From positions 1-52,764 of IMG/VR virus record IMGVR_UViG_3300032288_004603: a DNA stretch of 52,764 bases; one strand, given 5' to 3'. Origin of the DNA: a virus. Below the pieces are notes generated by a model, which saw nothing but the letters and a program-made list of their open reading frames with translations, was not told the DNA's origin and did no database searches. Shown in pieces: positions 1 through 52,764 of this stretch (its first letter is position 1; each line of letters starts with the position of its first letter). Position numbers and translations under genes: made by a program.

Positions 1-1
1 A

Positions 2-193
2 AGGGATAAAAGAATTTGGGAAAAGAAAGTCGGTAAATACCACTTCTGTTTACAAATACCAAAGGTGATAACATTAAATACAGCTTATGTAGGTAAACAA
101 TTATTTGGTAGCAGAATCAATTTAACCAGATTATTCAAAAAGGACTATCACGTATATAGTTCATCAGAAAATGAAGTTTATACACAAAATTAA
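2..193 (+). CDS. C-terminal end of a hypothetical protein (partial)
   Basis: An open frame enters from the left edge in frame 2 and stops with TAA at 191-193, giving the last 63 residues of a protein whose start lies outside the window. The fragment is basic and mixed alpha/beta in composition, with no motif I recognise. The next gene starts 8 bases later, so the two probably share a transcript. Confidence 0.6.
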   Translation, partial: RDKRIWEKKVGKYHFCLQIPKVITLNTAYVGKQLFGSRINLTRLFKKDYHVYSSSENEVYTQN

Positions 194-201
194 AAATAGA
201 T

Positions 202-438
202 ATGAGTAAAGAAAAAGAAATACCAGAAATAAATTTAAAACTGGAAGAAAAAACGGTGGAAGGTAAAATAATCACAGTACCATACATGATTGTTGAAACA
301 CCATACATCGTTTATTCTGATAAAGATGGCACCAGAAAAATATGGACCAAGAATAAATGGAAAATAGTATTGTGGTATTTATACCGAATAACTAGGATAA
401 ACTGGTTCATTAAAAAATATAATAAAATACCTAGATAA
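202..438 (+). CDS. Hypothetical protein, 78 aa, lysine-rich
   Basis: Complete frame starting at ATG 202 after an A-rich leader without a Shine-Dalgarno sequence. The N-terminal half is charged (Lys/Glu). The C-terminal third is Trp/Tyr/Ile-rich and basic, which could suit membrane-surface or nucleic-acid contact, but no family is recognised. The next small gene starts 1 base after its stop. Confidence 0.6.
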   Translation: MSKEKEIPEINLKLEEKTVEGKIITVPYMIVETPYIVYSDKDGTRKIWTKNKWKIVLWYLYRITRINWFIKKYNKIPR

Positions 439-439
439 T

Positions 440-544
440 ATGACAAAAAAAGAAATAAAATCTTGGATTAATAGATGGAAAAAACTAAGCCCATCAACAC
501 AAAAAGATATGACCATAAAAATTTGGGAAAAATTATTAAAATAA
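440..544 (+). CDS. Very small basic protein, 34 aa
   Basis: ATG 440 follows the stop of the preceding gene by one base and runs to TAA 542-544. The peptide is basic and tryptophan-rich (W at residues 9, 13 and 29). Tight coupling to the upstream gene is the main support. Function unknown. Confidence 0.4.
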   Translation: MTKKEIKSWINRWKKLSPSTQKDMTIKIWEKLLK

Positions 545-593
545 ATTTGGATAATTAAAATATTATCATACACTAATTAAAAAAATAAAAACA

Positions 594-866
594 ATGACTA
601 GAGAAAAATTAACAAATGGAAATAAATGGTGTCACATTTATACAGATACCGATGGTATTACAAATTACCACAATACCGAAACAAATGAAACTTATAGAGT
701 TATTCCTGATAAATCAGCATTAGGATTTCATCTTGAATATTATAAGGATGCAGAATTAAAAGTAAGAAATTCATTTTCATTTTATGAATTAAAATCACTT
801 GCATTATTAGCTGGAAGTAACCACTTGTTGAATAGTTTGGTGGGTGGAGAACAAAATGAAAAATAA
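594..866 (+). CDS. Hypothetical protein, 90 aa
   Basis: Complete frame with a plausible A-rich leader (AAAACA just before ATG). No clear TAnnTTTG box precedes it; the region at 546-575 has a TTTGG element and an AT-rich spacer, but the expected box reads TATCATAC. Soluble, mixed composition, no recognised domain. Its stop lies next to the promoter of the next gene. Confidence 0.6.
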   Translation: MTREKLTNGNKWCHIYTDTDGITNYHNTETNETYRVIPDKSALGFHLEYYKDAELKVRNSFSFYELKSLALLAGSNHLLNSLVGGEQNEK

Positions 867-921
867 ATTTGGATAAGTAAAATATTATCATTATCTTTGT
901 ATAAACTTTAAATAAGATATT

Positions 922-1542
922 ATGTCAACAAAAAGATTAACAGTTGGTGATAAAGTTAAATTCGTAATAGAATATAGAACTATTAAGAAAGGCAAAACTG
1001 AAGAAGAATATTATAATGAACTGCGACAAATTAGACGTGAAAAAAAATTAACCAGTGAAGACTATAATAATATCCTCGATAAATATTATCAAAAAAAAAT
1101 TAAAACAAAATCAGGCATAAGTGAAATAATTAAGGTTGATAATTATTATCATAACAAAGATAAAGAACTACCAATATTCTATACATTAGCAAATAATGAA
1201 ATAGTTTCTGATTCTGATATAGAAAGAATACCAATACATCAAAAATTCTCAGAACTATTAAATAAATCATATCGAACCGATAGCTTCTTCACAAGAAGTG
1301 GATTATTCTATAGAATAGGAGATACCATAATATTAGAATATATTACCTCAACAAAAAACGTATGGGTGGATAAACTAATAGCTGAACAATTTGATGAAGA
1401 AGAATATAAAGACATAGAAAAAGAAATAAGAAGCTTCTTCAATGACAAAGTAAAAAATGTTAGCTTCGGATTAGAACTAAATAACCATGTAAATACATTG
1501 AAGAATTCAATCAACCAAATACTAAAAGAACATAATTTATAA
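922..1542 (+). CDS. Hypothetical protein, 206 aa
   Basis: Preceded by a clear Bacteroidota-type promoter: TTTGG at 868-872 and TATCTTTG at 892-899. The protein is highly charged with a Lys/Glu-rich first third and a helical C-terminus. It has no transmembrane segment and no family that I recognise. It probably forms a two-gene transcript with the gene 10 bases downstream. Confidence 0.65.
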   Translation: MSTKRLTVGDKVKFVIEYRTIKKGKTEEEYYNELRQIRREKKLTSEDYNNILDKYYQKKIKTKSGISEIIKVDNYYHNKDKELPIFYTLANNEIVSDSDIERIPIHQKFSELLNKSYRTDSFFTRSGLFYRIGDTIILEYITSTKNVWVDKLIAEQFDEEEYKDIEKEIRSFFNDKVKNVSFGLELNNHVNTLKNSINQILKEHNL

Positions 1543-1552
1543 TAACGTAATT

Positions 1553-2146
1553 ATGAATGATGAATTAATAGACTTGTATAAAAAAGCGGTATACGCATTC
1601 AAAGAAGTTGATGATTATGAAGAATTGAAACCAGAAATACCATATGACTATTATATGGAAAAATTATTTAATATTATAGATAACGGAGATAATATATTAT
1701 GCGGCCCACCAAGTGAAGATTTAATAGAACTATATATACTATACGGTATAGATTATAGTGGTGTTGAATATTATGATTTTCTATGGGAAGAGTTTTGGGA
1801 ATCTTATACTAACATTAAGAAAAATAATTATTCTAAGTTTACAATATTATTAGAATCATATGAATATATAGATTTTTGTCTTCATGTAAAAAAAGAATTA
1901 CCTAAATTAAAAAAAGGGCAACCTTCTAATTTAGAAAATATAAAATTAATTGCGGGTGAATTGAAGTTGAATTTTGAACTAGAGGAACAATTAGCTATTG
2001 AAGAAGAAGATTATATGATTGCTGGTAATAGTGGAGTACCAGGACCCAAGTGTTCGGATTGTGGTAGTACATACACCGAATATATGTCAGAAGATGTTTG
2101 GCACTGTGGTAATTGTGATGAATTTTTTGAACCAAAAATATGGTAA
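1553..2146 (+). CDS. Hypothetical protein with C-terminal zinc ribbon, 197 aa
   Basis: The first 150 residues are acidic and helical. The C-terminus carries a CxxC...CxxC zinc ribbon (Cys at about residues 166, 169, 184 and 187) ending just before the stop. A zinc ribbon on an acidic body suggests binding of nucleic acid or a transcription/translation factor; this is inference. It lies 10 bases after the preceding gene with no promoter between them. Confidence 0.65.
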   Translation: MNDELIDLYKKAVYAFKEVDDYEELKPEIPYDYYMEKLFNIIDNGDNILCGPPSEDLIELYILYGIDYSGVEYYDFLWEEFWESYTNIKKNNYSKFTILLESYEYIDFCLHVKKELPKLKKGQPSNLENIKLIAGELKLNFELEEQLAIEEEDYMIAGNSGVPGPKCSDCGSTYTEYMSEDVWHCGNCDEFFEPKIW

Positions 2147-2614
2147 ATAAAATAATCAGCACCCTCTTATATACACAAAAGTGTACATGAATGTCTGTCG
2201 CCATTCATGGCGTAAACGCACATAGGAAAATAATAACCACTACCACAAATCCCCTTAGAATATTTTTTCTCTGGGGATTACTTTTTTATATACTTTTTAG
2301 CCCCTTACAGACACTATCTTATATGTTCCTTATTCCTAGAATATAAATGTACTTTTTGTACCTTGTATGCCACGTTATGCTTTTTTAGGTACATTTAAGG
2401 GTTTTGTGGAAATTGGTGGGAGAAAGTGGGATTTTATGCTAAAACACGGTACAGGAAATTTGGGGATATAATTAAATACCCGCATTTATGCGATTACAGT
2501 CTGACTTGTAAAGAGATTTTATAAAAAATTTTCTGTAATTTTTTTGAATTTTGACACAAAAAGAAAAGGTTCCCCACTTTTTACCACTGGGAAAAACCGT
2601 ACCTAAAAGATATG
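2147..2614. other. Noncoding stretch left of the early region
   Basis: About 470 bases without a credible gene. It holds one copy of the TACAC(N4)GTGTA palindrome (2170-2189), several short C/G-run patches (for example CCCC near 2252 and 2301), and two long T-tracts near 2280 and 2530. The texture resembles the noncoding block at 32.88-33.24 kb, so the two may mark the borders of the small-gene region. Confidence 0.4.
2170..2189 (+). repeat. TGTACACA-type palindrome, copy 1
   Basis: Inverted repeat TACAC-AAAA-GTGTA followed by CATG. It is the first of six copies in the window, all readable in the same orientation, and lies 24 bases after the zinc-ribbon gene. Confidence 0.6.
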
Positions 2615-2755
2615 TTATTTTATATTACATTCTGTTTTATTTAGTTCATTAATTTGTTGTTGCAATTCATAAATTTCATAACCTAGGTATGCTGCCCAGA
2701 TAATTAAAACTCCCATAACCATTTTGAGAATTCTTTCCACAATTTTAAATCCCAT
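2615..2755 (-). CDS. Small membrane protein, 46 aa
   Basis: Starts at ATG 2755 on the minus strand. A single hydrophobic segment (about residues 11-25, ending GVLIIWAAYLGY) is followed by a short polar helix rich in Gln/Glu/Asn, the layout of small phage inner-membrane peptides. It lies downstream of the minus-strand HNH gene, with palindrome copy 2 just upstream of its start. No family recognised. Confidence 0.45.
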   Translation of the reverse strand: MGFKIVERILKMVMGVLIIWAAYLGYEIYELQQQINELNKTECNIK

Positions 2756-2771
2756 ATTATATTATTTTATA

Positions 2772-2791
2772 TATACACAAAAGTGTACATG
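2772..2791 (+). repeat. TGTACACA-type palindrome, copy 2
   Basis: Same 20 bases as copy 1 (TATACACAAAAGTGTACATG). It sits between the stop of the HNH gene and the start of the small membrane protein, so together with copy 3 it brackets the HNH gene. Confidence 0.6.
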
Positions 2792-2802
2792 GGTGTGGTT
2801 GG

Positions 2803-3267
2803 TCATCCTTTCCACCAGTAGTCATTAATTAAAGTTATGTCGAGTTCCCATTCGTACTTACTTCTTTGGGCCCAGATATCAAAAGCATCTTCCAGGAATT
2901 TGGTAGCTTGTTTTTCTGACATGTTATTAACTTTGATAAGTTGATTAATAACGATATTAAGTTCATTATTAATTTGAGCCAGGCCAGGGTGTTTACATTT
3001 GTGACAGTATGGACATAGAGCGATGAGACCTGTTAAGGTCTGTTTTTTATTTATATCATCATAGTGCCAGATTTCGTGGCATTCGACATTATGTTTATAG
3101 CCTTGGTTCTTTCCAGTGTCGCCACATACTTGGCAGACGTGGTTTGCTCTATCATAGCATAAGTTTCTGAGCGAGTCCCATTCTGATTTGGTGACATTGC
3201 TGCGAACGTTTGTATACCAGCAAGTTTTTGGTACCAGTTCGATGGTAAGTTTATAATCCTGTTTCAT
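2803..3267 (-). CDS. HNH endonuclease, 154 aa
   Basis: Predicted DNA endonuclease with a zinc-stabilised beta-beta-alpha-metal fold. Visible signature: a CxxC (CQVCG), then ECHEIWHYDD as the first catalytic His region, then LIALCPYCHKCKH as the second Cys pair and C-terminal His. This matches the phage HNH layout. I place the start at ATG 3267, because the longer frame begins with GTG inside palindrome copy 3. The gene is monocistronic or coupled to the small membrane protein, on the strand opposite its neighbours, as expected for a mobile homing-type gene. Confidence 0.8.
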   Translation of the reverse strand: MKQDYKLTIELVPKTCWYTNVRSNVTKSEWDSLRNLCYDRANHVCQVCGDTGKNQGYKHNVECHEIWHYDDINKKQTLTGLIALCPYCHKCKHPGLAQINNELNIVINQLIKVNNMSEKQATKFLEDAFDIWAQRSKYEWELDITLINDYWWKG

Positions 3268-3274
3268 ATTAAAA

Positions 3275-3297
3275 ATGTACACAAATGTGTATATGCG
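3275..3297 (+). repeat. TGTACACA-type palindrome, copy 3
   Basis: TGTACACAAATGTGTATATG with a trailing CG. It lies 8 bases upstream of the HNH start codon on the minus strand, where it could act as an operator or core promoter. The extended right flank TATATGCG is shared with copies 4 and 6. Confidence 0.6.
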
Positions 3298-3631
3298 CCC
3301 GCATGGGGAGTTGTTATATAATCGTATTTTATATTTTCATAATTATAAATTAGTAAAGGCCCACACATGGCGGGCCTTAAGTTAAGTGCGCCTGGAAGAG
3401 AAACTCAGGACTTTAAGGACTACAAATATAGTAATAAAAAATCAAAGATGCAACTAAATGGACATATTTTTTATATGTGTTCAATTATTTTATATTATGT
3501 GGACGTATATTATATTTTAGTGTTGTACGTATATTATATTTTGGTGCTGATATTATAATGGAAAAAAATTTCCAAAAGATTTGGTTTAGTGGAAAAAATT
3601 TGTTATCTTTGTAGGTTGGGGTGGTTTATAA
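3298..3631. other. Noncoding stretch with inverted repeat and convergent promoters
   Basis: Contains an inverted repeat AAGGCCC/GGGCCTT (3356-3378), two imperfect direct repeats built on CGTATATTATATTTT (near 3490-3545), and a plus-strand promoter (TTTGG near 3582, TATCTTTG at 3604-3611). That promoter faces the minus-strand RNA of copy A and would produce RNA antisense to it. A 63-codon frame at 3367 starts inside the inverted repeat and looks spurious. Confidence 0.4.
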
Positions 3632-3714
3632 TGGAAAAAATTTATATAAATAGGTTGGAGTCTACTCTCCTATCACCTTTGGGGTGCCAGCCCGTATGGT
3701 TGAATAACCTACAC
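3632..3714 (-). ncRNA. Two-hairpin small RNA family, copy A
   Basis: Minus-strand RNA downstream of its own box TACCTTTG (complement of 3717-3724). Hairpin 1 is GGUU/AACC. Then GGG and hairpin 2, CUG-G-CACC/GGUG-A-UAG. Then the invariant AGAGUAGACUCC (complement of 3657-3668) and AACCUA, and a U-rich end. UAGGUU near the 5' end could also pair with AACCUA near the 3' end. See the finding on this family. Confidence 0.7.
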
Positions 3715-3816
3715 TACAAAGGTAAGAATAATATTTTTAATATCCTAGTAAAATAAATTTTTTTTTCTAATTTTTTTTTCTTACCTTTGTATTGTCTAAT
3801 TATTAAAACATATATT

Positions 3817-4047
3817 ATGAAAGATTTATTTGAAACACCCGAATTAATTCCCGACAATGTTCAAGCGGTATTGGAAACCTTTAATGAGGATTGTGATAAT
3901 ACCTATCACGAATTGGATAGGATATTGAGTGAGATTGAACCTTTGGGTTATACCTTTGATTATTATTTGGACGCAGAGCCTTATGGGTTAAGACCAATTG
4001 AAATGGAGTTGGTTGAATTGGAAGGTTGGGAACATATTAATGATTAA
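3817..4047 (+). CDS. Hypothetical acidic protein, 76 aa
   Basis: First gene of the promoter array (box 3782-3789). The start is ATG 3817; an upstream TTG reading lies within the promoter and leader. The protein is strongly acidic, rich in Asp/Glu and aromatic residues, a composition seen in phage DNA-mimic inhibitors, but no family is recognised. Confidence 0.65.
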   Translation: MKDLFETPELIPDNVQAVLETFNEDCDNTYHELDRILSEIEPLGYTFDYYLDAEPYGLRPIEMELVELEGWEHIND

Positions 4048-4110
4048 AATATTTGGATAATTAAAATATTATTCTTATCTTTGTATTGTCTAATTATTAA
4101 AACATTTATT

Positions 4111-5217
4111 ATGAGAAAGCAATTTAATGAATTGGTTGAAACATTGAAGCGTTGGGATTTGTACCAAAAGGACGATGAGGTTGATACGGCATTGACTAAT
4201 TTGGAAAATAAAATTGATGAGGTTGAGAAACGCATTGAGTGTGCGGTGCGAAGTTCAGCAGAAGCTAACAAGTCAATTTTACTTTATACTGAAAGGGTTG
4301 ATAACAATGAAACATTTCAAATGAACGTTGATGACCATGATTCAATTTTGAGAGGTACAAACGATGTGCTAATTGCGTTGAACATGAACGATACTGAATG
4401 TATTGATTTCAATTGGTATTGGTTATTTCAACCAAAGGAAGAACCTAAACCAATTGCAGTAGGAAATATAGAATACGATTTTCCCGAAGAAGTTTATACA
4501 ATTGGCAATGCTGATAATACTGATATAGTTGGTGATGTATATGAGAGTGATTTTATTAAACTTTGTGAATTAGGTTTAATATGGTGTGAGAGTGATAAAT
4601 TATTTCCAATTGGTGGGGGCAACAAAACAAACTATGTTGTTCGAAACAATGAGTTTATTCCAATTGTGAAATTAAAACAAATTGATTTGAGCAAAGTACC
4701 AATTAAGAATGAAGTATTTATGACTTTTGAAAGCAGTTGGGGTGAGATTGATTGTGACCGAGAGGGCAACGTGATTGAGATTAGAGGTGATGAGTATATC
4801 AATGGTGAAAGGAATTATATGTTTGACATTGATAAATTTGATTTGGTTGAGTATGGTAAGTTTTGTGAAAGCAAAAATATTACCATGGGTGAAGCTGATG
4901 ATATTTTGGTAGTAGGATTTTGGAATAAAGATTATACATATAGTGAAGCTGATATGGTTTGGAGAAAAAATATGTTTGATGATAATGATGATGATGATGA
5001 AATAGGTGCGCCGACACAATTATGCATTGACTATACTAAACATCAAATAGTAAATAATATTATTTCTCAATTGAAAGATATTGAAGTTGACGGTGAAACC
5101 ATGGAATACATATTGAAACAAGTTGGCATGGGAGACCAAGTATTGAAGCAGTTATTTGCCCAAACGACAAATGATGAAATTGATTATTTGCATGATGTGA
5201 GAAACGGAAAGGGTTAA
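4111..5217 (+). CDS. Hypothetical protein, 368 aa, acidic
   Basis: The largest protein of the early region, read from ATG 4111 behind box 4076-4083. It starts with a coiled-coil-like stretch (about residues 15-60), continues with an acidic middle, and has a poly-Asp run near residue 300 (DDNDDDDE). The C-terminus is helical. No catalytic motif stands out. Its transcript appears to end in the terminator at 5250-5280, whose loop contributes to the next promoter. Confidence 0.7.
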   Translation: MRKQFNELVETLKRWDLYQKDDEVDTALTNLENKIDEVEKRIECAVRSSAEANKSILLYTERVDNNETFQMNVDDHDSILRGTNDVLIALNMNDTECIDFNWYWLFQPKEEPKPIAVGNIEYDFPEEVYTIGNADNTDIVGDVYESDFIKLCELGLIWCESDKLFPIGGGNKTNYVVRNNEFIPIVKLKQIDLSKVPIKNEVFMTFESSWGEIDCDREGNVIEIRGDEYINGERNYMFDIDKFDLVEYGKFCESKNITMGEADDILVVGFWNKDYTYSEADMVWRKNMFDDNDDDDEIGAPTQLCIDYTKHQIVNNIISQLKDIEVDGETMEYILKQVGMGDQVLKQLFAQTTNDEIDYLHDVRNGKG

Positions 5218-5249
5218 ATACTATACTATATAAAATAATTTAAAAAAAA

Positions 5250-5292
5250 GTGAGATTTTATTTGGAAGTCTCACTTTTATTTTTTACCTTTG
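5250..5292 (+). terminator. Terminator fused to the next promoter
   Basis: Stem GTGAGATTT/AAGTCTCAC (5250-5258 with 5266-5274, one wobble), flanked by A8 and a T-rich tail. The 7-base loop TATTTGG supplies the -33 TTTGG (5261-5265) of the promoter whose -7 box is TACCTTTG 5285-5292. Confidence 0.75.
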
Positions 5293-5321
5293 TATTGTCT
5301 AATAATTAAAACATTAAAGTT

Positions 5322-6089
5322 ATGTATTCAAAACCGTTATTATCTAGCAACAATGCTAAAACTGTAAAAGGAGAAAAAAAGAATTTCAAAACGTTTATTC
5401 TTTATATGTCACCTTTCACACAAAATTCTAAAGGGGTTAACCTTTGCCCTATGGCAAGTGAGGGGTGCGCAAGTGCTTGTTTATTTGAGAGTGGGTTTGG
5501 TGGAATTTACACTACTGTAAAACAAGGTCGTATTGAAAAGACTGAATTTTATCTTTCAAATAGAATAGCATTTTTGGATAAGTTGGTAGCTGAAATTTCC
5601 AAGTTAGAAAAGAAGTTTAAAGATAGCGAATTTACTTTAGCTATTCGTTTGAATGGTACAACTGATATTTCCTATGAGAAACAAATTACTAGTAATGGTA
5701 AAACAATTTTCGATACGTTTCCTAATGTACAATTTTACGATTACACAAAGAACTATACACGTTTCAAAAAAGTGTTACCTAGCAATTATCATTTAACATT
5801 TTCACGTTCCGAAATTAACAATGATATTGCAATAGATTTGTTAAGCAAAGGACACAATGTTGCTATGGTATTTGATAAGTTACCCGAAACTTATTTAGGT
5901 TACAAAGTGATTAATGGTGACGAAACTGATTTACGTTTCTTAGATGATAACAATGTAATTGTTGGTTTGAAGTACAAAAAAGTAACTGGCAAGGGTGGTG
6001 CTGAAAAAAACAAAGAAGCTATGTTGGACGGGTTTGTAATTGTAACACAAGCCAAGGTAGATAAAAAGAAGTTAAGTAAGGTTGCTTAA
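5322..6089 (+). CDS. Gene product 88 (gp88)-like protein, 255 aa
   Basis: The sequence resembles the phage gene product 88 family first named in mycobacteriophages: an N-terminal FKTFILYMSP segment, a Cys cluster C-P-M-A-S-E-G-C-A-S-A-C at about residues 45-56, a central DGTT-like NGTTDISYEK region, and NYHLTFSRSE with VAMVFDKLP further on. The family has no established biochemistry that I know of. The three clustered cysteines suggest a metal or Fe-S site, which is inference. It is a single-gene transcript with promoter box 5285-5292 and a fused terminator at 6103-6128. Confidence 0.7.
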   Translation: MYSKPLLSSNNAKTVKGEKKNFKTFILYMSPFTQNSKGVNLCPMASEGCASACLFESGFGGIYTTVKQGRIEKTEFYLSNRIAFLDKLVAEISKLEKKFKDSEFTLAIRLNGTTDISYEKQITSNGKTIFDTFPNVQFYDYTKNYTRFKKVLPSNYHLTFSRSEINNDIAIDLLSKGHNVAMVFDKLPETYLGYKVINGDETDLRFLDDNNVIVGLKYKKVTGKGGAEKNKEAMLDGFVIVTQAKVDKKKLSKVA

Positions 6090-6102
6090 TTAGACAAAAA
6101 AA

Positions 6103-6146
6103 GTGGCATTATAATTTGGTAGTGTCACTTTTTTTCTTTATCTTTG
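6103..6146 (+). terminator. Terminator fused to the next promoter
   Basis: Stem GTGGCATTA/TAGTGTCAC (6103-6111 with 6120-6128) with loop TAATTTGG and a T7 tail. TTTGG at 6115-6119 is the -33 element for TATCTTTG at 6139-6146. Confidence 0.75.
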
Positions 6147-6173
6147 TATTGTCTAATTATTAAAACATAAAAC

Positions 6174-6407
6174 ATGAAAGCTTTAAATTTTTTATTGCGT
6201 TCTGAAATCACAGATGTAGATATATTAAATAATATTTGTGATGATACCAAGGCGCTTTTAATTGATGAGGATAATTGTTGGATTGAAATTTCTGACAATG
6301 GGTTCTTTGTCCCTGATGGTTGGAGTGGTACTAGAACCAACGATATTGTCGAAGCAAAAACGGCTTTGATTAAATTTAAAATTGATAACGAAATTTCTTT
6401 ATTTTAA
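6174..6407 (+). CDS. Hypothetical protein, 77 aa
   Basis: Single gene with box 6139-6146 and start ATG 6174. Soluble and acidic, with WIEISDNGFFVPDGWSGT as the most distinctive stretch. No family recognised. Confidence 0.6.
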   Translation: MKALNFLLRSEITDVDILNNICDDTKALLIDEDNCWIEISDNGFFVPDGWSGTRTNDIVEAKTALIKFKIDNEISLF

Positions 6408-6467
6408 TTTGGAAATATAGAATAATATTATTATCTTTGTATTGTCTAATAATTAAAACATAATCTT

Positions 6468-6716
6468 ATGGCTACAAAAAGAGAATTAGCTGAAAAACAA
6501 ATTGAGTTACAATCAAGAATGATTGCATTATCCAATGTTAATCTTGTAACGTGTGGGCATTGTGGTAGCATATTGTTACACGAATTGAACGATGAAGATA
6601 TTGAGTGCTTCGCTTGTCAGAGTGTTTTAGACCAAAGTGATTGTCCCGACTTGTGGTATGAGGGTTGCCAAAACAATAGTGAGTTTGATGAGGATGAGGA
6701 TATTCAAAGTGTCTAA
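6468..6716 (+). CDS. Small zinc-ribbon protein, 82 aa
   Basis: Box 6432-6439, start ATG 6468. A short N-terminal helix is followed by CGHCG (about residues 26-30) and ECFACQ (about 46-51), forming a CxxC...CxxC zinc ribbon, then an acidic tail. It probably binds nucleic acid or RNA polymerase; this is inference from the fold alone. Its stop codon lies inside the leader-like sequence of the next gene. Confidence 0.65.
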   Translation: MATKRELAEKQIELQSRMIALSNVNLVTCGHCGSILLHELNDEDIECFACQSVLDQSDCPDLWYEGCQNNSEFDEDEDIQSV

Positions 6717-6735
6717 TTATATAAAACAAAATAAA

Positions 6736-7023
6736 ATGGAAAGTATTGAATACAAGGGTAAGAAATATCCTACACGATTATTCATTGTTGATAATCCCGA
6801 ATTTGGTGAACACCAAACAATAAGAATTGCAACTGATAGTTTGGATATTGCTATGGGTAATCATTTAAAACACGGTGAAGAAGAAACAAAGGTTGATGAC
6901 CAAATTTATTTCTATGTTGAGGACGAAGTAATTGAATTGTCTGCTGAAGAAATTTGTGAAAATCATTTGGATGTTCCTATGAAATTTATTGAAGAAATTA
7001 GTGAGGAATATTTGGAAAAGTAA
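6736..7023 (+). CDS. Hypothetical acidic protein, 95 aa
   Basis: I start it at ATG 6736; the longer open frame to the left is a shadow of the zinc-ribbon gene. No TAnnTTTG box precedes it, but the leader-type sequence GTCTAATTATATAAAACA (6711-6728) is present and overlaps the upstream stop. It is therefore probably co-transcribed and uses the leader for translation. Acidic, no family recognised. Confidence 0.65.
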   Translation: MESIEYKGKKYPTRLFIVDNPEFGEHQTIRIATDSLDIAMGNHLKHGEEETKVDDQIYFYVEDEVIELSAEEICENHLDVPMKFIEEISEEYLEK

Positions 7024-7070
7024 AAAATTATTCTTATCTTTGTAGTGTCTAATAATTAAAACAAAAGAAA

Positions 7071-7430
7071 ATGGAAAATCTAGTATTGGAAAAACAAATT
7101 GCATTCTTTTCACAAGACTATTCTGATGCAATGCAAATTGAAACTTTGAAAATTCACATTACCCCAACTGATGTTGAGAACATTCGCAAGGCAATGGAAC
7201 TTGTTAAGGGTAACGATTTTATTTCAAGCATTCATATTGACTTAAACGGACACGTTGAGTATTTGAATGATGAGGGGGTTGAAGTTGAGGAATGGAGAGT
7301 TGATGTTGAAAGGTTTGTGGTATATAGTGATAGTGCTTACTACTATGCACAAAACAAATGGCATTCGGGCGACCAAATTGAAAGTGATTCTATTGAGTGT
7401 GATGATTTGGGTATTGTTGTAAAGGCATAA
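7071..7430 (+). CDS. Hypothetical acidic protein, 119 aa
   Basis: Box 7035-7042, start ATG 7071. The first half is helical. The second half is Val/Glu/Asp-rich with a WRVDVERFVVYSD stretch. No motif recognised. It ends just before the hairpin at 7442-7476, which carries the next promoter's -33 element. Confidence 0.6.
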   Translation: MENLVLEKQIAFFSQDYSDAMQIETLKIHITPTDVENIRKAMELVKGNDFISSIHIDLNGHVEYLNDEGVEVEEWRVDVERFVVYSDSAYYYAQNKWHSGDQIESDSIECDDLGIVVKA

Positions 7431-7441
7431 ATAATTTTGAA

Positions 7442-7489
7442 AATAATCCATGGTTTATTTGGAATTGTGGATTATTTTCCTTATCTTTG
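7442..7489 (+). terminator. Terminator-like hairpin fused to the next promoter
   Basis: Stem AATAATCCA/TGGATTATT (7442-7450 with 7468-7476). The loop contains TTTGG (7458-7462), and TATCTTTG follows at 7482-7489. Confidence 0.65.
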
Positions 7490-7514
7490 AAGTGTCTAAT
7501 TAAAACAATATAAC

Positions 7515-7889
7515 ATGAAAAGTTTCAAAGTAAGATTTAATTTGGGTAGAGGTAAGAACTACATGAAGTGGAAAATCCAACACCCTGATGGTACAATTGA
7601 GTATCATTCACCAACAGATATTCAGCTATTAATGCATGACTGTATCCTCAAGAACCATAAGAAAACCGCACAAAAGATTTACGATGGAGGAGAGAAGGTT
7701 GTGTGTGCATGGGTTCTTTGCAAGTCACTAGCAATTAAGAAAGAAGCATTCATTCAAGCGGATACACACGGAGAAAGAATACGTTATAATCCGCGGGTTA
7801 CACCGCATTGGATTCTGGACGGTGAGAATGTTGATGGGATGTCAGTGGACAAGTTGGTTAGTGTGGATTTTGGATTATATAAAATATAA
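7515..7889 (+). CDS. Hypothetical basic protein, 124 aa
   Basis: Box 7482-7489, start ATG 7515. Basic N-terminus (FNLGRGKNYMKWKI) followed by a compact Cys/Trp-containing body. The ordered look suggests a conserved phage family, but I cannot name one. The HNH gene follows 12 bases later with only a short A-rich leader, so the two are probably co-transcribed. Confidence 0.65.
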   Translation: MKSFKVRFNLGRGKNYMKWKIQHPDGTIEYHSPTDIQLLMHDCILKNHKKTAQKIYDGGEKVVCAWVLCKSLAIKKEAFIQADTHGERIRYNPRVTPHWILDGENVDGMSVDKLVSVDFGLYKI

Positions 7890-7901
7890 AACAATATTAT
7901 T

Positions 7902-8228
7902 ATGGATAATATTTCAGATTTAGATGTAGCGAAGAAATTAGTAGCTATTAAGACTTCAGCTGATTCCCGTGGAATTGAATTCAATTTAAGTTTAAAAAGG
8001 GTTCGACAGTTATTAAATACAAAACGATGTTTTATTAGTGGGGTGAAATTGAACCGTATCCAACAAGACCCGAACCAACTAACATTTGACAGGTTGGACA
8101 ATAGCAAAGGGTATACGGACGATAATGTTGTTGCCTGTTCACTGAGAGTAAATAGATTGAAGGATTCGTTAACCATTGAAGACATAACGATGTTATATAT
8201 GGCGGTTCAGAAAAAAAATAAAAAATAA
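7902..8228 (+). CDS. HNH-type endonuclease, 108 aa
   Basis: Matches the compact phage HNH subgroup containing a C-x-ISG segment (CFISGVKL, residues about 46-53), LTFDRLDNSKGYTDDNVV (about 64-81) and the terminal SLRVNRLK helix, where Asp/Asn residues of the DRLD..KGYT..NV core form the active site. The second zinc Cys pair is absent, as is usual in this subgroup. It is likely a homing-type or nicking enzyme. It shares a transcript with the preceding gene. Confidence 0.75.
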   Translation: MDNISDLDVAKKLVAIKTSADSRGIEFNLSLKRVRQLLNTKRCFISGVKLNRIQQDPNQLTFDRLDNSKGYTDDNVVACSLRVNRLKDSLTIEDITMLYMAVQKKNKK

Positions 8229-8252
8229 TTTGGTTAATTAAAAAATAATTTG

Positions 8253-8395
8253 TATCTTTGTATTGTCTAATTAATAAGCAACTTACACGACAAAAAAGAT
8301 TAAGGGTGGCAAGCTTATGTTTTAAATTAGACACCAAGAGGGCAACACATAAATTCTACAAAAGACCACCCGTTGTGTTGCCCTTTTATTTAAAT
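8253..8395 (+). ncRNA. Pseudoknotted leader or small RNA with terminator
   Basis: Behind box TATCTTTG 8253-8260, the transcript has three perfect helices: TGTCTAATT (8264-8272) with AATTAGACA (8325-8333), GGGCAACAC (8340-8348) with GTGTTGCCC (8375-8383), and GGGTGG (8304-8309) with CCACCC (8366-8371). The third helix joins the loops of the first two. A T-rich stretch follows at 8384. No coding frame fits here. It is either an attenuator or riboswitch-like leader for the gene at 8406, or a free small RNA. Confidence 0.6.
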
Positions 8396-8405
8396 CCAAA
8401 ATAAT

Positions 8406-8627
8406 ATGTATACTTTTAAAAATGTCGTATTACAGAGAGAGCACAAAGAGTTATTAGATAGTATGGTAGACCTAGATAAGGGAACGTTAGGAGGACACTC
8501 CATAGAAATAGTAACAGACGACCCGATATCATACGAAAGCTTTTTGTACCAAGGACGAACGGCAGAATCAGACAGAGACCATGATTTTAGAATTTTGGAA
8601 GAATTAATGAAAAAAACCACCGAATAA
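8406..8627 (+). CDS. Hypothetical acidic protein, 73 aa
   Basis: Start ATG 8406, 23 bases after the last helix of the structured leader at 8253-8395. Expression may therefore depend on read-through of that hairpin. Acidic, no recognised family. The codons before its stop form the left arm of the next terminator (AAACCACC). Confidence 0.6.
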   Translation: MYTFKNVVLQREHKELLDSMVDLDKGTLGGHSIEIVTDDPISYESFLYQGRTAESDRDHDFRILEELMKKTTE

Positions 8628-8659
8628 TTTGGTGGTTTTATTTTTTTTTATTATCTTTG
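8614..8659 (+). terminator. Terminator overlapping a stop codon and the next promoter
   Basis: AAACCACC (8614-8621) pairs with GGTGGTTT (8631-8638), followed by a T-rich run to 8650. TTTGG (8628-8632) spans the loop and right arm and is the -33 element for TATCTTTG 8652-8659. Confidence 0.7.
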
Positions 8660-8686
8660 TATTGTCTAATAATTAAAACATAAAAT

Positions 8687-8971
8687 ATGGCTGGGCATTT
8701 ACCTTTAGTTACAACTGATTTTCATGTTAAATTGGTTGAGGAATTTAAAAACAATCGAGAGTTACAAACTGCTAAATTCTTTGATAGAATAAGAGTTGAA
8801 GGGTTTGAAGGATATTTTCAAAGATTACCCGAAGAATATAACATGGATGAAGAAACTGGATTAAAAGATAATCATATATTCTTTTATTGTGGAAATGAAA
8901 TGAATGATGAATATTTTGAAATTCATTTGGATGATAAACTAAAAATTAACCAAGTTTATTTGGTAATGTAA
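8687..8971 (+). CDS. Hypothetical protein, 94 aa
   Basis: Box 8652-8659, start ATG 8687. Soluble with many aromatic residues and a charged C-terminus. No family recognised. Confidence 0.6.
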   Translation: MAGHLPLVTTDFHVKLVEEFKNNRELQTAKFFDRIRVEGFEGYFQRLPEEYNMDEETGLKDNHIFFYCGNEMNDEYFEIHLDDKLKINQVYLVM

Positions 8972-9020
8972 GATATTATTCTTATCTTTGTATTGTCTAA
9001 TTATTTAAAACAATATTATT

Positions 9021-9287
9021 ATGGCAAAAGCATTTAGACCACAAGTAATTGTTAATGTCCCTAGAGACTACAATGGTGAATTTGGGGATAGTGTATCAAA
9101 CGGACACATTCAAAGACAATTTGCTACGTATTCGGAAGTAAAGAAACGCATGAGAGATTTGTTAGAAGTTTCAAAGAACAATGAGGTTTCTGTATACAGG
9201 CACAGGAGAGGTGAATGGGGAGAATGGTTTGAGAAGTGGGCGATGATTAATGGTAAACCACAGATTTTCAAACAAGGTTGGCAATAA
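9021..9287 (+). CDS. Hypothetical basic protein, 88 aa
   Basis: Box 8983-8990, start ATG 9021. Arg/Lys-rich with a Trp-rich GEWGEWFEKW stretch, which could suit nucleic-acid contact. It probably shares a transcript with the 57-residue gene 17 bases downstream, since no promoter lies between them. Confidence 0.6.
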   Translation: MAKAFRPQVIVNVPRDYNGEFGDSVSNGHIQRQFATYSEVKKRMRDLLEVSKNNEVSVYRHRRGEWGEWFEKWAMINGKPQIFKQGWQ

Positions 9288-9304
9288 TATAAAACAATAT
9301 TATT

Positions 9305-9478
9305 ATGGAAGTAGTAGCATGTAAAAAAGAATTTAGTGAGGGTAAGCGATTTGGTTACACCATTAAGCATAACCAGCCAATTGGTTGGTTGGGAACAACA
9401 GGTGATTATATTGGTTGGTATCGTTACAAAACGCATGCAATCGAAAGAATGCAAGAATTGAAAAAAAGTTTGAAATAA
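9305..9478 (+). CDS. Small basic protein, 57 aa
   Basis: ATG 9305 follows the leader TATAAAACAATATTATT, as used elsewhere in this region between co-transcribed genes. The peptide is basic with a central Gly/Trp-rich part (IGWLGTTGDYIGWYRY). No family recognised. Confidence 0.55.
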   Translation: MEVVACKKEFSEGKRFGYTIKHNQPIGWLGTTGDYIGWYRYKTHAIERMQELKKSLK

Positions 9479-9540
9479 ATTTGGATATATCAATTTATAT
9501 TCTTATCTTTGTATTGTCTAATAATTAAAACTTATAAATT

Positions 9541-10395
9541 ATGCCAAATCACATTACAAACCGATTAACAATTATCGGAACAGAAGAACAAGTAAAACAA
9601 GTTCGTGAAGCAATTAAAGGGGAACGTGAAGACCAATTTATTGACTTCAATAAGATTGCACCCATACCAAAAGAATTGGAGGGTACACAAAGTCCATTAC
9701 GAATTATTTCCCAAGAGGAATATGATGAGCAAGAACGAAGAATTCGTGAGAATGATTTAACCGATAATGAGAAAAATTGGGGATTGTCAAGGGGTTTAAC
9801 AAGGGAACTTGCTGATGAATATATCGAGAAATTCGGACACGCTGAATGGTATGGTTGGCAAACTTCAAATTGGGGTACAAAGTGGAATGCTTATGACCAA
9901 ACTGAACTTGATGAAAATTGCATTGAATTTCAAACTGCGTGGGCAACACCATTTGAGGTATTGGTTAATTTGAGTAGAATGTTTCCCGAAGTAACTTTTG
10001 AAGTGAAATATGCTGATGAGGATTTTGGTTACAATGTTGGGGAGTACACATTAGAGGGTGGTGATGAAATAGACACCAATATACCTGACGGGGGAAGTGT
10101 TGAGGCATTGGAAATGGCTATGGAGATTCAATATGGTACACCCGATGAGTATTTTGATTGCAACCAAGAAATTTTTGGTGAATACATTGATGATGATGAG
10201 GAAGAATTGAGTGATTATGAATTGACAATGATTGATATTGCTTACAAGCATGGAGTACACCCCGAAGAGGATTGTGGCTACCACAGACTTGTATTGGCAA
10301 GATTTAAAGAACTTGCATTGGAAGATGAGAACTTTGAACTTGTTATTGTAATTGACAAGGAATTGAGCAAGGTTGAAAGTGAGGGAGAAGAATAA
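9541..10395 (+). CDS. Api92/DUF1281-like protein, 284 aa
   Basis: The N-terminus MPNHITNRLTIIG, followed by a FNKIAPIPKEL segment and WYGWQTSNWGTKWNA (about residues 102-116), is typical of the ferredoxin-like Api92/YubB (DUF1281) family found on phages and plasmids. That family's function is unsettled. The C-terminal third is unusually acidic. Box 9504-9511; the transcript ends at the fused terminator 10413-10438. Confidence 0.75.
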   Translation: MPNHITNRLTIIGTEEQVKQVREAIKGEREDQFIDFNKIAPIPKELEGTQSPLRIISQEEYDEQERRIRENDLTDNEKNWGLSRGLTRELADEYIEKFGHAEWYGWQTSNWGTKWNAYDQTELDENCIEFQTAWATPFEVLVNLSRMFPEVTFEVKYADEDFGYNVGEYTLEGGDEIDTNIPDGGSVEALEMAMEIQYGTPDEYFDCNQEIFGEYIDDDEEELSDYELTMIDIAYKHGVHPEEDCGYHRLVLARFKELALEDENFELVIVIDKELSKVESEGEE

Positions 10396-10412
10396 AAAAT
10401 AATATAAAAAAA

Positions 10413-10456
10413 GTGACACTATAATTTGGTAGTGTTATTTTTTTTTCTTACCTTTG
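10413..10456 (+). terminator. Terminator fused to the next promoter
   Basis: Stem GTGACACTA/TAGTGTTAT (10413-10421 with 10430-10438), loop TAATTTGG, T9 tail. The next -7 box is TACCTTTG 10449-10456. The loop is identical to that at 6112-6119 although the stem differs. Confidence 0.75.
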
Positions 10457-10484
10457 TATTGTCTAATAATTAAAACATAAAAAA

Positions 10485-10952
10485 ATGGGAACACGTAGTT
10501 TAACAAGAGTAATCGAAACTTATCGAGATGAGAAAAAAGACAAGCAAGTAAAAGTAACGCTTGTAAATATGTATCGTCAATATGACGGATACCCCGAAGG
10601 ACATGGTACTGAATTAGCAGACTTCCTAAAAGCTGGAAAAGTTGTTAATGGAATTGGTGGTGACGATACAAATGTATTCAATGGTGCGGGTTGTTTAGCA
10701 GCACAAATGATTGCACATTTCAAAGATGGTGCTGGTGGTATTTACATTGAACCAATCACCGCAAAGAATTGCGGACAGGAATATGAGTATGAAGTTATCG
10801 TTGATTTTGATACAAAAGAGGTTACAATGAAGTGTATTGAGGTTGGTTACATTGATAGCAAAGGTAACTATAAAAACGGAAAAATAGTAATATTTGAAGG
10901 AAAACCTGTTGATTTTGAGCAATTTGTTGAAAAATTATCAGAAAAAGCATAA
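10485..10952 (+). CDS. Conserved phage protein of unknown function, 155 aa
   Basis: The pattern MGTRSLT...YRQYDGYPEGHG.ELADFL is one I recognise as widespread in phages and mobile elements but without an assigned role. The middle carries a Gly-rich GAGCLAAQMIAHFKDGAGGIYIEP stretch, suggesting a compact alpha/beta fold. Single-gene transcript behind box 10449-10456. Confidence 0.7.
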   Translation: MGTRSLTRVIETYRDEKKDKQVKVTLVNMYRQYDGYPEGHGTELADFLKAGKVVNGIGGDDTNVFNGAGCLAAQMIAHFKDGAGGIYIEPITAKNCGQEYEYEVIVDFDTKEVTMKCIEVGYIDSKGNYKNGKIVIFEGKPVDFEQFVEKLSEKA

Positions 10953-10971
10953 AATAATTGGAAAAAGATTT

Positions 10972-11000
10972 GGAGAATAGAAATATTCTCCTTATCTTTG
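10972..11000 (+). promoter_or_regulatory. Promoter whose spacer is a hairpin (GGAGAATA/TATTCTCC)
   Basis: GGAGAATA (10972-10979), GAAA, TATTCTCC (10984-10991), then TATCTTTG (10993-11000). The G pair is part of TTTGG. Compared with sister sites, the last base pair is A:T instead of T:A, a compensating change. Confidence 0.65.
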
Positions 11001-11030
11001 TATTGTCTAATTATTTAAAACTATATTATT

Positions 11031-11309
11031 ATGAAGTCAAAAAGCATTTACGTTTTACAAACAGGTGGTTTAAGCAACATTGATAACCTATTTCATTTCT
11101 ATGATATTGAGGTATTCAGTTCAAAGAAAAAGATTGAAGCTGAAATACAGAACAGGATTTTGATTAATGGTGGAACTCATGTTGTTAGGGATGAGGGATA
11201 TTGTGGTATTGGAACAAAGAGCAATGTATTGATTACTTACAATTGTTTTAGCACTGACGGAAAACCGATGAGAGTTAGGTATCAACTATTGGAAAAAAAG
11301 TTGAATTAA
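11031..11309 (+). CDS. Hypothetical protein, 92 aa
   Basis: Box 10993-11000, start ATG 11031. Basic and mixed alpha/beta, no family recognised. Its stop overlaps the end of a convergent minus-strand gene by 4 bases. Confidence 0.6.
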   Translation: MKSKSIYVLQTGGLSNIDNLFHFYDIEVFSSKKKIEAEIQNRILINGGTHVVRDEGYCGIGTKSNVLITYNCFSTDGKPMRVRYQLLEKKLN

Positions 11310-11452
11310 CCTTTGCAACCGCAACCAGGGTTATCATCTTTTTTTATTTCGTTTATAGTTCTTTCTTTGGTGCGTTCTTTTGAGTCTTCATCGTATTTCT
11401 TTTTGATGGTATCAAAAGCTTTCATAAATTTTTTTCTATTACCTTTTTCCAT
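11306..11452 (-). CDS. Small highly charged protein, 48 aa
   Basis: I start it at ATG 11452, 4 bases after an ATATTTAT element (complement of 11457-11464), the spacing seen at other right-hand genes. The peptide is Lys/Glu-rich, with a GCGCKG end. One of only three convincing minus-strand genes within or bordering the early block. Function unknown. Confidence 0.5.
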   Translation of the reverse strand: MEKGNRKKFMKAFDTIKKKYDEDSKERTKERTINEIKKDDNPGCGCKG

Positions 11453-11456
11453 ATTA

Positions 11457-11464
11457 ATAAATAT
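11457..11464 (-). promoter_or_regulatory. ATATTTAT element
   Basis: Minus-strand ATATTTAT, then TAAT, then ATG of the 48-residue gene. It is the same motif and spacing as at 33231, 33732 and 44751. Confidence 0.5.
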
Positions 11465-11533
11465 TATAAAAAAATTTGGAAAAGTCAATTTTATTCCTTA
11501 TCTTTGTATTGTCTAATTATTAAAACATAAAAT

Positions 11534-11878
11534 ATGATACACGATTTATCAACACAGAAAGGTCGCAATGCTTATGTAAAAGCAATGTCAAAATCAAATG
11601 ACAAAGTTGAGAAATACAAAGTCAACATTGAAGTTAGAGATAGTTGGGGTGATATTATAAGAGACGATAATGGAAACAAAGTTACTCACATATCTTACGA
11701 TGTTGAAATGCTTACAAGCAATATGGAGTTTAACTTGCGACACCTTGCAAACTCTTTAAAAGCATTTATGCCTGACAGACGAATAAACATTGAGGTTTAT
11801 GTCCACAATAGTATTTCGGGAACGTATATGAATATGTTTTCATTCTATGTTGATGAGGACAGATTTGTTAAACATTAA
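11534..11878 (+). CDS. Hypothetical protein, 114 aa
   Basis: Box 11499-11506, start ATG 11534. The first part is basic (KGRNAYVKAMSKSNDKVEK); the rest is mixed with regularly spaced hydrophobics suggestive of beta strands. No family recognised. Confidence 0.6.
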   Translation: MIHDLSTQKGRNAYVKAMSKSNDKVEKYKVNIEVRDSWGDIIRDDNGNKVTHISYDVEMLTSNMEFNLRHLANSLKAFMPDRRINIEVYVHNSISGTYMNMFSFYVDEDRFVKH

Positions 11879-11936
11879 TTTGGATAATTAAAATATTATT
11901 CTTATCTTTGTATTGTCTAATTAAAACATTTCAATT

Positions 11937-12134
11937 ATGAATTATAGCCAGTATTTATTTTCTTGTTTAATAAAACTATTTGATGAGGAGTTTGAGCAAA
12001 TGCCTTATGATAGTCAATTTGATGAAGCTATGTATGAATATTCTATATTTGAGGATAGCAAGTTCAATGACGGAAACAAAGGTGAATATGAATGTATTGT
12101 TGAATACTTAAAAGATAAGTATGGAAAAAGATAA
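11937..12134 (+). CDS. Hypothetical acidic protein, 65 aa
   Basis: Box 11903-11910, start ATG 11937. Asp/Glu/Tyr-rich. Its end overlaps the next gene by 14 bases, so the pair is translationally coupled. Confidence 0.6.
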   Translation: MNYSQYLFSCLIKLFDEEFEQMPYDSQFDEAMYEYSIFEDSKFNDGNKGEYECIVEYLKDKYGKR

Positions 12135-12318
12135 AGCATTATTCGTTGCATTCTATTTTTGGGGTGGCTACCACAAACAAAGTTTATTACAAGAGTTCGA
12201 TACCATTTATGAGTTGGCTGATAAGTTTGTTCAAACATATAGTCCATATTATACATGGGAAGATGTTAGCTTTGAGGAGTACATGGATAAGTTCATTAGA
12301 GAACATATACCGCAGTAG
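12121..12318 (+). CDS. Hypothetical protein, 65 aa
   Basis: ATG 12121 lies within the last codons of the preceding gene. Aromatic-rich and acidic (FVAFYFWGGYH near the start). I prefer this frame to the overlapping +1 frame at 12146 because of the coupled start and acidic composition. Palindrome copy 4 begins 2 bases after its stop. Confidence 0.6.
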   Translation: MEKDKALFVAFYFWGGYHKQSLLQEFDTIYELADKFVQTYSPYYTWEDVSFEEYMDKFIREHIPQ

Positions 12319-12319
12319 T

Positions 12320-12342
12320 ATGTACACAAATGTGTATATGCG
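12320..12342 (+). repeat. TGTACACA-type palindrome, copy 4
   Basis: TGTACACAAATGTGTATATG plus CG, identical to copy 3 over at least 22 bases. The gene at 12388 lacks a TAnnTTTG box, so this element is the only recognisable signal upstream of it. Confidence 0.6.
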
Positions 12343-12387
12343 TGCGTGATAGAGCAAATAAATTGTCAAATATAAAACTATATTATT

Positions 12388-12630
12388 ATGAGCAGAATAA
12401 TTGTTGAATACAATCCACCATTGTCGATGACAGCACAAAAAATAATACGAGATGAAGTATCACCCAGTATGATTAGTAATGATGATATGAGTTCTCAATA
12501 TGATATATCAATGGTTTCAGAATGTCTATATGATATATTCTACCAAGGATTGGAAGAGGTTGAATTTAAAGCTGATTTAGAACTAATAACTAATCTAATT
12601 GATGAAGGTGTTCATTATATAGAGTTCTAG
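12388..12630 (+). CDS. Hypothetical acidic protein, 80 aa
   Basis: ATG 12388 follows leader TATAAAACTATATTATT. No standard promoter box is visible, and palindrome copy 4 lies 46 bases upstream. Asp/Ser/Met-rich N-terminal half and acidic C-terminal half. No family recognised. Confidence 0.55.
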   Translation: MSRIIVEYNPPLSMTAQKIIRDEVSPSMISNDDMSSQYDISMVSECLYDIFYQGLEEVEFKADLELITNLIDEGVHYIEF

Positions 12631-12661
12631 CAAAGGTACAAATAATATTTTAAATAAAAAA

Positions 12662-12703
12662 GCATATTTCATTTGGATTTATGCTTTTTTCTTTTTATCT
12701 TTG
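12662..12703 (+). terminator. Terminator fused to the promoter of small RNA copy I
   Basis: GCATA/TATGC stem (12662-12666 with 12680-12684) with flanking A6/T6 and TTTGG in the loop (12672-12676). TATCTTTG follows at 12696-12703. Here the downstream product is an RNA, not a protein. Confidence 0.65.
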
Positions 12704-12775
12704 TACCATGGTTATGCATCCATGGGCTGATAGTCACCGACTAGCGGAAGAGTAGACTCCATGCTGCACTAATAT
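12704..12775 (+). ncRNA. Two-hairpin small RNA family, copy I
   Basis: The most diverged copy. Hairpin 1 is CCATGG/CCATGG. Hairpin 2 is CTG-A-TAGTC/GACTA-G-CGG, a completely different inner stem in the same place. AGAGTAGACTCC is conserved at 12749-12760. CATGGG can also pair with CTCCATG, suggesting a long-range alternative helix. Confidence 0.7.
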
Positions 12776-12947
12776 TTCATATAAAAATTTAACAAAAAAA
12801 ATTTGGATATGTCATTTTTATTTTGTATACGTGCGTGCGCTATTATAAAGGTATGAAAAAAAAATAAAAAAAATATCGTTTTATATTTGTTTATATAAAA
12901 TAATATTCTTACCTTTGTACTGTTAATCAATTAAAACAATTTAAATT
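12776..12947. other. AT-rich gap before the DUF932 gene
   Basis: Mostly homopolymeric A/T. It contains a half-palindrome GTATACGTGCGTGCG (12825-12840) resembling the right flank of the TGTACACA repeats, and the promoter of the next gene (TACCTTTG 12910-12917). Confidence 0.4.
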
Positions 12948-13838
12948 ATGAACAACGAAATGAAAAACAAAGTGAATGAAATCTTGGTAGCACACAACTT
13001 AGATTTCCGTATTGAGAAAGAACAATTGCTTTCAGCAACAGGAAAGCCTACACCGTTTTACGGTTTGTTTAACGACAAAACAGGTGAGTGTATTAATTCT
13101 GTAAAAGAGGGTTACACAGTGTCTCAAAATGATGAGGTTGTTGAACTAGTATTAGAGGGAATGCAAGGCTTCGGAGAGTTGTCAGTATCAAAAGCTGGTG
13201 CATTGAATGGTGGACGTAAAGTGTTTATCCAATTGGGAATTGAGGGGATGTCACTAGTTGGTGATGAGCGTATTAAAAGATACGTGACTGTTATTGATAG
13301 CAATGACGGTAGTACAGGGTTGTCAGTTGGTATCGGGGAACTTGTTATGAGTTGCCAAAACCAATTCTTTAAGTTTTACAAAAGTGGGCAGTCAAAACTT
13401 CGCCATACAGCGAGTTTAACACAGCGTATTAAGGAAATACCTTTCCTTATTGAACAAGCGTTGTCACAGAGCCTTATTTTGACTGAAACGTATAAGCAAT
13501 TTCAGTCTACACCTGTTAGCAAAGCGTTGGCAGATGAAATGGTGAAACACATTTTAGGGTTTGACAGAACAATGTCTATTAAGACAGAAGCTGAATTGTC
13601 CACACGTTCCTTGAACGCAATGGAAACTTTGTATGACCACATTACAAAGGAAACCAATCAGAAAGGTATGAACCTATTTGGGTTATTCAGTGGGGTTACT
13701 TCTTGGACTACACACGAAAAGTCAGCACCACGCAGAGAGAATGGGCGTGAGGAAAGTATTATGACGGGAACTAACTACCGCACCAATGAGCAAGGGTTGG
13801 AATTTGCCCTTAACAAACTAGGGTTGGTAATGGCATAA
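12948..13838 (+). CDS. DUF932-family protein, 296 aa
   Basis: Matches the DUF932 (phage/plasmid-like) family: N-terminal PTPFYGLFNDKTGECINSVKEGYTV, GGRKVFIQLGI, then YVTVIDSNDGSTGLSVGI and the CQNQFFKFY segment around residues 140-150, where family members carry a conserved Cys. The length fits the family (about 250-350 aa). Function is not established; homologs are common on conjugative plasmids and phages. Base composition is less AT-rich than its neighbours, which fits acquisition. Box 12910-12917 has the variant leader GTACTGTTAATCAATT. Confidence 0.8.
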   Translation: MNNEMKNKVNEILVAHNLDFRIEKEQLLSATGKPTPFYGLFNDKTGECINSVKEGYTVSQNDEVVELVLEGMQGFGELSVSKAGALNGGRKVFIQLGIEGMSLVGDERIKRYVTVIDSNDGSTGLSVGIGELVMSCQNQFFKFYKSGQSKLRHTASLTQRIKEIPFLIEQALSQSLILTETYKQFQSTPVSKALADEMVKHILGFDRTMSIKTEAELSTRSLNAMETLYDHITKETNQKGMNLFGLFSGVTSWTTHEKSAPRRENGREESIMTGTNYRTNEQGLEFALNKLGLVMA

Positions 13839-13848
13839 GGAATGGAAA

Positions 13849-13874
13849 GGGGGTTGAAAAACCCCCACCATTTT
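13849..13874 (+). terminator. Terminator after the DUF932 gene
   Basis: GGGGGTT/AACCCCC (13849-13855 with 13860-13866) followed by a short T-rich stretch. The convergent small RNA copy B begins about 140 bases further on. Confidence 0.7.
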
Positions 13875-13950
13875 GTTAATAACTTTTTGATTAAAAATTT
13901 GCAAGGGTCGATTATTTTTTGTACCTTTGCAAATTTTTTTTATATGGGTA

Positions 13951-14018
13951 AAAAAAAATATAAGGTAGGTTGGAGTCTACTCTACTACCACCTTGTGAGT
14001 GTCAGCCCGTCCATCGAC
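13951..14018 (-). ncRNA. Two-hairpin small RNA family, copy B
   Basis: Minus-strand box TACCTTTG (complement of 14023-14030). Hairpin 1 GUC/GAC with loop GAUG. Hairpin 2 CUG-A-CAC/GUG-G-UAG. AGAGUAGACUCC is the complement of 13972-13983, followed by AACCUACC and an oligo-U tail. A plus-strand TACCTTTG at 13921-13928 faces it and could make antisense RNA. Confidence 0.75.
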
Positions 14019-14160
14019 ATAACAAAGGTAAGAATAATTTTTGACACCACCAAATTTTTTTAATATTATTTTATATTTTTTTTCAATGTAGACAATTGTC
14101 CGTTGTGGGAGTTAAATTATGTCCTTATCTTTGTGGTATAACTTTAAAAAACAAATAGAT

Positions 14161-14385
14161 ATGTTGCACGATTTAATTACAGAAGAAACAGAAGTATTTT
14201 ATACGAATGATGAACAATTATCGTATGAGTTTTATAGTAGTGATTATGACTACGTTGAATTATATATTGATGATTTTTATATTGGTGTGTGTGAAGTTTG
14301 GTTGGACGCTGAAATGGATTATAGACAATATATAATACTGAATTATGCAATAGTATATTTAGATACAATAAAATTAAAATGCTAA
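14161..14385 (+). CDS. Hypothetical acidic protein, 74 aa
   Basis: Box 14126-14133 places the start at ATG 14161; the ATG at 14119 lies upstream of the box. Asp/Glu/Tyr-rich (YSSDYDYVELYIDDFY), a possible DNA-mimic composition. No family recognised. The leader is a variant (GTGGTATAACTTTAAAA). Confidence 0.6.
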   Translation: MLHDLITEETEVFYTNDEQLSYEFYSSDYDYVELYIDDFYIGVCEVWLDAEMDYRQYIILNYAIVYLDTIKLKC

Positions 14386-14451
14386 CTTTAGTATGTTGTG
14401 GGGGTGAAATATAGTCTTTATCTTTGTAGTGTAACTTTAAAACATATTATT

Positions 14452-14724
14452 ATGAATTTAATTGAAAGAGTTGTTGAACAGATTAAGAGTGATTTGTTTA
14501 ATGGTTGGGAAGAAAGTATTGAAGAATTATTATCATTTGTACCAAGAGAGAACCTTATAGGTTTTTTGCCCGAAGAGGAATGGGAAAAGTATGAGAATGA
14601 GTATTGTTGCGACAATTGTGGTGGTGGGTTTATTGCGGAAGAAATGGACTTTGATGTTAACGACCAGGACTTATGCAAGAATTGTAACCATAAAACTTTT
14701 AATGAAGCACCTTATGGAGAATAA
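14452..14724 (+). CDS. Zinc-ribbon protein, 90 aa
   Basis: Box 14419-14426, start ATG 14452. An acidic helical first half is followed by CCDNCGGG (about residues 52-59) and LCKNCNH (about 74-80), a CxxC...CxxC ribbon. It overlaps the next gene, another Cys-rich protein, by 11 bases, suggesting a functional pair. Confidence 0.65.
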   Translation: MNLIERVVEQIKSDLFNGWEESIEELLSFVPRENLIGFLPEEEWEKYENEYCCDNCGGGFIAEEMDFDVNDQDLCKNCNHKTFNEAPYGE

Positions 14725-14878
14725 TAAATGCAAATGTTATTGGTGCAACAATAAAGCGACCAAGATAGACTTTCGCACCATTGATAGAATAACAAGTAAA
14801 ATAGTGAGTTGTGATAGTTGCTTTGAATTGTCTACAAAAAAACTTTTAAATAAAATAGGAAAAGATTTGGATAAGTGA
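14714..14878 (+). CDS. Small Cys-rich protein, 54 aa
   Basis: ATG 14714 overlaps the end of the zinc-ribbon gene. CKCYWCNN (about residues 6-13) and SCDSCF (about 32-37) form two CxxC knuckles, with a basic C-terminus ending KKLLNKIGKDLDK. The last codons include the TTTGG of the next promoter. Confidence 0.6.
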   Translation: MENNKCKCYWCNNKATKIDFRTIDRITSKIVSCDSCFELSTKKLLNKIGKDLDK

Positions 14879-14897
14879 AAACTTATCCTTATCTTTG
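14869..14897 (+). promoter_or_regulatory. Promoter whose spacer is a hairpin (GGATAAGT/ACTTATCC)
   Basis: GGATAAGT (14869-14876), GAAA, ACTTATCC (14881-14888), TATCTTTG (14890-14897). It lies across the stop codon of the Cys-rich gene. Confidence 0.65.
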
Positions 14898-14921
14898 TAT
14901 TGTCTAATTAAAACAAACGTT

Positions 14922-15383
14922 ATGGAAAATTTAGTATTACAAGCATTAGGAAATTCAGAAGTTGAAAAAATCAACAAAATTAAAAGAAACAAGGAGTTCT
15001 TAAGACGACTTATCAATGATTTGCAACAAGTATATACTTTGTATGTATCTAATCGTGATGATATGGATAGTACAAAATATAGTATTAAAAGACAACCCAA
15101 TTACATGGATACAATGTTTTTTACTGCAAATGAAAATGATTGTGTATTCAGAACAAAAATTTTGGGTTATAGAAAGGGTGCAAGACCCGAATGGAACTTG
15201 GGTTGGATTATTGAAAAATACGATACTTGCAAAGGGGATGCTAGTTTTATGCGTGAAGAAGATGCACCACATGGACACGTTGAAGTAGAAATTAGGTTTA
15301 CTGATGTTAGTGCAAACTTAATGGATATTATCAAAGATATTACAAGAATCTTTGATAGAGAAAAAGTTTCAAAAAAATTCTAA
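14922..15383 (+). CDS. Hypothetical protein, 153 aa
   Basis: Box 14890-14897, start ATG 14922. Basic helical N-terminus, then a mixed domain with GYRKGARPEWNLGWIIEKYDT near the middle and EVEIRFTDVSANLMDII near the end. It looks like a folded alpha/beta domain, but no family is recognised. Confidence 0.6.
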   Translation: MENLVLQALGNSEVEKINKIKRNKEFLRRLINDLQQVYTLYVSNRDDMDSTKYSIKRQPNYMDTMFFTANENDCVFRTKILGYRKGARPEWNLGWIIEKYDTCKGDASFMREEDAPHGHVEVEIRFTDVSANLMDIIKDITRIFDREKVSKKF

Positions 15384-15402
15384 AATAATTGCATAAAGAT
15401 TT

Positions 15403-15431
15403 GGATAAGTGAAAACTTATCCTTATCTTTG
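15403..15431 (+). promoter_or_regulatory. Promoter whose spacer is a hairpin, second GGATAAGT copy
   Basis: GGATAAGT (15403-15410), GAAA, ACTTATCC (15415-15422), TATCTTTG (15424-15431). The core repeats the site at 14869. Confidence 0.65.
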
Positions 15432-15456
15432 TATTGTCTAATTAAAACAAGTTATT

Positions 15457-16116
15457 ATGGAAAAGTTTGAGCAACTAACAAAAGTGCAACAAGGATTGGT
15501 AAATGGACTAATCTCTGAATTTACAAAAATCAACCCAAAACCAACTAACGGAGTTAAACGTTTTGGTTTTGATACTATCAATGATTGTGTGGAAGAAGAA
15601 CAGCGTTTTAAACAAACGATTGCCAAACACAATAGAACAATGATGAAAGTTTTTGCTGACCAATTAAAAGCTGACATTAAAGAGTTCAAAAAAGAATTTG
15701 GTAAAGTGATTGATATTGAATTGGGGCATTCTTATAATGGTGGTAGTGAAAGACAACACACCTTAGAGAAATTAATTGAGCAATGTGAAAAACAACCAAT
15801 TAGTGACAACCGAAGTACCGAAATTAAATTGTTTTTTGTAAGCAAAGTAAAAAAGTATCAAAGTAGTGATAGTAGATATGACTACTTTGATAATAAACAA
15901 TATCAAGGTATTTTTGTTACTTTCAAACGTGAGAGAGTTGATGTAAAGTTGGAAAGTGGTAAAGGTGTTACTGCATTTAAAATTGTGGGATTGGTTTACA
16001 AAAATTACGATTGGTTGGGGGATGATAGAGATTTTTGTAAAAAGTTTTCAACATTAGATGAAATGGTGCAAAACCACAAACCTTTGCAACAACAAATAGT
16101 TGGGTTGGTACAATAA
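15457..16116 (+). CDS. Hypothetical protein, 219 aa
   Basis: Box 15424-15431, start ATG 15457. The first 130 residues are helical and Lys/Glu-rich, including a likely coiled coil around 60-85. The second half has beta-type spacing (YQGIFVTFKRERVDVKLES). No catalytic motif seen. Confidence 0.6.
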   Translation: MEKFEQLTKVQQGLVNGLISEFTKINPKPTNGVKRFGFDTINDCVEEEQRFKQTIAKHNRTMMKVFADQLKADIKEFKKEFGKVIDIELGHSYNGGSERQHTLEKLIEQCEKQPISDNRSTEIKLFFVSKVKKYQSSDSRYDYFDNKQYQGIFVTFKRERVDVKLESGKGVTAFKIVGLVYKNYDWLGDDRDFCKKFSTLDEMVQNHKPLQQQIVGLVQ

Positions 16117-16135
16117 AAAAGTTAACAAAAGATTT

Positions 16136-16164
16136 GGAGAATTGAAAAATTCTCCTTATCTTTG
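16136..16164 (+). promoter_or_regulatory. Promoter whose spacer is a hairpin (GGAGAATT/AATTCTCC)
   Basis: GGAGAATT (16136-16143), GAAA, AATTCTCC (16148-16155), TATCTTTG (16157-16164). Relative to the GGATAATT site, both arms change together (AG to AT and CT to AT). Confidence 0.65.
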
Positions 16165-16189
16165 TATTGTCTAATTAAAACTTATTATT

Positions 16190-16573
16190 ATGTTTACACT
16201 TGTTAATCTTATTGAGAATAAAGTAATCGCTGAACCAAAAACAACTTTTAAACTAATAAACAAAGTTGATAAAATTCGTATTGAGAACGAAGACTTTGAT
16301 TTTAGTATTTTGGGGTTATCCGATGCAATAGAATATCTTGAGGACTATTGCGACAATTTGGCTTTGCTTAAAGATAGTGAAGTGGAGAAATTTTTATCCA
16401 ATCATGGGTTTGGTGTTAGGGAAAATGAGCCTGACCACTATGTAGAATTGATGATGGACAACCACAAATGTGCTGAATGGAAAGGTAAACAATACTACAT
16501 TAGTGATAGCTTAAGTTTAAACGAAGACGAAGAAAAAATTTATGACGTATTGGCTTATGCGTTACACGTATAA
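16190..16573 (+). CDS. Hypothetical acidic protein, 127 aa
   Basis: Box 16157-16164, start ATG 16190. Acidic, alternating charged and hydrophobic stretches, no transmembrane segment, no family recognised. Confidence 0.6.
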   Translation: MFTLVNLIENKVIAEPKTTFKLINKVDKIRIENEDFDFSILGLSDAIEYLEDYCDNLALLKDSEVEKFLSNHGFGVRENEPDHYVELMMDNHKCAEWKGKQYYISDSLSLNEDEEKIYDVLAYALHV

Positions 16574-16647
16574 AAAAACTTTCCAATAAATTTGGAAATA
16601 TCGTTTTATATTATTATCTTTGTATTGTCTAATTAAAACAACAAGTT

Positions 16648-16977
16648 ATGGAAATCAATGTAGAAAATAAATTTAGTGGTGCTGAAAATTATGTTACTAA
16701 AAACATTTTGGAATGTGTTAAGTTTTGGAATAGCGAGGGGATAATTGCATACGAAAATAATAAGTCTGGAGTTTGGGGAGATAAAAGCACCCAAGAAAGA
16801 GCCTTAACAACACCTTACGATGATTTTGTATTGCATATGTTATTGTGCGATTGTCAAGCATTTTGCAATTCAAAATTTGCAAGAGAAAGTGGGGATAAAT
16901 ACGAATGTGGTAGAACAAGAAGTCATGTTTGGGTTCATTTGAATGATGAAAGAATTTTCATGTTTTTTGTTAAATAA
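16648..16977 (+). CDS. Hypothetical protein, 109 aa
   Basis: Box 16615-16622, start ATG 16648. Contains four cysteines (LECVKF, LLCDCQAFC, YECGR), possibly a metal site but not in a CxxC-pair pattern I recognise. Ends with a hydrophobic RIFMFFVK. Confidence 0.6.
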   Translation: MEINVENKFSGAENYVTKNILECVKFWNSEGIIAYENNKSGVWGDKSTQERALTTPYDDFVLHMLLCDCQAFCNSKFARESGDKYECGRTRSHVWVHLNDERIFMFFVK

Positions 16978-17033
16978 TTTGGAAATATCATTTTATATTA
17001 TTATCTTTGTATTGTCTAATTAAAATAAACATT

Positions 17034-17231
17034 ATGGAAAATTTGAATTTAACAAAAGACCAACATTTAATGAGTATTAGAAGTAATGGTCAAGAAATGG
17101 GTCACATTGAAATTGAGGGTGGTAAAATTGTCACAAATGGTTTGATTGGTGAGAACACCTATAATAACTTTGTTGAACTTATTCGTGGACTTCAAGGTCA
17201 TGGGATTAAAGTTGATGATTTTTTCTTTTAA
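17034..17231 (+). CDS. Hypothetical protein, 65 aa
   Basis: Box 17002-17009, start ATG 17034; the upstream TTG reading is promoter sequence. Short, Gly-rich in the middle, no family recognised. Confidence 0.55.
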   Translation: MENLNLTKDQHLMSIRSNGQEMGHIEIEGGKIVTNGLIGENTYNNFVELIRGLQGHGIKVDDFFF

Positions 17232-17290
17232 TGTTTGGATAATTAAAAAATTATTCTTATCTTTGTATTGTCTAATTAAAACAAGAAATC

Positions 17291-17467
17291 ATGACTAAAG
17301 AAATCACAGCACAAGACGTAGCACAAGTTGCAATTGATTTGGGAATGGATATTACCATTGGTCAAGTTAATCAAGTATTGGAAATGTACGATGATGAAGC
17401 TGACAACGATACAACGGCAACATGGGATTTAATTGTGGAAAATTGCTTATATAATTTGCAAGATTAA
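17291..17467 (+). CDS. Small acidic protein, 58 aa
   Basis: Box 17258-17265, start ATG 17291. The opening TKEITAQDVAQVAIDLGMDIT reads like a helix-turn-helix-sized helical fold, and the C-terminus is acidic. No assignment. Last protein gene before the tRNA cluster. Confidence 0.55.
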   Translation: MTKEITAQDVAQVAIDLGMDITIGQVNQVLEMYDDEADNDTTATWDLIVENCLYNLQD

Positions 17468-17495
17468 ATAATTATTACTATATTTGTAAAACAAT

Positions 17496-17530
17496 GGACT
17501 TCTAGCTCATTCGGTTAGAGTGTTTATTTA
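17496..17530 (+). pseudogene. 5' half of a tRNA (acceptor arm plus D-arm)
   Basis: GGACTTC-TA-GCTC-ATTCGGTTA-GAG has tRNA spacing for the acceptor strand, positions 8-9 and D-arm, then dissolves into GTTTATTTA and runs straight into an intact tRNA. The promoter TATATTTG (17479-17486) lies just upstream. No matching 3' half (GAAGTCC) follows, so it is a deletion remnant or an RNA fragment. Confidence 0.55.
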
Positions 17531-17604
17531 GGTCTTGTGGCGCAATTGGTTAGCGCAAATCGCTCATAACGATGAGGTTTAGGGTTCGAGTCCCTACGAG
17601 ACCA
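17531..17604 (+). tRNA. tRNA with CAT anticodon (Met or Ile2)
   Basis: Acceptor GGTCTTG/CGAGACC closes with one G-T wobble, D-arm GCGC/GCGC, anticodon loop CTCATAA, and T-arm TAGGG-TTCGAGT-CCCTA. Discriminator A; the CCA end is not encoded. CAT can be initiator Met, elongator Met, or Ile2 with lysidine; I cannot tell which. Confidence 0.9.
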
Positions 17605-17613
17605 CTTAAAAAA

Positions 17614-17647
17614 GTTCTTTGAATTATGAGTCTTTTCATAATTTTTT
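17614..17647 (+). terminator. boxA-like element and terminator after the tRNA
   Basis: GTTCTTTGAATTAT (17614-17627) resembles bacterial boxA. It overlaps the stem AATTATGA/TCATAATT (17622-17629 with 17636-17643), followed by Ts. Confidence 0.5.
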
Positions 17648-17649
17648 AG

Positions 17650-17657
17650 ATATTTAT
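17650..17657 (+). promoter_or_regulatory. ATATTTAT element upstream of the HNH gene
   Basis: AGATATTTATAG, 14 bases before ATG 17672. The HNH gene does not use the TAnnTTTG promoter found at most neighbouring genes. Confidence 0.45.
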
Positions 17658-17671
17658 AGTTAAAAGAAACT

Positions 17672-18088
17672 ATGAGTACTAAAAAATGTGTAGTATGCTC
17701 AATTGAATTGAGTGGACAAAAAACAATGTATTGTGGTAATACTTGTAAACAAAAACACCATTATCATCGTGTTAAAGAACAAACTAATACTTACCATTCA
17801 CAAACAATTAGAAGTTTAAAAAGGAAGTTAGAGTTAATTGAATTGAAAGGTGGTGGTTGTGAAGTTTGTGGGTATAATAAAAATTTATCAGCATTACAAT
17901 TTCACCATAGAAACCCAAATGATAAAGAATTTGGTTTGGATGCCAGAACACTTGGTAATTTAAAAATGGAAACAATACTTAATGAATTAGCTAAGTGTGA
18001 TTTATTATGTGCAAATTGTCATTTAGAAGAACACCACCAAGAGTACACTAAGGAAAAGATTAAATTAATTGTTGAAAATAAAAAATAA
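17672..18088 (+). CDS. HNH endonuclease between tRNA genes, 138 aa
   Basis: The N-terminal zinc finger CVVCSIELSGQKTMYCGNTCKQ (Cys pairs near residues 6-9 and 21-25) is followed by the HNH core: CEVCGYNKN (about 65-73), LQFHHRNP with the HH pair (about 78-85) and CANCHLEEHH (about 111-120). It fits a homing-type endonuclease. Its position between two tRNA genes and its own ATATTTAT element fit an insertion into the tRNA cluster. Confidence 0.85.
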   Translation: MSTKKCVVCSIELSGQKTMYCGNTCKQKHHYHRVKEQTNTYHSQTIRSLKRKLELIELKGGGCEVCGYNKNLSALQFHHRNPNDKEFGLDARTLGNLKMETILNELAKCDLLCANCHLEEHHQEYTKEKIKLIVENKK

Positions 18089-18093
18089 TATTT

Positions 18094-18167
18094 GGCTTCG
18101 TAGCTCAGCTGGATAGAGCAACGCACTTCTAATGCGTAGGTCGAAGGTTCGAATCCTTCCGAAGTCA
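18094..18167 (+). tRNA. tRNA-Arg(TCT)
   Basis: Acceptor GGCTTCG/CGAAGTC, D-arm GCTC/GAGC, anticodon stem ACGCA/TGCGT with loop CTTCTAA (anticodon TCT), T-arm GAAGG/CCTTC, discriminator A. It decodes AGA, a codon expected to be common in an AT-rich phage. No encoded CCA. Confidence 0.93.
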
Positions 18168-18245
18168 CAAAAAAAAGATTAAGAAAAATTTGGTAGTTAC
18201 AAATAAATGTATTATTTTTACATAAACAAATAAACAATAGAAATT

Positions 18246-18485
18246 ATGTTATTTCAAATAAACGAAGACGGAGAATCAATGGGGTTGGTACAAGTAACCA
18301 AAAACCATACAGAAATATCAAAAGATAGATATTCTGAAATAATTAGCAAATCATTAGAAAACTTCAAAGACAATGGAGAAGACGATGGTTTTGACCCTTA
18401 CAATTTGAGTGACTTTGTAACGTACCACAACTTACGTAGTGTGTTAATTATCGAGAGAGTTTTTACAGAAGAAATTGAAATTTAA
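18246..18485 (+). CDS. Hypothetical acidic protein, 79 aa
   Basis: Lies within the tRNA/RNA cluster. Start ATG 18246. No clean TAnnTTTG box; nearest is TATTATTTTTAC near 18210. Acidic with a DGEDDGFD-like patch. No family recognised. Confidence 0.5.
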   Translation: MLFQINEDGESMGLVQVTKNHTEISKDRYSEIISKSLENFKDNGEDDGFDPYNLSDFVTYHNLRSVLIIERVFTEEIEI

Positions 18486-18520
18486 ACCATGAAAAATTTG
18501 GTAGTTACAAAAATTATTCT

Positions 18521-18680
18521 TATCTTTGTTAAAGTTCTTTGAATAATGCACCATTCCTGATTCCCAAGGTCAGGCAGTTGTAATAATGAAAGAGAAAGGA
18601 TAGAGGAACTATTTATAGTTGGCTTATCAAGGCTCATAATGTAGTGGAACTCTACTATTACAACTGAGTGCAGAGGGGTA
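18521..18680 (+). ncRNA. Structured RNA candidate 1 in the tRNA cluster
   Basis: Promoter TTTGG near 18498 and TATCTTTG 18521-18528. The transcript starts with boxA-like GTTCTTTGAATAAT (18534-18547), hairpin CCTGA/TCAGG (18556-18574), and an 11-bp closing helix CAGTTGTAATA (18575-18585) with TATTACAACTG (18656-18666). The closed domain contains AACTAT/ATAGTT and GTAG/CTAC hairpins, the latter carrying GGAACTCTA. No credible coding frame. It ends before A-rich sequence with no clear terminator. Confidence 0.65.
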
Positions 18681-18723
18681 AAAAAAAGTTTAAAAAAGAT
18701 TTGGTAGTTAGAAAAATTATTCT

Positions 18724-19184
18724 TATCTTTGTTTTAACAAAAAGAAAACGTTCTTTGAATAATAAAACCATAAAGTGCCACGACTTGCCGTCATTCCGTG
18801 AGCAGAATTTGTCGGTATGGTTTTTTAAGATACTATAGTAGAAGTTTAAGCCTTGGCGATTTCAGACTAACAAGACGAGATACAGCCTCTGTCTTTTAAT
18901 CTAACGTAGACGAGATACAGCCTCTGCCTTGAACCACATTACTAATCTTCGGAAAGGTAGTGTTTGAATTAATCTGTATTGGTTAATGAGGTCGGTATGC
19001 GGAACTCTAACTTGACGAGCACTTTGGGTTATTGCGGAACTCTAATGGTGATGAGTACTTGGTTGCTTATGGGGTTTAAACGGAAACGCTTTGTTCAGCG
19101 GAAAATAAAGTGAGGGGTGCGCACCCCTCATGGAACTTGGGTATCGGGAGAGTGGTAGCGCAACTGCTCTCACGATATCTTTTT
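18724..19184 (+). ncRNA. Structured RNA candidate 2 (about 440 nt) upstream of tRNA-Leu
   Basis: Promoter box TATCTTTG 18724-18731. After a boxA-like element (18750-18763) comes AAAACCATA/TATGGTTTT (18764-18824) enclosing CGAC/GTCG. The 19-base unit AGACGAGATACAGCCTCTG occurs twice (18873, 18908). Then ACATTAC/GTAGTGT around CTTCGGAAAG (about 18936-18965), two GCGGAACTCTAA units, and the perfect palindrome TGAGGGGTGCGCACCCCTCA (19111-19130). It ends in a terminator-like hairpin. T6 after the first domain may split it into two RNAs. Size and tRNA neighbourhood recall GOLLD/ROOL-type phage RNAs, but I do not see their signatures. Confidence 0.6.
19142..19184 (+). terminator. tRNA-like hairpin and T5 before tRNA-Leu
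   Basis: GGTATCG pairs with CGATATC and GAGAG with CTCTC, with the loop TGGTAGCGCAACTG, followed by TTTTT. The loop and upper stem read like a tRNA D-arm (AGAGTGGTAGCGCAACTG). tRNA-Leu starts directly after the T run. Confidence 0.55.
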
Positions 19185-19269
19185 GGTCGGGTGGTGGAAT
19201 AGGTAGACACGAGGGACTTAAAATCCCTTGCCACTAAATGGCGTGAGGGTTCGATTCCCTCCTCGACTA
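19185..19269 (+). tRNA. tRNA-Leu(TAA)
   Basis: Acceptor GGTCGGG/CTCGACT (two G-T pairs), D-arm GTG/CAC, anticodon stem AGGGA/TCCCT with loop CTTAAAA (anticodon TAA), long variable arm GCCACTAAATGGC, T-arm GAGGG/CCCTC. The long variable arm confirms a class II tRNA. It decodes UUA. No encoded CCA. Confidence 0.93.
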
Positions 19270-19315
19270 CAAAACGTCCATAATGGTAGTTTTAAATTGA
19301 CAAACAAAGAAGAAC

Positions 19316-19346
19316 AATGGGAGCAGAAATGTTCCCATTTTTTTTT
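19316..19346 (+). terminator. Terminator after the tRNA cluster
   Basis: AATGGGA/TTCCCATT (19316-19322 with 19332-19339) followed by T8. Confidence 0.8.
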
Positions 19347-19414
19347 GTTAAATAATTTGGAAATATAAAATAATATTCTTATCTTTGTATTGTCTAATTA
19401 TTAAAACAATGGTC

Positions 19415-19696
19415 ATGAGAAAGATGTTAGTTATCTGTAACGAAAAAGAATATGATTTTGATATTGATGAGGAGGAATACTCAATATTAAATGAGGAATA
19501 TCCATACGATTGTGATGATGATGAGTTTGATGATAATGAATTTGCACAATTCCTTATTGAAATAGATAACTTGGTTATCGAACTTATAGAATATACAGAA
19601 CCATTTGATAATATGAATTTAGATGATATTCATATTGAATACTTTGTGTCTAGGGATAATTACGATATTGTGGTTAATATTATTGATTTTAATTAG
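19415..19696 (+). CDS. Hypothetical very acidic protein, 93 aa
   Basis: Box 19380-19387; leader AAAACA is followed by ATG 19409 and ATG 19415. I choose the second from the usual spacing. Asp/Glu make up close to a third of the sequence (CDDDEFDDNEF), suggesting nucleic-acid mimicry. No family recognised. Confidence 0.6.
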   Translation: MRKMLVICNEKEYDFDIDEEEYSILNEEYPYDCDDDEFDDNEFAQFLIEIDNLVIELIEYTEPFDNMNLDDIHIEYFVSRDNYDIVVNIIDFN

Positions 19697-19750
19697 GATA
19701 TATCATTTTATATCCTTATCTTTGTATTGTCTAATTTAAAAACATATCTT

Positions 19751-19975
19751 ATGAAAGTAAAAGATTTAATCAAGCAACTTGAAGAATTAAACAAACCCGA
19801 TGCTGAAATAACATTGTTGGGTAATGTTGGTCATCCAGAAGATGAAGAAACTGATATATATTTTGACCTTGCTGAAATTTGGAATGATGGCGAAGATAGT
19901 ATTACTTTATTCGTTGGTTTAAGTGATGAAACTTTGGAACAAATAAATAATCAACAAAGAAATTTGGATATATAA
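19751..19975 (+). CDS. Hypothetical acidic protein, 74 aa
   Basis: Box 19717-19724, start ATG 19751 (upstream TTG reading rejected). The opening VKDLIKQLEELNKPDAEITL, followed by a short beta-like part, resembles small phage proteins of unknown function. The last codons contain the TTTGG of the next promoter, so coding and promoter overlap. Confidence 0.6.
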   Translation: MKVKDLIKQLEELNKPDAEITLLGNVGHPEDEETDIYFDLAEIWNDGEDSITLFVGLSDETLEQINNQQRNLDI

Positions 19976-20021
19976 AAAATTATTCTTATCTTTGTATTGT
20001 CTAATTTAAAAACAATAAGTT

Positions 20022-20333
20022 ATGGGAAAGAAACTAAACGAAGAAGAAATCGAACAAGCGATTATCAATGACCCTAACACAATGTTTGAAACTTGTTGTT
20101 ATTGTGGTGGTGTTGAGGAAGGCATGGTTATGCACGAAGTTGATTATGAAAGTTTTGATGTTTGTTGTGATGAGTGCAACGACATGAAAGAAGCGTTTGA
20201 TGAATGGATTGAGGACGGAAATGTAATCGAATTTAAAGATGGTTACGGAACGCAAGACGCACAGTATTGTAACAGATTAAAAGATGAAAAAGAATTGTAC
20301 AAATATTTTATCAAAGAATTTTTTAGTGAATAA
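20022..20333 (+). CDS. Zinc-binding protein, 103 aa
   Basis: Box 19987-19994, start ATG 20022. CCYCGG (about residues 25-30) and VCCDECND (about 50-57) form a treble-clef or ribbon-like pair; the rest is acidic. Possibly binds DNA or RNA. No named family. Confidence 0.6.
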   Translation: MGKKLNEEEIEQAIINDPNTMFETCCYCGGVEEGMVMHEVDYESFDVCCDECNDMKEAFDEWIEDGNVIEFKDGYGTQDAQYCNRLKDEKELYKYFIKEFFSE

Positions 20334-20407
20334 AAAGTTCATAAAAGATTTGGAAATATAAAATATTATTCTTATCTTTGTATTGTCTAATTTAAAAACA
20401 TATTATT

Positions 20408-20644
20408 ATGAATACACAAATTGTTCTTATTTCAGTTGATTACGATAACGCAAGAAAAGTGTGTGAGCGACTTGAAAATATGGTTTATCCAACCTTTGGT
20501 GCATTACACGATAAATTGATTGAAGAATTGGGTAGTAATGAGGGTTTTTTAATCTTTACTATTAGTCAATTTATGGATGAAGTGAATGACCAAATTTTGG
20601 ATAATTTAGAAAATTATTTTATGACCTATGTAAAAATTGGCTAA
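20408..20644 (+). CDS. Hypothetical protein, 78 aa
   Basis: Box 20373-20380, start ATG 20408. Small alpha/beta composition with a VLISVDYDNARKVCERLE start, which could be a ferredoxin-like fold. No family recognised. Confidence 0.6.
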   Translation: MNTQIVLISVDYDNARKVCERLENMVYPTFGALHDKLIEELGSNEGFLIFTISQFMDEVNDQILDNLENYFMTYVKIG

Positions 20645-20704
20645 ATAATTTGGAAATATCATTTTATATTCTTATCTTTGTATTGTCTAATTAAAACAAG
20701 AAAC

Positions 20705-21004
20705 ATGGTAACAAAAACATTTAAGATTGGTGAGTACTGCAAAGGTGGAGTTATTACCGTTGAAGTAACTGCAAAGAAAGTAGCCGTTATTGCTAAAGAA
20801 TGGGATACTTCAAAGGGTTATAACAAAGGTAGTGACCAAAGTAAAGCGAAAGAATGGAATCGTTTAGAAGTATCAACTACTGATAGTGATGCTAGAAGCA
20901 AAGTAGATTGGTTTTTATTCGATTTAACAACGTCTTACTATGCCGATGAGGTAATGAAGTGGATTGAGTCAAAAGTATCGTTTAAAAGAGAATTTAATTG
21001 GTAA
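20705..21004 (+). CDS. Hypothetical protein, 99 aa
   Basis: Box 20673-20680, start ATG 20705. Basic Lys/Ser-rich protein with a beta-rich opening (FKIGEYCKGGVITVEVTAKK). Its transcript ends at the hairpin 21013-21038. No family recognised. Confidence 0.6.
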   Translation: MVTKTFKIGEYCKGGVITVEVTAKKVAVIAKEWDTSKGYNKGSDQSKAKEWNRLEVSTTDSDARSKVDWFLFDLTTSYYADEVMKWIESKVSFKREFNW

Positions 21005-21012
21005 AACACTAA

Positions 21013-21038
21013 AAAAAGGGTAAAATTTGCCCTTTTTT
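21013..21038 (+). terminator. Terminator
   Basis: AAAAAAGGG...CCCTTTTTT with the loop TAAAATTTG, after the gene ending at 21004. Confidence 0.75.
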
Positions 21039-21104
21039 GCTCAAAAATTTGGAAAATTCGATTATTTTTATTATCTTTGTAGTGTCTAATTAAAACAAAA
21101 TATT

Positions 21105-21407
21105 ATGCAAAAGAGAACAATCATTAAAAACATTAAAGGTATCATTCTGAAACATGGTAGTTTTAGTGTAGCAGAAGTTGGGGGTGAATCAAGTCCATGT
21201 GTTGAATCAATAGGTAATACAATTGTATTGGCTGAATCATTTGATAGTAATTGTGCAACTTTAGTTACTTATGTGAATGATGAAGAAGTTGATGAAAATT
21301 ATGTTGTCTATCACGAACTATCAAAAGATGTGTTGGAAGAAATTTTAATCATTGCTGAAATGTACGAAGTTGACCAAGAAAAAACTTTAAAAAGAATTTC
21401 AAATTAA
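21105..21407 (+). CDS. Hypothetical protein, 100 aa
   Basis: Box 21072-21079, start ATG 21105. Beta-rich first half, acidic helical second half. No family recognised. Confidence 0.6.
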   Translation: MQKRTIIKNIKGIILKHGSFSVAEVGGESSPCVESIGNTIVLAESFDSNCATLVTYVNDEEVDENYVVYHELSKDVLEEILIIAEMYEVDQEKTLKRISN

Positions 21408-21467
21408 TTTGGAATTGTCAAAATAAATTCTTATCTTTGTAATGTCTAATAATTAAAACTTAAAAAC

Positions 21468-22103
21468 ATGGGACAGTATTTCACACCAGTAATTTTAAAA
21501 GAGGATAAAAAAACACCGATAGGGTTTGCGTATTCTCACGACTTCGGAAGCGGACTTAAACTAATGGAGCATTCGTGGATGAAAAATGACTTCGTTGGAT
21601 TCATTGAAAGTCTATTAACAAGGGGTAGACCATTTCACAAGTCACCGATAGTTTGGGCGGGCGACTATGCAGATGAAGAACCATTTGAAAGCATACCAAA
21701 GGAAGTAATTGATATGTTAGTTGAAAACGGTTACGAATTGGAAGACCTAAAAGAACGTGGAGCGAATACACAAAGTATTGCTGAACATTCAGCACCAAAG
21801 TTAAGACCTAACACACACAAAATTGAGGACTTTGATGCACTACCAATTGCAAAAACAAAGTACATTGTTAACCACGACAAAAAACAATTTGTTGATAAAA
21901 CAAAAGTACCTAAAGATTCAGACGGTTGGAGAATACACCCACTACCACTATTAACTTGTGAGGGTAACGGCAGAGGTGGTGGAGATTTCAGAGGGGAAAG
22001 TGATTTAGTTGGTAGTTGGGCGAGAGATGTTATTTCAGTTGAAAGCAAAAAAGCTGATATACCAAAAGACTATACAGAAATAATCTTTGATTTGGTCGAA
22101 TAA
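21468..22103 (+). CDS. Conserved hypothetical phage protein, 211 aa
   Basis: Box 21432-21439, start ATG 21468. The pattern MGQYFTPVIL...GSGLKLMEHSW with a later W-A-G-D-Y-A segment is one I associate with a recurrent phage family of unknown function. It ends with a terminator at 22155-22178 and palindrome copy 5, so it closes a gene block. Confidence 0.65.
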   Translation: MGQYFTPVILKEDKKTPIGFAYSHDFGSGLKLMEHSWMKNDFVGFIESLLTRGRPFHKSPIVWAGDYADEEPFESIPKEVIDMLVENGYELEDLKERGANTQSIAEHSAPKLRPNTHKIEDFDALPIAKTKYIVNHDKKQFVDKTKVPKDSDGWRIHPLPLLTCEGNGRGGGDFRGESDLVGSWARDVISVESKKADIPKDYTEIIFDLVE

Positions 22104-22154
22104 GACAAAGATACAACGTGTAAGGTTGTTTTAATAGACAAACAAAGAAGTGAG

Positions 22155-22178
22155 AGGGGAACGGTATGTTCCCCTTTT
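22155..22178 (+). terminator. Terminator
   Basis: AGGGGAAC/GTTCCCCT (22155-22162 with 22168-22175) followed by Ts. Confidence 0.75.
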
Positions 22179-22182
22179 GCTG

Positions 22183-22205
22183 TGTACACATATGTGTATA
22201 TACGT
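22183..22205 (+). repeat. TGTACACA-type palindrome, copy 5
   Basis: TGTACACATATGTGTATATA followed by CG, with central TA instead of AA. It lies directly after a terminator and 61 bases before ATG 22266. Confidence 0.6.
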
Positions 22206-22238
22206 GTGTGGGTTGTTGGCTTTTTACTATCTGTTAAG

Positions 22239-22246
22239 ATATTTAC
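22239..22246 (+). promoter_or_regulatory. ATATTTAC element
   Basis: AGATATTTACTATT upstream of ATG 22266, one base different from the ATATTTAT motif of the right-hand region. No TAnnTTTG box is present here. Confidence 0.4.
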
Positions 22247-22265
22247 TATTATATTATTTTAAATA

Positions 22266-22463
22266 ATGGATAAATTAATAAATAAAAATATAGGATTGCA
22301 AAACTCTGGGATTAATGAGGATGAAGCTTGGTTAAGTATGTTAAAGAAAGCTCAAACCAAATTATTCAATGCTTATAAGAGAAAAGATACTGAAGCAATC
22401 GATAATAATCAAAAGGAAGTTGATTTCATTCAAAAGCAACTTATTAGGTTGTCACAAAGATAA
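22266..22463 (+). CDS. Small helical protein, 65 aa
   Basis: Start ATG 22266. Predominantly helical, with Lys/Gln-rich repeats suggesting a coiled coil over residues 25-65. Its upstream signals (palindrome copy 5 and an ATATTTAC element) differ from its neighbours, so it may be expressed at another time. Confidence 0.55.
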   Translation: MDKLINKNIGLQNSGINEDEAWLSMLKKAQTKLFNAYKRKDTEAIDNNQKEVDFIQKQLIRLSQR

Positions 22464-22504
22464 TAATATTATTTTATATTTCCAAATGTTTTTTGATTAT
22501 TTTG

Positions 22505-22600
22505 TTTACAGTAGGTTGTTTACTGTAAATTAAACTTTATTGTAGGTTGGAGTCTACTCTTCTGTTCCTCTCGGCTCAGCCCATTGTCGTTTTATTGACA
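22505..22600 (-). ncRNA. Two-hairpin small RNA family, copy C
   Basis: Minus-strand box TATCTTTG (complement of 22604-22611). Hairpin 1 AUUGUC/GACAAU. Hairpin 2 CUG-AG-CC-GAGA-GG-AA-CAG with a GNRA loop. AGAGUAGACUCC is the complement of 22549-22560. A third hairpin, TTTACAGTA/TACTGTAAA (22505-22529), may form the 3' end. Confidence 0.75.
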
Positions 22601-22732
22601 ATACAAAGATAAGGATAATAAATAATATATCCAAATTATTTAACAAAAAAAATAAATAAAAAAATATTGTTTTATATTTGGTAGTTTAAAAAATAATCCT
22701 TACCTTTGTAAGGTCAATTTAAAACAATAACA

Positions 22733-23278
22733 ATGGGAACAATTAAAGATGTAATTAACCTAGTTGAAACTTTACTAGCAAAGGAATTTACAATTAGTAC
22801 TTATTATGGTGAGCATAAAATTAGTGCTAAAGAAATTGGTTATCGTTTTGAGTTTAATAACAAGAAAAAAGCGTTTGGTACTTGTTATTATGGTCAAAAG
22901 AAAATATCTTTATCATTACCTTTATGTAGTGAGAATTTGGATAAGATTTATCCTAATATACAAAACACTATTTTACACGAAATTGCACACGCTTTTTCAG
23001 TCCACGTTTACGGAATTAGATTTGGTAGTGGACATGGGGATAATTGGAAATCTATTGCAAGACAAATTGGTTGTAATGGGGAAAGATGTTTCAATAGTAA
23101 TGAGGTAAATTTACCAAAAAGCAAATATAAATTGGTTTGCGATACTTGTGGATATGAAACGCCAAAATACAAATTAACAAGTAGGATAAACGACTTTGCT
23201 TGTGGTAGATGTTGTAAACAACATAACAACGGAAAATTTAGTGAAAAATATAAACTAAGATTATTGCAAAATTATTAA
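22733..23278 (+). CDS. SprT-like zinc metalloprotease, 181 aa
   Basis: HEIAH at residues 82-86 gives the two zinc His and the catalytic Glu; H101 in the GHGDNWK segment is the likely third ligand. This is the SprT/Spartan arrangement. A C-terminal zinc ribbon follows (C136, C139, C157, C160). SprT-family enzymes cleave proteins bound or crosslinked to DNA in known cases; a role in clearing host DNA-bound proteins is inference. Box 22701-22708, single gene. Confidence 0.8.
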   Translation: MGTIKDVINLVETLLAKEFTISTYYGEHKISAKEIGYRFEFNNKKKAFGTCYYGQKKISLSLPLCSENLDKIYPNIQNTILHEIAHAFSVHVYGIRFGSGHGDNWKSIARQIGCNGERCFNSNEVNLPKSKYKLVCDTCGYETPKYKLTSRINDFACGRCCKQHNNGKFSEKYKLRLLQNY

Positions 23279-23287
23279 AAAAGATTT

Positions 23288-23316
23288 GGATAATTGAAAA
23301 ATTATCCTTATCTTTG
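23288..23316 (+). promoter_or_regulatory. Promoter whose spacer is a hairpin (GGATAATT/AATTATCC)
   Basis: GGATAATT (23288-23295), GAAA, AATTATCC (23300-23307), TATCTTTG (23309-23316). One of the perfect-stem sites. Confidence 0.65.
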
Positions 23317-23344
23317 TATTGTATAATTATTAAAACATAAACAA

Positions 23345-23557
23345 ATGGAAAAGATACCAACAGCAGAAGAGTTTATTGAAACGCACAATAGATTGAATGA
23401 TTCCTCAACAGAATTATTAATGATTGAATTTGCTAAACTTCACGTAAAAGCTACGTGTGAAGCTATTGCTAACGAGTATTATCCAAAGGATAAGGAAAAC
23501 TTTGAGATAGTTGCTGCAAGATTTATCAATGCTTATCCACTAAAAAACATTAAATAA
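23345..23557 (+). CDS. Hypothetical helical protein, 70 aa
   Basis: Box 23309-23316, start ATG 23345. Helical throughout with Ala/Glu-rich stretches. No family recognised. Confidence 0.55.
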   Translation: MEKIPTAEEFIETHNRLNDSSTELLMIEFAKLHVKATCEAIANEYYPKDKENFEIVAARFINAYPLKNIK

Positions 23558-23615
23558 ATTTGGAATTGTCAAAATAAATTCTTATCTTTGTATTGTCAAT
23601 TTAAAACAAGTAATT

Positions 23616-23813
23616 ATGAATGCAAAGGTAGAACAAATTTTAAGAAAGTCAGCTTACGATTTCGCAATCATGTGTGGTGCATCTGAAGCTGAAGCATTAG
23701 TCGAAGCAGACAATAAGATTAAGAGTGTAAATAAGGTCACTGAACAAGAGAAAAAACAAAAGTGGGTAGATATTACCACTGGAAAAAAACACACACCTAA
23801 AACCCCTTATTAA
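23616..23813 (+). CDS. Hypothetical protein, 65 aa
   Basis: Box 23583-23590, start ATG 23616. A helical N-terminal 45 residues (SAYDFAIMCGASEAEALVEAD) and a basic tail. Its stop codon lies inside the terminator at 23799-23821. Confidence 0.6.
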   Translation: MNAKVEQILRKSAYDFAIMCGASEAEALVEADNKIKSVNKVTEQEKKQKWVDITTGKKHTPKTPY

Positions 23814-23826
23814 GGGGTTTTTTATA
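23799..23826. terminator. Bidirectional terminator
   Basis: AAAACCCCTTA/TAAGGGGTTTT (23799-23809 with 23811-23821) with T-runs in both directions. It serves the plus-strand gene and the minus-strand RNA copy D. Confidence 0.75.
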
Positions 23827-23837
23827 TTTGAATAAAC

Positions 23838-23904
23838 TTAAGTATAAGGTAGGTCGGAGTCTACTCTCCTGTTCCTTTCGGCTCAGCCCTTATCGTTCAT
23901 TGAC
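23838..23904 (-). ncRNA. Two-hairpin small RNA family, copy D
   Basis: Minus-strand box TACCTTTG (complement of 23909-23916). Hairpin 2 CUG-AG-CC-GAAA-GG-AA-CAG. AGAGUAGACUCC is the complement of 23856-23867. AUAAGG before hairpin 2 can pair with CCUUAU after the conserved block, a possible enclosing helix. Confidence 0.75.
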
Positions 23905-24038
23905 ATAACAAAGGTAAGTATAATTTTTTAATCTACCAAATTATTTCACAACTTTTTTTAAAAATTATTTTCATTAAAAATTTGGAAATATCAAATAATA
24001 TATTTATCTTTGTATTAACAATTTAAAACAACAAAACA

Positions 24039-24323
24039 ATGAGTGCAATTTATGTATCCCCGATTGGGTTAAGCGTTTTTGATGACAAAAAAGAATTTGG
24101 TTATTTTACCATTACAGGAAACGCAAAAAGAAGTGAAACGATTGTTGAATTTGATTCAGCATACGACTTTGAAGAATTTATTCAAGAAAAAGTTAATTGC
24201 AAGGATATTCAATTCGATAGCGAGTTTTGTCAATTCTTTGCTTATGCAAAAACAAGGGCAACTGCTATGAGGTTTGTTACTGCTATTGAAAAACATTTTG
24301 ACAAAGTGAAAAAAATGTTGTAA
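24039..24323 (+). CDS. Hypothetical protein, 94 aa
   Basis: Box 24005-24012 with variant leader (TATTAACAATTTAAAACA), start ATG 24039. Alpha/beta composition, ending in a basic helix. No family recognised. Confidence 0.6.
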   Translation: MSAIYVSPIGLSVFDDKKEFGYFTITGNAKRSETIVEFDSAYDFEEFIQEKVNCKDIQFDSEFCQFFAYAKTRATAMRFVTAIEKHFDKVKKML

Positions 24324-24382
24324 AACATTTGGAAATATCAAATAATATATTTATCTTTGTATTGTTCAATTAAAAACACATT

Positions 24383-24646
24383 ATGAAAAAAGTAAAAAAT
24401 AAGCACACAGTTTTGAAAGGTGAGGGTGCAAATCAACACACAATTTATGGCAATTTCAAAGTTGAAAGTGAAACTGCTGATTTTTCAGTAATTTCAGTAA
24501 AGGAAGATGCCGAGCTACGACACGAAGAACCCAATGGGGAATTTGCCGAGCATAACACATTGAAAGTTGATAAGGGAGTTTGGATTATGGGCAAACAAGT
24601 TGAGTATAACCCATTCAAAAGAACGATTAGTCAAGTTTGGGATTAA
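24383..24646 (+). CDS. Conserved phage protein (EHxxLxxxxG type), 87 aa
   Basis: The sequence follows a pattern I have seen in phage proteins: an early TVLKGEGANQH segment, RHEEPNGEFAEHNTLKVDKG, and a final QVEYNPFKRTISQVWD. The function is unknown. Box 24352-24359. It precedes the DUF6915-like gene, possibly a functional pair. Confidence 0.6.
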   Translation: MKKVKNKHTVLKGEGANQHTIYGNFKVESETADFSVISVKEDAELRHEEPNGEFAEHNTLKVDKGVWIMGKQVEYNPFKRTISQVWD

Positions 24647-24720
24647 CTTTTTTTGAAAAAAATTTGGTTATATCATTTTTTATTCTTATCTTTGTAAGGT
24701 CAATTTAAAACAACAAAACA

Positions 24721-25125
24721 ATGGCTAATCCTTTAATTCATTCAAAATCCAGCGTTAAGCGTTGGGGTGGTAAAGTAGAAGATTATATTGCAATCCACGA
24801 ACTTATTGATAGTCCAAAGGCTACAATGAACAATAATTCATCAAGAGCATTAACCCACAATACTTGGTTTGCTTATACGATTATACCTAAAATTTTTGGT
24901 TACAATATAGTAAATTCAGACGGAAGAAGTGTTGATACCGTTGATATTGCTATGTTGCATATTGCCGAAGATTTCCGTATGAAATTCGTTCCGACACCAC
25001 AAGACTATTTAAAGCACATGGTTGTTCAACCTTGGTTTAACAATGGAGTGAAAGATATTGAGAACCCCGAAGCAACAAAGGTTGCAGAAGAATTTTTAGA
25101 AAAACTAAGAACTGAAAATAATTGA
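24721..25125 (+). CDS. DUF6915-like protein, 134 aa
   Basis: Pattern HSKSSVKRWGGKVEDYIAIH near the start, then a helix with R-A-L-x-H-N near residue 43 and SDGRSVDTVDIAMLHIAEDF, followed by PTPQDYLKHMVVQPWF. This matches my memory of the DUF6915 family in phages and bacteria. No known activity. Box 24687-24694, single gene. Confidence 0.6.
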   Translation: MANPLIHSKSSVKRWGGKVEDYIAIHELIDSPKATMNNNSSRALTHNTWFAYTIIPKIFGYNIVNSDGRSVDTVDIAMLHIAEDFRMKFVPTPQDYLKHMVVQPWFNNGVKDIENPEATKVAEEFLEKLRTENN

Positions 25126-25189
25126 TAAATAATTTGGTCAATTAAAAAATTATACTTATATTTGTATTGTTAATTTAAAAAAAAAGAAA

Positions 25190-25831
25190 ATGATAACACA
25201 AGAAGAAGCAATTAAACTTTGGAAAGAACTTGGGGTTGAAAGTTGCACAATGGATTTTTATTGTGGTGGGGATAGTATGGGCGATACCTCATTTGTTTTG
25301 CTTGGTAGTGAGGGAATGATTGATTGTGATGAATTGTTAGACTTTTTTGAAGATGAAGTTTACAAGCACGTTGATTTTTATGTAAATTCAGACGGACACT
25401 ATCAAGGGGAAAGTGGGAATGTTGAAATTGTCTTGGAAGATTATGACGGTGAAGAAGAATTTAGTTACTCAAAGTCAGCAACAAGTGAGTGGAGTGAAAC
25501 TATTGACAATACATTGGAAGTTAAACTAACAGACGAAATGGTTAGTTTTATTGTGAACAATGTTTTAAACATTCGTGGTGGTTATGACGATAAACCTATT
25601 GTGAATTTCAAACAAGATTTCATAATGTCAGATGAAGAAGAAAAAATACTAAATGATATTAGTAACTTAATTGATAAAACTTGCGAAGATTTTGTGCCTG
25701 AAACTGATGATGAATTGGAAGAATGGTATAACTACACCACAAACGAAAGAGGGGAAGAAATTATCATTAAGGATAACAAGCTACAAATACAAATTTCAAA
25801 TAGTGTAATAGTTTTTACTGAAAGTGATTAA
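25190..25831 (+). CDS. Hypothetical acidic protein, 213 aa
   Basis: Box TATATTTG 25157-25164, start ATG 25190. Strongly acidic. The first 100 residues look like an alpha/beta domain (FVLLGSEGMIDCDELLDFFEDEVYKH), followed by a second, helical acidic region. No catalytic signature recognised. Confidence 0.65.
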   Translation: MITQEEAIKLWKELGVESCTMDFYCGGDSMGDTSFVLLGSEGMIDCDELLDFFEDEVYKHVDFYVNSDGHYQGESGNVEIVLEDYDGEEEFSYSKSATSEWSETIDNTLEVKLTDEMVSFIVNNVLNIRGGYDDKPIVNFKQDFIMSDEEEKILNDISNLIDKTCEDFVPETDDELEEWYNYTTNERGEEIIIKDNKLQIQISNSVIVFTESD

Positions 25832-25905
25832 AACTTTTGTATAAATTATTTGGAAATGTTATTTTATATTCTTATCTTTGTATTGTCTAATTAAAACAAC
25901 AAAAA

Positions 25906-26580
25906 ATGAAAGTAGTTATTGAGAATGTTATTTTTGATAAAGAAGTTGGTAGCAGACTTTTGAAGTTGAAACACGAAACTTGCCCTTATCCACAATTAGA
26001 GAATGAATGGGATAGTATTGTTCCTTTGTCATTCAAAGATATTGCCAAAATGAAAAACTTGGAAGAAAGGCGAATTGGTATTGTTTGTCTTGGGTTGGAT
26101 AGACTTATTAAGGAAGTAAACCCAAAACTTATTTCAAGTAAAACATTGAAGAAAAAAGCTAACTATATTGATAAAGACGGAAACCACATTAAAAAAACTT
26201 ACGAAGATACTTACGAACTTTACGAAGTGAGTGGGGAACAATTTAGTGAGGGGTTGGATAGTTGGCGAACTGCAAGTAATTCACACTATGTAAAATGTAA
26301 GGACACCTCAACGGATAGAGAATATCTTATTTGGGTTGATATTAGAGAAGTAAGTAGAACAAATGGGGGTAGTGGTTGGAGTGTTGAGGCAAAAGACGTA
26401 AACCCTATTCAATGTATTGCTTGGACTATTCAAACAAATGTTAAAGAGGGTAACATTGAAAAGATTATTCGACAAGGGGATTGTGTTTTGGTTAAACCGA
26501 TTAACCCTAATGATTTGTTGGATAACCCACGACACCTAACCGAAAAAGAATATAAAAAATTGCTTGTTGCAGAAAGTTAA
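25906..26580 (+). CDS. Hypothetical protein, 224 aa
   Basis: Box 25873-25880, start ATG 25906. Lys-rich with a WVDIREVSRTNGGSGWSVEAKDVN stretch around residue 145 and AWTIQTNVKEG afterwards, which looks like a compact beta-rich domain. No family I can name. Transcript ends in the fused terminator 26611-26636. Confidence 0.65.
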   Translation: MKVVIENVIFDKEVGSRLLKLKHETCPYPQLENEWDSIVPLSFKDIAKMKNLEERRIGIVCLGLDRLIKEVNPKLISSKTLKKKANYIDKDGNHIKKTYEDTYELYEVSGEQFSEGLDSWRTASNSHYVKCKDTSTDREYLIWVDIREVSRTNGGSGWSVEAKDVNPIQCIAWTIQTNVKEGNIEKIIRQGDCVLVKPINPNDLLDNPRHLTEKEYKKLLVAES

Positions 26581-26610
26581 ATTGTTGTTGTTTTAAGTTG
26601 ATGAAAAAAA

Positions 26611-26654
26611 GTGGCACTATTATTTGGTAGTGTCATTTTTTTTTCTTATCTTTG
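26611..26654 (+). terminator. Terminator fused to the next promoter
   Basis: Stem GTGGCACTA/TAGTGTCAT (26611-26619 with 26628-26636), loop TTATTTGG, T-run, TATCTTTG 26647-26654. The flank AAGTTGATGAAAAAAAGTG recurs at 30473. Confidence 0.75.
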
Positions 26655-26679
26655 TATTAACAATTTAAAACAATAAACA

Positions 26680-26745
26680 ATGAGAAAAATTTCAACATTC
26701 GTATTTCTTTTTATCATTTCATTAATAGGTTTTGGGAATGAGTAA
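26680..26745 (+). CDS. Hydrophobic micropeptide, 21 aa
   Basis: ATG 26680 sits at normal spacing behind box 26647-26654 and leader AACAATTTAAAACA. The peptide MRKIS then TFVFLFIISLIGFG looks like a signal or single transmembrane helix. It overlaps the next start by 8 bases (ATGAGTAA), so it may be a coupled leader peptide or a small membrane effector. Confidence 0.5.
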   Translation: MRKISTFVFLFIISLIGFGNE

Positions 26746-26920
26746 TTGGAATCCAAATAGTGCAAAGCACAAGGCACAACATTGTGGTTACAAGGGTAAA
26801 CCAACAAAACAAAGTGTAAACGCTTTATTGAGCCTTTATTCAGCTTGTGTGGTAGTTAAGGAAACACCAAACCCAGTTTCAAAAAAAGAAATTGGCAAAC
26901 AATTAAAATTTGATTTTTAA
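26738..26920 (+). CDS. Small basic protein, 60 aa
   Basis: ATG 26738 overlaps the stop of the 21-residue peptide. Basic, with an early N-S-A-K-H-K-A-Q-H-C-G patch and a helical Ser/Leu-rich middle. No family recognised. Translation is probably coupled to the peptide. Confidence 0.5.
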   Translation: MSNWNPNSAKHKAQHCGYKGKPTKQSVNALLSLYSACVVVKETPNPVSKKEIGKQLKFDF

Positions 26921-26997
26921 CAAAAAAATATCGTTTTTTATTTGGTAGTTTCAAAAATAATCCTTATCTTTGTATTGTCTAATTAAAACAACAACTT

Positions 26998-27318
26998 ATG
27001 TCAGCAACAAATTTCCCAAAAGATGAAGTTACTTTCTTCGCAACAGATTTAACTATTAATGAAATGGTTAAACATTACACTTTCCAAGAACTTATGGCTA
27101 TGTTCCTATTCGGAAAGAATACAATTGAAAAGTTAGATTATATTGTTAAAAATAATCTTTTTGATGAATGCGAAGTACACCCTTTGGAAGTCCTTAAAGA
27201 TAAACTATACTTTCAGACAAAAACATTCATTGTGCAATTAGCACTTGAAAAAATGAATACTTGTGAAATAGTATTAATTGAATCAATGTGTAATGTAGCA
27301 ACATTATTTAAAAACTAA
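26998..27318 (+). CDS. Hypothetical protein, 106 aa
   Basis: Box 26965-26972, start ATG 26998. Helical with several Met/Phe-rich segments (MVKHYTFQELMAMFLFG), no clear transmembrane helix, no family recognised. Followed closely by a small co-transcribed gene. Confidence 0.6.
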   Translation: MSATNFPKDEVTFFATDLTINEMVKHYTFQELMAMFLFGKNTIEKLDYIVKNNLFDECEVHPLEVLKDKLYFQTKTFIVQLALEKMNTCEIVLIESMCNVATLFKN

Positions 27319-27323
27319 TTAAG

Positions 27324-27470
27324 ATGAACGAGGAAGTTTCAGCACTATATTTAGATGAACAAGGTTGTTTATCTATTGACTACGGAACAACACCAATGTT
27401 TGTTGAGGGATTTGGGGAATGTGTATTCGGAGATTATATTGTTTACACCCAGAAAAAAAATCAAAAATAA
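27324..27470 (+). CDS. Small acidic protein, 48 aa
   Basis: ATG 27324 lies 5 bases after the preceding stop without a promoter between. Acidic, aromatic-rich, ends in a Lys-rich tail. Function unknown. Confidence 0.5.
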   Translation: MNEEVSALYLDEQGCLSIDYGTTPMFVEGFGECVFGDYIVYTQKKNQK

Positions 27471-27527
27471 TTAGGAAATATCGTTTTATATTATTATCTT
27501 TGTAGTGTCACTTTAAAACAATAAGAA

Positions 27528-27815
27528 ATGAAAGCAGAAATTAAAATTACAAGCAGTTACGGATTTGACCGCAATTGGACGTTGGTTGTATCAACGGCAA
27601 AAAAAACAAAGTCTTTCTATTTAGGACAAGACGTTAAGTTTTGCAGTAGAGTATTGGGTATGGAGCCTTCATACATTGTTCAACAAATTGGAACGTCAAC
27701 AATTGGGGAAGGAACAAGAGGTAACAAAAGACTTGCTAAATTCATTTGTAACGAACTTGGATTGAACGGAAGAAACATTGATAAGATTGAGCCTTGGGGG
27801 TTGTGTTGCCAATAG
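27528..27815 (+). CDS. Hypothetical basic protein, 95 aa
   Basis: Box 27495-27502, start ATG 27528. Basic alpha/beta protein with a G-T-R-G-N-K-R patch near residue 65 and a Cys pair at the end (WGLCCQ). Ends 9 bases before palindrome copy 6. Confidence 0.6.
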   Translation: MKAEIKITSSYGFDRNWTLVVSTAKKTKSFYLGQDVKFCSRVLGMEPSYIVQQIGTSTIGEGTRGNKRLAKFICNELGLNGRNIDKIEPWGLCCQ

Positions 27816-27824
27816 CACACAGCC

Positions 27825-27847
27825 TTGTACACAATTGTGTATATGCG
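27825..27847 (+). repeat. TGTACACA-type palindrome, copy 6
   Basis: TTGTACACAATTGTGTATAT followed by GCG. It is placed between two convergent genes, so here it is unlikely to be a promoter. Confidence 0.6.
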
Positions 27848-27856
27848 CATACAAGA

Positions 27857-27880
27857 AAGGGGACAATTTAGTCCCCTTAA
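27857..27880. terminator. Bidirectional terminator between convergent genes
   Basis: AAGGGGAC/GTCCCCTT (27857-27864 with 27871-27878), between the plus gene ending at 27815 and the minus gene ending at 27902. Confidence 0.7.
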
Positions 27881-27901
27881 TTATTTAATCTTATTTTATT
27901 T

Positions 27902-28111
27902 TTAATTACTTAAACATTCGGATTGTTGGAAGTGTAATCTTGCAACTTGTAAGAAAACATAGTCAGGAAGTTTCATCATCGAATCTTTAATCTCATCGTC
28001 AAACCAAAATGATAATTCACCAGTTTTTTCGTTGTATAGGTTATTTAAACCTTTAGCCATTAGGTTGCCCTCATTAAGTTGAACATCACCCACTTTTCTT
28101 AATACATTCAT
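27902..28111 (-). CDS. Hypothetical protein, 69 aa, minus strand
   Basis: A genuine minus-strand gene: its own TATCTTTG box (complement of 28137-28144) and the same leader (TATTGTCTATTTAAAACA) precede ATG 28111. Mixed acidic composition with a FWFDDEIKDSMMKLPDYVF middle. No family recognised. Small RNA copy E is transcribed toward it from upstream. Confidence 0.65.
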   Translation of the reverse strand: MNVLRKVGDVQLNEGNLMAKGLNNLYNEKTGELSFWFDDEIKDSMMKLPDYVFLQVARLHFQQSECLSN

Positions 28112-28154
28112 ATTGTTTTGTTTTAAATAGACAATACAAAGATAATAATATAAA

Positions 28155-28279
28155 ATGATATAACCAAATTTTTTATCGTTTATTTTAACGATATTTTTAA
28201 TTATCGTCTAATTTAACGATAGTGCGTGTTGGAGTCTACTCTCTCGTTCCTCTCGGCTCGACCCTTACCTTATTGGTAC
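28155..28279 (-). ncRNA. Two-hairpin small RNA family, copy E
   Basis: Minus-strand box TATCTTTG (complement of 28284-28291). Hairpin 1 UACC/GGUA. Hairpin 2 UCG-AG-CC-GAGA-GG-AA-CGA, where the outer CUG/CAG of other copies is replaced by UCG/CGA on both sides. AGAGUAGACUCC is the complement of 28231-28242. Two AACGAT-type hairpins follow at the 3' side. Confidence 0.75.
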
Positions 28280-28413
28280 ACTACAAAGATAAGAATAATA
28301 ATTGACACCACCAAATTATTTGACAAAAAAAATAAATAAAAAATTATCCTATTTTATTTGGAGAATTGAAAAAGATTCCTTATCTTTGTATTGTCAATTT
28401 AAAACAACGAATT

Positions 28414-28686
28414 ATGAAAATGGAACAATTCTTAAAAGAAATCAAAGGAACTCAATTTGAAGCTGACTTTGCAAAGTCAGCTGAGTTGAATGTTAATGGT
28501 GCGCCAACTAGCAAAGCATATTGGAACTTAATCCTTTCAATCAGAGATTGCAAGTTATATTCAAAAGGTATCAAACCACACAGATTTTGGAAAATAAGCG
28601 ATGTTAAAGCGTATTTTGGTGTTAAAGGTAATGCACAAGGTATTGCAGAAAAATTAGAGCAATACAAAGCAGTTTTGGTGGCTTAA
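28414..28686 (+). CDS. Hypothetical basic protein, 90 aa
   Basis: Box 28381-28388 fixes the start at ATG 28414; the longer frame from 28366 runs through the promoter. Helical, basic; the final part KISDVKAYFGVKGNAQGIAEKLEQ looks like a compact helical domain. No family recognised. Confidence 0.6.
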   Translation: MKMEQFLKEIKGTQFEADFAKSAELNVNGAPTSKAYWNLILSIRDCKLYSKGIKPHRFWKISDVKAYFGVKGNAQGIAEKLEQYKAVLVA

Positions 28687-28716
28687 AAAAAATCAAAAAT
28701 AATTGCAAAAAGATTT

Positions 28717-28745
28717 GGAGAATTGAAAAATTCTCCTTATCTTTG
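28717..28745 (+). promoter_or_regulatory. Promoter with hairpin spacer driving small RNA copy G
   Basis: GGAGAATT (28717-28724), GAAA, AATTCTCC (28729-28736), TATCTTTG (28738-28745). Same site design as at protein genes, but the product is an RNA. Confidence 0.65.
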
Positions 28746-28808
28746 TTATAACAAAAAGGGGCTGACACGAGAGTGGTAGTAGAGTAGACTCCGACCTACC
28801 CTAAAAAA
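28746..28808 (+). ncRNA. Two-hairpin small RNA family, copy G
   Basis: Plus-strand copy. Hairpin 1 is weak (GTT/AAC only). Hairpin 2 CTG-A-CAC-GAGA-GTG-G-TAG with a GNRA loop. AGAGTAGACTCC at 28781-28792, then GACCTACC. Shortest leader of the family. Confidence 0.75.
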
Positions 28809-28903
28809 ACATATTATAAATTAATTTAAAAAATTATCCTATTTTATTTGGATAATTGAAAAAGATTCCTTACCTTTGTAGAGTCAATTTAAAACAATAA
28901 GAT

Positions 28904-29119
28904 ATGTCAGTAAATGCTAGTTTAGAAATCGCTAATGAGTTAATGAACAACAAAACAGTATTAACCAAAGAAGAGCGTGATGTGTGCGTACAATTTATGC
29001 CTGAAATGGCTAAAGAATACTTATTTCATAATTCTTGGAATAACACTTGGTTAAACCTTAATGTGTATTCTGAGATTGAAAAAGAAGAATCCGATTTACG
29101 TAAAGAAATAGGTTTTTAA
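28904..29119 (+). CDS. Hypothetical acidic protein, 71 aa
   Basis: Box 28871-28878, start ATG 28904. Helical and acidic. Flanked on both sides by small RNA copies (G upstream, F downstream). Terminator 29107-29132 overlaps its stop. Confidence 0.6.
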   Translation: MSVNASLEIANELMNNKTVLTKEERDVCVQFMPEMAKEYLFHNSWNNTWLNLNVYSEIEKEESDLRKEIGF

Positions 29120-29132
29120 TAAACCTATTTTT
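29107..29132 (+). terminator. Terminator overlapping a stop codon
   Basis: AATAGGTTT/AAACCTATT (29107-29115 with 29121-29129), then Ts. Confidence 0.7.
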
Positions 29133-29138
29133 ATATAC

Positions 29139-29211
29139 CAAAAAAAAATATAAAGTGGGTCGGAGTCTACTCTTCTGTTCCTCTCGGCTCAGCCCCTTGT
29201 CATCCATTGAC
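29139..29211 (-). ncRNA. Two-hairpin small RNA family, copy F
   Basis: Minus-strand box TATCTTTG (complement of 29216-29223). Hairpin 1 GUC/GAC. Hairpin 2 CUG-AG-CC-GAGA-GG-AA-CAG. AGAGUAGACUCC is the complement of 29162-29173. It ends in an oligo-U run next to the terminator of the convergent gene. Confidence 0.75.
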
Positions 29212-29344
29212 TATACAAAGATAAGAATAATAATTGAAACTACCAAATTTTTTAACAAAAAAATAAATAAAAAAATTATCCTATTTTATTTGGATAATTG
29301 AAAAAGATTCCTTACCTTTGTAGTGTCAATTTAAACAACAAACA

Positions 29345-29815
29345 ATGAAAAATTTATTATTTCGCTTATTCATCTTAATTTCAATAGGGTTAATTATCTT
29401 TTTTGCTATTTCAACTAAAACAAATAAGGTATCAAAAGAAATTGTAAATATAACAAATGAAGTTGATACAACAACTGAAACTTTTGAAGAAACTGAAACC
29501 AATGATGAAATAGTTGAAACGAAGAAAGAAAAAGAATTTAATAATTTTTTAGTTAAAGGTCAAATCAATACTTATTCAAATGGTGTTGATACCTATGTTG
29601 TTGAATTAGATACTTTGGATAGAATTGTAATTACACAACCAAATAATTTAACTAATGGTCATTTTTGGGATAAAAATAATTGCGTATTTAAAAATGATTA
29701 CATTTATGTTGATTGGGTAACTTATGTTGATTGGGTAACTACTGAATACTATATTAAAAATACTGAATTAATCATTGTTAAAAATGGTAAATCCACAAAA
29801 TATAAATTAATTTAA
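29345..29815 (+). CDS. Membrane-anchored or secreted protein, 156 aa
   Basis: Box 29313-29320, start ATG 29345. Residues 1-24 form an N-terminal hydrophobic segment (FRLFILISIGLIIFFAIST). A Thr/Glu-rich linker follows, then a beta-rich outer domain. An 18-base tandem duplication (29705-29740) repeats YVDWVT. The lack of a lipobox cysteine favours a signal anchor. Possible superinfection or envelope role, as inference. Confidence 0.65.
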   Translation: MKNLLFRLFILISIGLIIFFAISTKTNKVSKEIVNITNEVDTTTETFEETETNDEIVETKKEKEFNNFLVKGQINTYSNGVDTYVVELDTLDRIVITQPNNLTNGHFWDKNNCVFKNDYIYVDWVTYVDWVTTEYYIKNTELIIVKNGKSTKYKLI

Positions 29816-29892
29816 AAAAATATAGTTTTATATTTGGTTATATCAAAAATAATCCTTATCTTTGTATTGTCTAATTATTAAAACATAAAACA

Positions 29893-30006
29893 ATGGTAGT
29901 ATTCTTAACACTTTTGGCACTGGCTTTTTATTGGGTGCATAAACACGAAGAAAAAGAGGATGATAATTTAAGCGATGAAGCTTGGAATGAAAAATATAAC
30001 CGATAA
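29893..30006 (+). CDS. Small membrane protein, 37 aa
   Basis: Box 29857-29864, start ATG 29893. One transmembrane helix (VVFLTLLALAFYWV) and an acidic cytoplasmic tail. First of a run of small membrane proteins (29.3-31.6 kb). Confidence 0.55.
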   Translation: MVVFLTLLALAFYWVHKHEEKEDDNLSDEAWNEKYNR

Positions 30007-30074
30007 AATTTGGTTATATCAAAAATAATCCTTAACTTTGTATTCACTAATCACTTAAAACTAAAATTAAAAAA

Positions 30075-30461
30075 ATGGAAAATCTAAAAAAATCAAAATT
30101 ACTTAATGGTGTGTTATTCATCTTTTCGTTTCTTGTTTGCACACTAATAACATTCCCAATTGCACAAGAATTGGACGGCACTTTATCATTCATTATTTTA
30201 TTAATTATTGTCACAATTGGAATTATTGTTCTAACAAAAACACTTGAACAAAAATTGGATGAACACGTATTTTCAGAAATTGAAAGGCATAAATATAAAC
30301 ATATTAGTCAGTTCTTTGATACTATGGAAGATGATAAAGAATTTAGTAAGAATGTATTAAGAGAAACGATACCGATATATAACGATGATAGGGAGAAAAT
30401 CGGGGAACAAACTGTTTATAGTGCAATATCACAAAAGAAACAAAGATTTTTAAGATTATAG
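30075..30461 (+). CDS. Two-helix membrane protein, 128 aa
   Basis: Box TAACTTTG 30033-30040 with divergent leader, start ATG 30075. Two hydrophobic helices (about residues 9-30 and 37-57) followed by a charged soluble domain. No family recognised. Confidence 0.6.
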   Translation: MENLKKSKLLNGVLFIFSFLVCTLITFPIAQELDGTLSFIILLIIVTIGIIVLTKTLEQKLDEHVFSEIERHKYKHISQFFDTMEDDKEFSKNVLRETIPIYNDDREKIGEQTVYSAISQKKQRFLRL

Positions 30462-30487
30462 TTGTTGTTTTAAGTTGATGAAAAAAA

Positions 30488-30531
30488 GTGAGGTAATTAT
30501 TTGGTTATCTCATTTTTTTTATTTATCTTTG
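30488..30531 (+). terminator. Terminator fused to the next promoter
   Basis: Stem GTGAGGTAA/TTATCTCAT (30488-30496 with 30505-30513), loop TTATTTGG, T-run, TATCTTTG 30524-30531. Its 5' flank repeats that at 26590. Confidence 0.75.
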
Positions 30532-30559
30532 TATTGTCTAATTATTAAAACTTAAAATT

Positions 30560-30700
30560 ATGTTAGTATTAGTTTGTTCTTTAGTTTGGTCTGTTGGATT
30601 TGTTGTCAGCATGGTTGGTATGTATTTAGTTAAAGATTATCGAAATGGTATAATCTATAATGGTTTTGTTGGTAAAATACAAAACTTAATAAAACATTAA
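30560..30700 (+). CDS. Small membrane protein, 46 aa
   Basis: Box 30524-30531, start ATG 30560. A single hydrophobic helix (residues about 2-24), then a basic tail. No family recognised. Confidence 0.55.
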   Translation: MLVLVCSLVWSVGFVVSMVGMYLVKDYRNGIIYNGFVGKIQNLIKH

Positions 30701-30773
30701 AAAAAACCAAAATAAATTTGGTAGATTAAAAAATTATTCTTATCTTTGTAGTGTCTAATTAAAACAACTAAAA

Positions 30774-30890
30774 ATGAAAACAATTCAAATCACACAACAC
30801 GAACTTCAACAAACTATGAAACATAGCATACACAAATCAAAAAAAGATTATTCAAGAAAATCAAAACATAAAAATAAAGGGTGGGATTAA
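30774..30890 (+). CDS. Small very basic protein, 38 aa
   Basis: Box 30741-30748, start ATG 30774. Lys/His/Gln-rich; about a third of residues are basic, as in nucleic-acid-binding peptides. Its promoter and leader support real expression. Function unknown. Confidence 0.5.
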   Translation: MKTIQITQHELQQTMKHSIHKSKKDYSRKSKHKNKGWD

Positions 30891-30962
30891 TTTCCCGCTC
30901 AAAAATTTGGAAATGTCATTTTTATTTTGTATCTTTGTATTGTCAATTTAAAACAATATATT

Positions 30963-31154
30963 ATGAATGCTATTCAGGAATTAGAAACCAACTTTAAAAA
31001 ACAATTTAATAAAGTATTTAGAAAATTAAATTACATTATCTCATATAGTGAATGCGTTATATTACTAGACACATTGAAAGGTGTCAAATATAACCCAATT
31101 GAGAATGAATATGCTTATAGGTGGCAATTAAAATTCAACGAATTGTTAGCGTAA
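30963..31154 (+). CDS. Hypothetical protein, 63 aa
   Basis: Box 30930-30937 sets the start at ATG 30963. Helical and basic in its first half. No family recognised. Confidence 0.55.
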   Translation: MNAIQELETNFKKQFNKVFRKLNYIISYSECVILLDTLKGVKYNPIENEYAYRWQLKFNELLA

Positions 31155-31213
31155 AATTTGCATATATCAAAACTATTCATTATCTTTGTAAGGTCAATTT
31201 AAAACAATATACA

Positions 31214-31423
31214 ATGAGCAAAACATTAAACATTTCAGGAGTACAAGAAAGACTTATCGAATATCACCGCAAACCAACAGCCTACGAAATCAAATTTGGT
31301 TATGGTGCAACACATTATAAAACATTTGCTGAATCAGCTTGTACCGATAAAAATGGGCGTGTTAAAAAGCGTTTAAAATGTCCTATTGATGGACTAATCT
31401 ACACACAAAATTACACAAGTTAA
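31214..31423 (+). CDS. Hypothetical basic protein, 69 aa
   Basis: Box 31181-31188 sets the start at ATG 31214; the longer frame begins inside the preceding gene. Basic, with a C-terminal RVKKRLKCPIDG patch. Function unknown. Confidence 0.55.
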   Translation: MSKTLNISGVQERLIEYHRKPTAYEIKFGYGATHYKTFAESACTDKNGRVKKRLKCPIDGLIYTQNYTS

Positions 31424-31501
31424 TAAAAAAGTTACCAAAAAATTTGGTAGATTAAAAAATAATCCTTATCTTTGTATTGTCTAATTAAAACAACAGAAAA
31501 A

Positions 31502-31642
31502 ATGAGAAAAAATCTAGTAATTGAAGGTCTGCAAGTAGTAACATTGAAAACTTTACAAGTTGCATCAGTTTGCTTTGGTGCAATCGCTTTCGGTGGTATT
31601 GGTTATGCGTTTTATCGAATCATTACCGATAATATAGCATAA
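31502..31642 (+). CDS. Small membrane protein, 46 aa
   Basis: Box 31467-31474, start ATG 31502. A Gly/Ala-rich transmembrane helix (SVCFGAIAFGGIGYAFY) near the C-terminus. The terminator 31668-31691 follows. Confidence 0.55.
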   Translation: MRKNLVIEGLQVVTLKTLQVASVCFGAIAFGGIGYAFYRIITDNIA

Positions 31643-31667
31643 CAAATAATTACATTATTTAATTGTA

Positions 31668-31691
31668 ACCCCTATCAAAAGTAGGGGTATT
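31668..31691 (+). terminator. Terminator
   Basis: ACCCCTA/TAGGGGT (31668-31674 with 31682-31688) followed by T8. Confidence 0.8.
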
Positions 31692-31751
31692 TTTTTTTAA
31701 AAATAATTCATAATTTATTTGGTCAATTCAAAAATTATTCTTACCTTTACA

Positions 31752-31815
31752 ATATCAAACAAAGGGGCTGACACTTACAAGGTGGTAGTAGAGTAGACTC
31801 CAACCTACCTTATAT
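31752..31815 (+). ncRNA. Two-hairpin small RNA family, copy H
   Basis: Plus-strand copy behind a weakened box TACCTTTA (31742-31749). Hairpin 2 CTG-A-CAC-TTACAAG-GTG-G-TAG; AGAGTAGACTCC at 31790-31801, then AACCTACC. Hairpin 1 is not visible, so this is the least complete copy. Confidence 0.65.
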
Positions 31816-31912
31816 TATTATACGAAAAAAAAAATTAAAAATAATTCATAAAAAATTTGGTGGTATCAAAAATAATCCCTATCTTTGTAAGGTCAATTTA
31901 AAACAATATATT

Positions 31913-32146
31913 ATGAATGCAAGACCTATTTATGTTATCGCAAATGAAATTAAAAAAGATTGGGTTAAACCAAACTATGCCGCAAAGCCTTATTTAGAAG
32001 CTATGGAATGTTTAAATTCCATTAATGATAAGTATGGTTGGGATAGTGGTAAATCGGTTGTCTTATACTTCCTATGTAACGCAAACACTTGGAAAGGTGA
32101 AACTGCAAAACGTATCAAAGCTGAATTAAAGTCCCTTACAAAATAA
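31913..32146 (+). CDS. Hypothetical basic protein, 77 aa
   Basis: Box 31880-31887, start ATG 31913. Helical, with a W-D-S-G-K-S segment and a Lys-rich end. The layout ARPIYVIANEIKKDW...AKPYLEAM is one I associate with small phage proteins, but no name is available. Confidence 0.6.
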   Translation: MNARPIYVIANEIKKDWVKPNYAAKPYLEAMECLNSINDKYGWDSGKSVVLYFLCNANTWKGETAKRIKAELKSLTK

Positions 32147-32240
32147 GGGACAAAAAAAAATTAAAAATAATTCATAAAAAATTTGGTGGATTCAAAAATA
32201 ATCCTTACCTTTACAATATCAAATTAAAACACTTAAAAAA

Positions 32241-32798
32241 ATGGAAACAACTTTAAACAAATCAATCGAGGCACTAAAAGTAATTAACGCTATTTCATCA
32301 GTATTGGCAAAATCCCCTACTGGCGTTTCTTTCGTATCTATCAAAGGTTATACTAACTCTTATGGCGAAGTATCTAATAACCTTGTAAATGTTGGTGCAA
32401 GTCTTGAAAACGCAAAGAAAAAAGATATTGAAACTTTGCAAAGTTTAGACGTTACTACTTTGAACGGAGATAGTATCTTACTTGAAACTGCAAAGGTAGA
32501 ATTAATTAACTCTTTCATCAAGCCTGACGAAAATAGAAGTCAAGGACAAATTGACGCTTACACTATCGTAGCCAAAGGAATTAAAGTACACAACCAAACA
32601 GGCGAAATTTACGTTTTCGGCTTACGTAACAGCAAAACAGTTGTTGTTGAGGGTGTTTATCCACAAGTGAAGTCAAGACCTCTTACAATCGCTAAAAATC
32701 AATTAAGAAAGGAATTGAAATCAAACAAGTTTACTCAATACAAACTTTCTTCAACTGCCGTAATGAAAATGAATGGCGAAGAACTAATCTTTGAATGA
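32241..32798 (+). CDS. Hypothetical protein, 185 aa
   Basis: Box TACCTTTA 32206-32213, start ATG 32241. Ser/Thr/Lys-rich with a beta-rich middle (GVSFVSIKGYTNSYGEV) and a basic C-terminus. Base composition is richer in G/C than its neighbours. It is the last gene of the promoter array and ends in a strong terminator. No family recognised. Confidence 0.65.
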   Translation: METTLNKSIEALKVINAISSVLAKSPTGVSFVSIKGYTNSYGEVSNNLVNVGASLENAKKKDIETLQSLDVTTLNGDSILLETAKVELINSFIKPDENRSQGQIDAYTIVAKGIKVHNQTGEIYVFGLRNSKTVVVEGVYPQVKSRPLTIAKNQLRKELKSNKFTQYKLSSTAVMKMNGEELIFE

Positions 32799-32821
32799 TT
32801 AGCTTTAAGCAAAAATAATCA

Positions 32822-32845
32822 AGTCCCGAAAGGGACTTTTTTTGT
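32822..32845 (+). terminator. Terminator closing the early region
   Basis: AGTCCC-GAAA-GGGACT (32822-32837) with a T7 tail. It is the last terminator before the noncoding junction. Confidence 0.85.
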
Positions 32846-33230
32846 TAATAACTTTTTTTATTATTTTACTTGCATATATAAATTATTTTACATAACCTTA
32901 AATAATGCGTTTTAAGACACTTTAATTACTAAACGGGGTGTTACCCCTCCCCCCTTGAGAACGTAGGGGAGGGTGGGTATATGACCCCCCATACCCCTCC
33001 CCCCGTGAACCCTCTTTAGACCCCCCCCGTTCGGGGGTGTTTTGGGTGGGTCGGATTTGTAAAGAAATTTTTTGGGTAAATTTTCACATCTATTATTAGG
33101 ACCCCTATATATAAAAAATTTTTTTGGGTAATTTTTTCAATCAATATTTAGCTACCCCATTTTTCAAAAAATTTTTTGGAAAAAAATTCAAGTAAATTTT
33201 TAGGTCCTTATATATTACACCATATACTTT
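32846..33230. other. Noncoding junction with a G/C-rich hairpin block
   Basis: No gene. 32935-33055 is an island of C- and G-runs in AT-rich DNA. GGGGAGGG (32966-32973) can pair either with CCCTCCCC at 32995-33002 or with C-runs at 32944-32954. CCCCC-GTTC-GGGGG follows near 33026. Downstream are three imperfect copies of AAATTTTTTTGGG (33064, 33118 and 33165 areas). Confidence 0.6.
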
Positions 33231-33238
33231 ATATTTAT
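33231..33238 (+). promoter_or_regulatory. ATATTTAT element, 4 bases before ATG
   Basis: ATATTTAT-TATT-ATG upstream of the membrane protein. No TAnnTTTG box here. Confidence 0.55.
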
Positions 33239-33242
33239 TATT

Positions 33243-33719
33243 ATGGAATCTAGAGTGAGTGATATGGTATTAAGGTTTGCAGTTGTATTACTTGCATTAT
33301 TACAACCATTAATTATAGTCTTATGTTTTGGTGTTGATGTTCATTCGATATCTGCGATGTGGTTAACTTATTTACAACCTTTATTTATTGTTACCAATGC
33401 TGCAACCAGTTATTTATTATTCAGTATTAGAAGGTGGAGGATTCCCAGTTTGTTTTTATTGTTACTAACTGCTTTTTCTGTTCAGTTCAGTATGTTATCT
33501 CACAATATATTTGCTGGGATATTTTTTGTTAGTTGTGTATATTCTTTATATGGTATAAAGAGATTGAGATGGTATATAATACCTTATGTTTGTTCTGCTT
33601 TGGTATTATTGGTATCTAGTATATTTTGGGCTGAGGTAGCTGCGGTTATTGTGATATGCGCATATCATTTTAATTTATTGGTTGGTGTATTAAAGATAAG
33701 GAATAAAAAAAGGGGTTAA
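33243..33719 (+). CDS. Polytopic membrane protein, 158 aa
   Basis: Five or six hydrophobic segments (residues about 8-30, 40-60, 67-85, 90-105 and 112-150) with basic loops between them. First gene after the noncoding junction. No family recognised; it could be a holin-like or envelope-modifying protein, but length and helix count do not settle this. Confidence 0.65.
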   Translation: MESRVSDMVLRFAVVLLALLQPLIIVLCFGVDVHSISAMWLTYLQPLFIVTNAATSYLLFSIRRWRIPSLFLLLLTAFSVQFSMLSHNIFAGIFFVSCVYSLYGIKRLRWYIIPYVCSALVLLVSSIFWAEVAAVIVICAYHFNLLVGVLKIRNKKRG

Positions 33720-33731
33720 TTAGTTTTTAAG

Positions 33732-33739
33732 ATATTTAT
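33732..33739 (+). promoter_or_regulatory. ATATTTAT element, 4 bases before ATG
   Basis: AGATATTTAT-TATT-ATG upstream of the kinase-like gene, with spacing identical to the site at 33231. Confidence 0.55.
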
Positions 33740-33743
33740 TATT

Positions 33744-34388
33744 ATGAAATCTTATATTCAAAAATTATTAAGGGAGAGTTTAGTTGGTGAGGATTATCCG
33801 TCTAGCTGGAATATTGAAGAATTTAAAAAATTAAATTCATTTGCAAAGCGTGTTGAGTATTGTAATACGCACCTTAAAAGAATTTCTTCTGGGTCAAGTA
33901 GAATTGTTTATATGGTGGATAATGAGAAGGTGCTTAAATTGGCCAAGAATAAAAAGGGATTAGCTCAGAACGAGGTTGAGATAGAATATAGTGGTTATTA
34001 TGATATTGAGGACATTGTTGCCAAAGTATTTGAATCAGATGAAAACAGTTTATGGGTTGAGATGGAATTGGCCAAGAAAGTTACACCAAATATTTTTAAG
34101 AGCGTTGTTGGGGTTAGTTTTGAGGATTATGCTGCTGCTATGCATTATCATTACCATACAAATATTAAACCTAGTAGATACTCACCTAAAAAACCAGAGA
34201 ATATGGATGAATTGTGGGAAAACGAATTTACTTATAGTATGTTAGATTTTATGGCCAATTATGATATTCCAGTTGGTGATTTAGGTAGATTATCAACGTA
34301 TGGTTTAGTTAAAAGAGATGGTCATGATACAATAGTTATGATTGATTATGGTTTAACTCACGATGTTTACGGAACTTATTACAGTTAA
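33744..34388 (+). CDS. Protein-kinase-fold protein with N-terminal tag, 214 aa
   Basis: After the tag MKSYIQKLLRESL, residues about 46-70 (ISSGSSRIVYMVDNEKVLKLA) look like a glycine-rich loop and the VLK lysine. VEMELAKKV (about 109-117) fits the hinge, and GDLGRLSTYG...IVMIDYGLT (about 185-207) fits the D-Y-G metal-binding motif. The usual HRD loop is not clear, so activity is uncertain. Preceded by an ATATTTAT element. The N-terminal LRE may be a processing or head-targeting signal. Confidence 0.6.
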   Translation: MKSYIQKLLRESLVGEDYPSSWNIEEFKKLNSFAKRVEYCNTHLKRISSGSSRIVYMVDNEKVLKLAKNKKGLAQNEVEIEYSGYYDIEDIVAKVFESDENSLWVEMELAKKVTPNIFKSVVGVSFEDYAAAMHYHYHTNIKPSRYSPKKPENMDELWENEFTYSMLDFMANYDIPVGDLGRLSTYGLVKRDGHDTIVMIDYGLTHDVYGTYYS

Positions 34389-34601
34389 TTATTTTTCTTT
34401 AAATTTAACGGTATTTTCTTTATTTGAGTTTTTCTCAAATTCATCTTTTTCTATAAAGCCCCAAATTTCGGAACCTTTTTTTCTTTTATAATATACATCA
34501 CCACCACCAATATCTCTCATTTGATATTCGTATTCGGTTTTCTTCGCTTCATTTAATAGCGATTCTCTTAGTTTGTATTTAATTACAGATTTAATCATCA
34601 T
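34389..34601 (-). CDS. Small tagged basic protein, 70 aa
   Basis: Begins MMIKSVIKYKLRESLLNEA, close to the tag of the kinase-like protein, followed by a charged body. The ATATTTAT element (complement of 34605-34612) is 3 bases from the first ATG. Convergent with the kinase-like gene, with no gap between the stops. Confidence 0.6.
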   Translation of the reverse strand: MMIKSVIKYKLRESLLNEAKKTEYEYQMRDIGGGDVYYKRKKGSEIWGFIEKDEFEKNSNKENTVKFKEK

Positions 34602-34604
34602 TAT

Positions 34605-34612
34605 ATAAATAT
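34605..34612 (-). promoter_or_regulatory. ATATTTAT element
   Basis: Minus-strand TATATTTATATAATG upstream of the 70-residue tagged gene, directly after the terminator of the upstream operon. Confidence 0.5.
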
Positions 34613-34616
34613 AAAA

Positions 34617-34639
34617 AACCCCATAAAAAATATGGGGTT
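34617..34639. terminator. Terminator of the NAD/PRPP operon
   Basis: AACCCCATA/TATGGGGTT (34617-34625 with 34631-34639), with T6 on the minus strand, ending the minus-strand transcript from the NAMPT region. Confidence 0.75.
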
Positions 34640-34723
34640 ATTGATATATAATGGTCGGTAAAAAATTTAAATTTTACCGTTTGTTCCTAATTTGACGGTA
34701 ATTCGGTAATAACCATCAAGTTT

Positions 34724-35065
34724 TTATGCTTTACTAAAATAAATAATTTTTGGAAATTTACCGAATACGAATTTGGTTACATCACATAACCAAATATCCA
34801 AGTTAAATTCAAGACCCATATAGGATTCCATGTGGTAATAAGCACCTTCACCATGTTCTGGTGTTTCATGCAAGAAAATAAGCATCTCATAACCATCTTC
34901 TGGTTCTGTTAACATATATAATGTAACTTCACCTTCACCTTGCGCTAGTATGTCTAGCATGGTATCGGCACCCATAACCATTTCCAGGGCGGCTTTGGGG
35001 CCTTCCCATTCAGGAAGGTCCACATACCACTTATTATCTGGTTCTTTATAAAATTTAAGTTCCAT
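34724..35065 (-). CDS. DUF6717-like acidic protein, 113 aa
   Basis: The pattern MELKFYKEPDNKWYVDLPEW, a central MVMGADTMLDILAQGEGEVTL and a final LCDVTKFVFGKFP-IIYF match a small family I recall as DUF6717. Function unknown. The start overlaps the NAMPT stop, so it is the downstream partner in that operon. Confidence 0.6.
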   Translation of the reverse strand: MELKFYKEPDNKWYVDLPEWEGPKAALEMVMGADTMLDILAQGEGEVTLYMLTEPEDGYEMLIFLHETPEHGEGAYYHMESYMGLEFNLDIWLCDVTKFVFGKFPKIIYFSKA

Positions 35066-36603
35066 TATACTAGCTCTACTAATTTACCAAGTTTACCTCT
35101 GATTTCAGTTAAGGTTGTTGTGTTATAGAAATTACCATCTGAATAGATTGTTTTTAATTCACCAGTATTTTCACCTTCCCATGTGCACCTATCGATTAGA
35201 TAATAATCACCATCCACATCTTTTTTAACACATAGTAAACCAGTTGCTGATTTCTTTGTCCCATCATCAGTGATTGGGTCTTTGAAGATTTCTCTACCTT
35301 CAGGGTTGAAGTCACCATCAAACTTAGGTTTGTTAACTTCAACGTATGTCGCTTTCATTGCAAATCCGAAAGTATCTCTGGTATTGTATTGGTAAGTGAA
35401 TGAACCGATACCTAATACTACGTTTGTTGATGCAAATCCTTTTGCTTCTAATCTTCTACAGATTTCATCTGCTCTATCGATTGTGATTGAGTCACCGTAG
35501 ATTGCTCCGATGTGTGGGTCAATAACTTTGTAACCTTGTTCGTTGATTGTTCCACCGAATACATCCCAAAGCAATTCAACTACACCTTTGTATTTTGGGT
35601 GTGTTAAATCTAAATCAGCATTTTCGACAACATCTCTGTAATCACGAGATATAACTTGTTCACCACAAAGAATATCTACTGGGTCACCAGAGTCAGGACG
35701 AATAACCAATTTACCATCACGATTCATAATTTCTTCTTTCAAAGTAACTATGTGTTCAGTACATACTTTCCATAAGTCCCAAGTATCAGATACAACTGAT
35801 AGGATTCCAGTTGGGTATGTTTCCAATAATCTTCTGAATGTATCGATTTCATCTTCTTTACCACCAGCACACATAACTGAGTGTTCTGTTGCATTAACTG
35901 AACCAGCGATAAATCCAGTTTCACCATAGTATTTTCTTGCACCATAGATTGCTGGAAGAGAATCTGAACCAGAGAATGATGTTAGGTGACCAATACCAGA
36001 TGATACAGTTGCATCGATTGAATCCATACCTCTCATTGAGAAATCGTGACCTTGCCAGTCAATAAACCAACCTTTTTCAGCATCAGTTTTTTCTTGCCAT
36101 TTTGTTAATACCTTTCTGTAGTTATGTGCAATGGTTGCTGAAGTCATTGGTTTCCACAATAAGTTGGAAATGATTGTTTCCAAATAGTTGGTAATCCAAT
36201 AGAACTCTGGAATTGTGTTATAGATTGTAAGCACTGGAACCTTAGCTGGTACAACTGTACCTTCTTCGATTGCTTTAACTTTGATTGGTAGATAACCTAA
36301 ATCGTGTAATGCTTCAAAGTGTGACACATCGTAATCTGTGTTAAGATACATTGATAATTCACGTTTCATTTCACCACAAACAACTTCTTTTGGTTGTGAG
36401 AAGAAATCTCTATCGAAAGATTCGTGGATTATTTTCATAACCATTTGTTGTCCAAACGAAACGATTTCGTTGCAATGTTTTGGCGCATGTTTCAAGCTTC
36501 TTGGTGTGAAGTTTGAATAAACTAATGTTGTACCCTTTGGGTACATATTATGATGAGCCGTTTTATACCCATCAGTAAGTAATAAAGGATTTATGTTTTT
36601 CAT
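35065..36603 (-). CDS. nadV: Nicotinamide phosphoribosyltransferase (NAMPT/NadV family), 512 aa
   Basis: Canonical members make NMN from nicotinamide and PRPP. Seen here: NPLLLTDGYKTAHHNMYP at residues 4-21, HDFSMRG (186-192), NATEHSVM with the catalytic-type His at 241, and IRPDSGDP (301-308) for the phosphoribosyl site. Length is slightly above the family norm. In an operon with a PRPP-synthetase-like gene it could instead act as Namat in an NAD+ reconstitution pathway, joining ADPR-pyrophosphate to nicotinamide. No NMN adenylyltransferase is visible nearby. Which reaction it runs is inference. Confidence 0.9.
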   Translation of the reverse strand: MKNINPLLLTDGYKTAHHNMYPKGTTLVYSNFTPRSLKHAPKHCNEIVSFGQQMVMKIIHESFDRDFFSQPKEVVCGEMKRELSMYLNTDYDVSHFEALHDLGYLPIKVKAIEEGTVVPAKVPVLTIYNTIPEFYWITNYLETIISNLLWKPMTSATIAHNYRKVLTKWQEKTDAEKGWFIDWQGHDFSMRGMDSIDATVSSGIGHLTSFSGSDSLPAIYGARKYYGETGFIAGSVNATEHSVMCAGGKEDEIDTFRRLLETYPTGILSVVSDTWDLWKVCTEHIVTLKEEIMNRDGKLVIRPDSGDPVDILCGEQVISRDYRDVVENADLDLTHPKYKGVVELLWDVFGGTINEQGYKVIDPHIGAIYGDSITIDRADEICRRLEAKGFASTNVVLGIGSFTYQYNTRDTFGFAMKATYVEVNKPKFDGDFNPEGREIFKDPITDDGTKKSATGLLCVKKDVDGDYYLIDRCTWEGENTGELKTIYSDGNFYNTTTLTEIRGKLGKLVELV

Positions 36604-36616
36604 TTTTTATGTTTTT

Positions 36617-36685
36617 TTAAATAAACATATGGATATAATTAAAAGTCTTATAGCCATCCGTTAAAAGTAATGGATTGATTCTCAT
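36617..36685 (-). pseudogene. Remnant of a second NAMPT start
   Basis: The frame from ATG 36685 reads MRINPLLLTDGYKT then diverges and stops after 22 codons. Its first 14 residues match the true NAMPT start almost exactly, yet the codons differ at many synonymous positions (CCA/CCT, CTT/TTA, ACG/ACT, GGC/GGG). It is therefore the remnant of a different homolog, not a recent copy. Confidence 0.7.
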
Positions 36686-36690
36686 ATTAT

Positions 36691-36864
36691 TTATTTTTCT
36701 TTTTGGATTACCACTGCAAACTTACCATTAAGTTTTTCTGACCAACTGTGGCTACCTGATAGTGCCACATATTGTGCGGTTACTGAAACTACTTCCCAAC
36801 CTTCCTCTAACCAGTCGTTCACTTCTTCTTCAGATTCCACAATTAAAAATTTTTGTTCTTTCAT
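36691..36864 (-). CDS. Hypothetical small protein, 57 aa
   Basis: Start ATG 36864; longer readings run into the next gene. Short alpha/beta protein: FLIVESEEEVNDWLEEGWEVVS is typical of small proteins with a strand-helix-strand core. It lies inside the NAD/PRPP operon. Confidence 0.55.
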   Translation of the reverse strand: MKEQKFLIVESEEEVNDWLEEGWEVVSVTAQYVALSGSHSWSEKLNGKFAVVIQKEK

Positions 36865-36865
36865 A

Positions 36866-37348
36866 TTATTTATTTTCCACAAAGGTAGTAATAAAAAAGT
36901 TATCATGCAAGAGATTTTCAATATTTTCGTATAAAGGTATGTTAAATCTTTCGCAAACTATCTCAACATTACCTTTTCTCCAGAAACCTTCTGGGCAGCA
37001 AACCAATAATTTACCGCTTGAAGCATATAGACCCAACTCAAGTAACGATATTGGTGATTTTGAGTCTGGTAATAGGTATAAGATGATAATGTCTGATTTA
37101 TTTAAGGCATCCAATTCCCAATTAACTTGTTGGTAGAATTGTGGGTTTTCGATTCTTTGTTCCCAAGATGAATCCCATTCTTCACGTCTAGGATTTAGAA
37201 TAGTATAAGGTCTATCAGATAATGCTTCAGTGATTTTTGTTTGCCAATCTTCTGAATTACCCATTTCTATGGTACCAGCCAAAAATATTTTGAGGTGGTT
37301 TTTTCTACTGTTTTTGACAACAGAATGTGGTGGTTTAATTACGTTCAT
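36866..37348 (-). CDS. Nucleoside 2-deoxyribosyltransferase-like protein, about 160 aa
   Basis: IFLAGTIEMG near residue 20-30, the NPRREEWD segment, F-Y-Q-Q-V-N-W-E-L-D-A-L, SPISLLELGLYA with the catalytic-type Glu, and CCPEGFWRKGNVEIVC follow the pattern of the deoxyribosyltransferase-like (Nuc_deoxyri_tr3 type) family. Known relatives cleave or exchange nucleoside bases; the substrate here is unknown. ATG 37348 follows the upstream stop; ATG 37360 overlaps it. Placed between NAMPT and the PRPP-synthetase-like gene, so NAD-related chemistry is plausible. Confidence 0.75.
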   Translation of the reverse strand: MNVIKPPHSVVKNSRKNHLKIFLAGTIEMGNSEDWQTKITEALSDRPYTILNPRREEWDSSWEQRIENPQFYQQVNWELDALNKSDIIILYLLPDSKSPISLLELGLYASSGKLLVCCPEGFWRKGNVEIVCERFNIPLYENIENLLHDNFFITTFVENK

Positions 37349-37349
37349 A

Positions 37350-38249
37350 TTAGTATACATTTATTTGGGTTACATAATCATTTGTAACTGTATAATCTGA
37401 ATCCGATTCAACATTAATATCATATACGGAATTAGTACAATATATATGGTTTATGTGTTTATTTAATTCGTGAAAACCATTTGAAAATATACCGTGGGTA
37501 ATTGCTAACGATACTTTGGCTTGTGGTCTCATTTCGTGAATTGCTTTTGCAATTTCAATGAATGTTCTACCACCATCACAAATATCATCAACGATTAAGA
37601 AATTGTTATTTGTGTGTTCACCAGCTTTAAGTGGAACATAAGTACTCAATATCTTACCTGTTTCAATATCTCTATGTTTTGATGCGATTAAGATATCTTT
37701 TTTATAGTCTAATTTTTCAGCTAAATTATAAATTTTCTTAAGTGCCCCAGCATCTGGTGAGATTAATGTGAATGAATCAACAGCATTTTGCAAACTAATT
37801 TGATTTTGTTTTGTTAAAGCAATTTTAATAAACCAAGAGTTATCCACAACTTCAAGATTATTTATACATGCTGCCGCAACATCACTGTGTGCATCAATAC
37901 AAGTTACTGTAGTGTAATTTTGTGCATTTAATATTGGTGCTATAACATCTCTCAAATAGGATGTACCACCTTCAAGAAATTTTCTATCACTTCTTGCACC
38001 CAAAATATATGGAATGTACAAGTGAATTTTTTCAACTTTTAAATTTCTAAGTGCCTTTGTTGCACATATTATTAACTCAAAATCTTTAAAATTATTGAAA
38101 CTTGACTTGATTATGACCTCATTAACTGGTTTTACAGGTGTAACTGCACCCATTTTTGTTATGGTAACATCTTGTTGACCATCTGGGAATTTTGATATTT
38201 TGTATTTAATATCACTAGACTCCTGGTAAACTAAATTTAATTCTAACAT
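37350..38249 (-). CDS. prs: PRPP synthetase-like protein, 299 aa
   Basis: Ribose-phosphate pyrophosphokinase fold: LGARSDRKFLEGGTSYLRD (residues 83-101), CIDAHSD (117-123, in place of the usual DLH), SPDAGALKK (164-172), ASKHRD (189-194) and the phosphoribosyl loop IVDDICDGGRT (219-229). It is slightly shorter than host enzymes and diverged at the N-terminus. It supplies PRPP for NAMPT in the canonical view, or in NARP1-type pathways acts as Adps, pyrophosphorylating ADP-ribose. Confidence 0.85.
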   Translation of the reverse strand: MLELNLVYQESSDIKYKISKFPDGQQDVTITKMGAVTPVKPVNEVIIKSSFNNFKDFELIICATKALRNLKVEKIHLYIPYILGARSDRKFLEGGTSYLRDVIAPILNAQNYTTVTCIDAHSDVAAACINNLEVVDNSWFIKIALTKQNQISLQNAVDSFTLISPDAGALKKIYNLAEKLDYKKDILIASKHRDIETGKILSTYVPLKAGEHTNNNFLIVDDICDGGRTFIEIAKAIHEMRPQAKVSLAITHGIFSNGFHELNKHINHIYCTNSVYDINVESDSDYTVTNDYVTQINVY

Positions 38250-38252
38250 AAT

Positions 38253-38480
38253 TTATTTATTATTTTCTATATTATTGGGAAATGTGTGGAATTCTAATGA
38301 ATCCAAATCTATTTTATCTTCTTTAAATCGGTTATGCCTTTTTACCGTGGTATTAATAGCTTGGTTTGTTTTATTAATTATTTTGGTTGTCAATTCATTT
38401 AAGGTGTATTCATTATCAATAGTAAATTCTGATAATGACACCTTTATGGTTATTGTTTTATATTTTCTTTTAAACATCAT
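38253..38480 (-). CDS. Hypothetical basic protein, 75 aa
   Basis: Start ATG 38480 (or 38477) overlaps the stop of the membrane-protein gene upstream. Basic, Thr/Lys/Asn-rich, no family recognised. Part of the same minus-strand operon. Confidence 0.55.
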   Translation of the reverse strand: MMFKRKYKTITIKVSLSEFTIDNEYTLNELTTKIINKTNQAINTTVKRHNRFKEDKIDLDSLEFHTFPNNIENNK

Positions 38481-38664
38481 CAGTAGCTTTAAATGAAACG
38501 GAAAGTATAAAAAGTTCAAAAAATACTAATATTATTCTACCAACTGCATTATTAATTAACCACCAATTTGATGGATTTAAGTCAAAAGCAATGAATGAAC
38601 CTATTAAGTACCAAAATAAGTTACCAGCTAAAAACCACAATAATAATTTACCAAAAAACCCCAT
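38470..38664 (-). CDS. Two-helix membrane protein, 64 aa
   Basis: Two hydrophobic stretches (FGKLLLWFLAGNLFWYLIGSF and AVGRIILVFFELFILSVSF). No family recognised. Three bases separate it from the HAD gene upstream. Confidence 0.6.
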   Translation of the reverse strand: MGFFGKLLLWFLAGNLFWYLIGSFIAFDLNPSNWWLINNAVGRIILVFFELFILSVSFKATDDV

Positions 38665-38667
38665 AGT

Positions 38668-39015
38668 TTATTTTTTATAAAGTAATACACCACAACAATT
38701 ATCTAAGTTTTGGTTGATTAACTCAATTTCTAATTCATCATCATCAAAATGTATATCAAAATTATATAATGATTTCCATTTATCTTCACCTTCTGTAAAT
38801 TTAATTCTATCAACTGGTATTCCAACCTGTTCAGCGATTTCAAATAGAAACTCATTTTGGGTGATAATCCATGGCCAACCTTTGGACCTACCATGTTCAG
38901 ATGATAATCTGGATGTTGTAATCCAAACTTCATGACCAGCATCTATAAATTTTTTGGCTAACTTTTGGTTTTTTTCTTCTGATAAGGTTGAATCAAAGTC
39001 AAATGATATTTTCAT
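38668..39015 (-). CDS. HAD-like phosphatase, 115 aa
   Basis: FDFDSTLSE near the N-terminus provides the DxDxT nucleophile (D6, D8), and WITTSRLSSEH (about residues 31-41) fits motif II (Thr). FDIHFDDDELE near residue 90 fits the acidic motif III. Small, capless HAD member of the kind often annotated as a phage 5'-nucleotidase-like enzyme. The start overlaps the stop of the gene upstream. Confidence 0.75.
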   Translation of the reverse strand: MKISFDFDSTLSEEKNQKLAKKFIDAGHEVWITTSRLSSEHGRSKGWPWIITQNEFLFEIAEQVGIPVDRIKFTEGEDKWKSLYNFDIHFDDDELEIELINQNLDNCCGVLLYKK

Positions 39016-39269
39016 AAACGATTTGCGATTACTTTAATAATTTCTTCTTCTTCATTTGTTAACCTATGGCGTGATTTTCCTAGTTTAAATAAAGCTTCCA
39101 AAAACATTTCATCATGTATGGATTTTGCATCATCTTGAACTACGATTATATCGTTTAAATAACCATCCTCCTTTAATACTTCAATAAGTTCAGTTATTTC
39201 ACGTTCTGAACATGCATCAACAAAATCACTTGGTGATATATCCAAGTCATCAACATAAAAATCTGGCAT
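39012..39269 (-). CDS. Hypothetical acidic protein, 85 aa
   Basis: Start ATG 39269, chosen because the box TATATTTG (complement of 39289-39296) lies upstream; the longer frame crosses into the divergent gene. Acidic and helical. It opens the operon that includes the HAD and NAD/PRPP genes. Confidence 0.6.
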   Translation of the reverse strand: MPDFYVDDLDISPSDFVDACSEREITELIEVLKEDGYLNDIIVVQDDAKSIHDEMFLEALFKLGKSRHRLTNEEEEIIKVIANRL

Positions 39270-39386
39270 AATAATTAATTTTAGGATACAAATATATGAG
39301 TATTTTTTTAATTGTGCAATTTTTTTTGATTTTTTTTTGTAGATTAGAAAATAATTTTTATCTTTGTAAAAATAAATGTTATAATT

Positions 39387-40547
39387 ATGAGTGAAAAAGT
39401 TGTTTATAAAGAATTGTATTCTTACCAACCACAATCGGTTGACACATTATTTAAGATTTACGAAAAAAGTAAATTTAATGCTAGGGTATATTTTATGAAT
39501 GAAAATCCATCAATATTTCATAAAACCAGATTGGGCATTTTTGAGGAACCAAATGGTGATTTTAGTATTGTATATTTTAGAAGAAATTATGGTATAAGTA
39601 AAACTAGTAAAATGTATAATAGAGAATCTAGGGTATTTTCTATTATAAAAAAGGGTAATAAATTCTATTTTAAAAATAGATTGGGTATTAAACCATTAAT
39701 TCATAACCATTTAAAAAATTGTGAACATTATAAGCTTATTGTATCTGAAATGGTTAGCAAATTACCATGGTTGAGATATTTGACTGAACATGATGTTATA
39801 TCGTCAGTTTCATTTAACACAATATATAGTAAGAAAATATTTTCATTGGATAAGGCATTAAAGTATCAGTATAAACTACCATCACCAGCCGCAAAATTGC
39901 TACATGGGTTAAAAAATTACAGTCACCAAGCTAATTATTTGAGATATTATATTGAATATTTGGTTAATATTGAGAACTTACATAACACATTACCCACTTA
40001 TGATTTTGGTATTTTCTATGATACAGTAAAAATGGCAAAAACATTGGATAGGAAGGTTAATTGTTCTTGGTCAGCAAGAAGATTAAAGGAAGAACATGAT
40101 GAATGGTCAAAAGAAATAACTGATATTGTATTTACTGAAGGTGATAGGTTAATGTCTATTAATGATATATTTGTTAGATTTGCGGATAGTAGCGGTTTTA
40201 AATTATTAAGAACCACTAAGGAAATGAATATTGAAGGTAGGAAAAATGACCATTGTGTTGCAACATATGTTAATAAAGTTGACAATGGTAGTTGTGGTAT
40301 TTATAGTATTAATGGTTATACTTTAGAATTAAACACAAAATGGGTTAATAATCACACTAGTTTGACGTTGATGATTGTGCAATTCAGAGGTTATAAGAAT
40401 TGTAATGCACCTAAAGAATTATATGATATGGTAAAAATGGAATTATACAAATTTAATGGTGTGGAAGTACATGTTAAACAAGAATTTAGTGATATTTTTG
40501 AACTTGGGTTTGAATTACCAGGTGATTTATTAAATGACCCATTTTAA
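39387..40547 (+). CDS. PcfJ-like protein, 386 aa
   Basis: RRLKEEHDEWSKEI near residue 230, LRTTKEMNIEGRKNDHCVATYVNKVDNGSCGIYSI (about 272-306) and LMIVQFRGYKNCNAPKE match the PcfJ-like family on plasmids and phages. Biochemical role is unclear. Box TATCTTTG 39359-39366, then a longer AT-rich leader. Confidence 0.75.
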   Translation: MSEKVVYKELYSYQPQSVDTLFKIYEKSKFNARVYFMNENPSIFHKTRLGIFEEPNGDFSIVYFRRNYGISKTSKMYNRESRVFSIIKKGNKFYFKNRLGIKPLIHNHLKNCEHYKLIVSEMVSKLPWLRYLTEHDVISSVSFNTIYSKKIFSLDKALKYQYKLPSPAAKLLHGLKNYSHQANYLRYYIEYLVNIENLHNTLPTYDFGIFYDTVKMAKTLDRKVNCSWSARRLKEEHDEWSKEITDIVFTEGDRLMSINDIFVRFADSSGFKLLRTTKEMNIEGRKNDHCVATYVNKVDNGSCGIYSINGYTLELNTKWVNNHTSLTLMIVQFRGYKNCNAPKELYDMVKMELYKFNGVEVHVKQEFSDIFELGFELPGDLLNDPF

Positions 40548-40942
40548 GATTCGTAAATCTCAGGATTTTGTCTACCGAATATTCTGATTAATTCACCAGC
40601 TTTAGCGTTTGCTTCATTTTCTTGTGGTGAACCATCATCACCAGCATGTGGGTTATTATCAAGTTCTCCACGCTGACTTTGTTTGTGATGAACCATTTCA
40701 TGAGCTAATGACCTTAACACGTCAACTAACGCTCTATTTTTAATATATACCTTTATAGAAGCTTCTGAATTATTATATACTGCGGTAGTTCTTATACCAT
40801 CTTTTTTATTTGTTAAAATAGCATTTACTTCACCTTCTATACCTAAATGGTCAATTACAAATTCCAAGAATTTTTGAACGATTGCTTTTTTAGGCATCAT
40901 TTCAATTTCTTCTCTTAATAATCCCCTTATAAATGTTTTCAT
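40544..40942 (-). CDS. HExxH metallopeptidase with N-terminal tag, 132 aa
   Basis: The tag MKTFIRGLLREE is followed by a domain with LAHEMVHHKQ (about residues 82-91), the zinc-binding HExxH, then N-E-A-N-A-K-A-G-E-L near the C-terminus as a possible third-ligand region. Family not certain (resembles SprT/ImmA-like small peptidases). It overlaps the upstream gene by 4 bases. LRE after the amphipathic tag suggests prohead-protease processing or head targeting, as inference. Confidence 0.65.
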   Translation of the reverse strand: MKTFIRGLLREEIEMMPKKAIVQKFLEFVIDHLGIEGEVNAILTNKKDGIRTTAVYNNSEASIKVYIKNRALVDVLRSLAHEMVHHKQSQRGELDNNPHAGDDGSPQENEANAKAGELIRIFGRQNPEIYES

Positions 40943-41715
40943 ATATTACTACTTAACCTTTTTCTTCTTTCTTTTTCAATATTAATCAATTCTTGTTTTA
41001 ACTCCCTTTCCATATTTTTAATAATTTTGAATTGGGGGTCTTTTGGGGTTAATTTTCGTCTTTGAGCTGTCAAATCGTTTAATTTATTTCTTATTTCTTG
41101 CTCATCACCAAAATAACCTTTTTCAGATTTTGATTTCTTTGTATATAAATCTTCTTTACCCGCTAATTTTGCTAATTCATCTGGTGACATTTTAGATGCT
41201 CTAATTTCTTCACCTTTATCATCTAAATAACCCATATTATCTTTTAAAAATGAAATTATATCATCACCCATAAAAATCCTAACTTTTAATAAAGCATCAG
41301 ACATTGGTGAACTACCAATTGTGTAACCAACTCTTGTTTCATCATCATATTCTGGATGAGATATACCTCTATTTGCCGCAACATAAAAATATCTTTTATT
41401 TGGGTTTGGGTCATTATAAGTTCCTAATTGAGCTTTATTAATGATTCTATTTTCCTTACCCCTTAAATCACCATTTTTACTTAATTGTATTTCATATAAC
41501 CCATCACCAGTGTAGACATCACCCAACATTTGTTGTTCTTCTCTTGATAATGAATTAAATAATGTTTTTGCTTGATTTATTTTATTTACAGCATTAAATA
41601 ATTGACTTTGAGTGGTGTCAGAATTATCAATAGGTCCACTTGGATTAGCACTTGAATGAGTTGCTAATCTACCTTCTAGTAATATTCTAAGTTTATTTTG
41701 TATAAAATGTTTCAT
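40939..41715 (-). CDS. Tagged hypothetical protein, 258 aa
   Basis: Begins MKHFIQNKLRILLEG, similar to other tagged proteins. The body is soluble, with NPNKRYFYVAANRGISHPEY in the middle and a long basic coiled coil at the C-terminus (about 215-255). ATATTTAT lies 8 bases upstream of the start (complement of 41724-41731). Probably expressed with the metallopeptidase gene. Confidence 0.65.
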   Translation of the reverse strand: MKHFIQNKLRILLEGRLATHSSANPSGPIDNSDTTQSQLFNAVNKINQAKTLFNSLSREEQQMLGDVYTGDGLYEIQLSKNGDLRGKENRIINKAQLGTYNDPNPNKRYFYVAANRGISHPEYDDETRVGYTIGSSPMSDALLKVRIFMGDDIISFLKDNMGYLDDKGEEIRASKMSPDELAKLAGKEDLYTKKSKSEKGYFGDEQEIRNKLNDLTAQRRKLTPKDPQFKIIKNMERELKQELINIEKERRKRLSSNI

Positions 41716-41723
41716 TGTTGACT

Positions 41724-41731
41724 ATAAATAT
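41724..41731 (-). promoter_or_regulatory. ATATTTAT element
   Basis: Minus-strand AAATATTTATAG upstream of the 258-residue tagged gene. Confidence 0.5.
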
Positions 41732-41754
41732 TTGTTTTTTGGTTAAAAAATTAA

Positions 41755-41762
41755 TATATTTG
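41755..41762 (+). promoter_or_regulatory. TATATTTG promoter, nearly leaderless
   Basis: TATATTTG ends only 5 bases before ATG 41768, so transcription should start at or within a base or two of the start codon. Confidence 0.55.
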
Positions 41763-41767
41763 CATAT

Positions 41768-42256
41768 ATGGCAAATTATAATTTTAATAAGGATATTGAA
41801 ATAGGTGAAGCTGGTGAAGGTATTGTTAGACTTGATTTGGAATCAGTAGGTGGTAAATTTATTGGTGACAATAAAAATAACACACATGATTTAGTAATGG
41901 AAATGCCTAAAAGGGGTGGTAATGGTTGTAATTTAGTTAGTTATGAGATAAAAACTGATGTATTTTGTAGACCAGATTCAGATACTGGTAATTTATTTAT
42001 TGAATTTGAATCCAGGGGTAAGCAAAGTGGTGTAAGTGTAACCAAAGCTGAATGGTTTGTCACTTATTTCAAACATTTTAGAGAAATATGGTATATAAAA
42101 TCTGATAAATTGCGTCAATTGATATCAAATAATGAGTTTAGAATGACTGAATTAAGTGGTGATTTAAATAGTAATACCAAAGGGTATTTAATACCGAGAT
42201 ATCAGTTTAAAAAACATTTTAAAGTTAGGAAGGTTCCAAAAAATTTAACAAAATAA
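41768..42256 (+). CDS. PD-(D/E)XK-like nuclease, 162 aa
   Basis: GEAGEGIVRLDLES (residues about 12-25), THDLVMEMP with Asp at about 40, and SYEIKTD with E/K at about 58-60 form the E...D...ExK pattern of restriction-endonuclease-fold enzymes. FESRGKQSGVSVTKAEWFV then gives a typical strand-helix extension. It could be a resolvase, repair or host-DNA-degrading nuclease. The box TATATTTG leaves almost no leader. Confidence 0.7.
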   Translation: MANYNFNKDIEIGEAGEGIVRLDLESVGGKFIGDNKNNTHDLVMEMPKRGGNGCNLVSYEIKTDVFCRPDSDTGNLFIEFESRGKQSGVSVTKAEWFVTYFKHFREIWYIKSDKLRQLISNNEFRMTELSGDLNSNTKGYLIPRYQFKKHFKVRKVPKNLTK

Positions 42257-42280
42257 TTTTATATCTTAGTTTATTTTCAG

Positions 42281-42288
42281 ATATTTAT
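42281..42288 (+). promoter_or_regulatory. ATATTTAT element
   Basis: AGATATTTATC, 15 bases before ATG 42304. Confidence 0.5.
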
Positions 42289-42303
42289 CAATAAACAGTT
42301 ATT

Positions 42304-42747
42304 ATGAAAATTATACTTACCGAAAAACAATTAGAGTTATTAAAGTTGATTACTGAGAATGAAGATGTTATTAATCAATTTACAAATAGAATAAATGCGA
42401 TTAATGGTTCACTTAATAAACTTTACACTGATATTAATTTCATAAGTATCGCTGAATTATTAAATGGTGAAGTTGATTTATCTAATTTTACAGGTAGACT
42501 TGATAAAATTGAGGACTTGTATCATGCATTATCAAATGAGATGACCAAATATTTTAATTCATTCGGTGAAGATGCTTATTTTGATAAATGGGTGTCGATA
42601 CATGATAAGTTAGATGATATAAATCATAAAAATTTTGATAAAAGCAATGTAATATCCTCAATATTAATGGATTTGGATTCATTAGTTATTGACAATGAAA
42701 ATACTAAAAATTTATTTTCTGATATTAAATCAATAAATTTATCTTAA
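42304..42747 (+). CDS. Tagged hypothetical protein, 147 aa
   Basis: Starts MKIILTEKQLELLKLITENE, the second tag type (K-I-x-x-TE-x-Q-x-x-x-L) shared with the proteins at 44763 and 47962. The rest is helical and acidic. ATATTTAT precedes it. No family recognised. Confidence 0.6.
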   Translation: MKIILTEKQLELLKLITENEDVINQFTNRINAINGSLNKLYTDINFISIAELLNGEVDLSNFTGRLDKIEDLYHALSNEMTKYFNSFGEDAYFDKWVSIHDKLDDINHKNFDKSNVISSILMDLDSLVIDNENTKNLFSDIKSINLS

Positions 42748-42775
42748 GAAGTTTGGTGGTTTGAAAAATTATTCT

Positions 42776-42783
42776 TATCTTTG
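42776..42783 (+). promoter_or_regulatory. TATCTTTG promoter
   Basis: TTTGG at 42752-42756, TATCTTTG 42776-42783, leader TTTTATAAACAAATAAAGAT, ATG 42804. An early-type promoter in the right-hand region. Confidence 0.7.
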
Positions 42784-42803
42784 TTTTATAAACAAATAAA
42801 GAT

Positions 42804-43379
42804 ATGAAAAATTTAATTTATTTATTAGCAGTATCACTAGTTTTAATTACTAGTTCTTGTCAAAAAGAAAACATACAACCAACTGTTCAGCAAGAACAAA
42901 CCATTCAACAAATAAGATTATATGGTAAATGGTTATTAGTTGGCGGTTCTATGTATATGACTAATTTAGAAACTGGACAAAAAACAAAATATAACCATTT
43001 TGGACCTAATAAAACAACTAGTAGTTTAGATTACAATGGTTCTGATATTGAACTTGAGACTATTGAAGTTAATGTTACAACTTGGTCATTTTACCAACCA
43101 CCAGCAGTTCCTGGATATGGTAACTTTGTTTTAAATGGTGATATGCAAAATCCTTATGGTTTTTATGTAACCAAAAATAACTGGACAATTATGGAGCACC
43201 CACAGGCGACATCATCAAATATGCAAATGGGTGGTTCGTCTAGACCAATAAGTTCTGAACTTTGTAATATTTCAGATTCTACAGCATATTTTTACATACA
43301 AGAAGGTTATACTTCTATAAATGGTCAAAACTACACATATATTTCAGAATTGAAATTTCGCAAAATTGAATCATGGTAA
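42804..43379 (+). CDS. Lipoprotein, 191 aa
   Basis: Signal peptide (MKNLIYLLAVSLVLI) with the lipobox ITSSC, Cys at residue 19, then a Gln/Glu-rich linker and a beta-rich domain opening with LYGKWLLVGGSM, reminiscent of lipocalin-like domains in Bacteroidota lipoproteins. Processed by signal peptidase II and anchored in the envelope. Early-type promoter 42776-42783, so superinfection exclusion is a reasonable guess. Confidence 0.75.
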   Translation: MKNLIYLLAVSLVLITSSCQKENIQPTVQQEQTIQQIRLYGKWLLVGGSMYMTNLETGQKTKYNHFGPNKTTSSLDYNGSDIELETIEVNVTTWSFYQPPAVPGYGNFVLNGDMQNPYGFYVTKNNWTIMEHPQATSSNMQMGGSSRPISSELCNISDSTAYFYIQEGYTSINGQNYTYISELKFRKIESW

Positions 43380-43525
43380 CTAAATTTATTTTGCACATGA
43401 TGATTATAGCATCTTTATGGATTATGTATTCATCAGACAATATAACCGAATTCATTGTTGGTATTTTGTTTTGGTTATATTATATGCGTAGATTATATAC
43501 CCATAATACTACTGATAGTCCCTAA
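43373..43525 (+). CDS. Small membrane protein, 50 aa
   Basis: ATG 43373 overlaps the lipoprotein stop (ATGGTAA). Two hydrophobic segments separated by a polar SSDNITE turn. Translation coupled to the lipoprotein gene suggests a common role. Confidence 0.55.
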   Translation: MVTKFILHMMIIASLWIMYSSDNITEFIVGILFWLYYMRRLYTHNTTDSP

Positions 43526-43833
43526 TTTTAAAATAATTAAATATAATTAATTTAGATTCATATTGGGTTAAGTCAAATGTGTTTGAAACATTATTAATTA
43601 ATACTTGTAGAAATTGTTTTTTTTCTGTTGAAACTAGGTATAAACTCCCATTAACAAATATGGTTCTCTTAAATTTACCATTAATTTTGTTTCTTAATAT
43701 TGGGTATGCTAGTTTTAAATATCTAAATGCTAATGAATTTATAACTTCATCAGAATGTAGTAATACAGTGGTCTCCAAAATCATCCCACTCGTCTTGTTC
43801 ATATTTTTCTTTGGTCTTAACTTCATTATTCAT
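43509..43833 (-). CDS. Basic protein with a possible frameshift, about 105 aa
   Basis: The box TATCTTTG (complement of 43849-43856) points to ATG 43833, whose frame reads MNNEVKTKEKYEQDEWDDFGD and stops at 43750. A second frame from ATG 43826 runs 105 codons to 43509 (...SDEVINSLAFRYLKLAYPIL). Either the 28-codon frame continues by frameshifting into the longer one, or the gene is decayed, or the two overlap. Function unknown. Confidence 0.5.
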
Positions 43834-43903
43834 TTTTTATAGTTTTTACAAAGATAAATATGGTTTTTTAAAAATAAAGTTAGTATTTTTACAAAAAAAA
43901 ATT

Positions 43904-44062
43904 ATGTTATTATATTTTTTAATTTATTGTTTATTTGGTATGTTATGGTTTGGTATTATTCACAAACGTATTAGTATAACAAATATGTTACAACCAACAT
44001 TTTTAATTATTATGTGGCCATTACATGTTATCATTTTTTTATTTCCAAAAACATGGTATTGA
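43904..44062 (+). CDS. Small membrane protein, 52 aa
   Basis: Start ATG 43904 within a longer open frame; two hydrophobic helices (LLYFLIYCLFGMLWFGII and FLIIMWPLHVIIFLF). Overlaps the next start by 10 bases. Confidence 0.55.
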   Translation: MLLYFLIYCLFGMLWFGIIHKRISITNMLQPTFLIIMWPLHVIIFLFPKTWY

Positions 44063-44388
44063 CTTATTTTGATAAAATAGTGCATTATCAGATATGTGAT
44101 TTTTTATATGATGAATTTGTAAAATCACAAAAAGGTAAAGTTAGTTATCAAACATTCACCAGTATGTGTAATGTATTAAGTAAAAAAATAAAGAATGGTG
44201 TGCTTTTAAGTAAATCTGAGCGAGCAATAGTTGCTAGAGTTATGGAAAGGTTAGGTTTATTTTTTGGGTTCAATGATAATGAATCTGTTAATTATACTTA
44301 CGAATTCTTTGTTGATGAAGTTTGGGGTAAATATCATTCATCAGTAAATGCAATTAATTCGGTTTTTTATCAAGCCAAAAATATTTAA
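44053..44388 (+). CDS. Hypothetical helical protein, 111 aa
   Basis: ATG 44053 overlaps the end of the membrane-protein gene, so I prefer it to the earlier ATG 44014. Helical and basic, with LSKSERAIVARVMERLGLFFG in the middle. No family recognised. Thioredoxin follows 15 bases later. Confidence 0.55.
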   Translation: MVLTYFDKIVHYQICDFLYDEFVKSQKGKVSYQTFTSMCNVLSKKIKNGVLLSKSERAIVARVMERLGLFFGFNDNESVNYTYEFFVDEVWGKYHSSVNAINSVFYQAKNI

Positions 44389-44403
44389 TAATAAAGTAAA
44401 GTT

Positions 44404-44712
44404 ATGAAAGTAGTAGAATTAAACTCAGAAAATTTTGAAGATTTAGTGTTAAAATCTGAAACACCAGTTTTAGTTGATTTTTGGGCACCATGGTGTGGTC
44501 CTTGTAGAATGTTGACACCAACATTAGAAAAATTAGCTGATGAAACTGAATCAGTAGTTGTTGCAAAGCTAAATGTTGATGAAAATCAGGCGTTGGCGGC
44601 CAAATATCAAGTTAGGGGTATACCAACATTAATGTTATTTAAAGGTGGTAATTTAGATAAAAAAGTATCTGGAGTCCAAACCTTAGATAATTTAAAACAA
44701 TTCATTAATTAA
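44404..44712 (+). CDS. trxA: Thioredoxin, 102 aa
   Basis: Canonical thioredoxin: DFWAPWCGPC (residues 25-34) with redox Cys31 and Cys34, the cis-Pro segment RGIPTLMLF, and the C-terminal GGNLDKKVSG. Length is normal. It reduces disulfides in the cytoplasm, classically for ribonucleotide reductase; a role with phage enzymes is inferred. Terminator at 44717-44740. Confidence 0.95.
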   Translation: MKVVELNSENFEDLVLKSETPVLVDFWAPWCGPCRMLTPTLEKLADETESVVVAKLNVDENQALAAKYQVRGIPTLMLFKGGNLDKKVSGVQTLDNLKQFIN

Positions 44713-44716
44713 TTTA

Positions 44717-44740
44717 AAGCGGGGTTACCCGCTTTTTTTA
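44717..44740 (+). terminator. Terminator after thioredoxin
   Basis: AAGCGGG-GTTA-CCCGCTT followed by T5. Confidence 0.85.
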
Positions 44741-44750
44741 TATTAATTAA

Positions 44751-44758
44751 ATATTTAT
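44751..44758 (+). promoter_or_regulatory. ATATTTAT element, 4 bases before ATG
   Basis: ATATTTAT-TGAT-ATG, directly after the thioredoxin terminator. Confidence 0.55.
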
Positions 44759-44762
44759 TGAT

Positions 44763-45104
44763 ATGTCAAAGAAGATTATAATTACCGAATCACAATATAA
44801 TAAATTATTATCATTTATTAATGAAGGTGATTTTCACATTATTTTAAATGATATTCTTGATGATTTGAATAAAAATTATGAACCTGTTAAAGCAGTTGTA
44901 AAAGATTACCATGACTATAATGAAGAACCAAGAATTAAAGTTATGGTTGATGATAGTGTAATTAGTGATTTAGATTTATTAAATTATATGAAATATAAGT
45001 ATCACGCTGTCTGTGGTGAAAATTTTTTAAAACAAGTTATTGATGATTGGTACCACGGTAGGATAAAGGATGGTATGTTATCTAAAAATATAACATTAAA
45101 GTAA
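44763..45104 (+). CDS. Tagged hypothetical protein, 113 aa
   Basis: Begins MSKKIIITESQYNKLLSF, the K-x-x-ITE-x-Q tag, then an acidic alpha/beta body. ATATTTAT sits 4 bases upstream. No family recognised. Confidence 0.6.
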   Translation: MSKKIIITESQYNKLLSFINEGDFHIILNDILDDLNKNYEPVKAVVKDYHDYNEEPRIKVMVDDSVISDLDLLNYMKYKYHAVCGENFLKQVIDDWYHGRIKDGMLSKNITLK

Positions 45105-45114
45105 TCACGATGTA

Positions 45115-45438
45115 GTGAATATAAAAGCTAAAATAAGGCAAAAGTTAATAGAGGTTTATGGTGAACCGTTTAACACTTATTTAGAACATGAATATGAAAA
45201 AAAAATCACAGAAAATTTAATAAATGGTGATTTAAAATCAAAGAAAGAATGGGTCACTTATAATCAAGTAATTTTAGAGTTAAAACATAATATAAAAGAC
45301 GCTTTAAAAGTCAAAGAATTACAATATAAACTAACTGATAATCAACCACCTAGTAAAGCTTGTATAGAAGTTATTAAAGAAGTTAAAGTATTAAGTCCCG
45401 AATTATTCAGGTTGTATGAAAAAATAATAAATTTTTAA
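45115..45438 (+). CDS. Hypothetical protein, 107 aa, paralog of the gene at 45521
   Basis: Start is GTG 45115; ATG 45110 is followed directly by TAG. The segment WVTYNQVILEL...VKELQYKLTDNQPPSKACIEV aligns with WEVYNAIISEL...FQEIQYRFTDGENPNLVMIDI of the protein at 45521. The two are therefore diverged duplicates. Basic and helical, unknown function. Confidence 0.6.
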   Translation: MNIKAKIRQKLIEVYGEPFNTYLEHEYEKKITENLINGDLKSKKEWVTYNQVILELKHNIKDALKVKELQYKLTDNQPPSKACIEVIKEVKVLSPELFRLYEKIINF

Positions 45439-45481
45439 CTTTAAAATATACCAAAAAGTTGTAACTTATGGTGATTGAATG

Positions 45482-45489
45482 ATATTTAT
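45482..45489 (+). promoter_or_regulatory. ATATTTAT element
   Basis: TGATATTTATGAG, 31 bases before ATG 45521. Confidence 0.4.
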
Positions 45490-45520
45490 GAGTATATAAC
45501 ATGACTAAAAATATCGTGTG

Positions 45521-45856
45521 ATGGAAGAGTTTAATTTAAACATTAAAAGCGGCTCTGGTAGATTAAAAAAACTAGATAAGTTATACAGAGATTTCGTTAA
45601 AGATTCCCTTAATAAATTTGATGAGGATAGTGTTGCCAGATGGGAAGTTTACAATGCAATAATAAGTGAATTACATGGGCTTGGTGAATACAAATTATTC
45701 CAAGAAATACAATATAGGTTTACAGATGGGGAAAACCCAAACTTAGTTATGATAGATATTGCTAATAGACTATCTGATGATAATTATTTAATATGGTTAA
45801 TGAAACCAAATTTATTATCATTCATAGAAGAAGATTTTAAAAAAGAACTAACTTAA
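45521..45856 (+). CDS. Hypothetical protein, 111 aa, paralog of the gene at 45115
   Basis: ATG 45521 (a GTG precedes it). Shares the W-x-x-YN-x-I-x-x-EL...QY-x-x-TD pattern with its neighbour; helical. Function unknown. Confidence 0.6.
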   Translation: MEEFNLNIKSGSGRLKKLDKLYRDFVKDSLNKFDEDSVARWEVYNAIISELHGLGEYKLFQEIQYRFTDGENPNLVMIDIANRLSDDNYLIWLMKPNLLSFIEEDFKKELT

Positions 45857-45883
45857 ATAGTTGTTTTTTTTATTTTTATTTCA

Positions 45884-45891
45884 TAACTTTG
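45884..45891 (+). promoter_or_regulatory. TAACTTTG promoter deciding the LRR start
   Basis: TAACTTTG overlaps the TTG at 45889, which therefore cannot be the start. GTG 45907 is the first in-frame start after it. Confidence 0.6.
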
Positions 45892-45906
45892 ATAAAATTA
45901 ATAATT

Positions 45907-47298
45907 GTGGCGTTAAATATAACCGAGCGTTTAAAATTTCTATTAACCAAATTTAATGTTTTTGATGAGACTTTTTTATTGTCAAAAACAAAGAAACTGG
46001 AAGGTGATGGGTATGATGTATCAAGGATATTATCACATGATGATGATTGTTTGGCCATTGTTTCAAAAAAGGAAGAAAATGGTAAATTAAGGACTGAGAT
46101 TAATATCTCTAAAACTGTGTTTGATTTAATGGTTGACTCTGACCCAGCACCAAATAAAATGTATACACAATGGATGCTAACCACATTTAATAGGATGTTA
46201 AAGGAAGATAATTACACAAACGCCATTAGATTCGCATCTGAGGATTTACCATTAGCTAGTAATTATTTGATTATTTTTGAATCTAATAAACGAAAACAAA
46301 AATTTAAAGAATTATGTGCTAGTAGTTTTATATTAAAAGATATTAATGACCCAACAGATATAAATCAATATAAATCATTAAGTCAATTATTTGATGCTGT
46401 TGACCCATTTATCGTTAAAGATTCATCTGAAATTGAAAGTCTATTATATAGATTTGTTGATTCAAAACAAGCTGAGATTGGTGTTAGGGATAGGAAATTT
46501 ACAGTTTATATACCTTTAACTAGGGATGCGAGTGTTGTATTTGATTCATTTGCTAACTGGTGCACATGTAAAGAAGGTAATGGTATGTTTCAACATTATA
46601 CCACAAATTATAAAACACCAATTGGTAGGAAATCAAAAATTTATATAATTATAAATAACGAATTTTTTAATGGTGTTATTAATGATGATACATTATTTCA
46701 AATTCATTTTGAATCAAACCAAATAAAGAATAGGAAAAATACCCATTCAAATGTTAGTATTTATGATTCATTATCATCAAGTGAAAATGTGTTAAATTTT
46801 TTCCACGATGAATTAATTAATTTATCTAAAGAGTTTAGAAATTTAAATAAAAACTTATATTTGGATAACTTAATAAAATTTGGATTTAGTGATAGTTTAT
46901 TTGAAGTTATTGAAGAAACTACACCGATGATAATATTTAAAGATAAAGAAGTACCAAAAATGGGAGATTTGACTAGATTTAATAATTTACAAACTTTTGA
47001 GATGAATAATACTAAGTTAATTAATATTCACCCATCAGTGTGTAATTTAAATAATTTAGAGGTTATGGTGTTAAGGGATAACAGAATAACCACCTTACCA
47101 AATGAAATTGGTAATTTAAAAAATTTAATATTTATGAATATTTTGGGTAATAAAATTGTTGATATACCTGAGACTATTAAATATCTGGATAAATCGAACG
47201 GGGGAAATCTTCATAGATTGGCGGTTAGTCAAAAAGATATTGGGGAAGATAATTATAAAAAATTGAAAAGGTTGTTACCAAATACAATTTTAAATTAA
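45907..47298 (+). CDS. Leucine-rich-repeat protein, 463 aa
   Basis: GTG 45907 is the likely start. The N-terminal 330 residues form a soluble domain with ANWCTCKEGNGMFQHYT around residue 215-230, typical of a phage family whose function is unknown to me. The C-terminus has four LRRs (LQTFEMNNTKLINI, LEVMVLRDNRITTLP and two others, about 355-430). LRRs usually bind protein partners. Terminator at 47298-47325. Confidence 0.7.
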   Translation: MALNITERLKFLLTKFNVFDETFLLSKTKKLEGDGYDVSRILSHDDDCLAIVSKKEENGKLRTEINISKTVFDLMVDSDPAPNKMYTQWMLTTFNRMLKEDNYTNAIRFASEDLPLASNYLIIFESNKRKQKFKELCASSFILKDINDPTDINQYKSLSQLFDAVDPFIVKDSSEIESLLYRFVDSKQAEIGVRDRKFTVYIPLTRDASVVFDSFANWCTCKEGNGMFQHYTTNYKTPIGRKSKIYIIINNEFFNGVINDDTLFQIHFESNQIKNRKNTHSNVSIYDSLSSSENVLNFFHDELINLSKEFRNLNKNLYLDNLIKFGFSDSLFEVIEETTPMIIFKDKEVPKMGDLTRFNNLQTFEMNNTKLINIHPSVCNLNNLEVMVLRDNRITTLPNEIGNLKNLIFMNILGNKIVDIPETIKYLDKSNGGNLHRLAVSQKDIGEDNYKKLKRLLPNTILN

Positions 47299-47325
47299 AC
47301 CCCCAAAAACTTGGGGGTTTTTTTA
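47298..47325 (+). terminator. Terminator after the LRR gene
   Basis: AACCCCCAA/TTGGGGGTT (47298-47306 with 47311-47319), then Ts. Confidence 0.85.
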
Positions 47326-47350
47326 TAACAAAAAAATTAAAATTAAGATT

Positions 47351-47875
47351 ATGAAATGGAAACGGGTTTCAAAGGGTTACATTGATGAACCACTTATAGA
47401 ATATTTAGAAAAAATATTTGATGAAGAAATGGCAAATGGCCATGAAATTAAAGTATGTATAGGTACTGATTCAAAAAGACGTGGTGGTGGTTATCAATTT
47501 GCTACAGCAATTGTTATTGCTTTAAGTGAGTGTGTTGGTAAAGATAAATTTGGTAGAGATACTTACAAAGGTAAAGGTGGTATTTTACTTGGTGCAGCAT
47601 ATTTTGACGGTACCCAAGTTAAAGGTAAAGCTGGTGTTAAAGAAAGAATGATTAAAGAAGTATCAAAAACAATTGAAGTTGCTTGTGAAATATCACCATT
47701 ATTAGATTTATATGATATAAAACTAGAAATACATGCTGATATTAACCCAGATATTAAATTTGACTCAAACAAGGCTTTAAATGAAGCTGTTGGCTATATG
47801 CTTGGTATGGGTTATGATTTTAAGTTAAAACCAGATGCCTGGGCTGCTAGTAAAGGTGCCGATAGATTATGTTAA
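47351..47875 (+). CDS. YkuK/DUF458 RNase H-like protein, 174 aa
   Basis: VCIGTDSKRRGGGYQFATAIVIAL (residues about 36-60), KERMIKEVSKTIEVA, KLEIHADINPDIKFDSNKALNEAVGYMLGMGYDFKLKPDAWAAS follow the predicted RNase H-like (DUF458) family, with acidic residues at D41, E121 and D125 suggesting metal binding. Catalytic activity is not established for the family as far as I know. Confidence 0.8.
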   Translation: MKWKRVSKGYIDEPLIEYLEKIFDEEMANGHEIKVCIGTDSKRRGGGYQFATAIVIALSECVGKDKFGRDTYKGKGGILLGAAYFDGTQVKGKAGVKERMIKEVSKTIEVACEISPLLDLYDIKLEIHADINPDIKFDSNKALNEAVGYMLGMGYDFKLKPDAWAASKGADRLC

Positions 47876-47913
47876 TTTTTTTTGATATTTTTTGGTTTTT
47901 ACCAAAAAAAGAC

Positions 47914-47921
47914 ATATTTAT
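47914..47921 (+). promoter_or_regulatory. ATATTTAT element
   Basis: CATATTTATAAAATACC, 40 bases before ATG 47962. Confidence 0.4.
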
Positions 47922-47961
47922 AAAATACCAGAGTAATAAAAATTTTTATAAACTTTAAGAC

Positions 47962-48162
47962 ATGTCAAATACAGCAAAAAAAACAGTTAAAATTACAGAA
48001 TCAGCATTAGTTGATTTAATTGATAACATCGTAAAAGAAGCAGTTGAAAAACAAAAAGTTCAGTGGATTGCGGAACAAGAAGCAAAAAAAGCTAGTTTGT
48101 TAGAATCTAAAATCGCTAAACTAGAAAGAACAATTGCTGAAATATCAAAAGTTAGTAGATAA
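47962..48162 (+). CDS. Small tagged coiled-coil protein, 66 aa
   Basis: KKTVKITESALVDLIDNIVKE near the N-terminus is the K-x-x-ITE tag; the remainder is an Ala/Glu/Lys coiled coil. It could be an internal head protein or scaffold-like component, as inference. Confidence 0.6.
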   Translation: MSNTAKKTVKITESALVDLIDNIVKEAVEKQKVQWIAEQEAKKASLLESKIAKLERTIAEISKVSR

Positions 48163-48187
48163 TATTTAATTTAATTTATTAAAATAA

Positions 48188-48213
48188 GCTGTGGGTAATA
48201 ATATCCACGGCTA
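48188..48213 (+). terminator. Terminator
   Basis: AGCTGTGG/CCACGGCT (48188-48195 with 48204-48211) with one wobble and a T-rich tail. Confidence 0.65.
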
Positions 48214-48230
48214 TTTTATTGCCATATAAT

Positions 48231-48617
48231 TTAGATATTTAACAGTTTGTTTCTTAATAAATTCTTTATAATTTTTTTAGACTCTGATAATTGGTTTATT
48301 TTAGGCCATCTAATCATAGTATCCATATATTCATAACTCTTATGAACACCTTTATTCATTTTAAAACCAAATCTTTTATAGAATTGAACTAATCTGTTTT
48401 TATTGCCACCAAAATCACCAGAAGGTGTTAATGTGATAATTTTTTTATTTTTGTCAGCGTAATTAATTAAGTCATTCATTATATCAGTACCGACACCACC
48501 ACCCCTAAATTCAGGATTAATTATAATTCTAGACAATTTTAAGCTTTTACCATCTTCATAAATGTCCAAACCGATTAATTCATCTTTATATTTATCTTCT
48601 AAAGTTTTTTCAATCAT
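48231..48617 (-). CDS. GNAT acetyltransferase with C-terminal tag, 128 aa
   Basis: IIINPEFRGGGVGTDIMNDLI (residues about 32-52) contains the R-G-G-G-V-G acetyl-CoA loop, and LVQFYKRFGFKMNKG is the typical late motif. So it is an acetyl-CoA-dependent N-acetyltransferase, target unknown. The C-terminus ends SESKKIIKNLLRNKLL, resembling the N-terminal tags of other proteins here. Start ATG 48617 lies 4 bases from ATATTTAT. Confidence 0.8.
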   Translation of the reverse strand: MIEKTLEDKYKDELIGLDIYEDGKSLKLSRIIINPEFRGGGVGTDIMNDLINYADKNKKIITLTPSGDFGGNKNRLVQFYKRFGFKMNKGVHKSYEYMDTMIRWPKINQLSESKKIIKNLLRNKLLNI

Positions 48618-48621
48618 ATTA

Positions 48622-48629
48622 ATAAATAT
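48622..48629 (-). promoter_or_regulatory. ATATTTAT element, 4 bases before ATG
   Basis: Minus-strand ATATTTAT-TAAT-ATG upstream of the acetyltransferase, right behind the terminator of the Clp gene. Confidence 0.55.
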
Positions 48630-48633
48630 AAAA

Positions 48634-48653
48634 AAACCCACTAATGTGGGTTT
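48634..48653. terminator. Terminator between Clp and acetyltransferase genes
   Basis: AAACCCAC/GTGGGTTT (48634-48641 with 48646-48653) with T-runs on both sides. Confidence 0.8.
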
Positions 48654-48657
48654 TATT

Positions 48658-51177
48658 TTATTTTGATTTTTCGCTTTTTAAAACTATTTCATTTTTTGTT
48701 TTATCAAATGTGACATTTATAGTTTCACCTTCTTTTATATTACCACTTAATATTTCATCCGCAATTGGGTCTTCAATGTATCTTTGAATTGCTCTATTTA
48801 ATGGTCTGGCACCGTATGCTTCATCATATCCATTTTTTGCAACGTATTCAATCGCAGATTTTTGTATTTTCATATCATAACCCATTTCTTTAACTCTATC
48901 TTTTAATTTATCAAGTTCATTGTAGATTATTTTATGTATATCTTCTTCTTTTAAACTATTAAACACAATAATTTCATCAATTCGGTTTAAGAATTCTGGT
49001 TTAAATTTCTTTTTAAGTGCTTTTTCAATTATTGACCTTGTTCTTTCTTCTTCATTGGCGATTACAGCATCAGTTTGGAATCCCATTGATTTACCAAAAC
49101 TACTTAATTCTTTAGCACCAACATTAGATGTTAGGATTATTAATGAATTTTTAAAGTTTATTTTTCTACCAAAACTATCAGTCAATTGCCCCTCATCTAA
49201 AACTTGTAATAATATATTAAATACATCATCATGGGCTTTTTCAATTTCATCAAATAATACAACTGAATATGGTTTTCTTCTAATTTTTTCAGTTAATTGA
49301 CCACCTTGTTCAAAACCAACGTAACCTGGAGGGGAACCAATTAATTTTGATACTGAATGTTTTTCCATAAATTCACTCATATCAACTCTAATAAGTGATT
49401 CTGAATCACCAAATATTTCATCAGTTAATAATTTAGTTAAATGCGTTTTACCAACACCAGTTGGTCCTAAGAATATAAACGAACCAATTGGTTTATTTCT
49501 GTTTCTTATACCAAGTCTATTTCTTTTGATTGCTTTAATAACTTTTAACACAGCATCATCTTGACCAATAACTTTACCCATTAAGGTTTTGTCCATAGCC
49601 ATTAATCTTTTGTTTTCTTGTGATGAAATTTTACTTAGTGGGATACCAGTCATCATAGATACTGTTTCAGCAATTAAATCAACATCAACTGTAGTTTTCT
49701 TTTTATCTAATGAATCTAACCAATTTTTTTTAGCTTTATCAAGTTCTTCATTTAATTTTCTTTCTTCATCTCTTAATTCAGCAGCTTCTTCATATTTTTG
49801 TTTTTGGACAACTTCTAATTTTCGTTTAAGAATTTCTTCTTTTTTAAGTTCCAATTTTTTTATGTTTTCTGGTAATTCGTGTGATGTGTTTGTGCTAGCA
49901 CCAGCTTCATCTAATACATCAATAGCCTTATCTGGCATTGCTCTATCAGTTATATATCTGTCAGCCATTTTAACACATTCTTCGATTGCTTCATCAGTAT
50001 AACTAACTCTATGATATTTTTCATATTTTTCTTTAATATTATTTAATATCATTTTTGTTTCTTCAGATGTGGTTGCTTCAACTAATACTTGTTGGAATCT
50101 TCTGGTTAAAGCACCATCTTTTTCAATATGCTCTCTAAATTCATCTAATGTTGTTGCACCGATTACTTGTATTTCACCTCTAGCTAATGCTGGTTTAAAT
50201 ATATTTGATGCATCTAATGAACCAGAAGCATTACCAGCACCAATAAACGTATGTAATTCATCAATGAATAAAATAATATCAGTATTCGCTTTTAATTCAT
50301 CCAATATTGCTTTTATTCTTTCTTCAAATTGACCTCTATATTTGGTACCAGCAACAACTGATGCCAAATCCAATGAATATATTTTTTTATCTATTAAAGT
50401 TCTTGGTGCTGAACCACTTTTTATTAATAAAGCAATACCTTCAGCAATACTACTTTTACCAACACCAGCTTCACCTATTAATACTGGGTTGTTCTTTTTT
50501 CTTCTAGATAAAATCTGAACAACTCTTTTTATTTCTTTTGACCTACCAATAACTGGGTCAATTTTATTTTCATCAACTAATTTAGTTATATCTGTGCAAA
50601 AATTATCTAATACTGGTGTTTTGCTCGGTGTGTTTCTTTTTGATTTTTTATCTTTTTTATCTTCACCTGGTCCAGAATAATCAAAATCATCATCCTCTGA
50701 TGAATTTTTAACTTGGTCTAACATATCTCTCATATTTTTTACCGTTTTAACAAACTTTTCGTAAGTAAGATTATATTCTTTATTTAAAAGTTTTTTTATT
50801 GTTATTTTATTATTACTATTTAAGATAGCCATCATTATATGTGTGGTATCAATATGGTTATCACCCATATTTTCTGACTCATGGTCAACCGAATTAAATA
50901 ATTTTCTACTTTCTTTACTAAATGGTACACTTACTTTGGTACCTTTTTGTAATTTTGGTATTAAATCAGTGTTATTTAAAGACAAATAAAGATTATCATT
51001 TAATTCACTAAGATTTACACCTAAATTTTTAAGTGCATCAGTACACCCATTATTATTGTCCGCTATTATTGATATTATTAAATGCTCTGGTTTAACCTGA
51101 GCATCACCCATTTCTCTAGCTTCTTTAACCGCCTCACCAATTATAATCTTAAGTTTTGGTATGATTTCTCTATTCAT
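48658..51177 (-). CDS. clpC: ClpC-like AAA+ unfoldase, 839 aa
   Basis: Double-AAA+ Clp ATPase. The N-domain repeats lie at about 5-145. The first AAA has Walker A GEAGVGKS (235-242), Walker B ILFIDE (302-307). A UVR-like QKYEEAAELRDEER (460-473) marks ClpC rather than ClpB. The second AAA has GPTGVGKT (571-578), VVLFDEIEKAH (639-649) and SMGFQ (697-701), whose MGF aligns with the ClpP-docking loop. It is full-length, so it could act with host ClpP, or replace a host ClpC on phage-chosen substrates. No clpP gene is seen in the window. Confidence 0.93.
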   Translation of the reverse strand: MNREIIPKLKIIIGEAVKEAREMGDAQVKPEHLIISIIADNNNGCTDALKNLGVNLSELNDNLYLSLNNTDLIPKLQKGTKVSVPFSKESRKLFNSVDHESENMGDNHIDTTHIMMAILNSNNKITIKKLLNKEYNLTYEKFVKTVKNMRDMLDQVKNSSEDDDFDYSGPGEDKKDKKSKRNTPSKTPVLDNFCTDITKLVDENKIDPVIGRSKEIKRVVQILSRRKKNNPVLIGEAGVGKSSIAEGIALLIKSGSAPRTLIDKKIYSLDLASVVAGTKYRGQFEERIKAILDELKANTDIILFIDELHTFIGAGNASGSLDASNIFKPALARGEIQVIGATTLDEFREHIEKDGALTRRFQQVLVEATTSEETKMILNNIKEKYEKYHRVSYTDEAIEECVKMADRYITDRAMPDKAIDVLDEAGASTNTSHELPENIKKLELKKEEILKRKLEVVQKQKYEEAAELRDEERKLNEELDKAKKNWLDSLDKKKTTVDVDLIAETVSMMTGIPLSKISSQENKRLMAMDKTLMGKVIGQDDAVLKVIKAIKRNRLGIRNRNKPIGSFIFLGPTGVGKTHLTKLLTDEIFGDSESLIRVDMSEFMEKHSVSKLIGSPPGYVGFEQGGQLTEKIRRKPYSVVLFDEIEKAHDDVFNILLQVLDEGQLTDSFGRKINFKNSLIILTSNVGAKELSSFGKSMGFQTDAVIANEEERTRSIIEKALKKKFKPEFLNRIDEIIVFNSLKEEDIHKIIYNELDKLKDRVKEMGYDMKIQKSAIEYVAKNGYDEAYGARPLNRAIQRYIEDPIADEILSGNIKEGETINVTFDKTKNEIVLKSEKSK

Positions 51178-51252
51178 CGTTAATTATTTTTTTTAGTAAA
51201 ATTAGTTATTTTTTTTTAAAAATCAACAGTTGTTTTTTTCAATAAATATTAA

Positions 51253-51260
51253 TATATTTG
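51253..51260 (+). promoter_or_regulatory. TATATTTG promoter
   Basis: TATATTTG divergent from the Clp gene, 26 bases before ATG 51286. Confidence 0.5.
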
Positions 51261-51285
51261 CATTGAATGTAAATAAAAAAATAAT

Positions 51286-51489
51286 ATGACTAATAATTTA
51301 CCCTTATTTAAGAAAATAGAAATAACCAAAAAAAATGGTTCTATATTATCTATAAGTGATGCAAGTATTTTATTAACTGGTAATTTTTTAATTATTATTA
51401 AAAAAGATTATTCTAATACAAATTATTTAAATTATGAGCAACATGATGTTTATAATTTAAATGATATTAAATATTATAAAGTTAAATAA
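51286..51489 (+). CDS. Hypothetical protein, 67 aa
   Basis: Start ATG 51286 behind TATATTTG. Asn/Ile/Tyr-rich, perhaps a small beta-rich fold. One base separates it from the next gene. Confidence 0.55.
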   Translation: MTNNLPLFKKIEITKKNGSILSISDASILLTGNFLIIIKKDYSNTNYLNYEQHDVYNLNDIKYYKVK

Positions 51490-51490
51490 T

Positions 51491-51688
51491 ATGGCAAAAA
51501 TAGTTAGAGAAATTGAGATTTCAATTGATGAAATTATGGAATTAATCAGAGCCAAATACGGTGATAATATAAAGGAAGAGAATTTTGAATCTAACCCCTA
51601 TTTAGAAATTGGTGAAACTGGTGATTATGATAGGGGTGACTGGTCTAGAACATTAAAATCAATAACCTTTTATATAAGGGAACAGTAA
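51491..51688 (+). CDS. Hypothetical acidic protein, 65 aa
   Basis: Start ATG 51491; an in-frame ATG at 51461 lies within the preceding gene. REIEISIDEIMELIRAKYGDN then a beta-rich end (SRTLKSITFYI). No family recognised. Confidence 0.55.
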   Translation: MAKIVREIEISIDEIMELIRAKYGDNIKEENFESNPYLEIGETGDYDRGDWSRTLKSITFYIREQ

Positions 51689-51700
51689 AACAAATAAATT

Positions 51701-52135
51701 ATGTTATTAAAAAGAGTAGAAAAAGAAAGTATGGTTAAGGCGATTTATGATTCGTCAAATATTTTGGCATCAAAATATGATAAAAAAACTAAAGATTTAA
51801 CAATAACATTTAAGCGTGGGGCTCAATATAAATATGTTGGTGTATCAGCTTCTGATTATTTGCGTTTTGAAACGGCAGAAAGTCAAGGTGCTATTTTAAA
51901 TTCACATATTAAACCATATTCATTTGAAAAGTGTGATGCAATTGATGCTAACGTTATTGTTGAGGAAATCAACAAGTTAAAAAATGAAGAAGTTATTAAA
52001 CGACAAGAATCAATAATAGCTGATATGGAAAGAATTGTTTCAGATTTTGACCAAAACCAAACATTTAATGAGGTTACTTTGATGGTACTTGCTAAAAGAA
52101 TAACTAATTATTTTAATCCAGTTGTAAATGAATAG
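51701..52135 (+). CDS. KTSC-domain protein, 144 aa
   Basis: SSNILASKYDKKTKDLTITFKRGAQYKYVGVSASDYLRF...SQGAILNSHIKP (residues about 18-72) is the KTSC domain, found next to or fused with diverse phage and bacterial proteins. A helical C-terminal extension follows. Overlaps the thymidylate synthase start by 8 bases, so translation is coupled. Confidence 0.8.
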   Translation: MLLKRVEKESMVKAIYDSSNILASKYDKKTKDLTITFKRGAQYKYVGVSASDYLRFETAESQGAILNSHIKPYSFEKCDAIDANVIVEEINKLKNEEVIKRQESIIADMERIVSDFDQNQTFNEVTLMVLAKRITNYFNPVVNE

Positions 52136-52764
52136 TTTAGATAAACAATATCAAACATTACTTCAAACAATTTTGGATTTTGGTGTTGAAAAAAAAGATA
52201 GGACTGGTACTGGAACCAAATCGATTTTTGGTTATACAATTCGTCATAAAATGAGTGAGGGATTTCCATTACTTACAACAAAGAAGATGGCATTCAAGAC
52301 GATGGTGACGGAATTACTGTGGTTCCTACGAGGTGATACCAACATTAAATTCCTTGTTGATAATAATTGTCATATTTGGGATGGTGATGCGTATAAGAAT
52401 TATTTGAAAGAGCACTTACCTGAGAATGGAACCTTAACTATGGAAGAGTTCATTGAGTTAATAAAGCAAAATGAAAAACCTGAGTATCACGAACTTGGAG
52501 ATTTAGGTCCAATTTATGGCAAACAATGGAGAAGTTGGGGCAGAAAGAATGTGGTAAATTATGATTTAGAAAATGTAAAATGGTCAGACAAGGATAAGGT
52601 TATGGAACTAATTAAAAATGGTGGAGATTATAGTAAGTATGATGTTAAAGTAACATACCAAAATAATTCAATAGACCAAATCCAAAACCTAATCAACGAA
52701 CTAAAAACAAATCCTGATAGTAGAAGATTAATGGTTAGTGCTTGGAATGTAGGTGAATTAGACC
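52128..52764 (+). CDS. thyA: Thymidylate synthase, N-terminal part (runs off the window)
   Basis: Makes dTMP from dUMP with methylene-tetrahydrofolate. Visible: RTGTGTKSIFGYTIRHKM (residues 25-42), FPLLTTKKM, ELLWFLRGDTNIKFL, GPIYGKQWRSWG, then NELKTNPDSRRLMVSAWN close to the edge. The catalytic Cys region (PCH) lies beyond the window. An insertion-like segment follows GKQWRSWG. ATG 52128 overlaps the KTSC gene. Confidence 0.95.
   Translation, partial: MNSLDKQYQTLLQTILDFGVEKKDRTGTGTKSIFGYTIRHKMSEGFPLLTTKKMAFKTMVTELLWFLRGDTNIKFLVDNNCHIWDGDAYKNYLKEHLPENGTLTMEEFIELIKQNEKPEYHELGDLGPIYGKQWRSWGRKNVVNYDLENVKWSDKDKVMELIKNGGDYSKYDVKVTYQNNSIDQIQNLINELKTNPDSRRLMVSAWNVGELD

Follow-up and report, generated by a model that had tools for sequence, protein, structure and literature searches.

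A predicted NARP1 operon in a probable Bacteroidota phage carries a recurrent third gene, a candidate N-glycosidase of ADP-ribose derivatives

Introduction

Phages counter NAD+-depleting immunity broadly with NAD+ reconstitution pathway 1 (NARP1), the described core of which consists of two genes only, Adps and Namat. The pathway is known from Bacillus phage SPbetaL1 and from coliphage Bas63 (first reported in 2024, as cited in PMC12774641). There is a precedent for an extra gene within a NARP1 operon in mycobacteriophage DyoEdafos, where the glycosidase RyDEP is proposed to destroy an ADP-ribose (ADPR)-based signal and to free ADPR for NARP1 (preprint, PMC13232231). The 2022 survey of phage NAD+ and ADPR metabolism by Iyer et al., which predates NARP1, recorded only ARC-type DrHyd proteins in viruses (PMC9503650). 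The Macro, NADAR, Nudix, NadM and NadV neighbourhoods of its networks resemble those described below, but PF15891 proteins together with NAD+ synthesis are not reported there. In the open-access literature on nucleoside 2-deoxyribosyltransferases and NARP1, no paper reports a link between the two.

The window analysed here is a whole IMG/VR record, a 52.8-kb viral fragment (52,764 nucleotides), in which a minus-strand operon encodes the two NARP1 enzymes and, between them, a protein of the PF15891 family.

Results

Organisation of the operon

The NAMPT/NadV-like, PF15891, Prs-like and HAD-like ORFs all lie on the minus strand at 34724-39269, as the first-pass annotation had placed them, and the junction distances are consistent with its single operon. 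The order from 5' to 3' is p39, the HAD-like gene, two small ORFs, Adps, the PF15891 gene, a 57-aa ORF, Namat and DUF6717. The p39 and HAD-like genes share an ATGA overlap, Adps and the PF15891 gene overlap by 11 nt, the PF15891 gene and the 57-aa ORF are 1 nt apart, and the Namat stop meets the DUF6717 ATG at 35065. Directly upstream of the first operon ATG (39269) is TATATTTG (39289..39296, minus strand), a Bacteroidota-type -7 promoter element, and a terminator-like hairpin is found at 34639-34617. The TAnnTTTG pattern is enriched in the window (187 occurrences compared with 105 +/- 11 in shuffled sequences), so the phage host is probably a member of the Bacteroidota; a scan for sigma-70 promoters gave no excess.

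Adps and Namat

The Prs-like gene (37350..38249, minus strand) matches PHROG 619 (E=3e-65), but the N-terminal domain of cellular Prs (PF13793) only weakly, with 17 bits where the cut-off is 25. Canonical Prs proteins have the motif DLHA[DEG]Q where the validated Adps has EPHSDV and the window protein DAHSDV; the remark made from the sequence alone, that IDAHSD here replaces a DLH motif, was therefore correct and informative. The window protein also has SPDAGALKK, as in the validated Adps, where Prs has SPDxGGxxR. Relatives were gathered via Namat and PF15891-gene neighbours because scanning with a single protein had turned up Adps relatives in four loci only, and the tree was built without L291 (a wrongly chosen ORF, branch 5.08) and L293 (long row). 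In this tree the window protein joins SPbetaL1 Adps in a group separate from the canonical PRPP synthetases (support 100/100); it has neither canonical motif and does not group with cellular Prs.

The NAMPT/NadV-like gene (35065..36603, minus strand) matches PF04095 (E=2e-35), PF18127 and PHROG 448 (E=6e-191), and its best PDB match is 9w5x/9w5w (E=1e-154). Residues 400-410, GSFTYQYNTRD, agree exactly with the published Namat signature GSX-phi-X-phi-X-phi-TRD, which has aromatics at positions 3 and 7 (PMC12774641), and the canonical Nampt motif GG[AG]LLQxx.RD is absent from the protein. Its identity to SPbetaL1 Namat, an enzyme validated by biochemistry, is 54%, and it retains 18 of the 20 residues that contact NAD+ in that enzyme, the exceptions being R40K and A362S. 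SPbetaL1 R40 corresponds to K38 of the window protein, which is followed by H39; under the published clamp-loop rule the residue after such a Lys stacks on adenine (PMC12774641), and K38-H39 is in line with this variant. The protein falls in the tree group with the Namat motif, apart from canonical Nampt (99 SH-aLRT).

On these motifs, contacts and trees the operon is very probably a NARP1 system and not an NMN salvage pathway. This had been the suggestion of the first-pass annotation, which named phylogeny against canonical Prs and NAMPT as the test that could overturn it; both trees came out for NARP1. Its observation that no NMN adenylyltransferase is visible also holds for this fragment of the phage genome, there being no PF01467 domain in the 52.8-kb window, or in relatives of 254 kb and 187 kb, the former having the same gene order as the window. 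From their homology to the validated enzymes, we infer that Adps phosphorylates ADPR to ADPR-pyrophosphate and that Namat joins this product to nicotinamide (NAM) to give NAD+. The locus resembles NARP1 of SPbetaL1 and Bas63 in having both enzymes, their motifs and NAD+ contacts, their adjacency, Adps upstream of Namat, and a phage setting. It differs in the PF15891 gene between the two enzymes, in its small ORFs and DUF6717, and in belonging to a probable Bacteroidota phage; SPbetaL1 has no PF15891 gene beside NARP1.

Accessory genes

The first gene of the operon, p39 (39012..39269, minus strand, ATG at 39269), encodes a small protein, recognised as an ORF, that has no Pfam match and has homologues in 11 loci, part of them NARP1 loci. 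The second (38668..39015, minus strand) had been described as a HAD enzyme. The ORF and its DFDST motif are present, and because the protein has no match in Pfam or NCBIfam the motif is the sole basis of the name; the gene occurs in 2/63 non-redundant Namat loci, is confined to the nearest contigs, and was rejected as a core part of NARP1. The two small ORFs that follow on the same strand encode a membrane-like protein with homologues in close relatives only (38470..38664) and a protein whose homologues, among the loci scanned, do not extend beyond the window's own record (38253..38477). The 57-aa protein between the PF15891 gene and Namat (36691..36864, minus strand, ATG at 36864) has homologues in 11 loci, mostly alongside NARP1. 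The last gene, DUF6717 (PF20475; 34724..35065, minus strand), has a NARP1-set gene within 6 kb in 8 of 79 DUF6717 loci; being usually unlinked, it was mostly rejected as part of the pathway.

A second Namat gene has left a fossil 5' end, MRINPLLLTDGYKTF, at 36641..36685 on the minus strand, with a stop soon after. Its nearest counterpart is the 5' end of Namat in the relative L017, to which it is identical at 37/45 positions, compared with 30/45 for the window's real Namat start. Judged from this comparison, it is the scar of a Namat gene replacement or duplication.

The PF15891 protein

The proposed third NARP1 gene (36866..37360, minus strand) encodes a protein that matches Nuc_deoxyri_tr2 (PF15891, 'nucleoside 2-deoxyribosyltransferase-like') with E=2e-37 and 128 bits, over the curated cut-off of 30; its match to PF05014 is under the cut-off. 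The AF2 model (pLDDT 91) is Rossmann-like, and comparison of this model with known structures gave DNPH1, MilB and NDT as the nearest characterised folds (Z 9-12, 12-18% identity), followed by TIR. The protein shares the catalytic Glu of these enzymes, and differs from them in its NAD and ADPR gene context. In a search of the PDB with a profile of the family, 4mcj was the only true match, a single nanobody match being due to chance. 4mcj is Parabacteroides distasonis BDI_0649, a cellular structural genomics protein of the same family (43% identity, Z 21.7) whose entry has no characterised function, whereas the window protein is phage-borne.

F26 and E108 are invariant in 185/185 sequences, and so are W39 and W81; the conserved motifs of the protein are NPRR, WDxSW and GFWRKGN. 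Because the profile search reached 4mcj alone, the correspondence of F26 was taken from structural alignments: it aligns with DNPH1 Y24, MilB F17, CtNDT Y7 and BpNDT Y5, as read from range endpoints with a gap-free first strand assumed. Thus the Glu nucleophile of the nucleoside 2'-deoxyribosyltransferases is retained as E108, and their deoxy-specific Tyr (Y7/Y24) is replaced by Phe26. F17 of MilB selects ribose, and F17Y reverts the enzyme to deoxy substrates (PMC10603095); the change is not always effective, as Y7F/D72N in LlNDT did not improve ribonucleoside use (PMC11647913). Since it shares with MilB a Phe at the position that selects ribose, the protein is probably no deoxyribosyltransferase and would instead be a ribose-cutting glycosidase; the most likely assignment is a retaining N-glycosidase, specific for ribose, in the TIR/DRHyd superfamily. 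The deoxyribosyltransferase label given to this gene by the first reading is therefore probably wrong, while its place as an added member of the system is supported by how often it recurs in phages and in bacteria. A plain ribonucleotide might be bound just as well in the conserved pocket.

Linkage in phages and bacteria

The PF15891 gene is rare, being present in 43 of 50,697 phage records only. Its distance from Namat is 5 kb or less in 52/80 loci (in 40/63 after removal of redundant loci, and in 22/35 with full flanks), and all 42 pairs are co-oriented, with gaps from -1 nt and six gene orders. All 11 complete phages examined that carry the gene encode a NAMPT-family protein, compared with 3.8% of phage records overall; for medium and jumbo phages the reported share is 22-33% (PMC9503650). 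Among 296 Bacteroidota genomes the gene occurs in five, each of which (5/5) also has Namat, linked on one contig. Namat is found in 14 of these genomes and canonical Nampt alone in eight, none of which has the PF15891 gene. Without the centre genome the co-occurrence is 4/4 (p=2e-6, the p-values ignoring genome relatedness).

In bacterial loci the PF15891 gene is found with NrtR, Adps, NADAR, KptA, Macro and ADP-ribosylglycohydrolase (ARG) genes. It is also paired with canonical Nampt, NadM-Nudix and Macro, and so is not strictly tied to Adps. An input common to these canonical Nampt/NadM-Nudix loci and NARP1 is NAM and, via Nudix, ADPR.

About one third of Namat loci lack the gene, as does the validated NARP1 locus of SPbetaL1, and it is thus not essential to NARP1. 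Conversely, about one third of PF15891-seeded viral loci and 27/43 bacterial loci have no nearby NARP1 gene, and any NAMPT-family match is missing from 15 of the 16 unlinked bacterial genomes in which it was sought, which indicates that the family has other settings. The unlinked bacterial genes have no alternative neighbourhood in common, apart from that of a single genus and from anti-sense shadow ORFs. Many other phages, and bacterial operons for ADP-ribose recycling as well, place the gene beside Adps and Namat, which makes it a probable and so far unreported component of the NARP1 counter-defence.

Discussion

Taken as a whole, we read the locus as NARP1 in a Bacteroidota phage, its operon extended by a third gene that recurs elsewhere and encodes an N-glycosidase of ADPR derivatives, a reading to which we give a probability of roughly 0.55. 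Host TIR/SIR2/SEFIR-type defences would remove NAD+; Adps would convert the resulting ADPR to ADPR-pyrophosphate and Namat would combine this with NAM, restoring the NAD+ level in two steps. The PF15891 protein might cut a cyclic, or base- or amino acid-conjugated, ADPR signal, or some other adduct of ADPR; this would destroy the signal and supply Adps with free ADPR, and in NARP2-like loci the freed ADPR would enter Nudix/PRPP routes instead. The chemistry class, ribo-preference and pathway membership of the protein are supported by sequence, structural modelling and gene context. Its role in freeing ADPR or destroying ADPR-based signals to feed NARP1 is proposed tentatively, at slightly less than even odds, and the host-made ADPR derivative as its exact substrate is a guess. 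The proposed outcome is that of RyDEP, reached by different means: RyDEP is a helical, inverting glycosidase with a RyR R12 domain (PF02026), which matched none of the ORFs tested in the operon region, whereas the PF15891 protein is Rossmann-like and predicted to be retaining.

The alternative that survives best, although we consider it unlikely, leaves NARP1 standing and makes the PF15891 protein an ordinary nucleotide-pool enzyme, co-transcribed by chance, which like MilB or DNPH1 would convert NMP or dNMP to base and (deoxy)ribose-5-phosphate. Nucleotide enzymes are numerous in phages, several bacterial carriers lack NARP1, and MilB and DNPH1 are the closest characterised folds, but 4mcj, the one close relative with a solved structure, has no characterised function either. 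The repeated, strong linkage is to Namat/Nampt, NADAR, Macro, ARG and KptA and not to nucleotide metabolism, and the unlinked bacteria offer no other conserved neighbour. That the protein is a sponge or sensor of an ADPR-based signal, without useful catalysis, would suit the theme of the operon and has parallels in sponge-type RyDEP homologues (PMC13232231); the invariance of E108 with F26, W39 and W81 in 185 sequences argues for catalysis, and makes this rather improbable. Slightly more doubtful again is a supply of NAM to Namat and Nampt, by base exchange or by release from dead-end NAD derivatives. The gene does pair with both enzymes, and its NDT relatives are capable of transglycosylation, but release of NAM from NAD+ would reverse the gain of the pathway, and the NADAR, Macro and ARG neighbours point to the ADPR side. 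Canonical salvage, in which a PRPP synthetase and NadV would make NMN for an NMNAT of the host or encoded distantly in the phage (NARP2-like), agrees with the Prs and NAPRT/NAMPT names in NCBIfam, Pfam and PHROG and with the fragmentary record, but is contradicted by the Namat signature and contacts, the Adps motifs and both trees, and by NARP2-like loci with a homologous PF15891 gene, which carry GGALLQQVDRD and NadM-Nudix instead; it is highly improbable and was rejected on motifs and trees.

The NARP1 operon with its third gene offers a directly testable case, as a recurrent gene of a defined enzyme superfamily comes with a substrate prediction that turns on one residue. More tentatively still, NARP1-linked PF15891 proteins may form a new class of ADP-ribosyl N-glycosidases with which phages destroy ADPR immune signals or adducts and turn the ADPR back into NAD+. 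On this view some Bacteroidota would have the same module in ADP-ribose recycling operons under NrtR control, and these might represent a related cellular system or the origin of the phage pathway. If the PF15891 protein does cut an immune signal, phages would have independently evolved a second route, beside RyDEP, by which an alarm molecule is turned into NAD+.

NARP1 operon

The complete 52,764-base IMG/VR phage record carries at least eight tightly packed minus-strand genes, from 39269 to 34724, separated by overlaps or tiny gaps, at exactly the gene coordinates given by the first-pass annotation. Junctions include ATGA at 39015-39012, an 11-nt overlap between the Prs-like gene (37350-38249) and the deoxyribosyltransferase-like gene (PF15891; 36866-37360), and the meeting of the NAMPT/NadV-like (35065-36603) and DUF6717 (34724-35065) genes at 35065. 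A TATATTTG element lies immediately upstream of the operon and a terminator-like hairpin follows its last gene. The phage probably infects Bacteroidota, since the window holds far more TAnnTTTG -7 elements than shuffled sequence does (187 versus 105 +/- 11; 0/100 shuffles) and the nearest cellular Namat relatives in the tree are from Flavobacteriaceae.

The Prs-like protein contains DAHSDV and SPDAGALKK where cellular Prs has DLHA[DEG]Q and SPDxGGxxR and the SPbetaL1 Adps has EPHSDV and FPDAGAAKR. These motifs, and a tree in which an Adps-type group including the validated SPbetaL1 enzyme splits from cellular Prs with 100/100 support, uphold the earlier proposal that it is an Adps. The proposed Namat is likewise supported by its signature, SPbetaL1 contacts and tree grouping. 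Residues 400-410 read GSFTYQYNTRD, matching the GSX-phi-X-phi-X-phi-TRD signature that tells Namat (ADPR-PP) from Nampt (PRPP) and whose aromatic residues stack on adenine (PMC12774641). The protein is 54% identical to the crystallised SPbetaL1 Namat and keeps 18 of its 20 NAD+ contacts; R40 is replaced by K38 followed by H39, and a Lys then a stacking residue is an alternative clamp-loop arrangement (PMC12774641). In the PDB it matches 9w5x/9w5w best (E=1e-154) and human NAMPT far less well (1e-58), and Namat-motif proteins all fall on one side of the tree (support 99), canonical-motif proteins on the other. No NMNAT-type domain was found in the window or in a 253,879-base relative that shares its adps-ndt-namat order. 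The operon is assigned to NARP1 (probability about 0.93), and from homology, motifs and grouping the two proteins would have the corresponding activities.

Directly before the intact Namat gene lies the fossil start of a second (36685-36641, minus strand; MRINPLLLTDGYKTF, with a stop soon after). Its similarity to the 5' end of Namat in relative L017 suggests that recombination has duplicated or replaced the Namat gene.

Other window features include a long series of short plus-strand genes (7000-31500), many preceded by TATCTTTG, which may be an array of small genes each with its own promoter, typical of early/accessory phage regions. A PcfJ-like protein (PF14284; 39387-40547, plus) is divergent from the operon. 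A 469-aa protein (45889-47298, plus) has a C-terminal leucine-rich repeat region, unusual in phage, and a complete ClpA/B/C-type AAA+ unfoldase (48658-51177, minus; PHROG 4871) has a GNAT acetyltransferase (48231-48641) downstream.

Linkage of the third gene

The PF15891 gene had been suggested as an added NARP1 member, and its recurrent linkage to Namat, in bacterial loci too, supports this. Among 63 Namat-seeded IMG/VR loci, collected regardless of PF15891 and freed of near-copies, it lies within 5 kb of Namat in 40 (22 of the 35 with full flanks); the same count gives Adps 50, Macro protein 17 and NADAR 6. All 42 Namat/PF15891 pairs share a strand; their gaps start at -1 nt, and six gene orders occur. 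The linkage is kept while gene order varies, which suggests that it is selected for and does not simply reflect common descent. In the family tree (94 members, weakly resolved) linked and unlinked genes are intermixed, with 14 changes over all labels.

Only 43 of 50,697 phage records have a PF15891 relative. When loci were instead seeded with the PF15891 protein, 48 of 77 had a member of the Namat/Nampt or Adps/Prs families in the flanks retrieved. A NAMPT-family gene, although non-adjacent, occurs in 11/11 complete PF15891-carrying phages examined (Caulobacter, Brevundimonas, Xanthomonas, Stenotrophomonas, Lak, Alishewanella, Erythrobacter, Tunturiibacter); for comparison, 3.8% of phage records overall have one, as do 22-33% of medium and jumbo phages (PMC9503650). 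In another phage arrangement, PF15891 and Macro occur with a canonical Nampt (GGALLQQVDRD) and a NadM-Nudix protein but no Adps. These genes cluster in the NARP2-like phage loci L132, L136, L166 and L170, the first three also having a radical SAM gene. In Tunturiibacter phage Tunturi_5 (L011:3989-7777) a 1262-aa protein with the annotation MutT/NUDIX has the PF15891 domain at its N-terminus. Its gene adjoins the portal gene, and the protein may be a packaged, polyvalent NAD/ADPR enzyme.

Across 296 Bacteroidota genomes, Namat (always GSFTYQYNTRD) occurs in 14 and PF15891 in five, all among those 14 and linked on one contig; none of the eight with canonical Nampt has PF15891. Co-occurrence gave p=2e-6 with the centre genome left out, a statistic that ignores genome relatedness. 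The 14 bacterial Namat loci are operons with Adps (12), KptA (11), NrtR (10), NADAR (10) and PF15891 (5), and further partners are Macro, ADP-ribosylglycohydrolase (ARG) and DUF4291. On Bacteroidota chromosomes NARP1 lies within NrtR-regulated operons that hold NADAR, KptA, Macro, ARG and DUF4291 together with a metallophosphoesterase (L188-L192, L194, L200, L201, L203, L206, L210, L211, L221; L260-L273), apparently ADP-ribose recycling operons. ADPR adducts are the targets of NADAR, Macro and ARG, and KptA yields cyclic-phosphorylated ADPR (PMC9503650); the neighbours of PF15891 and Namat point to ADP-ribose. In Tenacibaculum ovolyticum (contig G007:C8; L228, L326) an Adps frame reported with two internal stops (TGA, TAG) in the matched stretch adjoins an intact Namat, and this NARP1 may be decaying or frameshifted.

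Predicted function of the PF15891 protein

The AF2 model (pLDDT 91) is closest to the uncharacterised Parabacteroides distasonis structure 4mcj (Z 21.7), followed by YtoQ, DNPH1, MilB and NDTs (Z 9-13.5), then SPARTA TIR domains (about 8-9). NPRR, WDxSW and GFWRKGN motifs are near-invariant in the family, and across 185 sequences F26, W39, W81 and Glu108 never vary. By the ranges of four structural alignments, F26 falls on DNPH1 Y24, MilB F17, CtNDT Y7 and BpNDT Y5. In MilB, Phe at this position admits ribose and F17Y reverts this (PMC10603095); BpNDT Y5F gained ribonucleoside use (PMC12645435), LlNDT Y7F/D72N gave no improvement (PMC11647913), and Phe or Ala occupies this position in NADase TIR domains too (PMC11204291). 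Given the invariance of F26 and Glu108, and a Phe as in ribose-accepting MilB, the deoxyribosyltransferase label is probably wrong and a ribo-specific N-glycosidase is more likely.

Both phage arrangements would turn ADPR and NAM into NAD+, directly or via Nudix, R5P and PRPP, so an ADPR-yielding enzyme would fit both. RyDEP, encoded in the NARP1 operon of mycobacteriophage DyoEdafos, converts 2'/3'cADPR to ADPR for NARP1 (PMC13232231). Its fold differs from that of the PF15891 protein, which by analogy might release ADPR from a presumed substrate to supply NARP1; the specific identity as an ADPR-releasing glycosidase is tentative, somewhat short of even odds. A survey of viral NAD+/ADPR genes gives ARC-type DrHyd as the only kind reported in viruses (PMC9503650), and our search of the open-access literature found no paper joining nucleoside 2-deoxyribosyltransferase with NARP1. 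NARP1 is already known; what is new at this locus is the recurrent third gene, which is likely to be functionally part of NAD+/ADPR counter-defence.
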